Of a stretch of 64,000 nt of DNA, positions 1 to 64,000 are shown in pieces. Below the pieces are notes generated by a model. That model saw only the letters and a program-made list of their open reading frames with translations. It was not told the DNA's origin and ran no database searches. The DNA is from Chaetoceros tenuissimus (taxonomy: Eukaryota > Bacillariophyta > Thalassiosirophyceae > Chaetocerotales > Chaetocerotaceae). The stretch's first letter is position 1; the number at the start of each line of letters is the position of its first letter. The position numbers were made by a program, and so were the translations under genes. The stretch covers positions 3,618,819 through 3,682,818 of the forward strand of contig BLLK01000022.1 of the NCBI GenBank assembly GCA_021927905.1. Direction: 5' to 3'.

Positions 1-547
1 ATTTCATGACATCTTAGTCGTTCATATTTCCTAAGTAGTACGGGTCATTAGGAAGAGCGAGAACCATTCAAAAATGAAGTAAATATTTTTCGATTGAATC
101 AAAATGCAAAAGCCACGGCATATTACGTATATTTTAAGGTCAAGTTCTTGAGAAAATGTAAATAATACGGTACATAAACCAACTTAAGTGCATGTGGTTG
201 ATACATGAAGAAGAAGAAGAAGGGTAAGAAAGAAAAGAATGAAGTCCAAAGTTGGACTTCCCATTCCGGCTTGTCAAATAGCCTATTGAAATTGACGTCA
301 TTGGAACTATGTGGAAGTCATGTTCCTAAATCAAAATAGTGCTAGAAAAGGGAACGAAAGGAAGTGGATGAAATGAAAATTGGAGACGGGGCTCCTATTC
401 ATCTCTAATGAAGAAGAGAAGCAAGACTGAAAGTAGTAGACTGCTAGTACAAGGTTTGAAGAATGTACTCCCAACATGGTAAAATATGCAAGGTAAACAG
501 CGCATCCTAGTGTATGAATTCTATAAAAGTATTATTTTTACAAATGC
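1..547. other. non-coding, 3' flank of astacin gene
   Basis: No supported gene. The stretch lies downstream of the minus-strand protease gene. It is AT-rich with a short GAA-rich run near 205-220. Nothing else recognisable was seen. Confidence 0.6.
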
Positions 548-1912
548 TTATGCCGCTGGCTTGGGTCTTAGACACTTGTCATTTCTGCATACTAGATTGC
601 CTTTACATTTGTTGCTATCTCCCCCGCAACCCTTCATCTTGAAACCACACTTGCAATTACTGTCATTACAAGTTTCATTTTTGTATTCTTCCAAGGTTCT
701 AGGTCCATCACTGCATTGATAATGAAGTCTTATCGTCAGCCTATCTCCAATGGAGACCTTTCTGCGCTGTCCAATAGGATTACCTTTTGCATCAATGGTT
801 GGTTGGTTGTTTTTCGAAAATTGGTAGGCTCCATAATGCAATACACTGTCGTAATCATACTGAGTTCCAAGAGTATCACCATTTACCACTTTCTTGAAGT
901 TGCCATGTCCACCATCTTTAATATTCTCTTCATTGATTGTGACGTAATCATCTCTATCAGGTCGCATATGTGTATGGTAGAACCCCATTGCATGCATGAA
1001 TTCATGTTGTATAGTTCCAGTCACCAAACAAGAAGAGTCGAGAGATAAATCCTGGCCTCTGCTTCGGCTTGTTTGACCAAGGGCCGACCAGCACCCATCC
1101 CCCTTAAAGACTCTAATGTAGTCTACATTTGAAGGTGGCTGTCGTGTTCTATAGAACTGAATATGCATGACACCTGTGAGTCTACTCAGTTGCCTTAGAG
1201 CCTTCTTGATCTTTCTAAATTGCGCTGGAGTATATTCTTCTTTTGATACATGAACATGGAATTCGTACATATCCATTTTTTCATTGAAGCTACCTGACCA
1301 ATAAAAGTCTGGACCTTGTTCCTCCTCTTCGTCTTCTGGATAAGGTTCTGGACTATCAGGTGGAGATAGTGGTATCAGCGGGACTGGATAACCTACTGGA
1401 TCACCATTAGGTGGATTCAAAGGTGCTTCTTGCCCATTCGATGATGGAGGCAAAGGGGTCATCCTTGGATTTATTTCTTGCTTCTCGATTGGCTCAGTAG
1501 AGTTTGATGCAGTGAGATTCTCTACTATAGCTTCCTTAGACTCAAATGCATCTTGTATCGAAGATGACATCGAATTCTCTTTTTCTTCAGGCGGTGGATG
1601 TAGACCTAGTTCCAAGGCATATTCTGGAGAATAAACCTGAGAGATAGAGTCCCAAGTGGCCAAGATATCACCTTCTATGAAGACACCTTCTTCGTCTCCA
1701 TCCTTATGATGCTGACCACTGAGATCAATCTCATCATTGACGTCTATTACTTCATCTTCCTCATTTTGTTCATCGAGAAGCTCTTGAGTAGCTCTGAGCC
1801 CTCTCGATTGGACTGCTTGAATCTTCCATGATAAAAGTACAAAAAGGAGGAGAAGATTGGACTTTCGTCGTGTCCTTTTGTGCAGCATAGATATAGGTGC
1901 TGGTTGGATCAT
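548..1912 (-). CDS. astacin-like (M12A) secreted zinc metalloprotease
   Basis: Single-exon protein of 454 aa. A basic start and hydrophobic stretch (about residues 18-35) act as signal peptide or anchor. An acidic propeptide-like region contains IEGDI at about 79-83, resembling the astacin propeptide FxGD aspartate switch. A Pro/Glu-rich linker (about 150-200) precedes the catalytic domain (about 205-400). The zinc motif HEFMHAMGFYH (His303, Glu304, His307, His313) followed by RPDRDDYV is the astacin signature. The Met-turn reads SVLHY, so the usual Met is Leu358, while the zinc-capping Tyr360 is kept. A Cys-rich tail (about 400-447) follows. Activity is likely but the Met-turn change is notable. 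The gene stands alone, transcribed leftward. Confidence 0.85.
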   Translation of the reverse strand: MIQPAPISMLHKRTRRKSNLLLLFVLLSWKIQAVQSRGLRATQELLDEQNEEDEVIDVNDEIDLSGQHHKDGDEEGVFIEGDILATWDSISQVYSPEYALELGLHPPPEEKENSMSSSIQDAFESKEAIVENLTASNSTEPIEKQEINPRMTPLPPSSNGQEAPLNPPNGDPVGYPVPLIPLSPPDSPEPYPEDEEEEQGPDFYWSGSFNEKMDMYEFHVHVSKEEYTPAQFRKIKKALRQLSRLTGVMHIQFYRTRQPPSNVDYIRVFKGDGCWSALGQTSRSRGQDLSLDSSCLVTGTIQHEFMHAMGFYHTHMRPDRDDYVTINEENIKDGGHGNFKKVVNGDTLGTQYDYDSVLHYGAYQFSKNNQPTIDAKGNPIGQRRKVSIGDRLTIRLHYQCSDGPRTLEEYKNETCNDSNCKCGFKMKGCGGDSNKCKGNLVCRNDKCLRPKPAA

Positions 1913-3177
1913 GTTGTAGCGTAGCTTTTATGTTTTTTATGTATAATTAGAGTATTATGCGGCCTGATTGGGGTGGTTATACTTTTGTGAAACATAACTC
2001 TTCTTACTCTTCCCAGGAGGTTGCTTCCCTGAACAAGACTACTCTTCCCAATGTCCAATGTCCAATACTTTTATTTTAGATAAACTTTGATGAGAAATCA
2101 TCCTTGTAGGCTTTTCTGGGTTTCTTGACATATATCATTATCAATACAATCTTAGTCCAAGTACGACTGGTTTGGGGTTCCCCTCATTTGATGGGAAGCA
2201 CATATTTACAAATAATTCAAAAACTCTGCGAAGAGAAGGCAAGAATCATCGTTAGAAACACTTTTGACAGAAATATAATACGTATCACTCGGACTTCCCA
2301 TTTCTAGCCTAAGAATAAGGTAAAAGGTACAAAAAATGTGAGTATAATCGAGATTTATCACAACTCAGAGGTTGAGCAACAGCAACATAGCCATAGGGCC
2401 TGTGATAAAAATGGAGAACCATCGGCTGAAAATCGCAAGGACGATTAGCACAAAACGCGTGAAAAATTATCTTCTCTACAAATGCGTGGCATTTCTAAAT
2501 ATGCAATACAATAAAAGTGACGTATGTGAATTCAGAGTAACAACTTCCTTAGGGACATTACTAGTAGAAGAAATTATCTTTTATCTTCTTCAGTTCAAAC
2601 TTCCAGCATTTTACATGAATAATCAAATTGTGCATGGTACGTAGTGTATTTCTTATGCACACGAAGTTCAAAAAGCCTGCCTTTCATACATCAACGTATA
2701 TGATGTTCAAACAATGATTATTCACGAACGAGATTTTAACTCTCTCGTGTATGTGATTGAATTGAGAAGAACGATATACAATTTATAATGTTGAAGGCAG
2801 GTCATTCATCTACTTCAATAGACTCGCGAGATAAAGATTTTGCCATGTGTAAGCAAATAGATTAATCATGAAAATGGCTGATGATGCACAGTCGGGAAAC
2901 AGTTTCGCTTCTTACTCCCTGCAACAGCTTGACCACTAACTCAGTTTTAATTACAAGGAATGGTTGAGTATTTAGTAATTGGAAGTGTTTTCCGAGGTAC
3001 GGAATCGAAGATACAGGTGCAAGAATCTTTTTATCTCTAACAACCGTGAAAATATATATTTATTTTGTAGAAATCTATTTCAAAGTGTACTTCAGTGTAT
3101 AAAAAGACAAGTCTACCAACGCTTAGATTCATCAGAACTTTTGCGTACTTCCCCGACTCCATTACTTCATTCTTTAT
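1913..3177. other. intergenic, no gene recognised
   Basis: About 1.26 kb between two minus-strand genes. Small ORFs here (for example 2372-2644) have no recognisable domain, and they have neither compositional bias nor splice partners. A short AATGTCC triplication lies near 2049-2066. The stretch probably holds the promoter of the protease and the 3' end of the membrane protein gene. Confidence 0.5.
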
Positions 3178-4101
3178 CTAAATTTGTGTTTCCATATTGT
3201 GAATATCGTCCTTATCGTTCACACTTCCAGATGGGAAAAGTGTTCCAACCAATAACATCAATGAAACAAAGCATCCACTCCAGACGCTAAAGTACATATT
3301 TCCCATGGTACTTGCAGGACCACTAGCACTGGTCAAAAAGATAACTCCAAAGGCATACAAGACAGAGGAAAGTGAAGTAAGCGCCAACTCAAGTAATCCA
3401 CTGATTCTATCCATGATACTGGCAAAAACTGCAATGAATGAAAACAAAACTCCAATAGCTCCAACTCCGATTGCGTACTTGGTTCTAGAACAAGCGGTAG
3501 AATCTCCCTCACCAGCACAAACGGTACTTCGGATGTTGACACTGGTAGCCATTAGTACAACACTTGCAGTAAAAAGCATCATCCACTGATTGAATTTCGG
3601 TCCAAACTGAAAGTTGTCTCTGAATGTCACTCCTACTGTAAAAACTGCAGCGAGAAAGGTACCCCAACTGAAAAAATACAAATTCGCATAGAGAATCATT
3701 TCATTGTTATTACTGATGAAGGTAGCGATTCCATTCTGTGGATTTTGAACAAAGGCAATAGCCACGACCCAGAGTCCCATCGTAAGAGCAGCCAATCCTA
3801 AGTATCATACTCGTATGAGAAAGAGAAATACAAAAGAAGAACTTTCTAGCTACATATAAATACATGACTCCGACTTACCATTCTCAACAATGTTGCCAAC
3901 AATCTTTCTTCTCAAAGAATCTACAAGATTACCAGCGACGAATAATGCTGCAACACTAAGTGATATAGCTGAAGTCGCGATGACAAAGTCCCCCTTGCCA
4001 TTCCTTGCACTTGGTGGAAGCTGATCAATCAAAGCAATCAAAATGATTGCTGATAAAAACATGAGAGCTATCCAGCTGTATAATCTATCTATTGCTGCCA
4101 T
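3178..4101 (-). CDS. two-exon polytopic membrane protein, unknown function
   Basis: Exon 1 is 4101-3879 and exon 2 is 3797-3178. The 81-bp intron has GTAAGT at 3878 and a TTAG acceptor ending at 3798; phase 1 joins cleanly and gives 280 aa. Several hydrophobic helices are visible: two in exon 1 (about residues 9-26 and 41-60) and about four or five in exon 2. Short loops and a short acidic tail complete a compact tetraspan/hexaspan layout. No catalytic motif was recognised. It may be a stramenopile-specific membrane protein. The start ATG at 4101 is the first in frame and faces the divergent gene at 4494. Confidence 0.7.
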
Positions 4102-4493
4102 TTTTCTTCTTCTTTCCTTTCAGATCTGGAGGTCTAAGTAATTTTCAATACTATTCTTTAGGCTGTAGTCTTGAAAATTCTTTTCATAAAGTAATACACA
4201 AATCTGGAATGTTTGGGAATTCTTGATCGTATTGCTGCCACACAGTGCTACTTGCATTAATGTTTGAGATAGCCTTCTCAAAAAAAGAGCTCATTCTTCT
4301 CAACGCTTCATTGATATTTTATATTTGGCTAGCTCATCTAAAGCAGCATTGGGTTGACGTGGATTGAAACCTGACATGTGACTTCAGTACTGTGTATTGA
4401 TTATGATGAACAAAGAAGCCAATGCGCATTGTTGCTTTTACGTGTGTATTTTTTTGAAAAAATACACTGGAGACTCTAGAGAGGCTAGTGTAC
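4102..4493. promoter_or_regulatory. divergent intergenic region
   Basis: About 390 bp between the starts of two divergent genes. It must contain both promoters. It is AT-rich with poly-T and poly-A runs near 4440-4465. No specific element was identified. Confidence 0.4.
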
Positions 4494-5792
4494 ATGTTTC
4501 ATAAACTTGATAACAACTATAGTCTCTTCAACTCCTATTACCTACCAAGAATGAAAGCAAGAATAAAAACAGGGACACCGAAAAATGAGGGGAGCATTTC
4601 CCGGCGAAATATGGGTTCACCTTCCAAAGCTTCGAGATTAAAACCACGACGTCTGAAATTTAACCTTACATTAACAACTTCACCTAAAATGAATTGGAGA
4701 CCGTCTCCATTGATGAAGAAGATGATTTTCTTTTCAATTGTCAAACTTGTAATCTTTTACAATCTATCATATTTAATATTTCATAACTCTAATGAGGAAG
4801 AAGCAAAAGTAGAGCCGAAACGAATGGTGTTTCACACAGACGATCCAAATACCGTCATTGGCTTTGGAGCAGACTATGATCTCATTACATATAAACATTT
4901 CGTAGGATCACTGCGAAGTACAGGGTTCAAGGGGAATATAATATTAGGCTTAGGTAATTATGATAATATTGAATCAGGATGGAGTAAAAAGTATACACAA
5001 AAAGATAGAAACAAGATTGAGAAATATCTACAGAAGCAAAATGTATCTATCAAAATGATTGATATTAGACCGTGTCGAGAGAAAGGTCGCCTCTGTATAG
5101 ATGGCTTGAGACATGACTGGAAATTATCTTCTGCTAGTTACTTTCTTGCAAAGCAATGGTTGAAGGAGTGTGAGTTTTGTCAACAAGGACAAGTGTTGTT
5201 GACTTCTATTCCAAACACGTACTTTGTTCATGCACCATTTCAAGATTCCAAGAGAAAGGAAATATCGTCAAACCATATCCAGCTGAACTTTTATGAATTT
5301 GGATCATTGGGCATGCAGGACTGGAGAGTGGAATCCCTTCGTAAATGCAAAGGATTTGATTGGGATGTCAATTTGATTTCAGCAAACATTGTCAATGGTG
5401 ATGCAATGTCTATTTTATTCTTTTTAACGAGTATGATTTCAGAAATGCATCAATGGCAATTTGGGACATCAAAGCTTCAAAGAGAATGTTCTAAAAGTAC
5501 TGGTCGAGATGAAACTTCTATACTCAACTACCTATTTTATAACGGTGACATTCGGGCTACCCTTCACGATACATCAACAGATTATGTTTGGCTCGCATCA
5601 TCTGAATCCACCATTGACAATTCATTAGCTAAAGAATCGACAATTATTGTGGCTCAAGACTTGAATCAGGAACAATTTATCACTTTATTATCGAGACAAA
5701 GTAACTACAATCAAGTGGTTGGTTCAACAAAAGAAAATGATCAAATGGAAAGTGGTTTCATATCTCCACTACAAACAATGGCTATGCAATAG
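4494..5792 (+). CDS. type II membrane glycosyltransferase-like protein
   Basis: Single exon, 432 aa from the ATG at 4494; an in-frame ATG at 4551 is an alternative start. A basic Ser/Lys/Arg-rich cytoplasmic tail precedes one membrane segment (about residues 78-98), which suggests a Golgi/ER type II protein. The luminal part begins with a beta-strand pattern IGFGADYDL, then FVGSLRSTGFKGNIILGL, followed by a region with paired cysteines. This resembles plant and algal nucleotide-diphospho-sugar transferase-like proteins that begin with a displacement and regulation loop around GSLR. No DxD motif could be assigned with confidence, so the enzymatic role is inference. The gene is divergent from the membrane protein on the minus strand. 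Confidence 0.6.
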   Translation: MFHKLDNNYSLFNSYYLPRMKARIKTGTPKNEGSISRRNMGSPSKASRLKPRRLKFNLTLTTSPKMNWRPSPLMKKMIFFSIVKLVIFYNLSYLIFHNSNEEEAKVEPKRMVFHTDDPNTVIGFGADYDLITYKHFVGSLRSTGFKGNIILGLGNYDNIESGWSKKYTQKDRNKIEKYLQKQNVSIKMIDIRPCREKGRLCIDGLRHDWKLSSASYFLAKQWLKECEFCQQGQVLLTSIPNTYFVHAPFQDSKRKEISSNHIQLNFYEFGSLGMQDWRVESLRKCKGFDWDVNLISANIVNGDAMSILFFLTSMISEMHQWQFGTSKLQRECSKSTGRDETSILNYLFYNGDIRATLHDTSTDYVWLASSESTIDNSLAKESTIIVAQDLNQEQFITLLSRQSNYNQVVGSTKENDQMESGFISPLQTMAMQ

Positions 5793-5954
5793 CAAGGATT
5801 AGTGGAGATACAGAAAAAAAATATTGAAACGAATATTTCTAAAATTAAACCATCTTTTCTAAAATTGCGCATCTATTTTAATGTAGCAATGACTGTTGAT
5901 ACAATATGTACATATTTCCCCCCGAAAACGAACTATATTTCACTGGATCATCTC

Positions 5955-6830
5955 TCATAGGAATCCATCAGAATACCATTGAAGAGCAAGTGCAGTTCCA
6001 GCTGGTATCAAAACATTGTCATCAATCTTGATACAAGATAAAGCACTCAGACTTTCCATGATGGTTGCAGCTATACCTGTTACGAAAAAACCTTTTGGTC
6101 CTAGGTCAGGTGTTAAAATAGCAGCCACTATATAACATGACCAGAAGCATGCTAAGCAACCTGCAATAGTCTTGCTTCCACTACAAAAAGCAACTTTTGG
6201 TCCTCCACATTTTATACCAATGATTGCTGCAAGAGGGTCCCCAAAAGCAAGACAGGTGATACTCGTCCTTGCAATCTCAATAGGAAACAAACAAACCACT
6301 ATCGCACTCCCCAACATGAACCAAAATGCACCTGATATTTGACTAGGCTTCTTTTCATGATCTCGCAAAAGTTTTCCAAATAATTTTAAATAGTTATCTT
6401 GTACTGTGACAGACTTTGATCTTGCACAGTGAAGTAAATAAAATAAAGTTGTTGCAGTAGCTAACAGAGGTTTCGCGAGAAATGATGGAATGACGTACGA
6501 AAGAAGACAGAATGCCAAACCAGTGAGTGCATGCTGTATTCTCCGGTTATAGTGTAAACTGCTAGAGGTATTTTGTTGGGGTTTTGTAGAACTGGTGCAG
6601 TCTGAAGCAGTGAGGAGTTGTAGGCAAATCACAAGGATTGGAGCGAATAACATGATTGACACGTGATATACTAGTGTAACTATTGGGGGATACTCTTTCG
6701 GGCCATCCACTCGAATTTCTCCTATTGATGCAGTGGATGTTTCATTCACTACATCTTGCTCCGAGTAGAAGCTATGACGACTATCTGCTTCATATATGGA
6801 GTCAGTATCGTTTTCGTACAGACTTGACAT
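5955..6830 (-). CDS. dolichol/phytol kinase-like membrane protein (CTP-dependent kinase family)
   Basis: Single exon, 291 aa, with a Ser/Glu-rich cytosolic N-terminus (about 50 aa) and multiple hydrophobic helices after it. RRIQHALTG (about residue 95) and FGDPLAAIIG near residue 200, followed by GSKTIAGCLACF, match the conserved pattern of the polyprenol/dolichol/phytol kinase and CDP-DAG synthase-like superfamily. In that family the Asp-Pro and Lys-Thr segments form the CTP site. The substrate (dolichol, phytol or diacylglycerol) cannot be decided from sequence alone. The protein is membrane-embedded; no obvious plastid pre-sequence was seen. Confidence 0.75.
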   Translation of the reverse strand: MSSLYENDTDSIYEADSRHSFYSEQDVVNETSTASIGEIRVDGPKEYPPIVTLVYHVSIMLFAPILVICLQLLTASDCTSSTKPQQNTSSSLHYNRRIQHALTGLAFCLLSYVIPSFLAKPLLATATTLFYLLHCARSKSVTVQDNYLKLFGKLLRDHEKKPSQISGAFWFMLGSAIVVCLFPIEIARTSITCLAFGDPLAAIIGIKCGGPKVAFCSGSKTIAGCLACFWSCYIVAAILTPDLGPKGFFVTGIAATIMESLSALSCIKIDDNVLIPAGTALALQWYSDGFL

Positions 6831-8436
6831 TGTAAAATTCTTTTCAATTCTTGTTCGAAATGGTGTTCACCTTTTCTTCATTCCTCCTTCGTAGGCCAAG
6901 GTACAGTATATGAATATATTTTTGGAATGAGACTCTTATCACGCTTTTATGGTACCCTCTTTCATCTACGTATCTCTTCTAGATAGTATCAGCAAGCGAT
7001 AGCATCAGCGACTACCTTTTAGAATTTTTGCCTTACATCTTCTTCGATGCTACCGTATTATTTCGTTTGCCGTTCAGATGTTTTGTAATACGGTTATTTG
7101 CAGGTAAGAGGCGGTTTAGAGGGGTGAAAAAGCAAAGATCTCTGAGCCCCTGAAAACACCTAAGATGTCAAGGAAGGACAAAACGGTAAAAACTGAAAAC
7201 TGCATGAAGTTTTACAAAAGTTTGTCCGACGATACTTGATGCTCTTCACCGTTACTTGTATCATCACAGCAATGAATGTACATAACTCATACAACAGATT
7301 TTTGTTTGTGCATCTTCTTTAGCATGCGAGAAAGGCAAGGCGGAATGAGGATTATGTAAAGAACAGATTCAAAGGAAGCCAAGAGTGTGTTGATGTCTTT
7401 TCGTAAATGAAGATGGAGGAGTAGTAACATAGAGAACCCCTATCAAAAGTCTGAGGCGGAATACAGGACATGCACTTGATTTTGGAAAAAAGAATCGAAT
7501 CAAGCAATCACAGATATGGCTGGGCAACGATCGATAGTCTGATAGTCAGTCGTCTATCATTACCATGAAATAGATGGAATCTCTTGATGCTGGTTAGCTT
7601 GTACTACGTTAAAAAATGTACCATTGCTTCAAAAACAAATGTGAAGAAGAAAGGAGGCATCAGGATCATACAGGAGAGAGGAAACGTGGATAGATAGAAT
7701 TACTCTTACAAATGCACTCTTGCTACACTCTCTTTTCAGAGATCAGCTAAGTTTTGCTGTGAAATTTAGAATATGTATTATTAAGATCATTCATAATTCG
7801 GATCAAATGAAAAATTGAGATAAAAATCTAAAATAAATGAAAATATCATCTTTTTCCAACTTGTGAGAGCTTCAGTAGTCAATACACCAATGTTAACAAG
7901 TGATCGATTGTTTGACAAGACTTTTCTTTCATCTCTTTGTTGCGTCCCCCGACTTCATTCTTCATTTCGGATGTGACATCATACTACTCAAACATACATA
8001 ATCTAGTAACAAGAATACAGTGCATCATAATCGTACATCACAGTGTTCTCAAAAATTCGTTGCATCATAAAGCAGAATCAAAGCTGGAAGGTGAACCAAG
8101 TACATTTGGCGATGATTGCAGGAGCCTGCCGTTTTTTCAATTTGAACATCCTAGATAAGAATCAACTAACATATTCAAAAAGGGCTATGCTGGTATGGTT
8201 AGACACGAGTAAACACTAAAATTTTATTTTCGTCTGAATTTCTGTACGTACATTTTGTACCAGAAAATCGTTTTGAAATACCGTTGCTGCGGAGGCATCT
8301 TCCTTTTGCAACAAATCTATTCCACCGCCAAACCAAAACAATCGCTCCCTTTCATAAAAAATTCAAAAGGAACACATATTAGTTATAGACAGCTTTTCAA
8401 AAGAAAAGTTTCTTCTATTCATCCTCTACTTCACCC
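6831..8436. other. long intergenic region, no gene recognised
   Basis: About 1.6 kb between divergent genes, AT-rich. The only ORF of note (7937-8158, 73 aa) lacks domain signals. No tRNA-like cloverleaf or snRNA motif was noticed. The region likely holds promoters and a 5' UTR for the gene starting at 8437. Confidence 0.5.
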
Positions 8437-10090
8437 ATGTACTGTCCTCAGCCTCATCACGTGAATCCTCAAGCTATGCAAAAGGCATTTGCACAGCATT
8501 ACTATTCAAGCACTGCACATGCAAGAAATCGCCGAGCTACCAATACAGGAAACATCATTCGTTGCTCTATTCCTGGCCTGAAAGATACTGTTGATATCCC
8601 TTTCCCTGATGGAAAGCTTCCAGTATGCCAGAAGTGTAAAAAGATCTACAAGACTCGTGAGCTCTGCCGTGTGAGAGATAGACACACTGAAGCTCCATGG
8701 AGCACAACATATGTCTGCGTCACTATAGATGAAAGCTGCTTTCAGAAAGTTGGCGATGAAGAGAAGCTAGTCGAAGAAGGTCCTTTCAAGTTCATTGCAA
8801 ACTCTATCCCTGCACCAACCTGTACTTACATTGGAACTAAGAAAACTCTTGGTGGAACCAAGTCTCCTATCTGTATGGCATGCAAAGATAAAAACTACAC
8901 CAGACATCATTGTCGTGTTAAGAATTCTCACTTGCAAATGCCATGGGCGACTTCCTACGTCGTTCTATCTGCAATTCCTTCTGGTAATGGCTCTTACAAT
9001 GGAAATGCATCCATTCAGACAGCAGACACAAGCGAGAATGCTGAGATTGGATCCAAAAGATCTAGAAGTGAGGATAGCCAGTCCGAGGAAGCATCTGTGA
9101 AAAAGTCCAAAAGTGATGATAGCTCCATCAGCACCAAAGACAATGAGAATGACGATGATTCTTCTACTGATGTAGTGGAGAAAAGGGAGGAGACCATCTC
9201 TGATTACAAAGGTTGCAAAGCTTTTCTACTCACAATTGGAAAGGGTGACTGTGTTTTGTCGGTAAGTCGCTTCATTGTTCATACCCGCTTAGCTAATCCA
9301 CATTGTCTTCGTAGATACGTATTCGCTAATGTAATTACCACCTTCCCTACAGTGGCTCGAACTCGATCCAGCTTCATCCGCATCGACTGAACATGATGGT
9401 AGTGGAGCACCTTGGATGAACAAGCATGATAATATGTATCAGGCTCCTCCACCGCCTCCATATTACAATAATGCTCCTCCTTCAAACTGGTCTGGATACA
9501 ACGACTACTTCCCTGGAGGGAACGGTCCAAACAACATGTATGGACCGCCACCTCCATATATGCAACAGCAGCACGGAATGTATGGAAGCTATCAACAGCC
9601 GCCATACCAGCCATACCAACAGGGCCAGATGCCTTATCCTCCTCAGCAGAACTATAATCACCAGCAGAATCCTTCTAATAATAGAACCCCAGGGCAGATG
9701 CCGCCATACCAGAGTAATGCCCCATACAATTCTTTCGAAGATCGTGAGAATCAGGCTTCCTTGATGAACCAAGGACCACAAAATATGAATCATAATAACA
9801 GCAATGGAAAACCTTTTCAGCAACATCATGCTGGAAATGAGCGTGGATCTCCAAGTGAGAACAATTACCCACTTCCCAAACCAGGATACATGACTAATAA
9901 TCAAAACAACCCATCTACAACTCATAATTCCAATGGAAACAATAGTCCTCCTTCTGTACCACCGCAATATCTCGGCCGTGACAACAATAATGTTGACAAC
10001 TCATACGGTCCACCGCCACATATGAATGTTGTACGCGGAGGAGGATACAATGGGAACAACAACAATGTTCCCTTCTATGCTGCAAACTAA
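8437..10090 (+). CDS. tandem CxxC/His module protein with Pro/Tyr/Asn/Gln-rich tail
   Basis: Two exons: 8437-9261 and 9353-10090. The 91-bp intron has donor GTAAGT and acceptor CCTACAG. Phase 0 is kept and the product is 520 aa. A nearer AG at 9314 breaks the frame. The N-terminal half carries two copies of a module: CxxC, eight residues, RxxCR, then xxxxHxxxPWxxxYV. The cysteines start at Cys64/Cys67 and Cys146/Cys149. The pattern suggests zinc binding. An acidic, Lys/Ser-rich segment with RSRSED-type sequence follows (about 195-265). Exon 2 encodes a long low-complexity tail rich in Pro, Tyr, Asn, Gln and Gly, prion-like in composition. The family is unnamed to me. A nuclear or RNP-granule role is only inference. 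Confidence 0.8.
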
Positions 10091-10725
10091 TTGCAGCCCT
10101 ACATGTAAGAAATTAGAAATTTACTAGGAAATGGTGTCGCCTTACTATACACCTTTAAAATTCCATAATTAATAAAAAATGTTTAGTTTATAAATCTCAA
10201 CTGTTGTATGAGTTCATTGTAAATTTCAGACCTTTGATTCCCTTGCATGTTTTTCAAATTAACTTTGAGGAAATAGTTCATTTATTATGATTATGTCTGA
10301 GGAAATGTGCAGCGCACCTAAAGTCATTTATTTCTTTGATAGAATAGAAATATATGCTCAAAATTGTTCAAAAATCCAAATAATTTCAGCACTTTTCTCG
10401 TGAGCTATTTTGGTCATATTGAAAATTTAAAAAAAAAGGCCACGACTGAATCTCTTACGTACGTAGTGCTATCTTAGCAAAAATACGACGAAAAGACAAA
10501 ACAATTTTCTTTCAATTTAATTTGATGAACAATGATTTTCGTGTGAATATTTAGTAGAATGGAGGTTTCAATAATTATCATAGAGTTTCATTTATTCTTG
10601 TATATTATTATGTGCATCTTGTAGACAAGAACATGCAGAGGCCAGATAATAATGTTGGCATTTTTTTTTGAAACTACGAGCACATCAACAAGAAGGAAGT
10701 GTGCTATAGTTCTTCTATCAAAAAG
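10091..10725. terminator. convergent 3' intergenic region
   Basis: About 635 bp between convergent genes. It is strongly AT-rich, with an AATAAA-like run near 10170-10180 and a poly-A run near 10430. It likely provides both polyadenylation regions. No gene was seen. Confidence 0.4.
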
Positions 10726-11799
10726 CTATTGAAAATCAACTGCATCTTCCAATAGAAAGACCCCGTCTATTTCATTCTCGTCATCATCTTCGTCAATATC
10801 CTTTTCTCTTATGATTCCATTTTTCATGACGAAAAAGTCACTTAATGGTATGCTATCCATGCTCTCATCGCAACCCAAGTCACTATAACCTACGTTAGCA
10901 TTCAGTTTGGATCTACCTTTTGAATCATACATGGATGAAACCAATGCATCTTTCACACTCAACTCTTCCATTTCGAGCCATCTTCCTCTGGTCAGAGATC
11001 CAAAACCTCCCATGAAAGTAATAAAATTGTACACATAACGATCCATAACAGCATGACCAATACTAGTGTCAGAATGATGCGCATAACTGTTTTCATCCTT
11101 GAGTGAACTTCCAACAGAATAAACATTCCGTAATATCTCACCATCCGGTAAAGAACTATCAATATTTTCTTGTCGTGTATTTGGTGCTGTCGTAAAAGCT
11201 TGACAAGTATCCGTCACATACAAAATAGACTTGAATCGTTTAAGTATTTGCAACTGCTCCAAAACTCCTCGTAAATCTTTGGTATTGAAATCCTCTACAT
11301 CGCGAAATTTGAAGAAATTATCTCCTCCGTGTCCAGTGATGTAAATGAAAAGGTTTGTATTCTCGTCAATGTTGTGAAACTTTTGATGGGGAGGAGTATA
11401 CTTTCCATGACGGCCCAATAATACTCGGAAAAAGTTATCCACTGTTACATCATTGCCTGTATAATCTACCTCTGCATCTTTGTACAAGTTTAAGTTGTGA
11501 CTTCCTATGGGATATATTGTATCTTTGTACGGATTTTTCGGGTTACATGCTGCCTCATCTGCCAGCATGAGAATGATATTATCATCAGTGAATCCTCCGT
11601 GATCTTTGAGAGTCTGATACATTGCTAATGCATTAGCGGTATGTCGGTAGTTATGAAAGAAAGTGGACGATGATAATATTACAGCCACATTTTTCGTGTG
11701 GTCCAATGATTTCAATTCTCTTTCCTCGGCTTCTGTGGTACTGCAGAAGAAGGTCATGAGATAAACCAGTAAGACCAACGCTGCTCTTATTCTCTTCAT
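10726..11799 (-). CDS. GPI8: GPI-anchor transamidase catalytic subunit GPI8/PIG-K
   Basis: Single exon, 357 aa from the ATG at 11799. The open frame extends upstream to 11853 but only from a TTG. The protein starts with a clear signal peptide (hydrophobic residues 5-18). Peptidase C13 domain: NVAVILSSSTFF with NYRHTANA, then YITGHGGDNF with catalytic His157, and YVTDTCQAF with catalytic Cys199. These positions coincide with those I recall for yeast Gpi8. The enzyme cleaves the C-terminal GPI signal of ER proteins and attaches the GPI anchor in a complex with GAA1, PIG-S, PIG-T and PIG-U. The C-terminal tail is acidic and lacks an obvious membrane helix, unlike the yeast enzyme. Confidence 0.95.
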   Translation of the reverse strand: MKRIRAALVLLVYLMTFFCSTTEAEERELKSLDHTKNVAVILSSSTFFHNYRHTANALAMYQTLKDHGGFTDDNIILMLADEAACNPKNPYKDTIYPIGSHNLNLYKDAEVDYTGNDVTVDNFFRVLLGRHGKYTPPHQKFHNIDENTNLFIYITGHGGDNFFKFRDVEDFNTKDLRGVLEQLQILKRFKSILYVTDTCQAFTTAPNTRQENIDSSLPDGEILRNVYSVGSSLKDENSYAHHSDTSIGHAVMDRYVYNFITFMGGFGSLTRGRWLEMEELSVKDALVSSMYDSKGRSKLNANVGYSDLGCDESMDSIPLSDFFVMKNGIIREKDIDEDDDENEIDGVFLLEDAVDFQ

Positions 11800-12222
11800 A
11801 TTCTTTGACGTCTCTTGCAGTTGCAGATTTCGATAGCAGTTGTGGTTTCGCAAAGAATAGATACTGATATTGGATATGAAATAAATTCATATCTTGGTTG
11901 TTAGTTGTTAGTTACTGAAATAACGGTAAATTACTGCTTTATAAAGCGCTCATAATTTGGTTTTGTGGTATTTAGCTATCTACCGTCTAGTCACTGTTCA
12001 TGTTTCTTCGTCTCTCGGCGTCTCGTCAATATTTAATTTTCTTTTACGCCATACTTGTGGGTAATGAAACAGATACTGTGATAGATTTCATTAGCTAGTG
12101 GCATCTTCCAAGAAGAGACAACAAGTCATTTGCACGTCAGTCAACAAGAGCACCATACAAGTTTCTAATAACACTTACAGCAACTACCTAGTTTGAAAAG
12201 GAAGCTCATACCTTGAGCAACA
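11800..12222. promoter_or_regulatory. divergent intergenic region, GPI8 / HD hydrolase
   Basis: About 420 bp between divergent starts. It includes a small TTGTTAG repeat near 11897-11915. No other element was recognised. Confidence 0.4.
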
Positions 12223-13056
12223 ATGGTAGACAATTTGAAACACGAAGATCAAATAAAAAGAAACATAGAATGTGTACTAGAACTTGTAGAACAATTCTAC
12301 AGAGACCATCAAGAAATTAAGGCATCTCACGGCATATCACATGTAATGGCAGTATACCATCATGCAATCAAGGCAATCCAATGTCACAAGCACCCTACAG
12401 GAGTAACTTTGATATCATCTATGGAAATTCAAATTGCAACACTTCTTCATGATGTTGACGATGAAAAATATTTTCCAAAGCCCAGCATTCCCTATCAAAA
12501 CGCTAGGAATATTTTATCATCGCCAAGCTTGAAACTTTCACAAGAGTCCATAGATAATATTATATACATGATTCAATTAGTCAGTTGTTCCTCCAATGGA
12601 AATTCAGTTCCAGATGAAATTATTAAAAAAGAATCATATCATTTACTGATTCCAAGATGGTCCGATAGACTAGAAGCAGTTGGTAGAATAGGAGTTGTAC
12701 GATGTTATCAATACAATCGTGAAAATGATCGACCATTGTATTCTGAACTTTCTCCCAAAGCTACAACCCAAGAACAAGTTTGGGAATATGCCAACCCTCA
12801 GAGATTTATAGAATATCAATCGAGTGGTGGAAGGAAAAGTGTAAATGGTGGAGAGGACATGATTTCGCATTATTATGATAAGTTGCTTCATGTTTCTCTA
12901 CCACCAAGGGATATTGTCCGGAATTCATATCTTGAAGAAATGGCTGCATCATCTTCTCAAGTATTAGTAGAAGTTTGTATACGGTTTGGTAAAACTGGAT
13001 TTGTAGATGAAGATTTTATTCATGACATTGCAAAAGAAATTGGTATCAAGATATGA
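12223..13056 (+). CDS. HD-domain phosphohydrolase-like protein
   Basis: Single exon, 277 aa, soluble. The HD superfamily layout is visible: His40 in GISHVMAVYHHA, then His76-Asp77 in IATLLHDVDDEKYF, which would bind a divalent metal. An Asp in IPRWSDRLEAVGRIG is a good candidate for the last metal ligand. The enzyme probably hydrolyses a phosphoester or a nucleotide, but the substrate cannot be told. No targeting peptide is apparent. It is divergent from GPI8. Confidence 0.8.
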   Translation: MVDNLKHEDQIKRNIECVLELVEQFYRDHQEIKASHGISHVMAVYHHAIKAIQCHKHPTGVTLISSMEIQIATLLHDVDDEKYFPKPSIPYQNARNILSSPSLKLSQESIDNIIYMIQLVSCSSNGNSVPDEIIKKESYHLLIPRWSDRLEAVGRIGVVRCYQYNRENDRPLYSELSPKATTQEQVWEYANPQRFIEYQSSGGRKSVNGGEDMISHYYDKLLHVSLPPRDIVRNSYLEEMAASSSQVLVEVCIRFGKTGFVDEDFIHDIAKEIGIKI

Positions 13057-13454
13057 AAGGAGAAGTGGTAGATTTGTACAGTAATACTATCTGTTTGAAA
13101 GTCGGAATTTGGAAGTCATTCAAGCAGCAAAAACATAGGGGAATATGCCATGATAATAGTTTATAATAATCTTATCTAGCACATATATGTACGATAATTT
13201 GTCAACTTCAACATCCACATTTTTACTATAAAGTAGCGTCAATGTTCCGTGTTTGAAATTGATTTGTGATGACAAGCAAAACCGTTTAACGTCCATTGAC
13301 ATCGCTTGACACCACAACTGAAAACAACTCAACTGATCAACTGAACAAACTATTTCATTCCATATTCATATTCCATTCTATTATTTCGTTTTAGATTCTT
13401 TCCATCATACAATAAGAGCTTCATTAATTATTTAGAGGCAAAGGCACGGAATCA
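13057..13454. other. intergenic, no gene recognised
   Basis: About 400 bp between two plus-strand genes. It is AT-rich and shows nothing specific. It probably holds the terminator of the HD gene and the promoter of the TPR gene. Confidence 0.45.
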
Positions 13455-14791
13455 ATGTATATGGGAGGGAAAGGACTAGCATTAGCGGCTTTGCTTTGCT
13501 CGAAGGTAGTGCATGGCTTCATAGCTTCGACATCAACATCAACGACAGCAAAACATAGCAATCATCGTTCCAAATACACTTTATTTCATGAAAAGAAATC
13601 AAATGACGCATTTCTAAATTCGCTAGAGGAGATGAATGGTAGAGAGCCATCACAAGAGTCGCTTGCTCATCTACGAGAGTCGGCATCATCTAGTGTCGCT
13701 GCTTTTCTATCCTCGTTTGAGAAAGAAGATGATGAGGGAATTTCCGACACATCAGCGCCGGCAAGTATCAATGAAATTGCTACAGAATCTACAGAACAAA
13801 AATCAAAAGTTCTATGGGATGTGTATGTTTGCATGTCAAAGGCTTGTAAAGAACGGGGTGCATCGGCTACTCTAGATACATTTCAATCACTCTCTCCCGA
13901 TTCTGTCAGAGTACATCCTGCCATTTTGTCAAAGACAAAAGCCAAAGGACCCAATGTTCGATGTGTACAAACTTCCCATCCTTACAAAGCTATTGAAATC
14001 AATAATGTGAATGATATAGATAAAGTATATAGAATTTTGACCAAACACATGGATGTGCAAGATGTTTCCATCAAGGCGAGAGATAATCTCAAATTGACCT
14101 ATCTAGGAAATAGTCATTTAGAAAAGAATGAATTGAGTGAGGCTATTGCATCTTACAATGCTGCTCTTGCGACTAATTATGAACCACAGGAAGGAATACT
14201 ATTGTTACTTCGTGCTACTGGTATGTGAAATATAGTGTCTAGTCTCTTTTGCCGTCATTTCAATATTTCTAAATATTATTTTCCCACATTACAGCCTACT
14301 TGAAACGAGCTTTTGCTCATCAAGCTATCCTTCGGCAGACCGTAGATGATTTGTCGGAAACTGTTCCAGATCCAGCTAAGCTTGGTAAATTGTATCATAT
14401 AGCAAATACTAACCCTAGCCTATCAAAGGCGCTTTTCAACAAAGTTTTACGAGATACAAAGTTGCAAGATAAGAAATTTCGTCAAACTAAATATCGTCAT
14501 GGATTATATGAATACGCACTGCTTCATGCTGCACAAGATTCACTTCGATCTACTCAATTGTTGCCACATCATGCAAAGACTTGGTTACGGGCTGGTGACG
14601 CTTTGGCAGAGTTGAGAAAGTTGAAAGAAAGTGCTCTGTATTATCAAAAAGCTATGGAATTAGATCCGACGCTTCGAAATCGTTTGGAGCCAGTCATTGA
14701 AAGGTTGGAGAGGTCGCAAACATTCTTGGACAAGGCAAAGGGATGGTACAGTAGTGATACATTGCGATTGGCGTTAGATGTTGCTGGATAA
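13455..14791 (+). CDS. TPR-repeat protein with signal/plastid-type pre-sequence
   Basis: Exons 13455-14220 and 14295-14791 flank a 74-bp intron (GTATGT to TTACAG, phase 1). The product is 420 aa. The first 20 residues form a hydrophobic signal peptide ending in VHG-F, followed by a Ser/Thr-rich basic stretch. A Phe right after a signal cleavage site and an STP-rich transit region is the layout used for diatom plastid import, though the usual Ala before Phe is Gly here. TPR-like helices lie around residues 215-255 (LGNSHLEKNELSEAIASYN) and 350-395 (WLRAGDALAELRKLKESAL, AMELDP). A role as a protein-interaction scaffold or plastid assembly factor is inferred. Confidence 0.75.
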
Positions 14792-14858
14792 AATTTTATT
14801 TACATCTGAATATACTAAGGGAATTATTTTATATGAAAAAATGAACAACCTTTTCTGT

Positions 14859-17800
14859 CTACTTGCATCTATTCGGATCACATTTCCCGCATTCTAATGG
14901 AAATTCAATGCTTCCAATTCGAATGCATGCTTCTTCCTCTGACATTGATCCGCCTGCTACACTTTGAAGCCATTGAATTCGTGCTCCACACGTGTACGCT
15001 CCTGCAAGCGTGTTCAAAGCAGTATCGTCGCATGTAGAACATCCGCAAGGATGCCTTATAGTAGGAATTTGTGTTGGGCTCTTTGTAGGACGGGCTGAAG
15101 GACGGGCTGATGGTAGAGGTGTTGGAGAATCTGATGGAGTGTACGTAGGTGATTTTGATGGTACTAAGCTAGGTGAAGGTGTGTCATTACACACTGTTGG
15201 ATTACATTTTCCACATTCCTGAGGAAACTCGATACTACCAATCACAAAGCAAGCACCGTCTTCTGATAATGATCCACCTGCTGCACTTTGAAGCCATTGT
15301 ATACGTGCTCCACATGAGTAGGCTCCTGCAAGTGCACTCAAAGCAGTTTCGTCGCATGTAGCACATCCACAAGGATAATTTGCAGTAATGGGCGCTGTTG
15401 GGATCGACGAGGGAATGTTCGTCCGAAATTTTGAAGGTGATTCTGTTGGAAAGATGGATGGAGTAGAAGTCGGAGATTTTGACGGTATAAAAGTCGAGGG
15501 AGATGACGATGAATATGGCACTGGTGCTTGGGTAGGAGTAGATGATTCATCACATGATGTAGGATCACAACCTCCACATTCTTCTGGGAACTCTGTATTC
15601 CCTATGATGAAACAAGCATCGAATTCTGTAAAGGAACCTCCAGCTTGAGATTGAAGCCATTCAATCCTAGCACCACAACTATAAGCTCCAGCCAGATTGT
15701 TTAGTGCTGATTGATCGCAGGACTTACATCCACAAAAAGTTTGTGAAGATGATGGTGAGCTAGTAATTGAGCTTGTTGGCACAGGCTCTGATGACGGAGC
15801 AGGAGAAACCTCTTCATCATCTGAAATACACGAACCATCTCTACAAACTCCAAAAGGTACAGAGTTGCAAGGAGAGTTATCCGGTAAAGGTATTGGAGCA
15901 GAGCAGAGACCATCTGTACAAGTACCAGCAGTGTTACAATCATCTACTTCACACTCGCATTCTGCTTCCACCGAAGTATCCTTGAAAGTACAAAATCCGT
16001 CGAAAGGATACTCTTCGTTTTGCTTCAAATAATTGCAACCTCCTGATGCAGTACATCCATATTTCACAGCTCCAAGAATATTATCCGAACAGCCAAATGG
16101 ATAAGCCCCTGGGCATGCATTAAAACAGGATTCTTCACAGTTATTTCCAGAATAGCCAGCATCACATTCACACACAGCTTCGTTAGGACTAACTGCAACA
16201 CATTTCCCATGCCCTGAGCAATCAAGACCTTGTTCTTCGCATGGATTGAATGTGCAAAGTGGACCAGACCACCCTTCATCACAAATACAAGCTTGTTCAC
16301 TAGTAACTGGTAACAAAGCCATTGTACCTAGGTACTGGGCACTACAATGTCCATGTTCTCCACATCTTGCTGCGTTACATAGGTCAATAGAACAATCATG
16401 TCCCATGAAACCTTCTTTGCATCGACAAGTTTCAGTCCTACAATCACAGACTGCATTGAATGATTCACAGTCCGCTTGACATAGAGAAGAACAAGAAGCA
16501 GAAGGCATAACACCTTCATCTAGGCACTCTATCTTTTGTTCATCAGCTGCATTTGTACATGCTCCATGATTGCCCCAGACATTATCGTCAAGATATTCAT
16601 CCCCACTCCAAATGTATTTCCGATCGTGATGGCTACTAAGCAATCCATTTTGTCCACAAGATCTTTGACCCTTCAAATCAAGATAAATGAATTCTTCTGC
16701 CCACCTATTTCCTACGACTGTATCAGAAAATTCAACAACCCAGTCCAACGGAAAGTCCTCATTTGAGTATCCAATCCCTAGTCTATAGGAATGCTCCAAG
16801 CCAACAACGACAGGAAATGCATACCCCTGTTTTCGACTTTGAAAGTCACCACCAGTTTGATGATAAGGAATGTATGTCGTTGCATCAGCAGAATTAGTTT
16901 GTTGAGAAGTTCCTCCACTTCTATGAAAAATATCAACACGTAGCGGTGGAGATGTATTTGATAGCAACCCTTTTGAATAGACTCTCAAAGCACGAAGTGG
17001 AGCCCGACAGAGAATACCATTGTCATAAAGTTCCCCCAAACCAATTGAGGTACTCAATTCGCAAATATTCCCAGGCATTGAAAGCAAATAGTCAAATTTA
17101 GAAGATACAAGCGAGACGTATCCAGGAGGGAAGAAAGAATTCGGGAGGGTAGATCCATTAATGACCGTATTTGCGTCGGCAGGAGACAAAGAGATGATTC
17201 CACCATGATTTTGATTTGAAGTGTGCGCTTGAGTATTTTCATACTGAAAGTAGAACCATTTTTGAGTGTCTTCCTTCTTGACCAGCCAGTTGACGTTATG
17301 TAAAAGATATTGAGGAAAACAGAGGAAGCCTGTTGTTCCAACATTACAATGATGGTTCGCCTCAATGGTTACTTGATCGGAAAATGTTGTATTTTCAATA
17401 ATGAAGGTGCCAATATCCGGTAGAGCCACGTTTCCATTGGAAAAGTGGCTTCCAGATACGTGAGAGGAGCAACCATTTCCAAAGTTCTTTGTCTCCTTCC
17501 AATAGAGAAGATTGTTATTATCAAAGCTTTGGTGTCCATAGTATTGAATATCGCCAGCCTCGTAATGTCCCACAAATGCATTTCCATAATCAACATTGTT
17601 TTTAAAAGTTGTTGCGACACCTCTTGTACTACCTTCCTCATCAAAGCCTTGACAAAGAGATTTATCTATATTTTCTCCATCGGATGCAACACTCCTGTCA
17701 GTAAGCTTTGGATAGTTGTAGCTCAGAGTATACGTTCCAAAGCGACCATTGCCATGAAAAGTATTTCCCTCGATCCTACCCATGATTCCATCGGCTTCAC

Positions 17801-19635
17801 AAACTTTGCCATACTTCGATCCTCTGCCGATACTAGAAGCAGATATCAACATTCCATTAAAGCCATTAGCCGATCTATTCCCAATAAGATCATTTGTAGC
17901 AGATCTGAAGATGGAATTAATGAAGTCAGATATTGTTACAATCTAAAGAGACGAGAAAGAGTAGTCTATCCAGCTTACCTAGAAAAAATGCCTGCCTGGT
18001 TGTCTTTTGTGTCGGCTATCCTATTAGAAGTACCTGGGACAGTGCACCCATGGAAAACATCATCACTGAAAGGATAGTTACAAATATAAACATTGTAGCT
18101 AATCTGATTCAACATTTCATTTCCATCTTCCACATAAATTCCACTTCCTCGTATATTGTAAAGGACATTATTTTCGACAAGACTTTGATGAGTACCATGA
18201 ATGATAATACCACGCTGTTGACTATTCTCGATGGCGTTATTTGCAAATAAACAATCTGGACAGTCATGCATGTGATGAAAATGAAGACAGTACTTTCCCT
18301 CTACACCTCTCTGACCGCACTTCTCTACTCTTGTGTTTTGAATTCTAGCAACACCATGATGCATGTGGATGGTATGAAGACCCATGGTACACGTGCTACG
18401 GAAAGAAGAACAACGACATCCTTCAACGCTGGTTTCTTCGCCGGCTACAGCTTCTGGGAGATTTGGATCGCAACCAACATGGGAGAAATCATCACCTGTA
18501 ATGATCTACAAGAAAGATGCCAAGTGTTAGTAAAAGGCAAAAGCGATTTTAGGAGACCTTCTTATCCAATACATATTTAACTCTGCAACTTACAATGTTC
18601 CTACTCAGATTCACAACCTCACCACTTTTGAGCAAAGGTTGTCCTCCATCCAATTGAGGAGGAAGGAACTCAGCCTCGACACTATACTTTGATGCAACAT
18701 TTAAAGTAATTTTACCATCTTCATCGATAGATTCAATACGAAACTCCTGTCCTCGACCTCTTGATAAGCGTTCAGTTGGGGCAATACCTATGGAATAAAT
18801 AAGAGAAAGTTAGTAATGGTGCCTACCATACACACGATGGACGCAATTCTGTTAACTTACCAATGCGATCTCCAACTTTCCATCCCATCATATTAGGATT
18901 ATGCAGAAGTTTCATCTCACTGTCTCCACTAGAAAGAGGCTTGGACAACAAGCTCCAGGTTCGTTCCATTTTTTCCCCTTCAATGTTTACACTTGGTGAA
19001 AAGCTCGAACTGGAAGAAGTTGAGCCAAAGGCTCTAGTGCGTAGCTTCGGATGATATGCTCCATTATCTTTAATGAAAATCCAACCAGATTTATTTGATA
19101 GATTCATATTCCAAGATCCATTATCCTCAATTGCCACATACCCAGCACAGACAAAACCATCTGTAGGGGCTTTTGTATCATTCCACTCTACAGACCCGCG
19201 TACAATCAAAGCTGCGACGTTTAGATTACCGTCAATTTCTAGTTCCAAACCACTAGGAATAATACAAATTGATGCTTCGTCACAGACAGCTTTTACATCT
19301 GATATAGAAACTTTACCGCTACCATTCACAATGCGTTCTTCGAAAGCAGATGGTGAGACAAAAGGAGCGACATTCTTCTTGCATAGTTTTAGCCCTTGAG
19401 GTAACTCTATGTCTGGGTCATCAATTGCAGCATAAGCATCTGCATTGATTGCATCAAAATTTTCTGAAAATACCCCAATGTCAGAACGAATTACAAATAC
19501 AATAATGATATTATGAGAAGAAAGAAGCATACCTAGATATAGCGCTTCATCTGACTGAGTAAAAGCAGCGCCAGTCGAATGGATAGAATTGGTACAGATG
19601 ACCAACGAAAGAATTTTTTTCCAAGGGAGATACAT
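14859..19635 (-). CDS. secreted G8 domain / beta-helix / EGF / Cys-repeat protein
   Basis: Five exons: 19635-19533, 19463-18861, 18787-18594, 18505-17979 and 17904-14859, all with GT-AG introns and consistent phases, giving 1490 aa. A signal peptide starts the protein. A G8 domain follows (about 60-250: IPSGLELEID, LIVRGSVEW, GWKVGDRIG) as in CEMIP, TMEM2 and fibrocystin-like proteins. Right-handed beta-helix segments come next (about 300-560: HVGCDPNLPEAVAGEE, HHGVARIQNTRVEKCGQRG). Three EGF-like segments occupy about 950-1070. The C-terminus has three copies of a ~60-aa Cys module (nt about 15745-15560, 15370-15185, 15060-14865) sharing LAGAYSCGARIQWLQS. Ser/Pro/Thr linkers separate the modules. 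It is likely an extracellular or cell-wall glycoprotein, or a polysaccharide-binding or hydrolysing protein. Confidence 0.85.
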
Positions 19636-20025
19636 GATTTAGGATTGTAATTTTTGAAGATTATGAGAGTAAGGAGCAACGAAGAATAAGAGATGGTTTC
19701 AATCTTTATGACTACACCATTTATCGACGGGTCATGAAAAACATTAAGTCGTGGTTGGGTTTTGAATGACCTTTTTATGTACTACAGGAACATGCAAGAA
19801 CAACATTCAGTATTGGAGTATCAGCACTTGGAGAATCAACATCTTGTTTTTTCCGATTTAGTCGGAAAAAGGATCGTGTCAAAATGGGACTCACAAAGAA
19901 AAGAAAGGGAAGCAAAGTCGAAGAAATGAAGAATGAGAGGCAACGGTCGCCAAAAACTGCGTAGAGAAGAGGTGAAAGTGTGAAAGTGCTACTACTAGGT
20001 GTTGTATTTGATTAAACCAAGAGCA
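19636..20025. promoter_or_regulatory. divergent intergenic region
   Basis: About 390 bp between the G8 gene start and the plus-strand gene at 20026. It must carry both promoters. No particular motif stood out. Confidence 0.4.
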
Positions 20026-21354
20026 ATGGCGACGACATACTCCCCTTTACCTCGAGTAGGAGATAGAGTACTCATCCACGACGTCCAGGCAAAAGAAGCG
20101 CAGTTCCTGAACTCACTGAATGGAGTCATCTCAAAGTTTCAATTAGACCAAGCGGCAAGATATGAAATTCAGCTTGAAAAGAAAGATGAGACTTCTAAAG
20201 ACTCTACTGCATTGCTGCAACTATCAAACCTTACTCTTGAACTTGAAGAAGAAAAATCAAGTGAATCTGAAGATCAAGAGGACATGATTCACGTCTTGAT
20301 TCCAAGTCATGTGGATAGCGAAGAGACTGGAGTACTCTTTTTAAGATGCATAGAATCAGTAGCTGATCAGAGAACCATGTCAAAATTTAGAGTATTCATT
20401 TCATTAAGTGGAGAGGAGAAACATAGAGAATCTATGCTTAGAGTCATCATGACCTTTGCCTCTCAAAATAAAAATTCACGGTGGTATGTGCAAGACAGTG
20501 GGTTAGACGAGAAGCCAAAGTTTGAACATTTGAGATCTCTTGTAGAATTATCTGCATCAGTTGACCCAAATGCACATTTAATGTTTGTAAACAATGTCGA
20601 TATGATGCATCCTCTTCGAATTGTAGTGTTTCAAGAAGGAAAGAAGGATGTAGGACTTCCAAGAGAATGTCCATTTCGTTTGAGTGGAAAGCTGCTCCTG
20701 AATGAGAAAGTAACTGCGATGGAGGGGCAACTTGGACGTCTCATTTCCAATACTCAAGACTTTGACCTATGGAAGCAAGATGGTGAGCTCAATCCCAAGA
20801 TTCAACTTGCAACAAACTCAAAGTGCAAAGAGCTTGACGCAGAAGAATTCTTTGATTTCATGGTGCCCACTGCCATAATGGTAAAATTCTTTCGTCTGAA
20901 TCCAGAACATGTCAGCACTAGTAGATACTGTGATAAAAGACTGATGGCTATCTTAAAGTTTGTTGGTCCCATCGAAGTTGCTGATATACCACAGTATCCG
21001 TGGCTGATAGCTTGCTATAAATCAACAGTTGACAATAATGTCCACAAAGCAAATGACAAAGATAAGAAACTTGCGCAAAAATATGACATACCCAAAGCTA
21101 ATATCGCAAAGATTAGAGCAGATGTTGAGGCTCTAATGATCCAGCACTTTGGATGGAATGATTATATGTACAACAAGCTCATGAAGGAAAAAATCAAGGA
21201 TTTGAACAAGCGTTATAGCAGTGGTTTTGGTGAAGATTTGTGGGCACAAGTACTTGCAAAGGTGGAATCATATTTCAACAAGGCTGTACTTGAGGAATCT
21301 AAAGATGCATGGGAATGTCTCCAACCTAAACAAAGCAGCTGTATCATTAGCTAG
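20026..21354 (+). CDS. unknown soluble protein with degenerate GT-A-like region
   Basis: Single exon, 442 aa from the ATG at 20026; the open frame upstream begins only at a GTG. The N-terminus (about 8-60) has an SH3-like pattern VGDRVLIHDV. The middle (about 85-205) resembles glycosyltransferase-2-like proteins: an IHVLIPSHVDSEETG beta-strand/helix start and, where a DDD or DxD would be expected, FVNNVDMMHPLRI. The C-terminal third is helical. There is no signal peptide or membrane segment. Loss of the acidic triad suggests a non-catalytic relative, but the family match is weak and the function unknown. Confidence 0.6.
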   Translation: MATTYSPLPRVGDRVLIHDVQAKEAQFLNSLNGVISKFQLDQAARYEIQLEKKDETSKDSTALLQLSNLTLELEEEKSSESEDQEDMIHVLIPSHVDSEETGVLFLRCIESVADQRTMSKFRVFISLSGEEKHRESMLRVIMTFASQNKNSRWYVQDSGLDEKPKFEHLRSLVELSASVDPNAHLMFVNNVDMMHPLRIVVFQEGKKDVGLPRECPFRLSGKLLLNEKVTAMEGQLGRLISNTQDFDLWKQDGELNPKIQLATNSKCKELDAEEFFDFMVPTAIMVKFFRLNPEHVSTSRYCDKRLMAILKFVGPIEVADIPQYPWLIACYKSTVDNNVHKANDKDKKLAQKYDIPKANIAKIRADVEALMIQHFGWNDYMYNKLMKEKIKDLNKRYSSGFGEDLWAQVLAKVESYFNKAVLEESKDAWECLQPKQSSCIIS

Positions 21355-21816
21355 TAAGGGAATCTTTATTAGAAATAATTAGTAGATAATTGAAATATTC
21401 TCTGCAGTTTTTACGAACAATACTCCTCGTGGATTCAAAATGATTCCTTCCTGTTTCATTCTCCCTTACATTCCCGCTTCAAATTGAAAATGTCGTCTGA
21501 TGACTATTATTTCCATTACAGCACTAAAATTACACGTACAACCGAAAAAGAATAGGGGACCTTCTGATCTTAGTTAGTATGACATTGGATGGATCACTAA
21601 ATTTGAGAAATGTTACTACGAACCGGATTGCTGCCACTTAGTTAGCAGAAGAGGTAAAGGCAAAAGAGGAAACTGTAAACTAAACAACTAAACCCTTCTC
21701 GCTCCCATACGCCCATCCGCCATATGTATGTACTACTGGTATTTGACACGAACACGAATAGCGAATAACCTCTACTTGCCCAATACAAAATCTAACATAT
21801 CCCGACAACCCAAAAG
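21355..21816. other. intergenic, no gene recognised
   Basis: About 460 bp between two plus-strand genes. It likely holds a 3' UTR followed by the promoter of the receptor gene. No motif was recognised. Confidence 0.45.
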
Positions 21817-23568
21817 ATGAGAGTGATAGAATGCCTTTGCAGTTCCCTCCTTCTGCTGGCTTTCAACACTAATTGCCAAGGGGATTCGGTCCTAGTTGCT
21901 GCCAGTATTGAAAGTGAACAAGATCGGGAACTAATAGTGCAAGAGGAGTCTTTGGTCTATGACCATTCCTTTGACCAAGAAACTCTAAACCAGACACTTA
22001 ATGATGAAAGAACCCATGTTGACACTACCTATACTTCTATGCTAGGGTCGGTGCTACCAGCAATAACCGGTTCTATATCTACAATCTCTTCCCTACTCAT
22101 CATCTACATAATTCTTATATCAAAAAAGAGTTTGAAAACTGTGTATCATAGGATCATGTTCGTCCTTAGCTTTTACGATATCATGTCGTCCCTTGCTATT
22201 GCCTTCTCTACTCTTCCAATGCCCAAGAATATGATCTATCAGCAGTTTGAGGGTCTTGTCCTAGGAAATCAAACATCTTGTACAGCACAAGGTTTCTTTT
22301 TTATATTTGGTGCGAACGGTACAAGTGCGTATTCTTCGGCCTTGATGTTATACTACTTTGCATCTCTCCGTCTCAAGTGGAGTGAAATCAAAATTAAGAG
22401 ACGCTTGGAACCCGTGATTCATTTTCTTTGTAATTTATACGCAATATACGTCGGAGTCAGTCTGCTTTTTACAGAAGCATACAACCCGACTCCCTTGGAC
22501 TCTTGGTGCACTGCAATGACCCTTCCTTGGTGGTGCCCTCGAGAACGCGATGAAGAAGATGGGACATGTCATTTAAGAACCAAATCAGGTGCATACATTA
22601 CAAGAGGTGTAATGGTTGTTGGATTAGCACTAGTTTTTGTCATAACCATCGTCTGCTTGATCTTGGTCATTCATGGCATATATAGGCAAGAAAAGATGCT
22701 TGGAACTTACACGAGGACTATGGAAGGAGCAGGTAGAGAAGATAGTCGTATTGGAGTTTTAAAAAAGGATTTCTTCTTCACAAAGAAAATCACGAAAGAG
22801 GCAGGAATGTACTTTTTTGCTTTCTTCAGTACAAATATGTTTGTGATATTGAACTTGTTTACAGGAAAACAGGAATATACGGAGGAGGGATTTCCCATGC
22901 CAAAGCTGACCAGAGGCGCTATGCCAATTGTCCATCTTACATTACGGCCACTTCAGGGTTTTTTCAACTTGTGCATTTTCATCTATCACAAATATGATTC
23001 ATTGCGAAGAGCAGAACCAGAAATTCCTTCGAAGGAAATCTTTGCACGAATATTTTGCAAGGGGGATACAGAGGAATCTGAATTTATCATATCATCCCTA
23101 TCTATAGTCAAGCGCGAAAGAGCGGCGGTCCAGAATGGAGAGGTGGCAGATCAGAACGATTTGGGAATTGTGATTGTTGATGATGGCGGCGAAGTTCAAT
23201 CTAATTCGGATCCTAGCACTCAGGTAAATTTGAAGGATGAAGCTCTTAAGAAAACAACAAAATACCGAACATACGGGGATGTTCTTCGAAATTACCAGTC
23301 TTCAGTGATCACAGAAGATCATGATACGCCTATTGATTCATCTGGCCTTGATTCTACAAGCCAGTCAGAATCAAGATCGCATGCAACTGGTGATATCTAT
23401 GATCTTAACACCAATGGGCAAAGTAGAAGAAGCCATACTCATTCGATGTCTGAAGGTTTTGTTGAAGATAATGATATTTCTTATGCTGATGATTCTACTT
23501 TCGGTGCGGGAAGTAAGTTTTCGTTCGCAACTTTTGCTCGTTCGTTCAAGGGCGACGGAAAGCCATAA
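21817..23568 (+). CDS. seven-transmembrane receptor (GPCR-like)
   Basis: Single exon, 583 aa. A signal peptide (about 1-22) and an acidic, N-glycosylatable ectodomain precede seven hydrophobic helices at about 75-102, 110-132, 150-180, 193-218, 266-295, 328-350 and 370-395. Cys in TSCTAQ at the start of helix 3 and in DSWCTAM in the second outer loop could form the conserved GPCR disulfide. The ~185-aa cytosolic tail is acidic and rich in Ser/Thr. The overall look is of the cAMP-receptor-like or stramenopile-specific 7TM proteins rather than animal rhodopsin receptors: no DRY or NPxxY motif was seen. Ligand and G-protein coupling are unknown. Confidence 0.8.
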   Translation: MRVIECLCSSLLLLAFNTNCQGDSVLVAASIESEQDRELIVQEESLVYDHSFDQETLNQTLNDERTHVDTTYTSMLGSVLPAITGSISTISSLLIIYIILISKKSLKTVYHRIMFVLSFYDIMSSLAIAFSTLPMPKNMIYQQFEGLVLGNQTSCTAQGFFFIFGANGTSAYSSALMLYYFASLRLKWSEIKIKRRLEPVIHFLCNLYAIYVGVSLLFTEAYNPTPLDSWCTAMTLPWWCPRERDEEDGTCHLRTKSGAYITRGVMVVGLALVFVITIVCLILVIHGIYRQEKMLGTYTRTMEGAGREDSRIGVLKKDFFFTKKITKEAGMYFFAFFSTNMFVILNLFTGKQEYTEEGFPMPKLTRGAMPIVHLTLRPLQGFFNLCIFIYHKYDSLRRAEPEIPSKEIFARIFCKGDTEESEFIISSLSIVKRERAAVQNGEVADQNDLGIVIVDDGGEVQSNSDPSTQVNLKDEALKKTTKYRTYGDVLRNYQSSVITEDHDTPIDSSGLDSTSQSESRSHATGDIYDLNTNGQSRRSHTHSMSEGFVEDNDISYADDSTFGAGSKFSFATFARSFKGDGKP

Positions 23569-23668
23569 TAGTTTTGTCATTTTCGCAATTTTTATTATAT
23601 TTCAAAAGTTAGGTGGTATTATCATTTTATGTTTAAACTTTTTAAGAATACTTGAAAATCATACATGT

Positions 23669-24829
23669 TCACAATCGACACGAATCATCAAATCTCGTAA
23701 TGACAGTCATTCCTAATTGCTGTCCTACTTTGTCCATATCCATGAGAGCTTTTGCACCTTCTTCAAGCATGACTTCTTTCTCAATCAAGTCTTTCACACA
23801 TAGAGTACCACTCTTTACTAGTTGGAGAATAGTTGGTAAATCTTTTGCCGAGAATCCATGCGATCCAATCAGCTCAAGTTCTCTACCTGCAACAATTCCC
23901 ATTGGAATCATCGGTGGTCGTCCGCCAATCGGCAACCCAACTTGGATCATCCGACAGCCTCTTCGACAGGTATACACTGCATTTTCACAGGTGTCGATAA
24001 ATCCTGCTGCATCTATTGTTAATTCAGCACCATTTCCACCTGTCAATTCGTAGACCCTCTGTCGAACCTTTTCATTGTTCATGTCGTAGTCTCTGACATT
24101 TATAGTGAATGTGGCTCCCACTTCCTTGGCTTTCAGTAAAGCCGCTTGTGAGACATCTACAGCGATAATATCACCAATTTCATCAGAACCCAGTATGTTC
24201 TTCATCGCCTTGGCAATGACTACGCATGAAAGACCAAGACCACCAGCACCAAATACACAAATATTTTTCTTTAATCCATTCGATCTTCTTCGTCTGTTTT
24301 GTAGAGCATCTTGAATGTTGTCAATTTGAAGTCCTTGTTGAACAACTGTTCGATATGCAGTGGTAAATCTACATCCCAAAGCTGCTGCTTCTATAAAACT
24401 CACTCCTTCTGGTATAATCCGAAGATTATGATCAGCTTTTGTAATTTCGACAAACTCTGCAAAAGATCCATTCATAGTAAATCCTGGTTGACTTTGATTC
24501 AAGCACACTGTGGGTTTGTTCCTTTTGCATTCTACACAGTTGTTACAGGATAAGATGAAGGGAATTGCAACTCGATTTCCAATAGAGAGTTTTTGAACTG
24601 CACTCCCTTTCTCTACGATTATACCTGCTAGCTCATGTCCTGGAATAAAGGGCAAGCCGTGATTTTTAATATCGTCATCATGTCCTTTCCAACCGTGCCA
24701 ATCAGACCTGCATACGCCTGTTGCCATCACATTCACAATCACAGAGTATTTCGACGATAACTTTGGTTTAGGAATATTCTTGACTTTGATTTGGCCGCCA
24801 AACTCTTCATATACTGCAGCTTTCATCAT
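23669..24829 (-). CDS. zinc-dependent alcohol dehydrogenase (MDR family)
   Basis: Single exon, 386 aa. Catalytic zinc ligands: Cys40 (GVCRSDWHGW) and His65-Glu66 (PGHELAG). Structural zinc: Cys95, Cys98, Cys101 and Cys109 (SCNNCVECKRNKPTVC). The nucleotide-binding Rossmann motif is GAGGLGLSC, followed by an Asp-ending strand (IIAVDVS), which favours NAD. The length matches the medium-chain family. It oxidises an alcohol or reduces an aldehyde; the substrate is unknown. No targeting sequence is evident. It is divergent from the TrmO gene, sharing about 300 bp of upstream DNA. Confidence 0.92.
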   Translation of the reverse strand: MMKAAVYEEFGGQIKVKNIPKPKLSSKYSVIVNVMATGVCRSDWHGWKGHDDDIKNHGLPFIPGHELAGIIVEKGSAVQKLSIGNRVAIPFILSCNNCVECKRNKPTVCLNQSQPGFTMNGSFAEFVEITKADHNLRIIPEGVSFIEAAALGCRFTTAYRTVVQQGLQIDNIQDALQNRRRRSNGLKKNICVFGAGGLGLSCVVIAKAMKNILGSDEIGDIIAVDVSQAALLKAKEVGATFTINVRDYDMNNEKVRQRVYELTGGNGAELTIDAAGFIDTCENAVYTCRRGCRMIQVGLPIGGRPPMIPMGIVAGRELELIGSHGFSAKDLPTILQLVKSGTLCVKDLIEKEVMLEEGAKALMDMDKVGQQLGMTVITRFDDSCRL

Positions 24830-25131
24830 TTTTGAAATACAGTAGTGATATAATTTACATCATATGGTACCGGACGCAAGGTGTGTTTCATTTGCCGCTT
24901 TGCCGCACCACACTGCACCTACCACCGCTGAAGAACGAAAGCTGAAAACACTCATCCATGTTTATAAACATGTGTCTAAAAAGGCCTTTTGAGTGTCAAG
25001 TGCGAGACATCATTGACCACCACACAAATACTGATGCTTTTTTACATTCTATTCGTAGCTATTTCATACACTGTAGCATCTACTATTTAACATCGTACTC
25101 TTTTCAAAGTAAATTCATCATTATTGATACT
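24830..25131. promoter_or_regulatory. shared divergent promoter region, ADH / TrmO
   Basis: About 300 bp between divergent ATGs. The TrmO frame is open back to 24958, so part could be coding if an upstream start is used. No motif was recognised. Confidence 0.4.
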
Positions 25132-26181
25132 ATGACAAGGGAATCCATCACAATTGCATCTGGTTGCCTTCTTGCACTTGCTGCATACCATTACCACAAG
25201 AAAAAGTTGAATGAAGCTGTTGAGAAAATATTGATTCTGCGTGATGCTGAAAGAAAGGGAAGAATAAAAGCTGAAATTCAATTACGTTCTGCAATAAAAA
25301 ATCAGGAGGAACAACGAGTGGCTGCTTCGTCCGCATTCTATGAACAAAGTGATGAAAATCAAAATCCATTGCTCCTTCGATGCATAGGTTCTGTGGTTTC
25401 ACCATTTACAAAACGTATGGGGACACCGAGACAAGGTGCATTGGCACCGCATGCTAGAGCATTTATTGAACTGAATTCATCTGTTGCTCCTATGGAGACT
25501 TTAGATGGGATTGAAAAATATTCACATGCCTGGATCTTGTTTACTTTTCATGCAAATACTGATGTTCACGCTCTTTCTGTAAAAACGAAGGTGAAGCCAC
25601 CCAGAGGAGGAGGAATCAAAGTGGGTTCTATGGCCACTAGATCACCACATAGACCAAATAACATTGGTCTATCTCTTGTACAAATCACTGGAATAGATCA
25701 TAAGAAGAAACGACTACATATTGCCGCATTAGACCTCGTAAATGGTACACCTGTATATGACATCAAACCTGTTGTACCATGGGACGTTCCAGGTAAATTT
25801 GATGGAAAAGAATTGTCTGTTCCTGCATGGGTTAGTAATGACGATGAGTTGAAGGAAGTCACTTTTACTGATGAAGCGGAATCACAGCTAGAAATCTTGC
25901 TGAAACGAAAGAAGCTGTTTCCATTGTACAGCTTGAATGACTTATCCGATGCAAAGAAAGCAGTGCAAGAGGTGCTTGCACAAGACCCACGAGGTCAAAA
26001 TAATAGAGGAAAACTTGGGAATAAGGATCCATACAAAATCACGTTCTGCAAGGTTCAAATCAGTTTTGTTGTGGGTGAAGATGGTGTAGCAAATGTTGTT
26101 AACGTTTCAAAGCTTGATCTAGACGATGCGACTTTTGTAGACGGTATTCCTCTTTCCAAAGAAGGAACTATGGCTTCGTAA
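25132..26181 (+). CDS. TRMO: tRNA (adenine37-N6)-methyltransferase, TrmO/YaeB/TsaA family
   Basis: Single exon, 349 aa from the ATG at 25132, chosen because the extension back to 24958 lacks conserved features. An N-terminal hydrophobic stretch (about 5-20) and a charged coiled coil (about 22-65) precede the TrmO domain. Its hallmarks are IGSVVSPF, MGTPRQG, LDGIEKYSHAWILFTFH, ATRSPHRPNNIGLS and the LVNGTPVYDIKPVVPW strand. The family N6-methylates t6A37 of tRNA using S-adenosylmethionine. The C-terminal TrmO extension (DPRGQ, FCKVQISFVV) is present. The N-terminal hydrophobic segment may anchor it to a membrane; this is inference. Confidence 0.93.
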   Translation: MTRESITIASGCLLALAAYHYHKKKLNEAVEKILILRDAERKGRIKAEIQLRSAIKNQEEQRVAASSAFYEQSDENQNPLLLRCIGSVVSPFTKRMGTPRQGALAPHARAFIELNSSVAPMETLDGIEKYSHAWILFTFHANTDVHALSVKTKVKPPRGGGIKVGSMATRSPHRPNNIGLSLVQITGIDHKKKRLHIAALDLVNGTPVYDIKPVVPWDVPGKFDGKELSVPAWVSNDDELKEVTFTDEAESQLEILLKRKKLFPLYSLNDLSDAKKAVQEVLAQDPRGQNNRGKLGNKDPYKITFCKVQISFVVGEDGVANVVNVSKLDLDDATFVDGIPLSKEGTMAS

Positions 26182-26286
26182 TTGAGTTCATAAAAATTAC
26201 TTATTTCTTTTTTATATTGAAGCTAAATAGAAAATATCTGTTCATCAAAACTATTTCTAGAAAAACTATTATGTAGGCTCTTAGAC

Positions 26287-27579
26287 TTAGTTTTGTTTAC
26301 AAAGTAAGATATCTGCTAACACACCAGTGGCAGTGACATCTCCTCCAGCTCCAGCACCTTGAACAACAAGTGGTCTAGTGTAAAAATTGGTTGTGATTGC
26401 AATTAGATTGTCAGGTCCAGCAGAGTTAAATGGATGACTAGCTTCACAAGCCATTGGACCGACAGTTACAATCTTGTTTTCAACATCCACCTTTGCAGCA
26501 TAGTGTAGTCTACTTCCAGCTGTTTTTTCTACATCAGCAACTCGCTTTGCAAAGTCATCATCGTATGCCGATAACCCATTCATAAATTCATCAACAGAGC
26601 AGTCTTCCAAAGCCTTTGGTACAAGCGATTCAATCTCCATCTTTGACAATTCAATTCCAGTGAGACCAGACAATCTAGCGAGGATGACAGCTTTTCTAGC
26701 CACATCCATACCATTCAAGTCCATTCTTGGATCTGGTTCCGTATATCCCAATTCCTTTGCATTCTTAACTGCCTCGGACAATTTCATTTTCCCTCCTGCA
26801 ACAGCACCAAGAACATATGCCAAAGTTCCAGAAAGAACACCCTCCACCTTTTGAATTTCATGTGAAGAATTCTTCAAAGCAGTCAAAGTTCCAAGCACAG
26901 GAAGTCCAGCACCAACAGTAGTCTCATGCAAGAGTTTAGCAGGTGAAGCCACACTCGCCAACAATTCATTGTATTTCGCTTCATCCCCTGCAAAAATCCC
27001 CTTATTGGCAGTTGCCACTGAAATTCCTTTGCTAACCCAGCCACTGTATTGATCTTGAACATGTGAAGAAGCAGTTACATCTGCAATCACAGGAGTACCA
27101 TTCTGTTTCTCAGCAGCTTCTAATAAACTCTGTCCAAGAGAATCAAAATCAACAGGTACCTCTGCTCCACCGTCAATTTTCATAGTTTTACTTCTGACAA
27201 GTGCATATGGTTCCAGACCAATCTTGTTCATGGCTGTGAGTAGACATGTACCTACACCTCCAGTGTACCCTACTACGGCAACTACAAGTGGTTTTGTACT
27301 ACTAGATGTATCCGTTTTTGCTTTTTTCAAAGATGGTGCAGACATGATTCCTGTGGAAGAAGTAGTAAATGCTGTAAAGGAGCGTCTTGAAATGTTGTTT
27401 AGGCTGAGTGAATGTGATGTTCTTTGAGATACGACTGTTCCTAGGAATAGTGCAAGTCCTCTTCTCATTTCACAACAGAGTGTGTTTATGAATTTGTGAT
27501 GCGAGTAAGATTGGATACTCGCGATGTACGAAGGGTTCTGAGCGTATCTTTTCACACACAGATTTGGATCTTTCGCCAT
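26287..27579 (-). CDS. homoserine dehydrogenase, monofunctional
   Basis: Single exon, 430 aa. The NAD(P)-binding domain starts at about residue 96 (VVAVVGYTGGVGTCLL). Catalytic-domain hallmarks are TVGAGLPVLGTL, GVLSGTLAYVLG and ELGYTEPDPRMDLNGMDVARKA, the latter holding the Asp/Lys catalytic pair. It converts aspartate semialdehyde to homoserine in threonine/methionine synthesis. There is no aspartate kinase domain, unlike plant bifunctional enzymes. About 90 residues precede the domain and are Ser/Arg-rich; ATG 27579 or the internal Met38 (nt 27468) could start an organelle targeting peptide. The gene is divergent from HSP70. Confidence 0.93.
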   Translation of the reverse strand: MAKDPNLCVKRYAQNPSYIASIQSYSHHKFINTLCCEMRRGLALFLGTVVSQRTSHSLSLNNISRRSFTAFTTSSTGIMSAPSLKKAKTDTSSSTKPLVVAVVGYTGGVGTCLLTAMNKIGLEPYALVRSKTMKIDGGAEVPVDFDSLGQSLLEAAEKQNGTPVIADVTASSHVQDQYSGWVSKGISVATANKGIFAGDEAKYNELLASVASPAKLLHETTVGAGLPVLGTLTALKNSSHEIQKVEGVLSGTLAYVLGAVAGGKMKLSEAVKNAKELGYTEPDPRMDLNGMDVARKAVILARLSGLTGIELSKMEIESLVPKALEDCSVDEFMNGLSAYDDDFAKRVADVEKTAGSRLHYAAKVDVENKIVTVGPMACEASHPFNSAGPDNLIAITTNFYTRPLVVQGAGAGGDVTATGVLADILLCKQN

Positions 27580-27889
27580 CTTTTCATTGTCATCGATATC
27601 AAGGACACTCTTTTTTTTTAAAATCCGCGAAAGCCGTCAGCAACAAAATGTCGGAGTACAAACTGACGGCTTCAGTCGTGTTTACAAATGGATGGCTGTG
27701 GCTTGACCACATTCGATCGATTTCTATTTTTGGAGTTCTTTTGTGTTCTTCTCTAAGAGTTTCTATTTTGGAAGCTCGCCAACCACAGCACAGCATCTTC
27801 ACCTTTTCAGCATCATTTTTGCTCACTCCATCTTCTCATAATTTCATTTCTAATACATTTGAAACACATTACACAAATACATTTAAACA
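27580..27889. promoter_or_regulatory. shared divergent promoter, homoserine dehydrogenase / HSP70
   Basis: About 310 bp between divergent starts. It holds a perfect 10-bp inverted repeat (27631-27672) and several TTC and GAA triplets near 27735-27775. These are suggestive of, but do not form, a clean heat-shock element array. The AC-rich leader just before the HSP70 ATG is typical of a strongly expressed gene. Confidence 0.45.
27631..27672. repeat. perfect 10-bp inverted repeat
   Basis: AAGCCGTCAG at 27631-27640 and its exact reverse complement CTGACGGCTT at 27663-27672, separated by 22 bp. It lies 52 bp from the homoserine dehydrogenase ATG and about 218 bp upstream of the HSP70 ATG. It could be a dimeric transcription-factor site or an RNA hairpin in a 5' UTR. 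Confidence 0.6.
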
Positions 27890-28259
27890 ATGGCAGCAGT
27901 AACCGGAGAATCCGTAGGAATCGATCTTGGAACCACCTACTCCTGTGTAGGAGTATGGCAGAACGATCGTGTAGAAATCATTGCTAACGACCAGGGAAAC
28001 AGAACCACCCCTTCCTATGTTGCTTTCAACGAGACTGAGCGTCTCATCGGAGATGCAGCAAAGTCCCAGGCAGCTATGAATGCTACCAACACTGTATTCG
28101 ATGCTAAGCGTCTTATCGGAAGAGCATTCACTGACCCAGGTGTACAGTCTGACATGAAGCACTGGCCATTCAAGGTCGTCTCTGGAACCGGAGGAACACC
28201 AATTATCCAAGTAGAATACAAGGGAGAGACCAAGCAATTCAAGGCTGAGGAGATTTCTT

Positions 28260-28290
<31 letters not shown>

Positions 28291-29842
28291 AGAGGCTTAC
28301 CTTGGAAAGGAGGTTAAGAATGCTGTAGTTACCGTACCAGCTTACTTCAATGACTCTCAGCGTCAGGCTACCAAGGATGCTGGATCCATTGCTGGACTTA
28401 ATGTTCTTCGTATCATCAACGAGCCTACCGCAGCAGCTATTGCTTATGGACTTGACCAAAAGGGAGATGAGAAGAACGTACTCATCTTTGATCTTGGAGG
28501 AGGAACCTTTGATGTTTCTCTTCTCACCATTGAGGAGGGAATCTTTGAAGTAAAGGCTACCGCTGGAGATACTCACTTGGGAGGAGAAGATTTTGATAAC
28601 CGTATGGTTGACTACTTCCTCACTGACTTCAAGAGAAAGCACAGAAAGGATATGTCCCAGAACCAGAGATCTCTTCGTCGTCTTCGTACCGCTTGTGAGA
28701 GAGCAAAGAGAACTCTTTCCTCTTCCACCCAGGCACACATTGAGATTGACTCCCTCTTTGATGGAATTGACTACAATGCAACCATTACCCGTGCGAGATT
28801 CGAGGACTTGTGTCTTGACCAATTCAAGAAGTGCATGGACCCAGTTGAGAAGGTACTTCGTGATGCAAAGAGCTCCAAGGGAGCTGTTGATGAGATTGTT
28901 CTTGTAGGAGGATCCACCCGTATTCCAAAGGTACAATCCATGCTTTCCGAGTTCTTCAATGGAAAGGAACCATGTAAGTCCATCAACCCAGATGAGGCTG
29001 TTGCATACGGAGCTACTGTACAGGCAGCTATCCTTTCTGGACAAGACAAGTCTGAGAAGCTTTCTGAGCTTCTTCTTCTTGATGTAACTCCACTTTCCCT
29101 TGGACTTGAGACCGCAGGAGGAGTTATGACCACTCTTATCAAGAGAAACACCACTGTTCCAGCTAAGAAGACCCAGACCTTCTCCACCTACGCTGATAAC
29201 CAGCCAGGAGTACTCATTCAGGTATTCGAGGGAGAGCGTTCCATGACCCGTGATAACAACCTTCTTGGAAAGTTCAACCTTGATGGAATCCCACCTATGC
29301 CTCGTGGACAGCCACAAATTGATGTATGCTTCGATATCGATGCTAACGGTATCTTGAATGTATCTGCTATCGAGAAGTCTACTGGAAAGGAGAACAAGAT
29401 TACCATTACCAACGATAAGGGACGTCTTTCCCAAGAGGAGATTGAGCGCATGGTTCAAGAGGCTGAGAAGTACAAGGCTGAGGATGATGCTAACAAGAAC
29501 CGTATTGAGGCTAAGAATGGACTTGAGAACTACTGTTACTCTCTCAAGACTTCCATCTCTTCCCCAGAGGTTGAAGGAAAGATCCCAGCTGATGACAAGA
29601 CCAAGCTTGAGGGAGCTATCGATGAGACTCTTCAGTGGCTTGACTCCAATCTTTCTGCAGAGAAGGAAGAGTTCGAGGAGAAGCAGAAGGCACTTGAGGC
29701 AATCGCTATGCCAATCCTTCAGGCTATGGGAGGAGCTGGAGCTGCTCCAGGAGGTATGCCAGACATGGGAGGAGCTGCACCAGGTGGAGCACCACCAGCT
29801 GATGATCCTGCTGACGGACCAACTATTGAGGAGATCGATTAA
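27890..29842 (+). CDS. HSP70: cytosolic HSP70 chaperone
   Basis: Single exon, 650 aa, the usual length. The ATPase domain begins [14 protein letters not shown] and includes [14 protein letters not shown] and [13 protein letters not shown]. The substrate-binding domain begins near residue 395 ([19 protein letters not shown]). An alpha-helical lid (about 510-610), a Gly/Ala/Pro-rich linker and the C-terminus IEEID follow. The ending is EEID rather than the EEVD that binds TPR co-chaperones in most cytosolic HSP70s. Codon use is strongly biased (GGA for Gly, GAG, AAG), as expected of a highly expressed gene. The lid-coding part (29509-29707) is copied in the large gene at 35344-41850. Confidence 0.98.
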
Positions 29843-30642
29843 GCGGTGTAATAATTTTGCAATACCTTGTTTATAAGTATAACTTGTAATATAATCGAAT
29901 TTTCATAGAACTATTTCTTAGTAGCTTAGTATGCAATTTGCATTTAGAATTACCCATCCTCTTGTACTAGAAAGTAGACACAGTTTCAATTCAAGGGTTT
30001 CCATCACAAAATCACCGAATTTGCCTTCTTCAAATTTCCAAAATTCATGCTTTGCGGTAAATTCAAATATTTTTAAAAATAAAAACAAGAGAAGAGGATA
30101 AATGAATTGAATATGTTTGGATTCCTTTGAAGACAGGAGCAAAGAGTTGTACTATTCGATCCTTCATAACTCTCTATTATTCAGTCCATCAGTGTCAATT
30201 GTGTGATTGCACTCTGAAACCAGTAAAATACTTCATTGATTGGACATGACTGTTCCATAAGGTTCACAGCATTCTCTAATGCTTTCAGGATATTCCTTTA
30301 CTTTTTGCCTCTGTTTTATTATTTTTAAAACTCAAACAAAAAGGATTTTTGAAACTCTGAATGGGACTGAGTTGATCATTGATGGACCGCCTCTTTCTGT
30401 GTCACGAACATCAATTTTTTTTCTCTGTCCATACCTATCTACTTTTTCAGTAATTTCCGAAACCACTATCTTCTCAATCAAGAGAGAGGCAGCGAGCGTG
30501 TCGGTAATAAACAAATTGCATAGTAGAAGCGAGGACGGCAGCAGTGAACAAGCAAGTCATCCAAATTCTTACCTACTTAGATTGCATCCATCAAAACATA
30601 CCTCGTCATTGATATTCTTCACAAATAGGAATTACCTGAATC
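29843..30642. other. intergenic, HSP70 3' region and gene A promoter
   Basis: About 800 bp. The left part is AT-rich HSP70 3' flank. The right 117 bp (30526-30642) is the conserved leader shared with gene B. No gene was recognised in between; the 134-aa frame at 30279-30683 has no domain signal. Confidence 0.5.
30526..30642 (+). promoter_or_regulatory. duplicated leader upstream of gene A
   Basis: Aligns without gaps to 35227-35343 (offset 4701 bp) with only about seven differences in 117 bp. It begins GAAGCGAGGACGGCAG and ends directly at the ATG. It is probably 5' UTR plus core promoter. It is more alike than the coding sequence that follows. Confidence 0.65.
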
Positions 30643-33600
30643 ATGTCATCTGTTGCCTATTCAGAGCTCAAAAGAGCAGCTAAGTCTCTTCTTGATCAAA
30701 ACCTAGAACCGACTTTGGAAGCATTTCAACATTACTTTCCACATGTTGTCAAGGACGATCTACAGTATGCATCTGTTAAAAATGAAGTGGATTGGTTCAA
30801 ATGCAAACACCTAGTAAGACAGCGGGAGAAAGGTGTTGATGTAGCTTTGGTTCCTTTTCAAAGGCCAAAAACTGATACAGCTATTCGCAAGAAATCTAGG
30901 AAAAGAGCAGCTCATCGTGTGATTCCATCATTGAGAAATGAAGATGCATCCTTGACCTCACTTAACAGTTGTAGTGCTATCGGTTCCAAACACAATCAGG
31001 AACTAGATAATGCCAATGCGCCATTAGAAGGAAAGAGCAGAGAATGCAATATTTCCCCGCTTCCTAAGAAGCAGAAGAATGTGTCCATTTCACAAGAAGA
31101 GCATAATGATGATGAAGAATCACCACTTGAAACAAGAACAACATCGGAAGATACATGTGATAACTCTTTAGTCGTCAAAAAAGGGCAATCCAATGTTTCT
31201 CTTGGTACTTCCACCGAATCAAATTTAGACGAGACGATCAAACTCCGTGCTAAACGCTCAAAACCTCGAATGGAAGAAAAAAATCTGAGTCCACCTCCTT
31301 TTAGTAAATCTATTTTGAATATACAAGAATCGACAAGCGAAGCTTCTCCTCCAACTTTAAACAGTCATACAGATGATAATTCATCATCAGATAAAGCTGG
31401 TGCAACGGATGATACTGATAAGAGAGTAAATATTCATACAGACTGCAATGTACTTGCAACTGCAGCAACAGAGAAAAACCATTCTCCAGATGCCATCGAA
31501 GAGACCAGAGAAGATTTGTTGGACTCCTCGTTTCGACACGACCAGAACAATACCTACTCAACCGCTTCAACAAATGAATCTGAGACACGATTAGACTCTA
31601 TGACCAACGAATTCATGACATGCTTTGGATTTGAAGAAAATAACAACTTGAATGCTAGTTCAGCTTGTCAATACGAGTCTGCTACGAACATTTTGCCAGT
31701 AAGTTTATGCTTTGATCTACATAATTTTTGATTTCAAATCACTACAAGAACTAAATTTTATAATGTTCCGATTAGAGTGATGACATGTCGGATGAATTGG
31801 AGATTGGACCTTTACCCAGCTTTGATGAATCTAGTGACACTGTTGTAGATGATAGTTCGGGTCTTGTACATCGTCATTACACTAGTCTAGACGTTACAAC
31901 TATGAGTGCTACTAGTTCTAGAGCATCCACGGAAGCAAATGTTAATACTTCCATCATTGCTGAGACTCCTGTCTTGAATGAATTGGATGATCCTTTAATG
32001 CAATTGATGCAAGGTGTAGATGATTCTATGGCAAATGCTTCATTGGAATCCCACAACAGCTTAGAAACGACTAGTATCACTACTAATCCGGAGATTGCCA
32101 ACACTTCCCTTAACACAACAGCCCATCCTCGTGAAGAAGTCAATATTACTGAGAAAAAAACAGTTGCAAATTCTCAAAAAGCAAAAGATGATGAGACTAA
32201 TCTGACTTTGGTGCAAGCTCAAGTAGGTGACTTTGCTGCTACAACTACAACAAATGAGAGGGATGTTGAAAAGGAAACGAATACCGAAAGTAAGTCTGGT
32301 TCGATGATGTCAACTGCAACCAACAACACTGTGAATATGGATGGGGATCAACCCTTTGAGGCACCTGTACGTTTTCTCAAACGTAATGATGCAAAGGCAT
32401 TTGAAAAGGTCAAGAATATAATTCAAGCAATGGTGGATGAAGGTATCGAACACACAGGAATAGAGTTCCGCAAAAAGTATCCATCAATGACAAGTAAATA
32501 CGAGAGATCAACTTTGTCAGTTGCAATTCGCAATTTTACTCGCCAAAAAGAACAGCAATTGGAAAAGCAGCGCAACCAAAAGATTAGAAGAGAAATGATA
32601 AACAATTCTCAAACGCATCCACAGATGCACCAGGATTATTTTTCGCCTCACATGCATGCATTCCACCAACATTCTGCTATGGACCCTACATATATGTACA
32701 ATCAAACAGCACCAATTGATCCTAGGACAAATATACTTCCTGGACCTGTAGGTTTCGGTCATCCTCCGCGTGTTTACAATGGTGACTATGGGTACACAAT
32801 GCCTCATGCATTTCCTGGTCCTGTAGGCTTCGATCCTCCTCCATATGTTTACAATAGTGACTATCGGTACACAATGCCTCGTGCGCATATGGATAGCGCA
32901 AATGATGTTTCTAAGCCATCCAAGATGAGGTATGAAGTAACAGAAGGACAAAATAATTACTCTCATAATGAGAGTAATATTCAAGAGTATGTAGAAAGTC
33001 GACAGATTAGTAATAAGCCTCTCAATGTAAAAGGATCTCAACATGACGAAAAGGATGTATGCAATAGTGACAATAATTGCTCTCCTAATGAGAATAATAC
33101 TGAAGAGTATGCAGAAAGTCTGCAGATTAGCAATGAGCCTCTCAATACAAAAGGTTCTCAACATGACGAGAAGGACGTATACAGTAGCGATGAGAGCTTA
33201 GACGACGACACCATAATCGATGTTATTCGAACAGCTGATCCCTATGGGGAGAAGTATGAGGCACAGGAGAAACATAAGGAGGTTGAGGCTCTTCTTACAG
33301 ACTCTGTCGAGTCTAACCTCGGTCAAGAAGTAACTAACAACGATGAACAACATCGCAGCGTTACTATTCATGAAATTACTAAGGATGGAGGGAAAGGAAA
33401 GCGTATTGCTCACGATGATGGAAATGAACAATCGAGTTCTAATGATAGAGACGATCACCTTGATAAAGAGATATCATCCAAATCTCCTCGAGACGGAGTG
33501 AACACTTCTGATTCCACGAAGCCAAGAACAAGCATCGATAGTGCGCTTACGGAGATGCCCTCTAAGGAAATTGCTTGTGAAGAGACCAATGATGATGAAG

Positions 33601-34574
33601 CTCATTTGCAGCACTTAGAAGCCAACATTGATCATGCAATGGTCGATGAGAGTGTTGAAACTTCAGCAGGAAAGTTTTCGGAAAATGCTGTGGAGGTTGG
33701 AGAAAAGAATGAAGTAGTTTGTCTTGATAATGAAACTAGTTCTAATCAAAGTGAGAATCACACCCGCAAGAACATAGAATCATTTATTATGAAGTCCGGA
33801 GGGAAGACAAGCAGTGATCGAGACCAAAAATCAACCGATATTGATCAACAATACAATGGTTGTGTAGATGATATTGCTAGACAGAGCGAGATAATTTTCC
33901 TTGGTGACGATGATGATGATGATGATGATGATCAAGAATCTACTAGCCAACGAGATAAAGATGCTAATTTCGAAATTGAAGAATCCACCACTTCTGGAAG
34001 TAAGAAAGACTCTATTTTTTGTGAGAGTGACTCAGACTCTGAAGTATCCATCATCCGCAAAGTTATAGACTTGGACACTGCTACTGGAAGTAAGAAAGAC
34101 TCTATTTTTGTTGACAGTGACTCTGAAGAATCTACCTTCAACCAAGACAAAGATGATGATTTCGGAAATAAAGAACCTCACGAAATTGCTACTGGAAGTA
34201 AGAATAGGACAAACAATGAAGATTCTACACAGTCAACAGGTTACCCAAACTCGACGCATCAATGTACGTCAAAGGAATCAAATACTGGTGAAACTGCAGC
34301 AACCGTACAGAGGAAGGTCTTTGACGAGTTGCTCAAACGCAAGGCAATATCACTAGCAGATTTGATCTTTGAAATCATAGCACTCAGTAGCAACTGGTTA
34401 GAATGTCAAGAGTACGCTGAGAAGCTCATCAAGCTTGGATTTTACGATGAAAAGATGATGAAGGACTTTTGCAAAGTAGAGATTGTTGATTCCAAGCAAT
34501 TCGCATCGTTTATGAAAGTGGAACATCGTTTAGCTTTGAAGAAATGGGTGCTAGAGAATGGGACATACAAGTGA
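30643..34574 (+). CDS. gene A: large acidic repeat protein, tandem paralogue
   Basis: Exons 30643-31698 and 31776-34574, a 77-bp phase-0 intron, 1284 aa. The N-terminal domain (about 1-90: SSVAYSELKRAAKSLLD, FQHYFPHVVKDDL, VDWFKCKH) is paralogous to gene B. A long Ser/Thr/Asn/Asp-rich, probably disordered region follows. A single copy of the module that gene B has multiplied lies near nt 32370-32560 (FLKRNDAKAFEKVKNIIQA, FRKKYPSMTSKYERSTLS). Small internal tandem repeats (periods 75 and 120 bp) and a nine-Asp run come next. A SAM-like helical C-terminus (LECQEYAEKLIKLGFYD, KQFASFMKVEHRLALKKW) ends the protein. There is no signal peptide. Function is unknown; a scaffold or chromatin-associated role is only a guess. 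Confidence 0.8.
32745..32894 (+). repeat. 75-bp tandem duplication in gene A
   Basis: Two adjacent copies of a 75-bp unit (25 aa) beginning CCTGTAGG at 32745 and 32820. Each encodes a Pro/Tyr-rich stretch with VYN and YTMP. In-frame expansion. Confidence 0.6.
32951..33190 (+). repeat. 120-bp tandem duplication in gene A
   Basis: Two copies of a 120-bp (40-aa) unit with aligned AATAATT starts at about 32951 and 33071, both coding for EYxESxQISNxPLN and KGSQHDEKDV. They remain clearly alignable but are diverged at many positions. Confidence 0.65.
33906..33932 (+). repeat. GAT trinucleotide run (poly-Asp)
   Basis: GAC followed by eight GAT codons, giving nine Asp residues within gene A. Confidence 0.8.
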
Positions 34575-34882
34575 GCGCACCCTTTATTTCTTATCATAGA
34601 AAGTTAGAAGATAATTGTGATACGGTAAAAGGAGACCATATCATAGCTTAGGTTTTTTACACTTCTACCTCATAGGCATATTCTATGCAACTACAACTGG
34701 TTCTTATAAAAAATCTTATATTTATTTACTCTAATTCTTTTGATAAGAATGATCTGCGTATTCCAATGCCATACCTATAGTGTCCAATGCGAATGTTCCA
34801 ATGATTCTAAAACTCTTCCATAAGTTATGTACACCCATTTGCATTAGCCTCCATCCTTTCGTTATTATGTTAGCTGCAATGC

Positions 34883-34904
34883 ATATATATATATATATAT
34901 ATAT
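34883..34904. repeat. AT dinucleotide microsatellite
   Basis: Eleven AT units in the spacer between gene A and gene B. Confidence 0.85.
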
Positions 34905-35226
34905 TTATAATAAATATTTTATTCTAGACTATGTACAATCAAGATCGTCCGATAGATTCTCTTTTTGTTACAATTTCTCATTTTGAAATTTTTAATAAAA
35001 AAAGCAATTCCTTTGAAAGAGGCCTTTTGACATTTCATGACGTCATCACCATCTGTTCTCTTGTCTATTCCATTCTCAGCAAAAGATTTCCACACAGCGA
35101 CAATAATGAAGCAACTCAACTCCTCCTATCTCAACTTCACAATAGCATACCTTACCATCAGTCTAGCCAGAATATTTCCCAGTACACAAATAGGATAGAA
35201 TTATATTTGAGTCATTAGTATTTGAG

Positions 35227-35343
35227 GAAGCGAGGACGGCAGCAGTGAACAAGCAAGTCATACAAGTTCTTACTTACATAGATTGCATCCATCAAAACAT
35301 ACCTCGTCATTGATAATCTTCATAAATAGGAATTACCTGAATC
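35227..35343 (+). promoter_or_regulatory. duplicated leader upstream of gene B
   Basis: Gapless counterpart of 30526-30642, about 94 percent identical by eye, ending at the ATG of gene B. Probable 5' UTR and core promoter retained since the gene duplication, or homogenised by conversion. Confidence 0.65.
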
Positions 35344-38300
35344 ATGTCATCAGTTGCCTATTTAGAGCTCAAAAGAGCAACTCAGTCTCTTCTTGATCGA
35401 AACCTAGAACCGACTTTGGAAGCATTTCAACATTACTTTCCACATATTGTCAAGGACGAGCTACATTATGCATCCATTGCCGACCTCGTGGATTGGCTGA
35501 AGCACAAATACATAGAAGAGCAGCGGCAGATGGGCATCGAAGTGGCTTTGGTTCCTTTTCAAAGATCAGAAACTGATACAGCTATTCGCAAGAAATCTAG
35601 GAAAAGAGCAGCTAACCGTGTGAGTCTATCACCGAGAAATGAAGATACATCCAATGACTCACGTCGAGGATGCAATGACAACGGAGAGAGACGAGCTATG
35701 GAAGTAGTTTTAGGATTTGCACATGAAGGGGAATGTGATAGAGAGTGTATAGCTATGGAAGAGAGCAAGAGCGCTTGTGAAATTCTTACTGCTGGTAACA
35801 ATAGAAAGATGAGAAAGATTTCGCTTGATTCTTCAACTGGCACCTTTCCTACACATGAATCCACTGAAGAAATACATATTGCGTCAAACAAAGCAGGTGA
35901 TGAAAAATTATCAAGTGAATCTAGGGGAAATGATTCTAATAAAGTACTCGATGCTACTGTGTCTATTTTACCGATCGAGAAGAGAGAAACTCACATGATT
36001 GCCAGCAACTCTACTGATCCATTGGATGAATCAGTTGAAGTGGCAGCAAATAATTTAGGAATACAAAACAGTGCACAGTCTCAAGGAAAATTTAGTGCAG
36101 AAGTAGATACAATTCTGTTTCCTTTCTCTGTTGAGCAAAGAAATAACAAGACACTTCGTGGCACCCTGACGGTATCTCCGAATGATCCAGAGGCGGAAAA
36201 TGGGGTTTGTCCAGTAACACCAGCAGATGATGAGTCATCGCTAGGTTCCAGGAGAGTTCAAGCTGCGGACACGCAAGATGAGTCTGTCAAGAAAAGAAAA
36301 GGTGAAGAGGTTAGTAATAGTGCTGATGCTGAACTTGCACAGGATCAACAGTTACGCAAGAAGACCAAACTTCGTATCAAGATTTCAAAACCTCACATGA
36401 AGAAAAAACAGTTCGATAAAGTTTCTGCCGACAATTCTAATGTGAATATGGAAGCACCTGTTAAGGAAGGCCCTTCTGGTATTTCAAATGATTGCGTAGA
36501 TATAATTGCAGAGTTGAAATCAACAAGCAGAGGAAGCATCTATTCTCAAAATACTACTGAAATGGCCAACGATGATTTATTAGACCCTTCAATTCTACTG
36601 AGAAAGGAAAGCGCACAATCTACTTTAGGCACAAACGATTCTGATGAACAATTAGGCACTTTGATCAACAATCCAATGCTACATTCCGAAAAGGATGAAG
36701 AAAGAAATACGATTACTGGCTCAAATCAACAGCAAAAGTCTGCAAGCAGCATTTCAAATGTAAGTACATAAGGTTTTGATCACTGGTACACATCTTTGCA
36801 AGCTCTTAATCTGACCAGCCTTTATTGTTCTAATACTATTATCACTATAAATGACTTTAATCTTCCAAAGTCTCCACACAGCGAGTTATCATTCAAACCT
36901 ATCCATTTCAAAAAAGCAAATGATAGAGAAGGATATTTGAAAGTCAAGGAGATTATTCAAGGAATGATGGATGAAGGAATCCAACGCCCAGCTAGCGAGT
37001 TCTACGAAAAGTATCCAGAGCTGTCAAGCAAGTATGAGAAAGGCAGTCTATCAAAAGGAATTGCTGAAATCGTTCGTAGCTGCAAGACCAAGAAAGTAGC
37101 CGCGGAATGGAAAGAACAGTCAATATCACATCCTCAACATGAAGCAAAAGGGAGGCCTCTTATTCCTTTCACGAAAGTAAATGACGAAGAAGGATACATG
37201 AAGGTCAAGGAGATTATTCAAGGAATGATTGATGAAGGCATCCAACACCCAGCTAGCAAGTTCTACGAGAGGTATCCAGAGCTGACAAGCAAGTATGAAA
37301 AAAGAAGTTTTTCACATGGAATTGCTAAAATCGTTGGTACATGCAAGGCTAAGAAAGCAGCCAAGGACTGGAAAGAACAGTCAATATCACATCCTCATGA
37401 CGAAGCAAAAAATAGGCTTCCTATCCCTTTCATGAAAGCAAACGACGAAGAAGGATACTTGAAGGTCAAGAAGATCGTTGAAGGATTGATTGATGAAGGA
37501 AACCAACACCCAGCTAGCGAGTTCTACGAAAAGCATCCAGAGCTGACAAGCAAGTATGAGAAAAGCAGTCTCTCGAATGGAATTTCTAATTTTTCTAGGA
37601 GATACAAGGCTGAGAAGAATGCTTCAGTAGGAAATAAAGAATCGACTTCAACTGCTCAGGACGACGCCTCCAAAGATCTGCAAATTGAGGATTCATTGGA
37701 GGCATGTCAAGATACAGGTACTTTGCACGTCGAGTTGCCTGTCAAGCCTATCCATTTAAAAAAAACAAATGATAGAGAAGGATACTTGAAGGTCAAGGAG
37801 ATTATTGAAGGAATGGTTGATGGAGGAATCCAACACCCAGCTAGCGAGTTCTACGAGAGGTATCCAGAGCTGGCAAGGAAGTATGAGAAAAGCAGTCTAT
37901 CAAAGGCAATTTCTAGTTTTTCTAGTAATTACAAGGCTAAGAAGGATGCTTTAGCAGGAAGTAAGAATTTGACTTCAACTGCTCAGGACGACGCCTCTAT
38001 ACATCCGCATATTGATGATACATTGAAGGCATGTAAGGACAATGACACCATGCATGTCGAGTTGCCCTTCAAGCCTATCCCTTTCAAAAAGGCAAATGAC
38101 ATAGACGGCTTCGTGAAGGTCAAGGAGATTATTGAAGGAATGATTGATAAAGGAATCCAACACCCATCTAGCAAATTCTACGAGAAGTATCCAGAGCTGA
38201 CAAGCAAGTATGAGAAAAGCAGTTTATCAATGGCAATTTCTAGTTTTTCTAGGAGATACAAGACTGAGAAGGATGCTTTAGCAGGAAATAAATATTTGAC

Positions 38301-41300
38301 TTCCACTGCTCAGGACGACGACACCTCTAAACATCCGCATATTGAGGATTCGTTGGAAGCATGTCAAGGTAATGATACTTTACACAGTGAGTTGCCATTC
38401 AAACCTATCCATTTCAAAAAAGCAAACGACAAAGAAGGATACTTGAAGGTCAAGGAGATCATTGAAGGAATGGTCGATGATGGAGTCCAAAATCCAGCTA
38501 GCGAGTTCTATGAAAAGTATCCAGAGCTGACAAGCAAGTATGAGAAAAGCAGTCTATCAGTAGGAATTGGTAGTTTTATTCATGCTAAGAAAACAGCCAA
38601 TTCGCATATTGAGGAATCATTGAAGGCAGGTCAAGATAATGATACTATGCATGTTGAGTTGCCCGTCACGCCTATTCATTTTACGAAAGCAAATGACGAA
38701 GAAGGATACATGAAAGTCAAGGAGATTATTCAAGAAATGATGGATGAAGGAATCCAACGCCCAGCTAGCAAATTCTATGAAAAGTATCCAGAGCTGTCAA
38801 GCAAGTATGAGAAAAGTAGTCTTGTAGTAGTAATTGCTAAATTCGTTCGTAGCTACAAGACCAAGAAAGCAGCCGCGGAATGGAAAGAACAGTCAATATC
38901 ACATCCTCAACATGAAGCAAAAAATAGGCTTCCTATCCCTTTCACGAAAGTAAATGACGAAGAAGGTTTCATGAAGGTCAAGGAGATTATTCAAGGAATG
39001 ATTGATGAAGGAATCCAACACCCAGCTAGCAAGTTCTACGAGAGGTATCCAGAGCTGTCAAGCAAGTATGAAAAAAGAAGTTTTTCACATGGAATTTCTA
39101 GTTTTTCTAGTAATTACAAGGCTAAGAAGAAGGCTTCAGTAGGTAATGAATATTTGACTTCCACTGCTCAGGACGACGACGCCTCTAATCATCTGCATAT
39201 TGAGGATTCATTGAAGGCAGGTCAAGATAATGATACTATGTCTGTCGAGTTGCCTGTCAAGCCTATCCATTTCAAAAAGGCAAATGACGAAGAAGGTTTC
39301 ATGAAGGTCAAGGAGATTATTGAAGGAATGATTAATGAAGGAATCCAATACCCAGCTAGCGAGTTCTACAAGAAATATCCAGAGCTGACAAGCAAGTATG
39401 AAAAAAGCAGTTTATCAATGGCAATTTCTCATTTTTCTACTAATTACAAGGCTAAGAAGGATGCTTTAGCAGGAAATAAATATTTGACTTCCACTGCTCA
39501 GGACGACGATGCCTCTAAACATCTGCACATTGAGGATTCATTGAAGGCAGGTCAAGATACAGGTACCATGCATGCCAAGTTGCCTGTCAAGCCTATCCAT
39601 TTCAAAAAAGCAAACGACGAAGAAGGTTTCATGAAGGTCAAGGAGATTATTGAAGGAATGATTGATGAAGGAATCCAATACCCAGCTAGCGAGTTCTACA
39701 AGAGGTATCCAGAGCTGTCAAGCAAGTATGACAGAAGCAGTCTATCATCTGGAATTTCTCATTTTTCTACTAATTACAGGGCTAAGAAGTATGCTTTAGC
39801 AGGAAATAAATATTTGACTTCCACTGCTCAGGACGACGATGCCTCTAAACATCCGCATATTGAGGATTCATTGAAGGCAAGTCAAGATACAGGTACCATG
39901 CATGCCAAGTTGCCTGTCAAGCCTATCCATTTCAAAAAAGCAAACGACGAAGAAGGTTTCATGAAGGTCAAGGAGATTATTGAAGGAATGATTAATGAAG
40001 GAATCCAATACCCAGCTAGCGAGTTCTACAAGAGGTATCCAGAGCTGTCAAGCAAGTATGACAGAAGCAGTCTATCATCTGGAATTTCTCATTTTTCTAC
40101 TAATTACAGGGCTAAGAAGTATGCTTTAGCAGGGAATAAATATTTGACTTCCACTGCTCAGGACGACGATGCCTCTAAACATCCGCATATTGAGGTAAAA
40201 TATGCCACTCTTCAAGATGAAGCTGAAACACAATTTCCATGTGATGCGGAAGTCGGTAAAGCTAACGTCTCCGAAAATATGTCGCCACTCAAACAAGCCA
40301 AATCTCTAGCTGCACCAGTAGACACGGACATTCAACCCAGGCTTAACCTACAAAATGTAGAAATTGACCTAGATGACCCTGCTGTCCTTGCCCAATTCGT
40401 GGGGGAATCTGAACTTTTGGATGCAAATGACAGACAATATATTCCAGATTACATCTTTTTGAGTATGGCCCAACTCAAATCATGCTACGTCACACCACTG
40501 GATAGAAGTAATGGAGCTTACAAATCTCGTCAAATTGGATTCAAGGGAATGTGCTGCAAACATTGTGGGGGAGAGCCGGGTTTTGGAAGATACTTTCCTG
40601 AAACACTCAGAAGTTTGTCACAGACTACCACCTCTCAGACCATTGTCAAGCATATTGCGTACAAGTGCCGAAAGGTTCCCAAGAAGATCCAAAATAGTGT
40701 CAGAGTTTTGAAAGAGCTTCAAGAAAGAAAGGATGAACTTGCCAAACAGAATCAGAGATCTAGATCTGAAGAGAGACCAAGGGGCTCGAAAAAGGTGTTC
40801 TTTCAGAGATTGTGGAGTAGATTACATGAAGAGCAGACTGTCAGTGGACATGGACATGCTTTTGACATTACAGGGGAGAACAAGAAACCACAGGGGATGG
40901 CGCACTGTGCAAAGAAATCTATTGAAGAGCAAGACGCCATTGTCAGCATGATGAAACTTGCAACAACAACAACCACCGCCAATTCGCCTCAACGGCTAAA
41001 CAGCACTTCTACTGCTCTAATGAATGCAAGGAATGTTCAAGGAGACGCAACATCTTCGCGTAATTCAACAAATATAGAGCAGATCTTCAAGCCAATCCAC
41101 TTCAACAAAGCAAATGATGAAGTAGGGTTTCTAAAGGTCAAGGATAATATTCATGGTATGATGGATGAAGGAGTAGAAGATCCCCAGAAGGAATTCTTCC
41201 AAAAGCACCCATCTTTAGCAAACAAGCACGAGAAAAATAGTATGCTTCATGTCAAGGCTAAGAATGGACTTGAGAACTATTGTTACTCACTCAAGACATC

Positions 41301-41850
41301 CATCTCTTCCCCAGAGGTTGAAGGAAAGATCCCAGCTGATGACAAGACCAAGCTTGAGGGAGCTATCGAGGAGACTCTTCAGTGGCTTGACTCCAATCTT
41401 TCTGCAGAGAAGGAAGAGTTCGAGGAGAAACAGAAGGCACTTGAAGCAATAGCTGCACCATTGTTGGAATATTTGAAAGCGTCAGAGACTGAAAAGAGCG
41501 TTGACAATGAAGAACCAAAGTCCACGAATCAATGTATTGATAAAATTGCAGCATCAGAACAGAGCAAGCCTATCCAAATCACCGAGCTCAATAAGTTCCT
41601 CGAGGATAAAGCAACATCACTAGCAGAATGGATCTTTATTGAAATCATCAAATTCAATTCTGCAAATGTCATGTTAGAGTGCAAAGAGTACGCTGAAGAG
41701 CTCATCAAGCTTGGATTTTACGACAAAGAGATGATGAAGAACTTTTGCACAGTGGACATTGTTGATTCAGAAGACTTTACATCATTTATGAAATTGGCGC
41801 ATCGTCTGTCTTTGAAGAAATGGTTGTTGGAGCATGGGGCATCCAAATGA
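35344..41850 (+). CDS. gene B: giant modular repeat protein with captured HSP70 segment
   Basis: Exons 35344-36759 and 36871-41850, a 111-bp phase-0 intron, 2131 aa. The AG at 36870 is the only acceptor of those nearby that keeps the frame. Domains: an N-terminal paralogue domain shared with gene A (about 1-100); a disordered acidic region; eleven tandem modules (about 480-1580; consensus KANDEEGFMKVKEIIEGM, PASEFY, YPELSSKY); and a Cys-rich GRYFP domain (about 1640-1760; CCKHCGGEPGFGRYFPETL) with following SLSQTTTSQTIVKHI. A broken twelfth module (about 1878-1933) runs into an HSP70 lid segment (about 1934-2000). A SAM-like C-terminus (about 2045-2131) ends the protein. There is no signal peptide. 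Function is unknown. The modules resemble a DNA- or protein-binding helical repeat only by inference. Confidence 0.82.
36892..40196 (+). repeat. eleven tandem ~265-330-bp coding modules
   Basis: Units run from 36892 to about 40196. Each codes for a conserved ~55-aa core (IPF or IHF, KANDxEGxxKVKEII, PASxFYxxYPEL, SKYxxSSLS) plus a linker. Units 1-2 and 7-8 share a WKEQSISHP linker. Units 3-5 and 8-11 share a TSTAQDD linker. Units 9, 10 and 11 repeat at exactly 330 bp, and 10 and 11 are almost identical, so the expansion is recent. Gene A has one diverged copy. Confidence 0.88.
40440..40720 (+). other. Cys-rich GRYFP domain within gene B
   Basis: Encodes a domain with DYIFLSMAQL, then CCKHCGGEPGFGRYFPETL, SLSQTTTSQTIVKHI and KCRKVP. 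I recognise similar sequence as recurrent in diatom predicted proteins, where it is unnamed. The Cys/His spacing (Cys1700, Cys1701, His1703 and Cys1704 region, plus a later Cys) suggests zinc binding. It is absent from gene A. Confidence 0.6.
41256..41454 (+). repeat. in-frame copy of HSP70 lid-coding sequence
   Basis: Aligns without gaps to 29509-29707 of HSP70 (offset 11747 bp) with fewer than ten mismatches in 199 bp. Most are synonymous or cluster at the ends. It is in the same frame as HSP70 and codes for residues 540-606 of that protein (helical lid). It begins within module twelve of gene B, right after KHEKNSMLHV. Confidence 0.93.
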
Positions 41851-42170
41851 GAAATCCATTTATATGAATTCTGAGGGGGAAATCAGAATTCAAATACTGT
41901 CAAAATCTAAATATGTAAAATAAGTACCAAATTGATGTAAAGCTTCTTTTTTGACACATGTCTAAATGTCTTGTGACATCTCAACAAAGTGGAGAGTCGA
42001 GAGTGGAGGAGAGAACGAAGATAGATGAAGATGCGAGACACCGATACACCGTACCTTAGATAAAATACTGAACATCAGAGTAAAGAATAATGTACTAAGC
42101 AATCTAATACCATAGAGAAACTAATCCACACCTCTACCTTAACTTTACCCAAAACACCAACGGCTCAAGA
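41851..42170. other. intergenic, no gene recognised
   Basis: About 320 bp between gene B and the lipase gene. AT-rich, with nothing specific. Confidence 0.45.
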
Positions 42171-43866
42171 ATGCGAAAAAAGGATTTGATATTCATAATC
42201 GCATGGATGCATTTGATCGGAATCTCTGATGCAATTTTATGCCCACTTGAAATAAAATCTTTCACTGATCCATCGTGTACCATAGATTCTTCGACTGATC
42301 CATCTGCAACTCATGAGAGTATTGATATCAGTTCCATAAATCAATCAGAGTCTCCATGTCAATTTATACTCGATGGCCTCTTCAGAATTACAAGTTGCGA
42401 CAATGATATCCTTAAGTTGGACTCTTGCTTCTTACCAAATCCTTTTGCCTCTAGTAAAAGCATTGCACTCAATACATGTTTTTACAATCCTACTCCACAT
42501 GATAATACTAGAGGATCATATAGCAGCATTACAGGGTCATGTTTAGACGTAAACGAAGAAGAAGCTTCTTGTCTATCCACACTTGAGCCAACTTTATCAG
42601 CTTCACCTACGGAAGCCCCGACACCTGACTCTGACAATCTCAAAGGGTGGATAGAATTACCTTCCCTACCGCTGCCAGCAAATGCATTCGGAGATCAACC
42701 TGTACACGTGAATCTAGCTCATGAAGTTGTCTATCTGACTGGTAGACTCATTTATACTATTACTGACGAAGAATCTGCAAAGGAGCTCCTTCTTTCCACC
42801 GATTACACATTTCATCTTTGGAAAGATACTGGAAGTACAGAGGTATTGGTTGTAAGCACAAATCACACAGAAGATCATATAGGAAAAATTATGGTGGCAT
42901 TTCGTGGTACAGATGAAACTCCAGACGGGGACTGGCTAACAAATATTAATTTACCGAAGGTGCGATATGGACCAAAGAACGCGATTCTTGATGGTGAAGT
43001 GAAAACACAAAATATGTTTGGTTTTGATACTATTTCCAATGTAAGATTATTTTATTGCGCTTGGACCAACTTCATTCCATATTTTCTTCTCACTTTCTTT
43101 TACCTAGATCCGAGTTCATAGAGGATTCAATGGAGTGTTCTCAGATAACCTCTACAAAATCGTCATGGAAGTTGTGGAACCTCTCTTGAGTAAAACAAAT
43201 GATGCTGGTGATTTATACTATAACAATACAATACATTTTGCAGGTCACAGGTAAGTGGACGAACGTTTAGTAAGAGCGCTGAAGTTTTGTTATAAAGAAT
43301 CATCTCAGGAGTTGCTCATCAATTCTTCTTTAGCCTTGGCGGTGCAAATGCTCAAGTTTTTGGGACCTACTTTGCATTCTTCCATCCCCAAGTCGACACT
43401 TTCATTACTACTCTTGGAGCCCCAAGACAAGGTAACATTGCATATAAGACTCTTGTCGAATTCCTGCCTAATCTCTCAGTCTGGAGGTAAGTACGTGCGG
43501 TAATGTCACAACATTTTTATGTCTATGCATCTAAAGTCAATTTATCTTTAATGAAGAATGGTCAACTGTCGAGATGTAGTACCCAGAGTTCCGAACGTAG
43601 GCTACTATCACGCAGGGCATTTGATGTGGAAACGATGTAACCCACCTTCTGATGAGAAACTTCCTAATGACGTGGTAGAAGCTTACTACCGACATACAGG
43701 AGATTCTGAACAAGGTTACGCACGAACACCTCCGGAGTACATTGTGAATTCTATCGAAAGTACAATGATTGGAGATCACTTTGGTTACGCCTACTTAGAA
43801 TGGCTCTCATTTTCGCAGTTCACTGGTGGCAACTGGACTGCAGATTTTGTGAGGACAATATCATAA
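42171..43866 (+). CDS. secreted class 3 (alpha/beta-hydrolase) lipase
   Basis: Four exons: 42171-43040, 43108-43250, 43334-43486 and 43557-43866; GT-AG introns of 67, 83 and 70 bp, 491 aa. A signal peptide (1-21) is followed by a Cys-rich N-terminal domain (about 24-140) and a Ser/Thr/Pro linker. The lipase domain has VAFRGTDET (oxyanion region) and the nucleophile elbow GHSLGG, whose Ser codon is split by the second intron. Catalytic Asp candidate: NCRDVVPRVP. His candidate: GDHFGY near the C-terminus. It probably hydrolyses acylglycerols outside the cell or in the secretory pathway. Confidence 0.88.
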
Positions 43867-43935
43867 CAACGTAAATTATGTACATATTACATTACTACAA
43901 CATATTGAATGCACCGTAGATACTTATGTTTCCTT

Positions 43936-46900
43936 TCATTCGTCAAAACTAATCATACTATCATCATTGCTATCTCTTTTCCGAAGACGTTTCTTTGATG
44001 TTTGCTCAGTCGTCAGCTGTAAATCCTTTCCTGAAGAATATTTGTGAAACCACGGCATCAATGCAATCACGAATATTTCTCGCCACTTGTTACCAGCTAG
44101 TCCAATAAATTCATTTCTATGTTTCAACTTCATCAGCCACATTGCACCAATTGTTTCTATATAATTATGTCGATGAGATTCTACCATCAAAATGTCAGCA
44201 ACCAGTATTTCATAGTACTGGTCAAGGTCAAAGTAGAGACCAAATCCTGAAAAGACTGAGACTCCATTAGCAAACAAAGGAGTGTCAAACCTACCAACGT
44301 AAAGAAACGACAAACCCAGAATTTTCAGGATACGAGAAACAACTGTGAGAATACTGATTCCAAAATTTAGGCACGTGTTGAGTAAATCAAGAAGATTACT
44401 GTGGTATGGTTTGAGACGATAAAATCCTGAGTACAACTTTACTCTACATGTTCGCGACACAAGCCATCTGACAATGATGATAATTAGTGCACCAATGACA
44501 AGTGCTAATAACTTTGCCACGAGAGCGATAGTTACTTGCCCTGAAGACGAAAATGATTTGGTAAGTTACTCAGAACTGTCTGGAGGTAAGTGTCATATTT
44601 TGGAAAACAAAAGACTTACATAGACAAAGGAAAACAATGGTTGCAATGAAGAGCCCGCACAATATGGACGCAGCTAAGTTCCCCCAGAATATCATTCCCT
44701 TGAACAGAGTTAGACATTTAAAGTTCAGAGCAAGGAGTTGTATTAAAACATAAAGAATGCGGAACTCACTGTTATATAGGTCACTGATATCGTGAAGTAA
44801 TGCATGTTGTAGAGAAAAGTTGGGTCTTTAAAAGTAGGAATAATTCCACATCGCAGCTTGATTATGGTTCTCATGACTCCTGGTAGAACAGTAGCAGTGA
44901 GCATACACGATGCCATGAATGCAATGATAGTCGCAACAATAACAGGTGCAATGACCATATATTTCTCTTTTGGATATAATTTGTTTACTTGCGATGTAAG
45001 ATTATCACTGGCTGCCTCAGAGATAGTAGTGAGAATCCTATCACCAAGGACTGTGGTGTTAAAGATACTCCCTTGAGCAAGCCTTGATGATACATCTGAG
45101 TTCTCGACAGAGAGTTCGGGACGGTACAAGTTATCCAAAAGATTACAAATTCGATCTTTGTCCACAAAAAGATTGCACGCAAAATCAGAAAGAGTTACAT
45201 TTGAAGCTTCTTGGCACTGCCGTAGGACATACGAGTTTAGAGCAATACAATCTAGTCGAAGAATATTTGCATCGCTCAAAAAAGCAAAAAGTTTCTCTAC
45301 AAAATTCAAAATAGTGTTCATGACGGAATTGGTTGCCCCCTTGACAATATTGGTTTCGGCTAAAGTTGAAAATGCCCATTGGACTTGATCCAATACCTCT
45401 GTTTCAAGATTTTCATGCGGGATCCATGTCGTCGAAACATACTTTGTAATCATTATACCAGCAAATAAAATGAAAGTAGATAAAATCATCTATTGTAAAA
45501 TAGTCAGTTGGGTTTCAGACCATGACAGAAGTCTCTCATGTTGAAAATTTCACTCACCGTGGCAAAATTTACCGCAAGAAACCTGGCTGATATCCACAGT
45601 CCTTCTTTTGTGAATATATCATCACTCATGAATAACTTCCAGCCCCACTTAAGACCACCCGCTTCTTCTGTTTCATCAGCACGACTAGCATAATTAGAGA
45701 GGATTTGGCCGTAATATGCTTTGATAACACTTTTGTCATCAATAGAGCTATACATTTTCATAGCATTCATTTGCATTCTCTTGACCTTGAAAGCAGTAGC
45801 CTTCTTCAATTCAGACTCATGAAATGCAGCTAAACCGAAGGTCCCAAATTTTGACGTTGGATCTATGAAACCAAACCTTTCATTCAATTCAGTTACCAAT
45901 CTTAAAAATAGTACCCAGCAACCAAAGAAGGTTGCAAGAACTTGTAGAAACAAAGCAATATTAGAGCTGCGGTCAAATCCAATGAAGAAATGGGGGAGAA
46001 ATATCAAAAAGATTAAAAGGACTATGTTGCACCACCGCTTGAAATGGAGCGTTTTCAAATTCTGAGTATCATCTATAGAATATCCAACTGATCCGAAGAA
46101 AATTGCCAAGAAGCCCGATACTACAATCGCCGAGAATAGAAGTAGCCATTCCACAATCGAATTCCAAATGGAGCATCGAAACGGTTCATTGTTTTGAGTC
46201 CAAGAAGAGTTGAATGAATACTCTGGACAGGTGTCAACAGAGGTAGATATCAAGATTTGTAGAGATGGATATATGAAGCCCATGTAAGAAAAGAAGAAGA
46301 AGCAAAACAGAGAGAGCATCTGTTGTTTGCAATAGTATGTACCAGCGCTAAAGTCAAAGCCTCTTCCTGTCTCTATTCGCTTAATAGATTCCCTTCCAAG
46401 ATTTACCTCGCTTTCATCTATCTCACTTTGAACAGAATCTTGCAAACAAGCATCAATGCATTGATTTTTGCCAAAGACATCAGCAAAATTTGTATTTCCA
46501 TTTATTTCTCGATCAACTGAATATGCAGTGATGTCATTCGATAATGCCTTTAAAAAAGTTTCCTCGTCAAAGAGTGAGTTTCCATCTCTCTGCCAACCTT
46601 TTGCAGCTAAAAACATGTCGTGGACTAGATCATCTGGAGCAGATTCATTGTATTTGAGTAGAATTTCTCGCACAAGATCTTCTGTAAGAAGCTGAGGTTC
46701 TTCACTTCCAGTGACATCATGAAGAATAGTTTTCAGTACATGAGGAATAATATGAGGACATACCGTCTCTAGACTTTGAACATCTTCTTCCGAAGCTGCA
46801 AGTTTTGCAAATGTTGGAATAAATAACAAAGCCAACATACTGATTACGGATAGTTCTTCTCTCCCATCAAGAATTATGGTTTGTATCTGTTCGATAGAGA

Positions 46901-47084
46901 TAGAGATTCCGTGTCTCGAGAGTAAATATCTTTTGATATCATCTGCAGTGATCATGATTGGTTTACGCTCTTCATGGTGTTCTTGCTGTTCCATCCAGAA
47001 GTCAGAATTTTTCATAAGAGACATGATGTACAGAATTTCAGATTCATCAGCGTGAGGACCTATCGGTCGATGGAACTCGGCCAT
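43936..47084 (-). CDS. 976-aa polytopic membrane protein with EF-hand-like N-terminus, unknown function
   Basis: Four exons: 47084-45558, 45489-44770, 44698-44620 and 44540-43936; all introns GT-AG, phases consistent. The cytosolic N-terminal ~230 aa are helical with EF-hand-like pairs (DGREELSVISMLALLF; DGNSLFDEETFLKAL). These are followed by a membrane helix near 258-280, a luminal loop with Cys (SVDTCPEYSF), and helices near 305-330, 345-365 and 375-395. Two more hydrophobic segments and the short exon 3 (a complete helix, MIFWGNLAASILCGLFIA) follow. At least seven helices are expected. A large polar loop in exon 2 lies between membrane segments. This looks like a stramenopile-specific channel- or transporter-like protein with a Ca-sensing head; that reading is inference. 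Confidence 0.72.
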
Positions 47085-47383
47085 GATGTTTATTTGATCA
47101 GCACACTTATGGGACCGCTTTATTTACTACAAAACAAGATATCTTGTTCCAGTCTAAGTAAGAGGAGGTTTAGTGATGATAGGAAAAGATTGGGAATGTG
47201 TTGAAAAGTGACAGTCTACTAAGGTTATTATTAAATGGAACAGATGATTGATCATACCTACTGAAGATAAGAAGATCACTAGCTAGGAAAGCACAAGCGC
47301 TTTGTGAAAGATAACTTTAGACATTTTAGCTCATTTTAGACTAAATTCGAATTTCGGAGTTTCGGAGAAAATTTGACTTGACT

Positions 47384-47533
47384 CATTCCGGAATCAGATA
47401 GATGAATCAACTTTTTCTGTCGTACCAAATGTACGTAACAGAGTTCCAAACAGATAAGTAAGAGAGATTTTCCGAATGACAAATATCCAATAAGACAAAA
47501 TACTCAATGTACGCACGAAAATGGTTGCGTATT
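47384..47533 (+). repeat. diverged direct repeat, copy 1
   Basis: Starts CATTCCGGAATCAG and ends with CGAAAATGGTTGCG. Aligns with 47983-48120, most clearly at CCGAATGACAAATATCCAAT and the CAATGTAC..ACGAAAATGGTT end. The second copy sits just before the kinase start. Confidence 0.6.
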
Positions 47534-47732
47534 TTCTGTAAGTTAGACATGGACAGTAGTGTGTTGCTACCAGTCTATCTAGCTAGGTACGACTAGGCTT
47601 GTCGGTTTTGTACGGGCAAGTTTTCGCTCCCCGTGCGGGAAAATACGGGCAGCTAAATAGATGGAAAATCCGGGAATTTTGGGGTGGGAAAATTCATTAA
47701 CTGCCCCCTCAGTCCTTCATTTCCAAGTTTTA

Positions 47733-47870
47733 TACGGTGGCTATGGGAAAAAATGAGAAGAATTCACCTCTTGATGGTGGATCACACAATTTTGTTTATG
47801 TGCCGAGGTGCACAACTTTAGTTTTTCCAGTTGTTAGAAATATGTACGTAGTAGGTATTCTATCTTTCAA
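47733..47870 (+). pseudogene. relic of kinase 3' end
   Basis: Resembles the end of the kinase at 49936-50085 in the same order: GTGGCTATG, an AATG-GAAGAATT-ACCT-TTGA block around the kinase stop, CAATTTTGT, then ATGTGCC(G/A)AGGTGCACAA, then TAGAAA and a GTAGGTATT-like segment. The match is imperfect and spans the stop codon and 3' UTR, so it is a decayed copy rather than a coding exon. Confidence 0.45.
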
Positions 47871-47982
47871 AATTTAGTCCCATCTCCCATCTCCGTCATT
47901 TTTGTACATACTACTACTTACGACGTCACCATTCCATTTACATACCGCAGGTACATACATGCTAACTAGTAAAGAATGTCTC

Positions 47983-48120
47983 CATTCCGGATGAATCACC
48001 TTATTCTGTCTTCTGTCGTAGTGGAGATCTACAGAGTCAGAGAGATTTCCCGAATGACAAATATCCAATAGACAAATATTTCCCATACCACAATGTACAT
48101 ACGAAAATGGTTACGTCATC
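47983..48120 (+). repeat. diverged direct repeat, copy 2 (kinase upstream region)
   Basis: Counterpart of 47384-47533. Ends about 160 bp before the kinase ATG, so it is probably part of the kinase promoter. Confidence 0.6.
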
Positions 48121-48278
48121 AGAGTGAAGAAAGAAGAAAGAAGAATCGTTTCAGCTCCACAAATCCATACCCCAAGGAGACTGGTCTCGGGATTAGTAGA
48201 ACTATGAGTAAAATTGACTCTTCACAATAAGTTTAGGTGGAAGAAAGGCAAAATAAGTTGATATTTTCGTACAAAACA

Positions 48279-49974
48279 ATGAAGGAAAAGGAAGCAATAG
48301 TAGCTGCAATTCTTGAAACTTCCGGCATTGATACGAATAGAAATAGTACTAGTACACGAGGAGGAAAGAACCAAGAAAACGATGAGGAGGATGCAAGAAT
48401 TGTAGAGATAGGAAGAGGAGGAGACAACAGCAGCGATAAGAAAGATATTGCAACAGAGCGCTCCAAGAAAGTCCTCACTCGTTTAAGATCAAACTCTTCA
48501 TTATTTGGAGACGAAGTCAAACAAGGAAGGAGATCTAGTATGTCTACAGCAGTATCTAGAGAAGGTGAGTGAGAAGAAGAGAACGAAAATTCTACAAGAA
48601 CTTGCTTGTTTGGCTTTCTTTTCTCATATTATATATTTTATGCATTTACTTCTTTACGAGCAGACATGACCATCAGAGCTCAAGTTGGTAAAGGTGCATT
48701 TGCTGAAGTTTTGGCATTTGTTGTAAAAGATTCCCCCACCAACGCTACTGCTGATAGTACTACTGGCTACTCATTGGCAGACAAAGAGTCCTCTACTCTA
48801 GTCATTAAAACAGTAAGAGGTGATCTGGATGAACAGGAAAAAATCTCGAGTACAGTTGATCTACTTATTGAGTCCGAATTCCTTGCCCATCTCAGTCATC
48901 CTCATATAGTAAAACTAATTTGGTGAGATATTATGGTTCTTTCACTTCACATCAATTCAAACAGAATTCTCTTTTGGATTCTTTTCTCACTTTTTACAAT
49001 CATTTCTTTTACTAACATCATAGTACTGGAGGCACTATGGGCAGCCCTTGCTTTTTCAACGTGATGGAAAGGATTGCTCACACTCTTGCATCAACTATTC
49101 GGCTCATGCGGAACGAGAAGTCATTATTAAAATTTGATTTACTTGTTGGAGACAAAAAACGCTGCTGTATCTCCACAAGAAGAAGAAACTACGAGCAATA
49201 TGTGGAGTCTTACAAAGAAAAAATTTCCAAAAGGCAAGATTGCGTCATCCAACAGCTTGGATCTGCTATTCAGTATCTCCATGAACACAGGTATGTATCA
49301 TCAAACATTCTCATTCAGAATGCTACAAGAATTCGGTGAGACTCACTATTTTTCTTCTCATTGCTAGAATTATCCACAGAGACATTAAGCCCGAAAATAT
49401 TGGGATAGACGATGAAGGTAACGTCAAGTTATACGACTTTGGAATAGCCAAAGAGTAAGTCATGAAAGCTTGTTTTCATTTCGAAATGAATAAAGAATTC
49501 ACTCACACTTTTCTATATCAATTTCCCCAAAAGGCTAAAAGAAGAGGATCTTGTTAGAGATGATCAATTCAAGGCTACAGGTGTAGGTAAGTAGAAATCT
49601 AATGTTTGATCTCCACCAAATGCAAATAATTGTCTCACAAGTATATTTACTACGCAGTTGGCACTTTTAGATACATGGCTCCAGAGGTTCTGAATGCTCT
49701 ACCTTATGGAAAGGCAGCAGACATTTACTCCTTCACGCTAGTAATCTGGCATTTATTATCTTTACATGCCCCATTTATTGGAGTCCATGGCAAAAAGATC
49801 TGCGATGCATACAAAAAGATTCACAAAAAGGGAAGTAGACCAAAGCTCAAACGAGATTGGTCACGTGAACTCAAGTCCATTATTGCACGCGGCTGGAATA
49901 GAGATCCATTGAAGAGACCAAGCATCGACGACTACATTGTGGCTATGAAACAATGTGAAGAATTTACCTTTTGA
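48279..49974 (+). CDS. Ser/Thr-type protein kinase, six exons
   Basis: Exons: 48279-48564, 48664-48922, 49024-49290, 49368-49454, 49534-49586 and 49658-49974; GT-AG introns, phases consistent, 422 aa. The ATG at 48279 was chosen because the longer frame starts at GTG. After a basic/Ser-rich ~95-aa leader, kinase motifs appear in order. These are the glycine loop GKGAFAEV; the catalytic Lys in TLVIKTV; the [12 protein letters not shown] strand; [27 protein letters not shown]; and the [13 protein letters not shown] helix. All catalytic residues are intact, so it is probably active. The substrate is unknown. The leader may act as a regulatory region. A degraded duplicate seems to lie upstream. 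Confidence 0.9.
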
Positions 49975-50111
49975 GGAAACAATTTTGTAATGTGCCAAGG
50001 TGCACAATTTTAGAGTATCAATTTTGCTAGAAAGAATAGAAAAAAGTAATTTTTGTTGTACATAGGTATTTTCTATTTTCTCATCATATTATGATTTTAT
50101 TATCGAAAAGA

Positions 50112-51218
50112 CTATTTCGCTTTTTTTGCCTTTGGTTTCGTCGAGAAGAAGGACGTCATGCTTTTCATTCCCTTGGTATTCACTTTCGATAGACTCTTGA
50201 GTCCAGCACTTTTTGGAGCCTCCTTTCTTTTCTTTGTTTTCTGCTCTTCGGTATTAGACTCTCCAGAGCCCATGGTATAGTGCATTAACTTATCTGCCTC
50301 CGACATGCCTGGATTACTGAATAGTTGATTGTCTGACGATGAACTTGTCGACAAAGTTGAAGTTACCTCAGGCTTCACTTCTTTACTTTGTGTTTCACTC
50401 TTGGCTTTGGTGCTCTTCTTCAATCCTAAAATACTGTCATCCATAGCTTGCGCTTTTAAAAATTCCTTTCGCCAAAAGTTACCAAGGTATTCACAAAGTA
50501 TCTGCACAGCAAAATACTTGATCTGTCTCTCATCATCTTTATCAATTTTACATTGCACATCATCACATTCTTTCTTCTCTTCCTGTGCAATATCATCCGA
50601 TCCACCAAGGTTAAACGTAGAATTAAACGCACCACCTGTATTCCTTTCATCTACTGCTTTTCTTTGTTGCTTCAATAAGAATTGCGCTTTGAGAAATTCT
50701 TGAACCTTGTTCAATTTCTTTTGCAGCCATGTCAATGTTTTCTCTTTGCTAAATCTGTAGAGAATCAAATCATCACCATATGCATCATTCACTTCAAACA
50801 AATGTTTAAGTTGCTTCATGTCAAGACAATCAAGCTGTTCAGAAGGAATTTGCTTGGATTGAATCAGTTGATCAAAAGGTTGCCATTTCTCTTGGCTAGT
50901 AAAGTATGGTAGAAGAAGGTATAATGGATCAACAGGAGTTACCATGTGCATATGTGGGTTCGAAATGACTCTCGATTGGACAAAGAAGGCAGAGTAATCA
51001 TCTGATCGTGGATGCGGTAGAGATTGTATTTCAAATACAGAAGGCTTTCTCTTTTTTGACTTTGTGGTGAGGTATTGTCTCTTTTCACCTGTACATGGAT
51101 CCTTGATGTCTAACAAGCTGCTAGGCACAATGGAACGAGCTGCATTGTCTTCGGTCCTTGGACGGCAATCAACCATTGCCACAAAGGGCTTCCCCTCTTG
51201 ACTATCTTTACTGCTCAT
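50112..51218 (-). CDS. RNASEH2B: ribonuclease H2 subunit B
   Basis: Single exon, 368 aa. The family pattern is visible: LPHPRSDDYSAFFV, HMVTPVDPLYLLLPYF (the conserved TP-DP-LLLP motif) and DDLILYRFSKEKTLTWLQKKL. As part of the A/B/C complex it supports removal of ribonucleotides and RNA:DNA hybrids. The C-terminus MKSMTSFFSTK resembles the PCNA-binding PIP box of animal RNASEH2B (MxxhxxFF form), followed by a Lys-rich tail. It converges on the kinase gene with 137 bp between stops. Confidence 0.9.
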   Translation of the reverse strand: MSSKDSQEGKPFVAMVDCRPRTEDNAARSIVPSSLLDIKDPCTGEKRQYLTTKSKKRKPSVFEIQSLPHPRSDDYSAFFVQSRVISNPHMHMVTPVDPLYLLLPYFTSQEKWQPFDQLIQSKQIPSEQLDCLDMKQLKHLFEVNDAYGDDLILYRFSKEKTLTWLQKKLNKVQEFLKAQFLLKQQRKAVDERNTGGAFNSTFNLGGSDDIAQEEKKECDDVQCKIDKDDERQIKYFAVQILCEYLGNFWRKEFLKAQAMDDSILGLKKSTKAKSETQSKEVKPEVTSTLSTSSSSDNQLFSNPGMSEADKLMHYTMGSGESNTEEQKTKKRKEAPKSAGLKSLSKVNTKGMKSMTSFFSTKPKAKKAK

Positions 51219-51674
51219 GCTGATATATATGTAATGTATATCAAGAGATAAGAAATCAATATGCTCGATGGAAAAAAATGTACTTTACATACACCACCCG
51301 CTCAAAATTCTGTCTTGTATTTCAACAATCAAGACTCACTCATTTTTAAGTCCCATCTTCTAGCCATCCTGGTACCACTCATTTTTGGTTCCATGTTCCT
51401 TTCAATACGAGTAACTTGCAGTAGAAGATATTACTAGACTAATATATCTAATCAAATAGACAATTGCTATTAAAACCATTTCCATTCCACATGGATGAGT
51501 TTTGGGATATTCAATTGAATTCTAATGAAACACGGGAGGTGAGAAGCAATGATGTGTTACCTTGACAAGAAGGCTCCCAAAAACCAAGTTTCTAATTCTT
51601 AATTCGTCAATACCTAGACAGGATGGTTGGCTCCAATAGAACGTGAACAATTTACATGTCGAAGTGATAATGAT
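51219..51674. promoter_or_regulatory. divergent intergenic, RNASEH2B / methyltransferase
   Basis: About 455 bp between divergent starts. A short direct repeat (ACTCATTTTT..CCAT) occurs near 51337 and 51377. Promoters for both genes are expected here. Confidence 0.4.
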
Positions 51675-52535
51675 ATGGATTCAAATTATTCGTACGAATG
51701 GCAGATGCTTCCATTGCCGTATCTAGATATGACACTTGATTTACGAACCATAAAGAGTAGAGTAGCATTACTGGAGTCTCATGTCGGGGAAGAGCTATGG
51801 GATGCAGCAAAGATCTTTTGTGCACATTTATGTTACACGTACAAAAATGATGCATTAGATGAAAGTACAGAGAATAAATCGTTTCTTCATGTCAATGCTA
51901 GAAATCTGAAAGGAAAAAAGGTTTTGGAGCTTGGAAGCGGAGTTGCACCACTGGGTATGTGTGCAGTTGCACTTGGAGCCAAGCAAGTGACATGTACTGA
52001 TTACGATGCAAATGTATTGGAAAATCTTGAGTTTAACTTGATGCATAATAGAGAAAGACTCATGGTTGCTACTAACGACGACAAAGACTTTGAAGGTGTA
52101 TTGCATCATTCAAAATTGGATTGGCAATGGTTTGCAAATGACGATGTACAAAGTGCCGAATGGTTAGATAGTCGAAATTTCAACTCAAGTGGACTCAATA
52201 CGAATGCCAATGAAATAGATGAAACACCTATGGTAGCACTTGAACCCGACATTATGATTGGTAGTGCTTTAGTTTATTCTGTGGAAGGGGCACTATATCT
52301 AGCTGATACTTTGAAGCATTTTCTTGTCGACGGGGAAACATCTGAATGCTGGATATTACAAATGCCCAGTAGACCTGGATTTGATAGATTTCTGCTAAGA
52401 TTAGAAAAATGGGGACTTATTTACGAAATCTATGAGATTGATGAACAGGTGTGGGGGTTGGCTCGTAGACATATGAAAAATATAGCATCAAGTATAGAAG
52501 ATTTCCGAATCTATGTCATACGGAAAGAGTCATGA
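51675..52535 (+). CDS. lysine-methyltransferase-like (METTL21/FAM86-type) protein
   Basis: Single exon, 286 aa from the ATG at 51675; the frame upstream opens only at a TTG. SAM-binding motif I is VLELGSGVAPLGMCAVALGA, with the acidic motif II VTCTDYDANVLENLEFN. GEELWDAAKIFCAHL before motif I matches the E(x)xWxxA element of the group of seven-beta-strand protein lysine methyltransferases. MIGSALVYSVEGAL fills the DxxY position with a variant. The substrate is unknown. Confidence 0.82.
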   Translation: MDSNYSYEWQMLPLPYLDMTLDLRTIKSRVALLESHVGEELWDAAKIFCAHLCYTYKNDALDESTENKSFLHVNARNLKGKKVLELGSGVAPLGMCAVALGAKQVTCTDYDANVLENLEFNLMHNRERLMVATNDDKDFEGVLHHSKLDWQWFANDDVQSAEWLDSRNFNSSGLNTNANEIDETPMVALEPDIMIGSALVYSVEGALYLADTLKHFLVDGETSECWILQMPSRPGFDRFLLRLEKWGLIYEIYEIDEQVWGLARRHMKNIASSIEDFRIYVIRKES

Positions 52536-53047
52536 TTATAGACAAGCTATCTACATGTAATCATATAAATTTCTTACATATATGAGATTGAAAAGCAAAA
52601 CTACCTAACTATGTCTTCGAAATGTGTCCATTTCTGAACTCCAACCACAATACCAAAAGCAAACTTCAAGTGTTTGAATAATGTGATTTTTGATGTAAAT
52701 ATATTATTTGAATTGGACCAGTTTTATTTATTTCAAAGCCGCAAGGAACTACTTCTACAATACATCAGAGATGCAAAATTGAAATCAATATTTTCATAAA
52801 AAAACATGAAATGGATATTGTGGCTAGGGAAAGAAAAATGCTTCTAAATAGCTAGGTCAATATGTGCTTAAAAAATTCAGCGAAGAAGCGCTTGGAGTGG
52901 CAAAGCGCAGCAAAGGAGCACCGCACAACAAGATCATTTTCTGTCTCATTCTTATTGATTCCAAAGCGCATTTGTTCTTCTACGGATTCAATCCATCAAA
53001 TTGACAGACCCTTTGATAATCCATAAAAGTATAGAAAACATATAAAT
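52536..53047. other. intergenic, no gene recognised
   Basis: About 510 bp between plus-strand genes; AT-rich with poly-A near 52796. Nothing specific was seen. It likely holds the promoter of the gene at 53048. Confidence 0.45.
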
Positions 53048-54067
53048 ATGGCGAACAAGCTCATGATTATGCTCCCGCTCATGTTTGCGGCTCGCAAATT
53101 AGATGGCGACGATCCTCAGATCGTTTTTCTTCTTAGATGCTCTTATTTTTCTGTACAGTTTTTCATCGTTCTTGCAGTCCTCTACGTCTACCTATCATGT
53201 CAAAAGCTAGGAAAGAGCAAATTTAAGGATACAACCATCTACGTCCCTCCTCCGCCTCAGCCATTTGCAGACCCAAATGCAAAAACTCAGTACAAACAAA
53301 CCACCTTTGGTGAACATGCAACTACTACCGCTAGAGGTCTTTTGACATCTACCCTTTTTGGAATCTTGATGACTAGTGGATTACACTTTTACAGAGGCAT
53401 GATCGTAGGTCTTGCTATGCAATCTGTCATGGGTCCACTCAATCTTTTGGAGAATAAGCTTGCAAAGGCTATCCTTTTCGGAGGAAAATTCAAGGATGGA
53501 GACACTCCAAAGTCTCGCAAGCTTTTTGGTGAAAAGTACAGAGAGGAGCTTACAAAGGAGGACGAAGTTGTAGATGCAGAAGGAAAGGTGATTGTACTCA
53601 AGAAGGAGAAGAAAGAGAAGAAGGAAAAGACTTTTGAAGATATCTTGTTGGATACTTGGGATGAAGGAGACAAGGCTGATGTTGCACCACTTTTGCTTGC
53701 TCTTAACAAGACCAATGCTAATTACCAGACCAAGGAAAGTGGTTGGTCTCCACTCATGATTGTTGCTGCACTCAATGCAGCAAAATCTGATGTTGTAATC
53801 AAGAAGTTGAAGGACTTGGGCGCAAATATTACCGTGAAGGATGAAGAAGGCTGGACTGCTCTTCACTGGGCTGCTTTCCATGGATCTGCATCTGGAGCTA
53901 AGTGTCTCTTGGAACAATTTGGAACCAAGTCTGGTATCATGGATGTGAAAGATAAGGAAGGAAAGAAACCTATGGAACACGCGAATGCGGAAGGAAACAA
54001 GGATGTCGTAGCAGTTCTTGAAAAAATGGCTGGATCTGCAGGGGTTGAAGATAAGAAGAAGGACTAA
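53048..54067 (+). CDS. PHO88/SND3-like membrane protein fused to ankyrin repeats
   Basis: Single exon, 339 aa. Residues 1-150 resemble PHO88/SND3 (SRP-independent targeting protein 3). They show a short N-terminal hydrophobic stretch, DGDDPQIVFLLRCSYF, a membrane helix (about 34-53), and a second hydrophobic segment with TSTLFGILMTSGLHFYRG, ending in PLNLLENKL and LFGG. A charged Lys/Glu-rich linker (about 160-205) precedes two or three ankyrin repeats (about 210-330: ESGWSPLMIVAALNAA, EEGWTALHWAAFHGSA). PHO88/SND3 acts in ER protein insertion, so the ankyrin part could recognise clients or partners; that role is inference. Confidence 0.82.
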   Translation: MANKLMIMLPLMFAARKLDGDDPQIVFLLRCSYFSVQFFIVLAVLYVYLSCQKLGKSKFKDTTIYVPPPPQPFADPNAKTQYKQTTFGEHATTTARGLLTSTLFGILMTSGLHFYRGMIVGLAMQSVMGPLNLLENKLAKAILFGGKFKDGDTPKSRKLFGEKYREELTKEDEVVDAEGKVIVLKKEKKEKKEKTFEDILLDTWDEGDKADVAPLLLALNKTNANYQTKESGWSPLMIVAALNAAKSDVVIKKLKDLGANITVKDEEGWTALHWAAFHGSASGAKCLLEQFGTKSGIMDVKDKEGKKPMEHANAEGNKDVVAVLEKMAGSAGVEDKKKD

Positions 54068-54514
54068 TCAATTATAGAAAATATTTGCTTCACTGGGATC
54101 TCGATTGTTTAAAACTAAAGTACCATAGGGCTTTTGTACTTGCTATTTTCTACTCCATCATGTCATTGTATCTTTATTTCCGGGTTCTGACACCTTTTTG
54201 ACCTTTTATGACAAAAATGTTGAGATCGCGCATCTTACACACGCACGTAGGGTGCCAGAGAATGGCTTCAACGTGAAGCTTGTTTTGAAAGGAGAAGAAG
54301 AGGTATTCGGGTTGGATTGCAATTTCAATTACATTCATTGAACATATATCTACTTACATTGAAACCTGCTTCTAGAATAAGAATTTCGAATAAGTGCAAG
54401 AGAAGCAAAATATATCACTGTGGTGTTCGTTGTGATTAGAAACAGCTAGATTTTTTACATAAAATGTACATAGAACTCTGTTCAAAATAATCAAATAATA
54501 TACATGAGAAGAAG
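54068..54514. other. intergenic, no gene recognised
   Basis: About 445 bp between two plus-strand genes. It probably contains the promoter of the CDF gene. Nothing specific was seen. Confidence 0.45.
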
Positions 54515-56085
54515 ATGATGGCAACCAATGTTCCTATAAAAGATGCAAGTGATGAAAATAAACGATCTTCATATACAAGTGATAAACATCACAGAGCTAG
54601 AAATGGGAATATTAATGTCCATGAAGATAAAGATGACGAAGAAAGGAATAGCAACGAATATGTATTGAACTTTGCATTTTTCTCTTTCCTGCTATTCATG
54701 ATGACACAAGCATTCTTTGCAGTCATGGCAAAGAGTGAATCTATGCTAGCAGACTCGATGGCTATGTCGGTTGATGCATTTACATATCTATTTAATCTGG
54801 TGGCGGAAAGACTGAAACATAGGTCAAGTTTACAATATGAGAATCTTTCTATAGAAGAAGCAAAACGAAGAAAGAAAATTTTACGGCTTTATTTAGAATT
54901 TTTTCCACCCATGATTAGTGTCACAACACTTATCATTGTATCTTTCAATGCATTGATGGAGGCAGTCCATACACTCATTGACCCTCCAATGCTAAGATTA
55001 GGCAAAGACGAAGATATAAGTCAAGAGGAGCCCGATGTCAAAATTATGATTTTCTTCAGTGCTCTCAACCTAGGACTAGATGTTATGAATGTACTATGCT
55101 TTGCACGAGTCCAGAATTTTTCACTAACTGGAAACCGTACAGTCAAAGATGATGAAGAAAGTAAACATATATTTCCAATCGCAGACGATGATGAAGAAGC
55201 ATTACATCTAGAATCAACAAATATGTTGCATGAAATGCCTCCATCAATTATAATAGATACTTCTAGGGACTCATCTTGTGATGATCACGACGACTATGTC
55301 CAAGATGATTTAGAAACTGAAGGTTTACTTGGTATTCCTACTCCAAATTATGGATCATATCAATCAGATGCAGAGTGGGGCGAAAATTTTTCCATGGGCT
55401 CGATGGGAGTCTTGTATGGGAATGCAAGTCAAAACGACAGCCTGACATCAGGAGGTATTTCAATAACAAGTGCCGAAACGGGAGAATCTTTAGGGTCTGG
55501 GAATCATTCAAATTCTCATCAATCTAGGAGAAGTAAAGCTCGTGATTTAGGGGCTATGGATGAATTGGACGGTATTTCAGAGGGAGAAGAGAATTCTGAT
55601 GATGACGATGATGAAAACTTGAGTATCGATAACGATGACTGCAATAGTAATGATTCTGAAGATACTGATAGAGGATTCAATCTGAATATGTGCAGTGCGT
55701 ACACGGTAAGTTTCTTCAATTCTCAATTACTTTTCGAATTCATGCTATCCAATATACTTACTCCACATCTTTAAAGCACGTGATGGCTGATACAATGAGA
55801 AGTATAGCTGTTCTAGTGGCTGCATCAATTTCATGGTATTTTAACATTGACCCATCTCTTGCTGATGCAACCGCAGCGATCATTGTAAGCGCAATTATTG
55901 CTTTGAGTTTAGGTCCGCTTATAGTGGGATTGTGCCAAACCTGGGGGGAGCTACAAACTTTGAAAAAAGAAGAAAGGGAGAGTAAAGAATCTCATGTTCG
56001 TGTAACCTTAATAGAACAGTACCAACATTTACCCTCAGTCTCTCCAAGGATAACGATGAGAAGGCCCCGCAATAGTAGTTTATAA
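54515..56085 (+). CDS. cation diffusion facilitator-type transporter with long acidic loop
   Basis: Exons 54515-55705 and 55777-56085 (71-bp intron GTAAGT..TTAAAG, phase 0), 499 aa. Hydrophobic helices occur at about 48-70 and 78-98 (MLADSMAMSVDAFTYLFN), 128-150, 173-197, and two after the intron. The late-helix metal motif HVMADTMRS (HxxxD) is intact. The early motif, usually HxxxD or DxxxD, reads AMSVD, so one expected ligand is absent. A ~190-aa cytosolic loop between the fourth and fifth helices is rich in Asp/Glu/Ser and replaces the His-rich loop of zinc CDFs. The substrate may be Zn, Mn or none. Confidence 0.78.
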
Positions 56086-56160
56086 GTATTATGATAAATA
56101 AACTAGAAAAAACTGAATTGAAAATAATATACAATTCTACAAAATACATCTAATAATGGT

Positions 56161-59012
56161 TCATCCCTCAAATTCGGCTTCTTCATCAGACTCTTCATCA
56201 AAACAGTCCCAGTCGTCTGCATCTTCTGAAGCGTCATCTACTTCATTCTCGACATTACTCTCGTTATTGATAGGCAAGTCTTCGTCAACTTCGTCATCCA
56301 CAAAGTGAACAAAAGAAAGTATCTCATTGTGCCCAGCTATATTCAGGAGCGGTTTGTCTTGGACTCCCTTCTCAAGTAGAGTACTTTTACCGTCTTATGT
56401 TTTATTGAAACAAATATGTTGAGGATGAAATAGGTAAATTGTATACAATTCAATTTAATAATACATACCATAGTCATCCCACTTGTTTCCCATCTTGCGT
56501 TTGGTATCACAATCGCAGTTCTCTTTCAATGTGAAACAATCCTTGAGCTCTTCGTCTGTAAAACCGCTATTATTACTTTTCCTATTTTTGGAATCAAGTA
56601 GTCCCTTCTGGATCTGCCGCTGGTAGATCACTTCCTCCACTGTACCAGTTAGCATGAGCCTGTAAATAAAACATTCCTTTTTCTGACCCTGTCGATAAAC
56701 TCTTGCCATTGCTTGCGCATCAGTACTTGGATTCCAATCCAGATCAAACATTACAAGTCGGTTAGCTCCGGCAAGGTTCAGGCCAACACCACCGGCTTTT
56801 GATGAAAGTAGGAACACAAAGGAATCGTTTGTAGAACTTCGATTAAATGAATCAACCAAAGCTTGTCGTGTTGATTGCTCAGTTGTCCCATCAAGCCGCA
56901 AGCTATTCCAACATCTATGTTTAATGACTCCTTCTTCAATTACTGTGAGGGCAGAAGTAAAATTGGATACAATCACCACTTTATCATCTGGATTTTCGCG
57001 TCTAATTGAACATAAAAGGCGATCAAGGATATCAAGTTTCCCAGATCTAGTGCAAGAATAGTCTGGTTCTTCTTGAGATACATTTTCAAGAAGACTGGGA
57101 TGTGAACAAAGTTTTCTCAAATTTGTCAAGGTAGATAAGCAGTCAGAGAATGCAGTTTTGGTCAATTTCTTGTAGAGTTTCGACTGCTCTTGACTGGGTT
57201 TACAGAACAAGAGAGTCTCATTACGCGGAGGCAGTAGTGTTTTCAAAACATCACTTTGTAGACGTCGAATCATAAATGTCGAAGTCATCTTTTCAAGTTC
57301 CTTGGAAGCTAATCTGCCTTCCTCCTTCTGATAGGAACTTGCGTTTTTCTTACTCGCAGCACTGATTGGACGCTCAAATTGTTTCCTAAAACTATTGAGA
57401 TCCCCTAAAATTCCGGGAAGGACAAAGTTCGCAACATTGTAGTATTCCGAAAGATTATTCTGAATAGGAGTTCCGCTAATGAGTAATCTGGCTTTGCAAT
57501 TCAGCATATTCAATGCCGATAGAACTTTTGTACCAGCTGTATTTTTGAGGCGATGTCCTTCATCTACCACCAAAAGTCCAACATTTTGAGATTGGGCCAG
57601 AAGCTCTGAATGTATACGAAAGAGATCATAGGAGACAATCAATACTTCTGCATTTTGGTGCTTTTCAGGTACAAATGACTTGAGACGCTGAAGTCCCTCT
57701 TCACCACCCTTTCGGATTACAACTCTCTTAGGATTACTAGCTTTGCCTAAAAATTTGTCAAATTCCTTACTCCAATTCATGACAAGACTACTTGGACACA
57801 CAACAATAAAACGCTATTTACATTCAACAATATTAGTCCCATCGAGATTAAAAGGTAAAGATCAAGCGCTAAGCTAAGAAACGATTCAGCACTTACATCA
57901 TTCCTATTTCTTCGATGAAGAGCAGTAATAACAGCAATGGTTTGCAGAGTCTTTCCTAAACCCATTTCATCTGCAAGAATACACCCCACCCCAGGACGAG
58001 GAATAGATTCCATTTCTTCATCATCTATACCTGTATATCTTTGACTCCATATCTTTTGCAACCTTGGACATGCACCAGTTAGACAATTCCATAAAAATAC
58101 CAAACCAGTTTGTTGATGTGGACGTAAAATAGATTTGATTGCAGATGGAACGTATAAATTCCCAATAGCCCCCGGTAAACTTGAATCATTCGTCACGCCC
58201 TTTATCTTTTGTCCTACAGATGAAGAAGATCTATTCAAAGAATTGAGTGGTTTCAATGGCACAAATTTCGATTTCGGCCTTGACAATAAAGGATTCTTCT
58301 TTTTCATCAAAAGGGAGGAAGATACTGTCGATCTACTCCCCATCTTTTTCTCTGGTTCACAATCGGAATCAGTTGAGATATCATTTCTCTTTGGTTGAGC
58401 AGGAGGTTTACGTGTCGCTAGAGAAGAAATGGCATTGTTTGCATGCAATGGTCTTGTTCTAGATTGTAATGGTCCCGATTTTTTCAATGGATTGACGAGC
58501 TTCTGTGTAGCTGTAGATACAAGTGGCCTCTTTTTCCCAATCAAATTGCCACCAGACCTTTGCAGCAAATTAGATTTTTTCATCAATGGGTTCAATGTCG
58601 CTTTACCCTGAGCCTTGACGGTTTCTTTGCCGTGAGAGAGATTGGATACAATTTGCACTTCCCAACTTGGTAAAACAATGACATCGTCATCATTGAAACT
58701 ACTTTTTTGCATAACAGAATTGACAATGTCCATGTTACGAGATGAATACAAGACTTGCTTCTTTTGTTTGAAATTCTTTTTGAATTTCTTGCTGCTTTCT
58801 TCTTCGTCGCTGCTGATATCTTCTTCGTCATCATTTGCAGCGAGAGTGACGAGATTACTGGGCGGGAGATGAATGGTGAGGATTCCATCGAGTCTTGAGA
58901 CTCCTTTTTGTTTATGTACCTTGTTTGTTCTTTTATAGTACAACACTTCGTATTTCTGTATAGAAGGAGCATTAGATGACTGACTGCTACTGGCAGCACT
59001 GACACTGTTCAT
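56161..59012 (-). CDS. RAD54: RAD54-type SNF2 family DNA translocase
   Basis: Three exons: 59012-57897, 57813-56469 and 56393-56161; phases 0 and 1 agree, 897 aa. The ATG at 59012 was chosen because the frame extends upstream only to a GTG. The Lys/Ser-rich, probably disordered N-terminus (about 1-280) is followed by the ATPase. Helicase motifs: Walker A GCILADEMGLGKTLQT, motif II DEGHRLKN (typical of the Rad54 group), motif III LLISGTPIQNN, V/VI SSKAGGVGLNLAGANRLV and QAMARVYRQGQ. The last small exon gives a very acidic tail. It likely remodels DNA at Rad51 filaments during recombination repair; the Rad54 versus Rad54B assignment is not settled. Confidence 0.9.
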
Positions 59013-59457
59013 CTTGTTGCTGTACACGTTGTCGTAGCAGCTGCTGCTTAGCTTTACTGCGTCCACGGAATGATGGCTGCGTGCTACGTCGTCTTTTCAA
59101 GCCTTCTTTCAATAACTGACGCTAGAAACTATTCTCTTGACTAGATACCTAAAACGAAAAGGTCAGCAATAAGGCACCTCTGTTGGTTGTAAAGGAAGCA
59201 ATAAAATGAAAGAGATGATGCTTTGTTGCTTTTGTTGCCTCCTTTTTGCCCTTTCAAAACCACGACTCAATTTCAAATGACGCCAGGAAGGCCATTTATG
59301 GGCTAAAATAGATCTTGACAGAAGAGAAGTGGACAAGGCATTGGAAATATTCCGTCTCAAAAATTACAATGACTGACTATGCTTCTCTCCTTCCGAGTCA
59401 CGCATGGATCATATGGTTATATAAATTATGTTAATTTGTTCATTGTATTGTTTCTTT
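59013..59457. other. intergenic, promoter of RAD54-type gene
   Basis: About 445 bp between two minus-strand genes. No gene was recognised. It likely contains the RAD54-type promoter and the 3' UTR of the sulfotransferase gene. Confidence 0.4.
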
Positions 59458-60687
59458 TTATTCCAGAGCTTTCATAATCATGTCTATCGCACTCATTTTC
59501 TCGTGCCTAAGGAGTCGCGAAGGAGTATAGTTTGGTGACTCCTTCTCTTCTGTGCTTGGAAGCTTTCGTGCAAGAGAAAATTCAACCTCTGCTTCAGCTG
59601 AGCCCATTCTCAGCATTGGCACAGCTTTTTCTTTTGAAGTCATTTCCGCTTTCGCTTCTTCTTCGCTATCACTTACTTCTTCTTTCTTCAATCCTATTCC
59701 ATACACCTCAAGATATTGTCGAATACTATCTTCTCCAGCAATGATTGCTTCAATCTCTTCATCTGAGAATTCATATTCGGCCATTATTCTCTCATAATCG
59801 TCTGCAAAATTAGGACAACGCTCTTGCCGTTTCTCATTTTTTGCATAACTTATGCCAGGAAATTGTCCCTCAATAATCTCCTTCCATCGATAATGATACT
59901 CCATTTGCAAAAAGAGTAATTCGCAACCACGATATGGTCCATCACCAGTATTGGTGATTAGACTATACCCTTTGTTCTCTTTTAAAATCTCCATCTGGTC
60001 CTGGAGAGTAGTCCCAAATTCTTTCATCAAGCCTGGAATAGCACCTAACAAACTAACCTGTACAATACTATTCTCCATTAGAAATTCATGAAATCTCTGT
60101 TTCAATTCTTCATAAGGGACATTTCCATCACAAAAGTCATCCTTGAACCTTTCCACAAAACGAGAAATAGCCCAATCTCTTGGATTACGGATTCCAGACA
60201 TGATGAGACACTGTGCTTCTTCTCCATCTGGGATATTTTTCCGAGCATACTCAATGGCATCTCCACCTTCATCTGAAAAGTGAGTGCGGATGACATGTAC
60301 ATTGTTCTTTTCACAGTTTGGATGCCAGACTGTTCTCTCATATAGTTGGACCTGTTCCTTACATTCAAATGATTGTACAAGAGAGTTCTGCATACCTCCC
60401 GTTCCACACTGTTTGCAAAAAAGACATAATGAGTAAAATAGAAAGAGAGAGAGAAGAAAATGAAAAAGACTGAAAGAGGAACATACCTTGGCAGTATTCA
60501 CTACAGCAGCAATGGTATGAGACTTGTCAAAGTCAATATTACTGAGATTTCGCTTAATGTCTTCCTCCGGAGTAGAGCTGTTTACATCAGATGAAAAGTA
60601 AGCATAACCAGCTAATGCTACAAGTCCTATACGAAGAGTTTTACTCCGAAGCTTTTTCTTGGGCGATGTATTCAAAGATGTGTTCAT
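59458..60687 (-). CDS. sulfotransferase-like type II membrane protein
   Basis: Exons 60687-60487 and 60408-59458, a 78-bp phase-0 intron, 383 aa. The intron is in frame and stop-free, so the model depends on its GTATGT..AACAG signals. A basic tail and one hydrophobic anchor (about 18-34) suggest a Golgi type II protein. PAPS-binding motifs are plausible: TAKCGTGGMQNSL (5'-phosphosulfate loop variant, split by the intron) and GIRNPRDWAISRF (3'-phosphate motif). The acidic C-terminal region has many Glu and Lys residues. Likely transfers sulfate to glycans or a related acceptor, by family resemblance only. Confidence 0.7.
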   Translation of the reverse strand: MNTSLNTSPKKKLRSKTLRIGLVALAGYAYFSSDVNSSTPEEDIKRNLSNIDFDKSHTIAAVVNTAKVCSSFSLFHFLLSLFLFYSLCLFCKQCGTGGMQNSLVQSFECKEQVQLYERTVWHPNCEKNNVHVIRTHFSDEGGDAIEYARKNIPDGEEAQCLIMSGIRNPRDWAISRFVERFKDDFCDGNVPYEELKQRFHEFLMENSIVQVSLLGAIPGLMKEFGTTLQDQMEILKENKGYSLITNTGDGPYRGCELLFLQMEYHYRWKEIIEGQFPGISYAKNEKRQERCPNFADDYERIMAEYEFSDEEIEAIIAGEDSIRQYLEVYGIGLKKEEVSDSEEEAKAEMTSKEKAVPMLRMGSAEAEVEFSLARKLPSTEEKESPNYTPSRLLRHEKMSAIDMIMKALE

Positions 60688-61148
60688 GTTTCGTTAAGTT
60701 AGGGGATGCGCTTTTGGTTCTGGTTCCTACAGTGAAGTTGTTGCTAGCAAGGAAATTCTATTTATGTGGTATTCCATGTGTTTGTTGTTGTTGTTCACTA
60801 TGCCTGTGACCCTTTCGGTGTAATTCTATCTTGAAAAAGTCGTTCGGGAATGAGTCTCGGAGTATGACCGAGTAAATCTCCCGTAAATGCGACTTTTTCC
60901 AACGACGCCAAAAAGACTCAGAAATATGTGAAAACCTATTGCAACGAAAAATGACAACTTTTAAGTGCTACAGGTAGTGATTTAATAAAATAAGTTGAAA
61001 CTTAGAATTTGCAATCTTTTGCTTATAACCCTACAAGATCCCCTTCCAACGAGGCAATCATTTCATAGATTGATATGAGAACATCTCCAAGTTAGTTTTT
61101 AGCACATTTGCGTGTTCATCAAAGTAGAACCTTGGTGTTCATGGTAAA
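60688..61148. other. intergenic, no gene recognised
   Basis: About 460 bp between two minus-strand genes; promoter of the sulfotransferase-like gene and 3' end of the helicase gene. No element was recognised. Confidence 0.4.
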
Positions 61149-64000
61149 TTATTCTTCGCTTCTCCATGCTGGACCTTCGACTGCAGTAGTGTGGCTGACT
61201 TCTTCTCCATTCTTCGTTGAGTTCAAAGGTGTTTTGACTATACCACGGGTTGCTTTTTCGATTTCGTTATCAAAATCTTCATTTTGTTTTTTCCCAGGCT
61301 TAAATCGACATCCAGTGTATCCACCGCCATTGTAAACGTAACTGATGAAAGAATTCCAGTCCTCATCTTGCTCCAAAACGTTTGGGTTGCCAATAACAAT
61401 GAGTAGAGCTTTAGCACGGGTAATAGCAACATTGAATCTCTTTTCGTTGGAAAGGAAACCAAGTTGGTACCGTTCATCGAATTGCATATATTCAACTGAA
61501 GATCGCACAGTTGAAATTATAATTACACGACGCTCTGATCCTTGGAACTCATCGACACTTCCCACCTTAATGTCGCCATAGTTGTGACTTCTCAACAACA
61601 TTCTTATCTTTTGAGCCTGTCTCTGGTATGGTGTAATAACAGCAATTTCTTCTGATTTCACTCGATTACTTCTTGTACCATTTACAAGTAAATTCACGTA
61701 TTCTTTGACTATAGTAATTTCTTCTGGATTGAACCATGATGGTGATTTCCCTTCTCTCTCATCTTTTCCTTCCACACCATGTAAAATGCAGGGGAATCCT
61801 TTTTTTGGTAAATGCTCCCAAGACGTAAGGGAGTTGATTGTAAACTGATCTGCACTTGCCACTAAATCATTATTGTAAAATCTCTCGTTTGGAATTTTCA
61901 ATATAGATGGGTGGCTGCGGTAGTTTCTCACAAGTTTCGTTATAACTCTGCTATCATAATGCTCTGTTCTATTATCTGAGCGCTGATAATACTTGTTTTC
62001 AGATAATCGCTCTAAGAATGACTTGCCCAATCCAAAATCCTTGGCTACTTGAGATCTAATGATAGGACCAAGTTGTTTTGGGTCTCCAGCCAAAACCAGA
62101 ACTGGTTTTCCTCCATTTGCTACTCTTCCAACTTCTGCGCAAGAACTAAGAGCAAGAGGTTCTATTGCATGACCTGCCTCATCCATGAAAATATGAGTAA
62201 AATGGTTAGTGACGCCAATATTTGGAAGTTTTCCTCCCATTGTTAGTGTCACAACGACTACCTTGAACTTCTTTATCTCATCTGGTGGTGGGGTGACAAA
62301 GAAATTGTCAATGTCGTCAAAAAAAGTGTAGGGTAATATTGCCTCTGGTACAGTGTCTTTGTCCCTGGAAAAGGCGACTAATCTAATCAATTCTGATTTT
62401 TTGAAACTATCTGGAACCAATCGCTCTACAATCAAATCAGTGGCAGCATTGGATGGAGCACAAATCAAGATTTTACAAGATGGATCATGCCTTGCCGTTT
62501 GTATAATCGCCTCAACCATTGTCACAGTTTTTCCAGTCCCCTTTCATGATTTTATATTAGCAAAAGAATGATGGAATATTAAATCTAGTTCAAAATGCAG
62601 CACAAACTTACCGGTGGCCCAAATAGAACATAAGGTGCAGGTCTAGCCGCTGCTTCTAATATTCCAAGTACTGCAGCTTTCTGCTCTTTATTCAAATTGC
62701 GATTTTTGTAATTCAACCTCGTTGGCATACTCACTGGAGGTTCTAAAGTCGAATTGATTGATGGAAATAGAACTTTTTCCATGAGCTTACTCTTTCGAAT
62801 AGATGCAACAGCTTGATGACAGATGCGCAAACTCGTTCTACTGAAAGAAAAACGAACGTCAAACTTCATCCCATCCACATAGATTCTATCAAAGGCTTTA
62901 TTGATAACAAGCACCACTTTCTCATTTTCGATAGACTGCACATCTGCTGCAAAGGTCTTTTCACCCTTGATATAGCTTATGTAGATCTTATCTCCTCGCA
63001 AAACAGAAGGGCGGCTTTCCGCTAGTCCTGGTACTTCTAAAGTGTAATTCCGACCACGTCGATCCATCGCAACACCTTCCATATCATATGTTCGAATATC
63101 AATGTGCATTTGTTGCTCCTCCACGAAAAGCAGTGTTTTGAAGAAATTGTAGTAGTTTTTACGATTCAATTGCGACGACAAGTCAGAAGGCAATTCTTCT
63201 GGAGGTGTTTTGTCTGTATAAATAATAGAAGAAAGGATCTCTTCAATGTTATTTTCACGGATTGCCTGTGTAACAGATGCCGGTATTTTATAATTATCCA
63301 AAGGTCTTGCAAATGCTTGCTGTGAGGGAAATTGTGAAACCAATGAGAAGACATTAGTAATAAAAGCAAATAAAAAGTTTGAACTAGGAATGAATAAAAT
63401 ACTTGCATTCTGAACAGCTCTTCGTTTCTTTTCAACAGGTTGTGCATTGCGAAATACTTGGTTGGGAAGATACTTCTTTCGTTCATAGGGAGCTTGCGGC
63501 TTCAAAATCTCAAAGTCATCTGGGTCTCCACAACGAATGGAAATGAAGCGTACTATGGAGAATGGTAGAATATATGGCGGATCACTAGCACATTCTACAT
63601 CGAATGGAATCATAGTTCGCACAAATCCAATGTTTCTAGGCGTATACTTGACTTTCAAAATGAATTTAGTTCCAGGAACAATGGTTACCTTCTTTGCAGT
63701 ATTGGGCGAATGACAATCCACAACAAAGCCTCTTCGTACTGCTATCTCAGCTTGGATAGTGATATTCACAGCTCTTTTCGATTTATTGGAAATACTAACA
63801 TATTGAGAAATCTCTTGCTGTGGCTTTGCCACTTTTTCTTGTCCCAATTCAAAGTCAATGACATCTACAAAGATACCTTTCCTATTTTTTTCTAAATCTT
63901 TTCTAGTCTCCTTGACTCTCTCAACAACTTCTTGAATCCTCTCTGCACGGGATTTTCCATTTTTACTTGTAGACTCTTGTTCATTCCATATAATCACACA
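61149..64000 (-). CDS. MOV10/SDE3-type SF1 RNA helicase, 5' end beyond the window
   Basis: Partial: the 5' exon runs off the window end at 64000. Visible exons: 64000-63403, 63315-62612 and 62540-61149, phases consistent. The N-terminal part shows the MOV10-type Ig-like region and then NYYNFFKTLLFVEEQQM, TYDMEGV and VPGLAESRPSVLRGD. The helicase core has GPPGTGKT (split by the last intron), DEAGHAIEPLAL, ITPYQRQAQKIR, SVDEFQGSERRVIIIS and RFNVAITRAKAL. In other eukaryotes this family acts in RNA silencing and retroelement control; a similar role here is inferred. Confidence 0.93.

Follow-up and report, generated by a model that had tools for sequence, protein, structure and literature searches.

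How did part of a chaperone gene come to lie inside a giant repeat gene, and when? The window considered here, a stretch of 64,000 nucleotides of the Chaetoceros tenuissimus genome (G+C 0.393), is the end of contig C16. It holds an HSP70 gene and two tandem members of a repeat gene family, genes C and B (Table 1). A preliminary description of this DNA reported that a piece of HSP70 had been captured in frame by gene B, and read the high identity of this piece to HSP70 as a sign that the event is recent or is maintained by gene conversion. Comparisons across the whole genome (41.03 Mb, 68 contigs) indicate that the capture did occur, although earlier than the high identity would suggest.

Table 1. 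Coordinates of the features discussed, numbered from the first base of the window
Feature	Positions	Strand	Remarks
HSP70 gene	27890..29842	+	Single uninterrupted 650-codon frame; Pfam PF00012, E 3.3e-261
Donor segment in HSP70, helical lid bundle	29509..29707	+	Match to gene B, PDB lid matches, codon usage
Gene C, lid-less tandem relative of gene B	30643..34574	+	Two frames, probably two exons
Gene B exon 1	35344..36759	+	472 codons, followed by a GT donor at 36760; C48 has the homologous frame and splice donor
Gene B exon 2	36871..41850	+	1659 codons and a stop; phase matches exon 1
Gene B repeat units 1-11 and linkers	36898..40128	+	Approximate bounds
Second foreign segment in gene B, Cys/His-containing domain	40248..40902	+	85% identity to C14:682646-683321
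First part of repeat unit 12	41089..41241	+	
Site where gene B lacks 102 bp (34 codons) present in the C48 copies	41241..41242	+	In-frame gap between unit 12 and lid
HSP70 lid-derived segment in gene B	41256..41454	+	66 codons, residues 1935-2000 of predicted 2131; 192/199 to HSP70; place common to C48 copies
Linker and conserved family C-terminal domain	41455..41847	+	

The HSP70 segment in gene B

Alignment of positions 41200-41500 with HSP70, a check proposed in the preliminary description, confirmed the match: window 41256-41454 and HSP70 29509-29707 align without gaps, on the same strand and at an offset of 11747, with 192 of 199 bases identical (seven differences, where fewer than ten had been announced), and identity drops to background level on both sides of the tract. 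The HSP70 reading frame is kept inside gene B, as had been claimed, and the piece encodes 66 codons with a single amino-acid difference from HSP70, D to E. Originally, the segment may have begun up to about 9 bases more to the 5' side. No other HSP70 part was found in gene B, the match being limited to HSP70 bases 1619-1818. The Pfam HSP70 model gave no match in the frames of gene B exons 1 and 2; it misses the captured fragment, so that domain surveys using this model would overlook such cases.

The exon model of gene B is predicted from the sequence, with a 111-bp intron whose splice sites are conserved on contig C48, where relatives of the gene are found (see below). Twelve repeat units are recognised by pattern, and the lid piece follows the first part of the twelfth. 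Pfam matches in the repeat region (eight families up to E = 1, the best being BTBD8_C at 2e-7, then Biotin_carb_N at 1.3e-5, none with a single passing stretch) were rejected as repeat artefacts, and a repeat-unit profile compared with the PDB gave four weak and uninformative matches, the best with E 0.0044 over 24 residues. A search of viral contigs for relatives returned 223 stretches that fit a pattern, none of them a relative.

Two side observations concern HSP70 itself. The gene of the window ends in EEID (29830-29842), the HSP70 gene on contig C54 in EEVD; and an antisense open reading frame of 529 codons runs over HSP70 (27869-29458, minus strand), probably as a by-product of its codon bias.

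Relatives with and without the lid

A DNA search of the whole genome with the gene B piece found the lid in five places: gene B, HSP70 (E = 1.5e-89) and three loci on contig C48, hereafter c416, c434 and c457. The corresponding protein search gave seven matches (nine candidates scored), adding two other HSP70 genes; with only 48-52% protein identity, these were ruled out as donors. In the joined 60-kb stretch of C48, no HSP70 match with E < 1 was found besides the three lids.

The three C48 loci are relatives of gene B in which the parts surrounding the lid come in the same order, and the lid occupies the identical place in all of them. On its 3' side, GCT followed by GCACC(A/G)TTGTT is present in gene B and the three C48 copies, versus ATGCCAATC in HSP70. 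On the 5' side, gene B and the C48 copies align with few differences, c457 staying HSP70-like for about 7 more bases. In two of the three C48 copies (within C48:411620-435130) exon 1 is interrupted by a stop at codon 329, c457 being open. One of these two, the first C48 relative, is additionally split in exon 2, where it has an early stop and an internal duplication of 1.4 kb. Near these genes, C48:426997-429783 is a tandem array of about eight 351-bp units that are at least 99.7% identical, with no open frame through the unit.

The C-terminal domain of the family was found in ten places, four of which (gene B and the three C48 copies) have the lid; the other six gave no match in the whole-genome lid protein search. 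Five of these six were read directly (gene C, one on C54, two on C34 and one on C16), the sixth being on C43. An exon-internal domain capture is expected to leave a donor elsewhere, relatives without the segment and a frame open across it, and all three are found here. A single capture on the branch leading to gene B and C48 is the simplest account of this distribution. In the DNA of the C-terminal domain, gene B has 90% identity to C48 but 78% to gene C, which places gene C outside; at the start of exon 1 gene B, gene C and C48 are equidistant (83-84% identity). A small protein tree of the C-terminal domain weakly joined the lid-less gene C to gene B (82/77), a grouping that would mean loss of the lid in gene C. 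Elsewhere, two open frames of 602 residues (C32:1425088 and C54:382723) each combine one gene B repeat unit with a different C-terminal region common to both.

The C48 copies also bear on where the segment begins. The 34 codons that they have and gene B lacks complete the repeat unit in C48, and a deletion in gene B is therefore the simplest reading. The earlier statement that the piece starts in the middle of unit 12 is correct in that it follows the first part of this unit; however, the HSP70 piece seems to begin there because gene B is without the 34 codons kept in C48, and the most plausible reading of the 102-bp gap is that gene B lost this part later, so that this point would not be the original capture junction. 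A microhomology at the junction, a short word common to the repeat units and HSP70 that had been seen by eye, was dropped, since by comparison with C48 the sequence adjacent to the lid on its 5' side in gene B follows a deletion. Of the normal SAM-like C-terminus described earlier, the conserved family domain stands, but it has no match to the Pfam SAM model up to E = 1.

Donor and age of the capture

Within the 199 bp, all seven differences between HSP70 and gene B are unique to gene B, HSP70 itself being unchanged. The three C48 lids have seven changes in common, with a further seven in c416/c434 and nine in c457. No derived change is common to B and C48, which implies either that the capture took place shortly before they split, or that HSP70 sequence once renewed the lid of the ancestor.

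Synonymous sites provide a relative clock, for which only c457 was used, the exon-1 comparison with c434 being set aside since its stop codon shifted the codon alignment. Outside the lid (exon 1, 5' and 3' flanks), 25.7% of synonymous sites differ between B and c457 (0.257). From this rate, 10.8 synonymous differences are expected in the lid and 13 were observed; on B's own lid branch, six silent changes were observed for 5.6 expected; and for c416, the synonymous count was 10.5 for 11.1 predicted. Ks between B and C48 is 0.29-0.40 in the lid and 0.24-0.35 in the flanks. As the lid counts fit the prediction from the rest of the gene, the lid is about as old as the B/C48 duplication, and a later conversion is not needed. 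The proposal that the event is recent or maintained by conversion is therefore not supported for the lid, which predates the B/C48 split.

The question arises as to why HSP70 did not change over the same period, the expectation being again 5.6 changes (P = 0.004 for none). Codon selection accounts for this: the effective number of codons (ENC) is 30.8 in HSP70 versus 46.7 in the rest of gene B exon 2, and it is 41.3-57.9 in 16 other open reading frames of the window, taken without intron check. All six silent changes in B's lid go toward codons that are rarer in HSP70, for example AAA (0 of 48), TCA (0 of 38) and ATA (0 of 42), and this identifies HSP70 as the donor. The preliminary description was thus right that gene B is a chimeric gene formed by local capture of an HSP70 segment. 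The high identity between the two lids follows from an HSP70 held unchanged here by strong codon bias, together with constraint on the lid protein in gene B.

Selection on the captured lid

Compared with HSP70, six of the changes in the B lid are synonymous and one is nonsynonymous but conservative (Ka/Ks 0.043), whereas the C48 lids have 9.5 (c416, Ka/Ks 0.57) and 9 (c457, Ka/Ks 0.32) nonsynonymous changes. The probability of at most one nonsynonymous change out of seven without selection is 0.0007, a test that rests on these seven changes, a small sample. In Fisher tests on rounded counts, the B lid differed from the c416 lid (P = 0.02) and from the flanks (P = 0.04), and not significantly from the c457 lid (P = 0.09). 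These sequence counts, small as they are, indicate that the lid is kept under purifying selection in gene B and is less constrained in the C48 copies.

Alternative explanations

The HSP70 gene, at a distance of 11.7 kb, could recently have overwritten the lid of gene B by gene conversion, the identity then reflecting exchange. The short distance and the common strand would favour such an event, as would the sharp edges of the tract, the lack of a derived change common to B and C48, and the smaller number of changes in the B lid (7 versus 14 and 16 in the C48 lids; P 0.19 and 0.09). Moreover, conversion seems able to act in this locus: over 117 upstream bases, genes B and C agree at 111 positions (94.9% identity, versus 79% to C48), and the first coding bases of the two genes contain patches of high identity (positions 30526-30951 and 35227-35652), so that conversion or homogenisation between the promoters of these tandem genes is likely. 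The lid does not need it, however. A recent conversion tract would have a synonymous divergence below that of its flanks; in the B-C48 comparison, lid Ks is similar to flank Ks, and the silent changes of the B lid fit the clock of the whole gene. The excess of changes in the C48 lids is nonsynonymous (1 in B versus 9-10), which points to relaxed selection there. We consider recent conversion improbable.

An artefact of assembly, by mis-join or by a collapsed haplotype, might be suspected from the position of the window at a contig end, and from the published assembly of strain NIES-3715, which is described as merged from haplotypes with a heterozygosity of 1.56% (PMC8613185). The 3.5% difference in the lid exceeds that value, and four loci, spread over two contigs, have the chimera in one and the same position; because these loci diverged by independent substitutions, an artefact is very unlikely. 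Finally, the lid of gene B may be neutral baggage in a decaying gene family rather than a domain that is kept. The exon 1 stop in two of the C48 copies and the elevated Ka/Ks of the C48 lids fit decay, but the B lid has accumulated a single nonsynonymous change beside its six synonymous ones, and gene B is open over 472 + 1659 codons. This last possibility is doubtful, less so than conversion.

We therefore retain, with a probability of about 0.8, a single in-frame capture of the HSP70 lid in the ancestor of gene B and the C48 copies, followed by duplication, drift of the copies and constraint in gene B. Some 199-208 bp of nearby HSP70 coding sequence would have entered one long exon in frame, behind the last repeat unit and ahead of the C-terminal domain, and the chimeric gene would then have been duplicated to the locus now on C48. 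HSP70 would have stayed unchanged under codon selection, the captured copies drifting off HSP70 codon usage, and gene B would later have undergone the 102-bp in-frame deletion between unit 12 and the lid. The insertion was presumably made at the DNA level, by break repair or template switching that would have copied the nearby HSP70 piece into the exon. Since the donor frame in HSP70 has no intron, an RNA intermediate is also possible.

A second foreign block

Gene B contains another segment, at 40248-40902, that also lies in frame and resembles unrelated sequence, in this case on contig C14. The C14 match covers 655 of 721 query bases; the bases just before 40248 match C48 instead, and the C48 relatives carry other sequence at the place of the block. 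Ks between B and C14 is 0.326 over the block, close to the B-C48 divergence. Counting the one in gene B, its Cys/His-containing domain is matched 29 times across the genome, and a Pfam search of the block named no family, the best hit being RHH_1 with E 0.28.

Fold and possible role of the captured lid

A 77-residue query (the 66 captured residues and the 11 that follow) matched 16 PDB sequences, all of them HSP70-type lids, with a best E of 1.2e-16. In the isolated human lid subdomain 2lmg, the match spans residues 3-73 of the 75-residue chain, and the captured piece supplies the first 66 of these; the segment thus encodes most of the helical bundle of the lid, and this match to an isolated lid suggests that it is most of an autonomously folding unit. 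In an AlphaFold2 model of 253 gene B residues built on four alignment rows (pTM 0.40 overall), the lid part (57-122) is mainly helical, with block pLDDT values of 74-92, a fair to good confidence. Helices are predicted at 46-72, across the junction, at 83-102 and at 108-121, and a helix of the recipient (123-136) comes directly after the piece; residues 136-253, the C-terminal part, are unreliable in the model.

With the ATPase and beta-sandwich parts absent, gene B does not encode an HSP70-type chaperone. Most likely, its lid would act as a folded module, for interaction or as a spacer, and would have no chaperone activity. A broader proposal is that the family takes whole folded modules from unrelated genes within one exon, the HSP70 lid and then the C14-like Cys/His domain, and that the lid is now a selected binding module contacting, for example, partners or regulators of HSP70; we regard this as rather unlikely.

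Comparison with known systems

Domain capture and chimeric genes are well-known phenomena, and gene B is an unusually clear exon-internal case of this known kind. Among the papers listed in a literature search none dealt with this chimera, which is not proof of absence. The case is of value as a new protein architecture that can be polarised and dated in relative terms, the donor, the recipient, its duplicates and lid-less relatives all being present in one genome. It also illustrates that a high identity between donor and copy need not imply a recent event: codon selection can hold the donor in place, and one branch alone then evolves.

The segment resembles the HSP70 lid helical bundle (PDB 2lmg, 3lof, 1ud0) in sequence over 66-73 residues and in its helices, which are predicted with fair to good confidence, whereas gene B differs from the HSP70 proteins in having neither the ATPase domain nor the beta-sandwich substrate domain. 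With gene conversion between neighbouring genes it shares a neighbouring, same-strand and highly identical tract; it differs in that this tract has diverged in step with the remainder of the gene. Finally, as in the domain gains surveyed in animals, a domain was gained from another gene, here without a new intron. In that survey (PMC2926785), gains are mostly terminal, with 71% at protein ends, whereas both gains in gene B are internal to a single 5-kb exon, and one of the donors lies 11.7 kb away.
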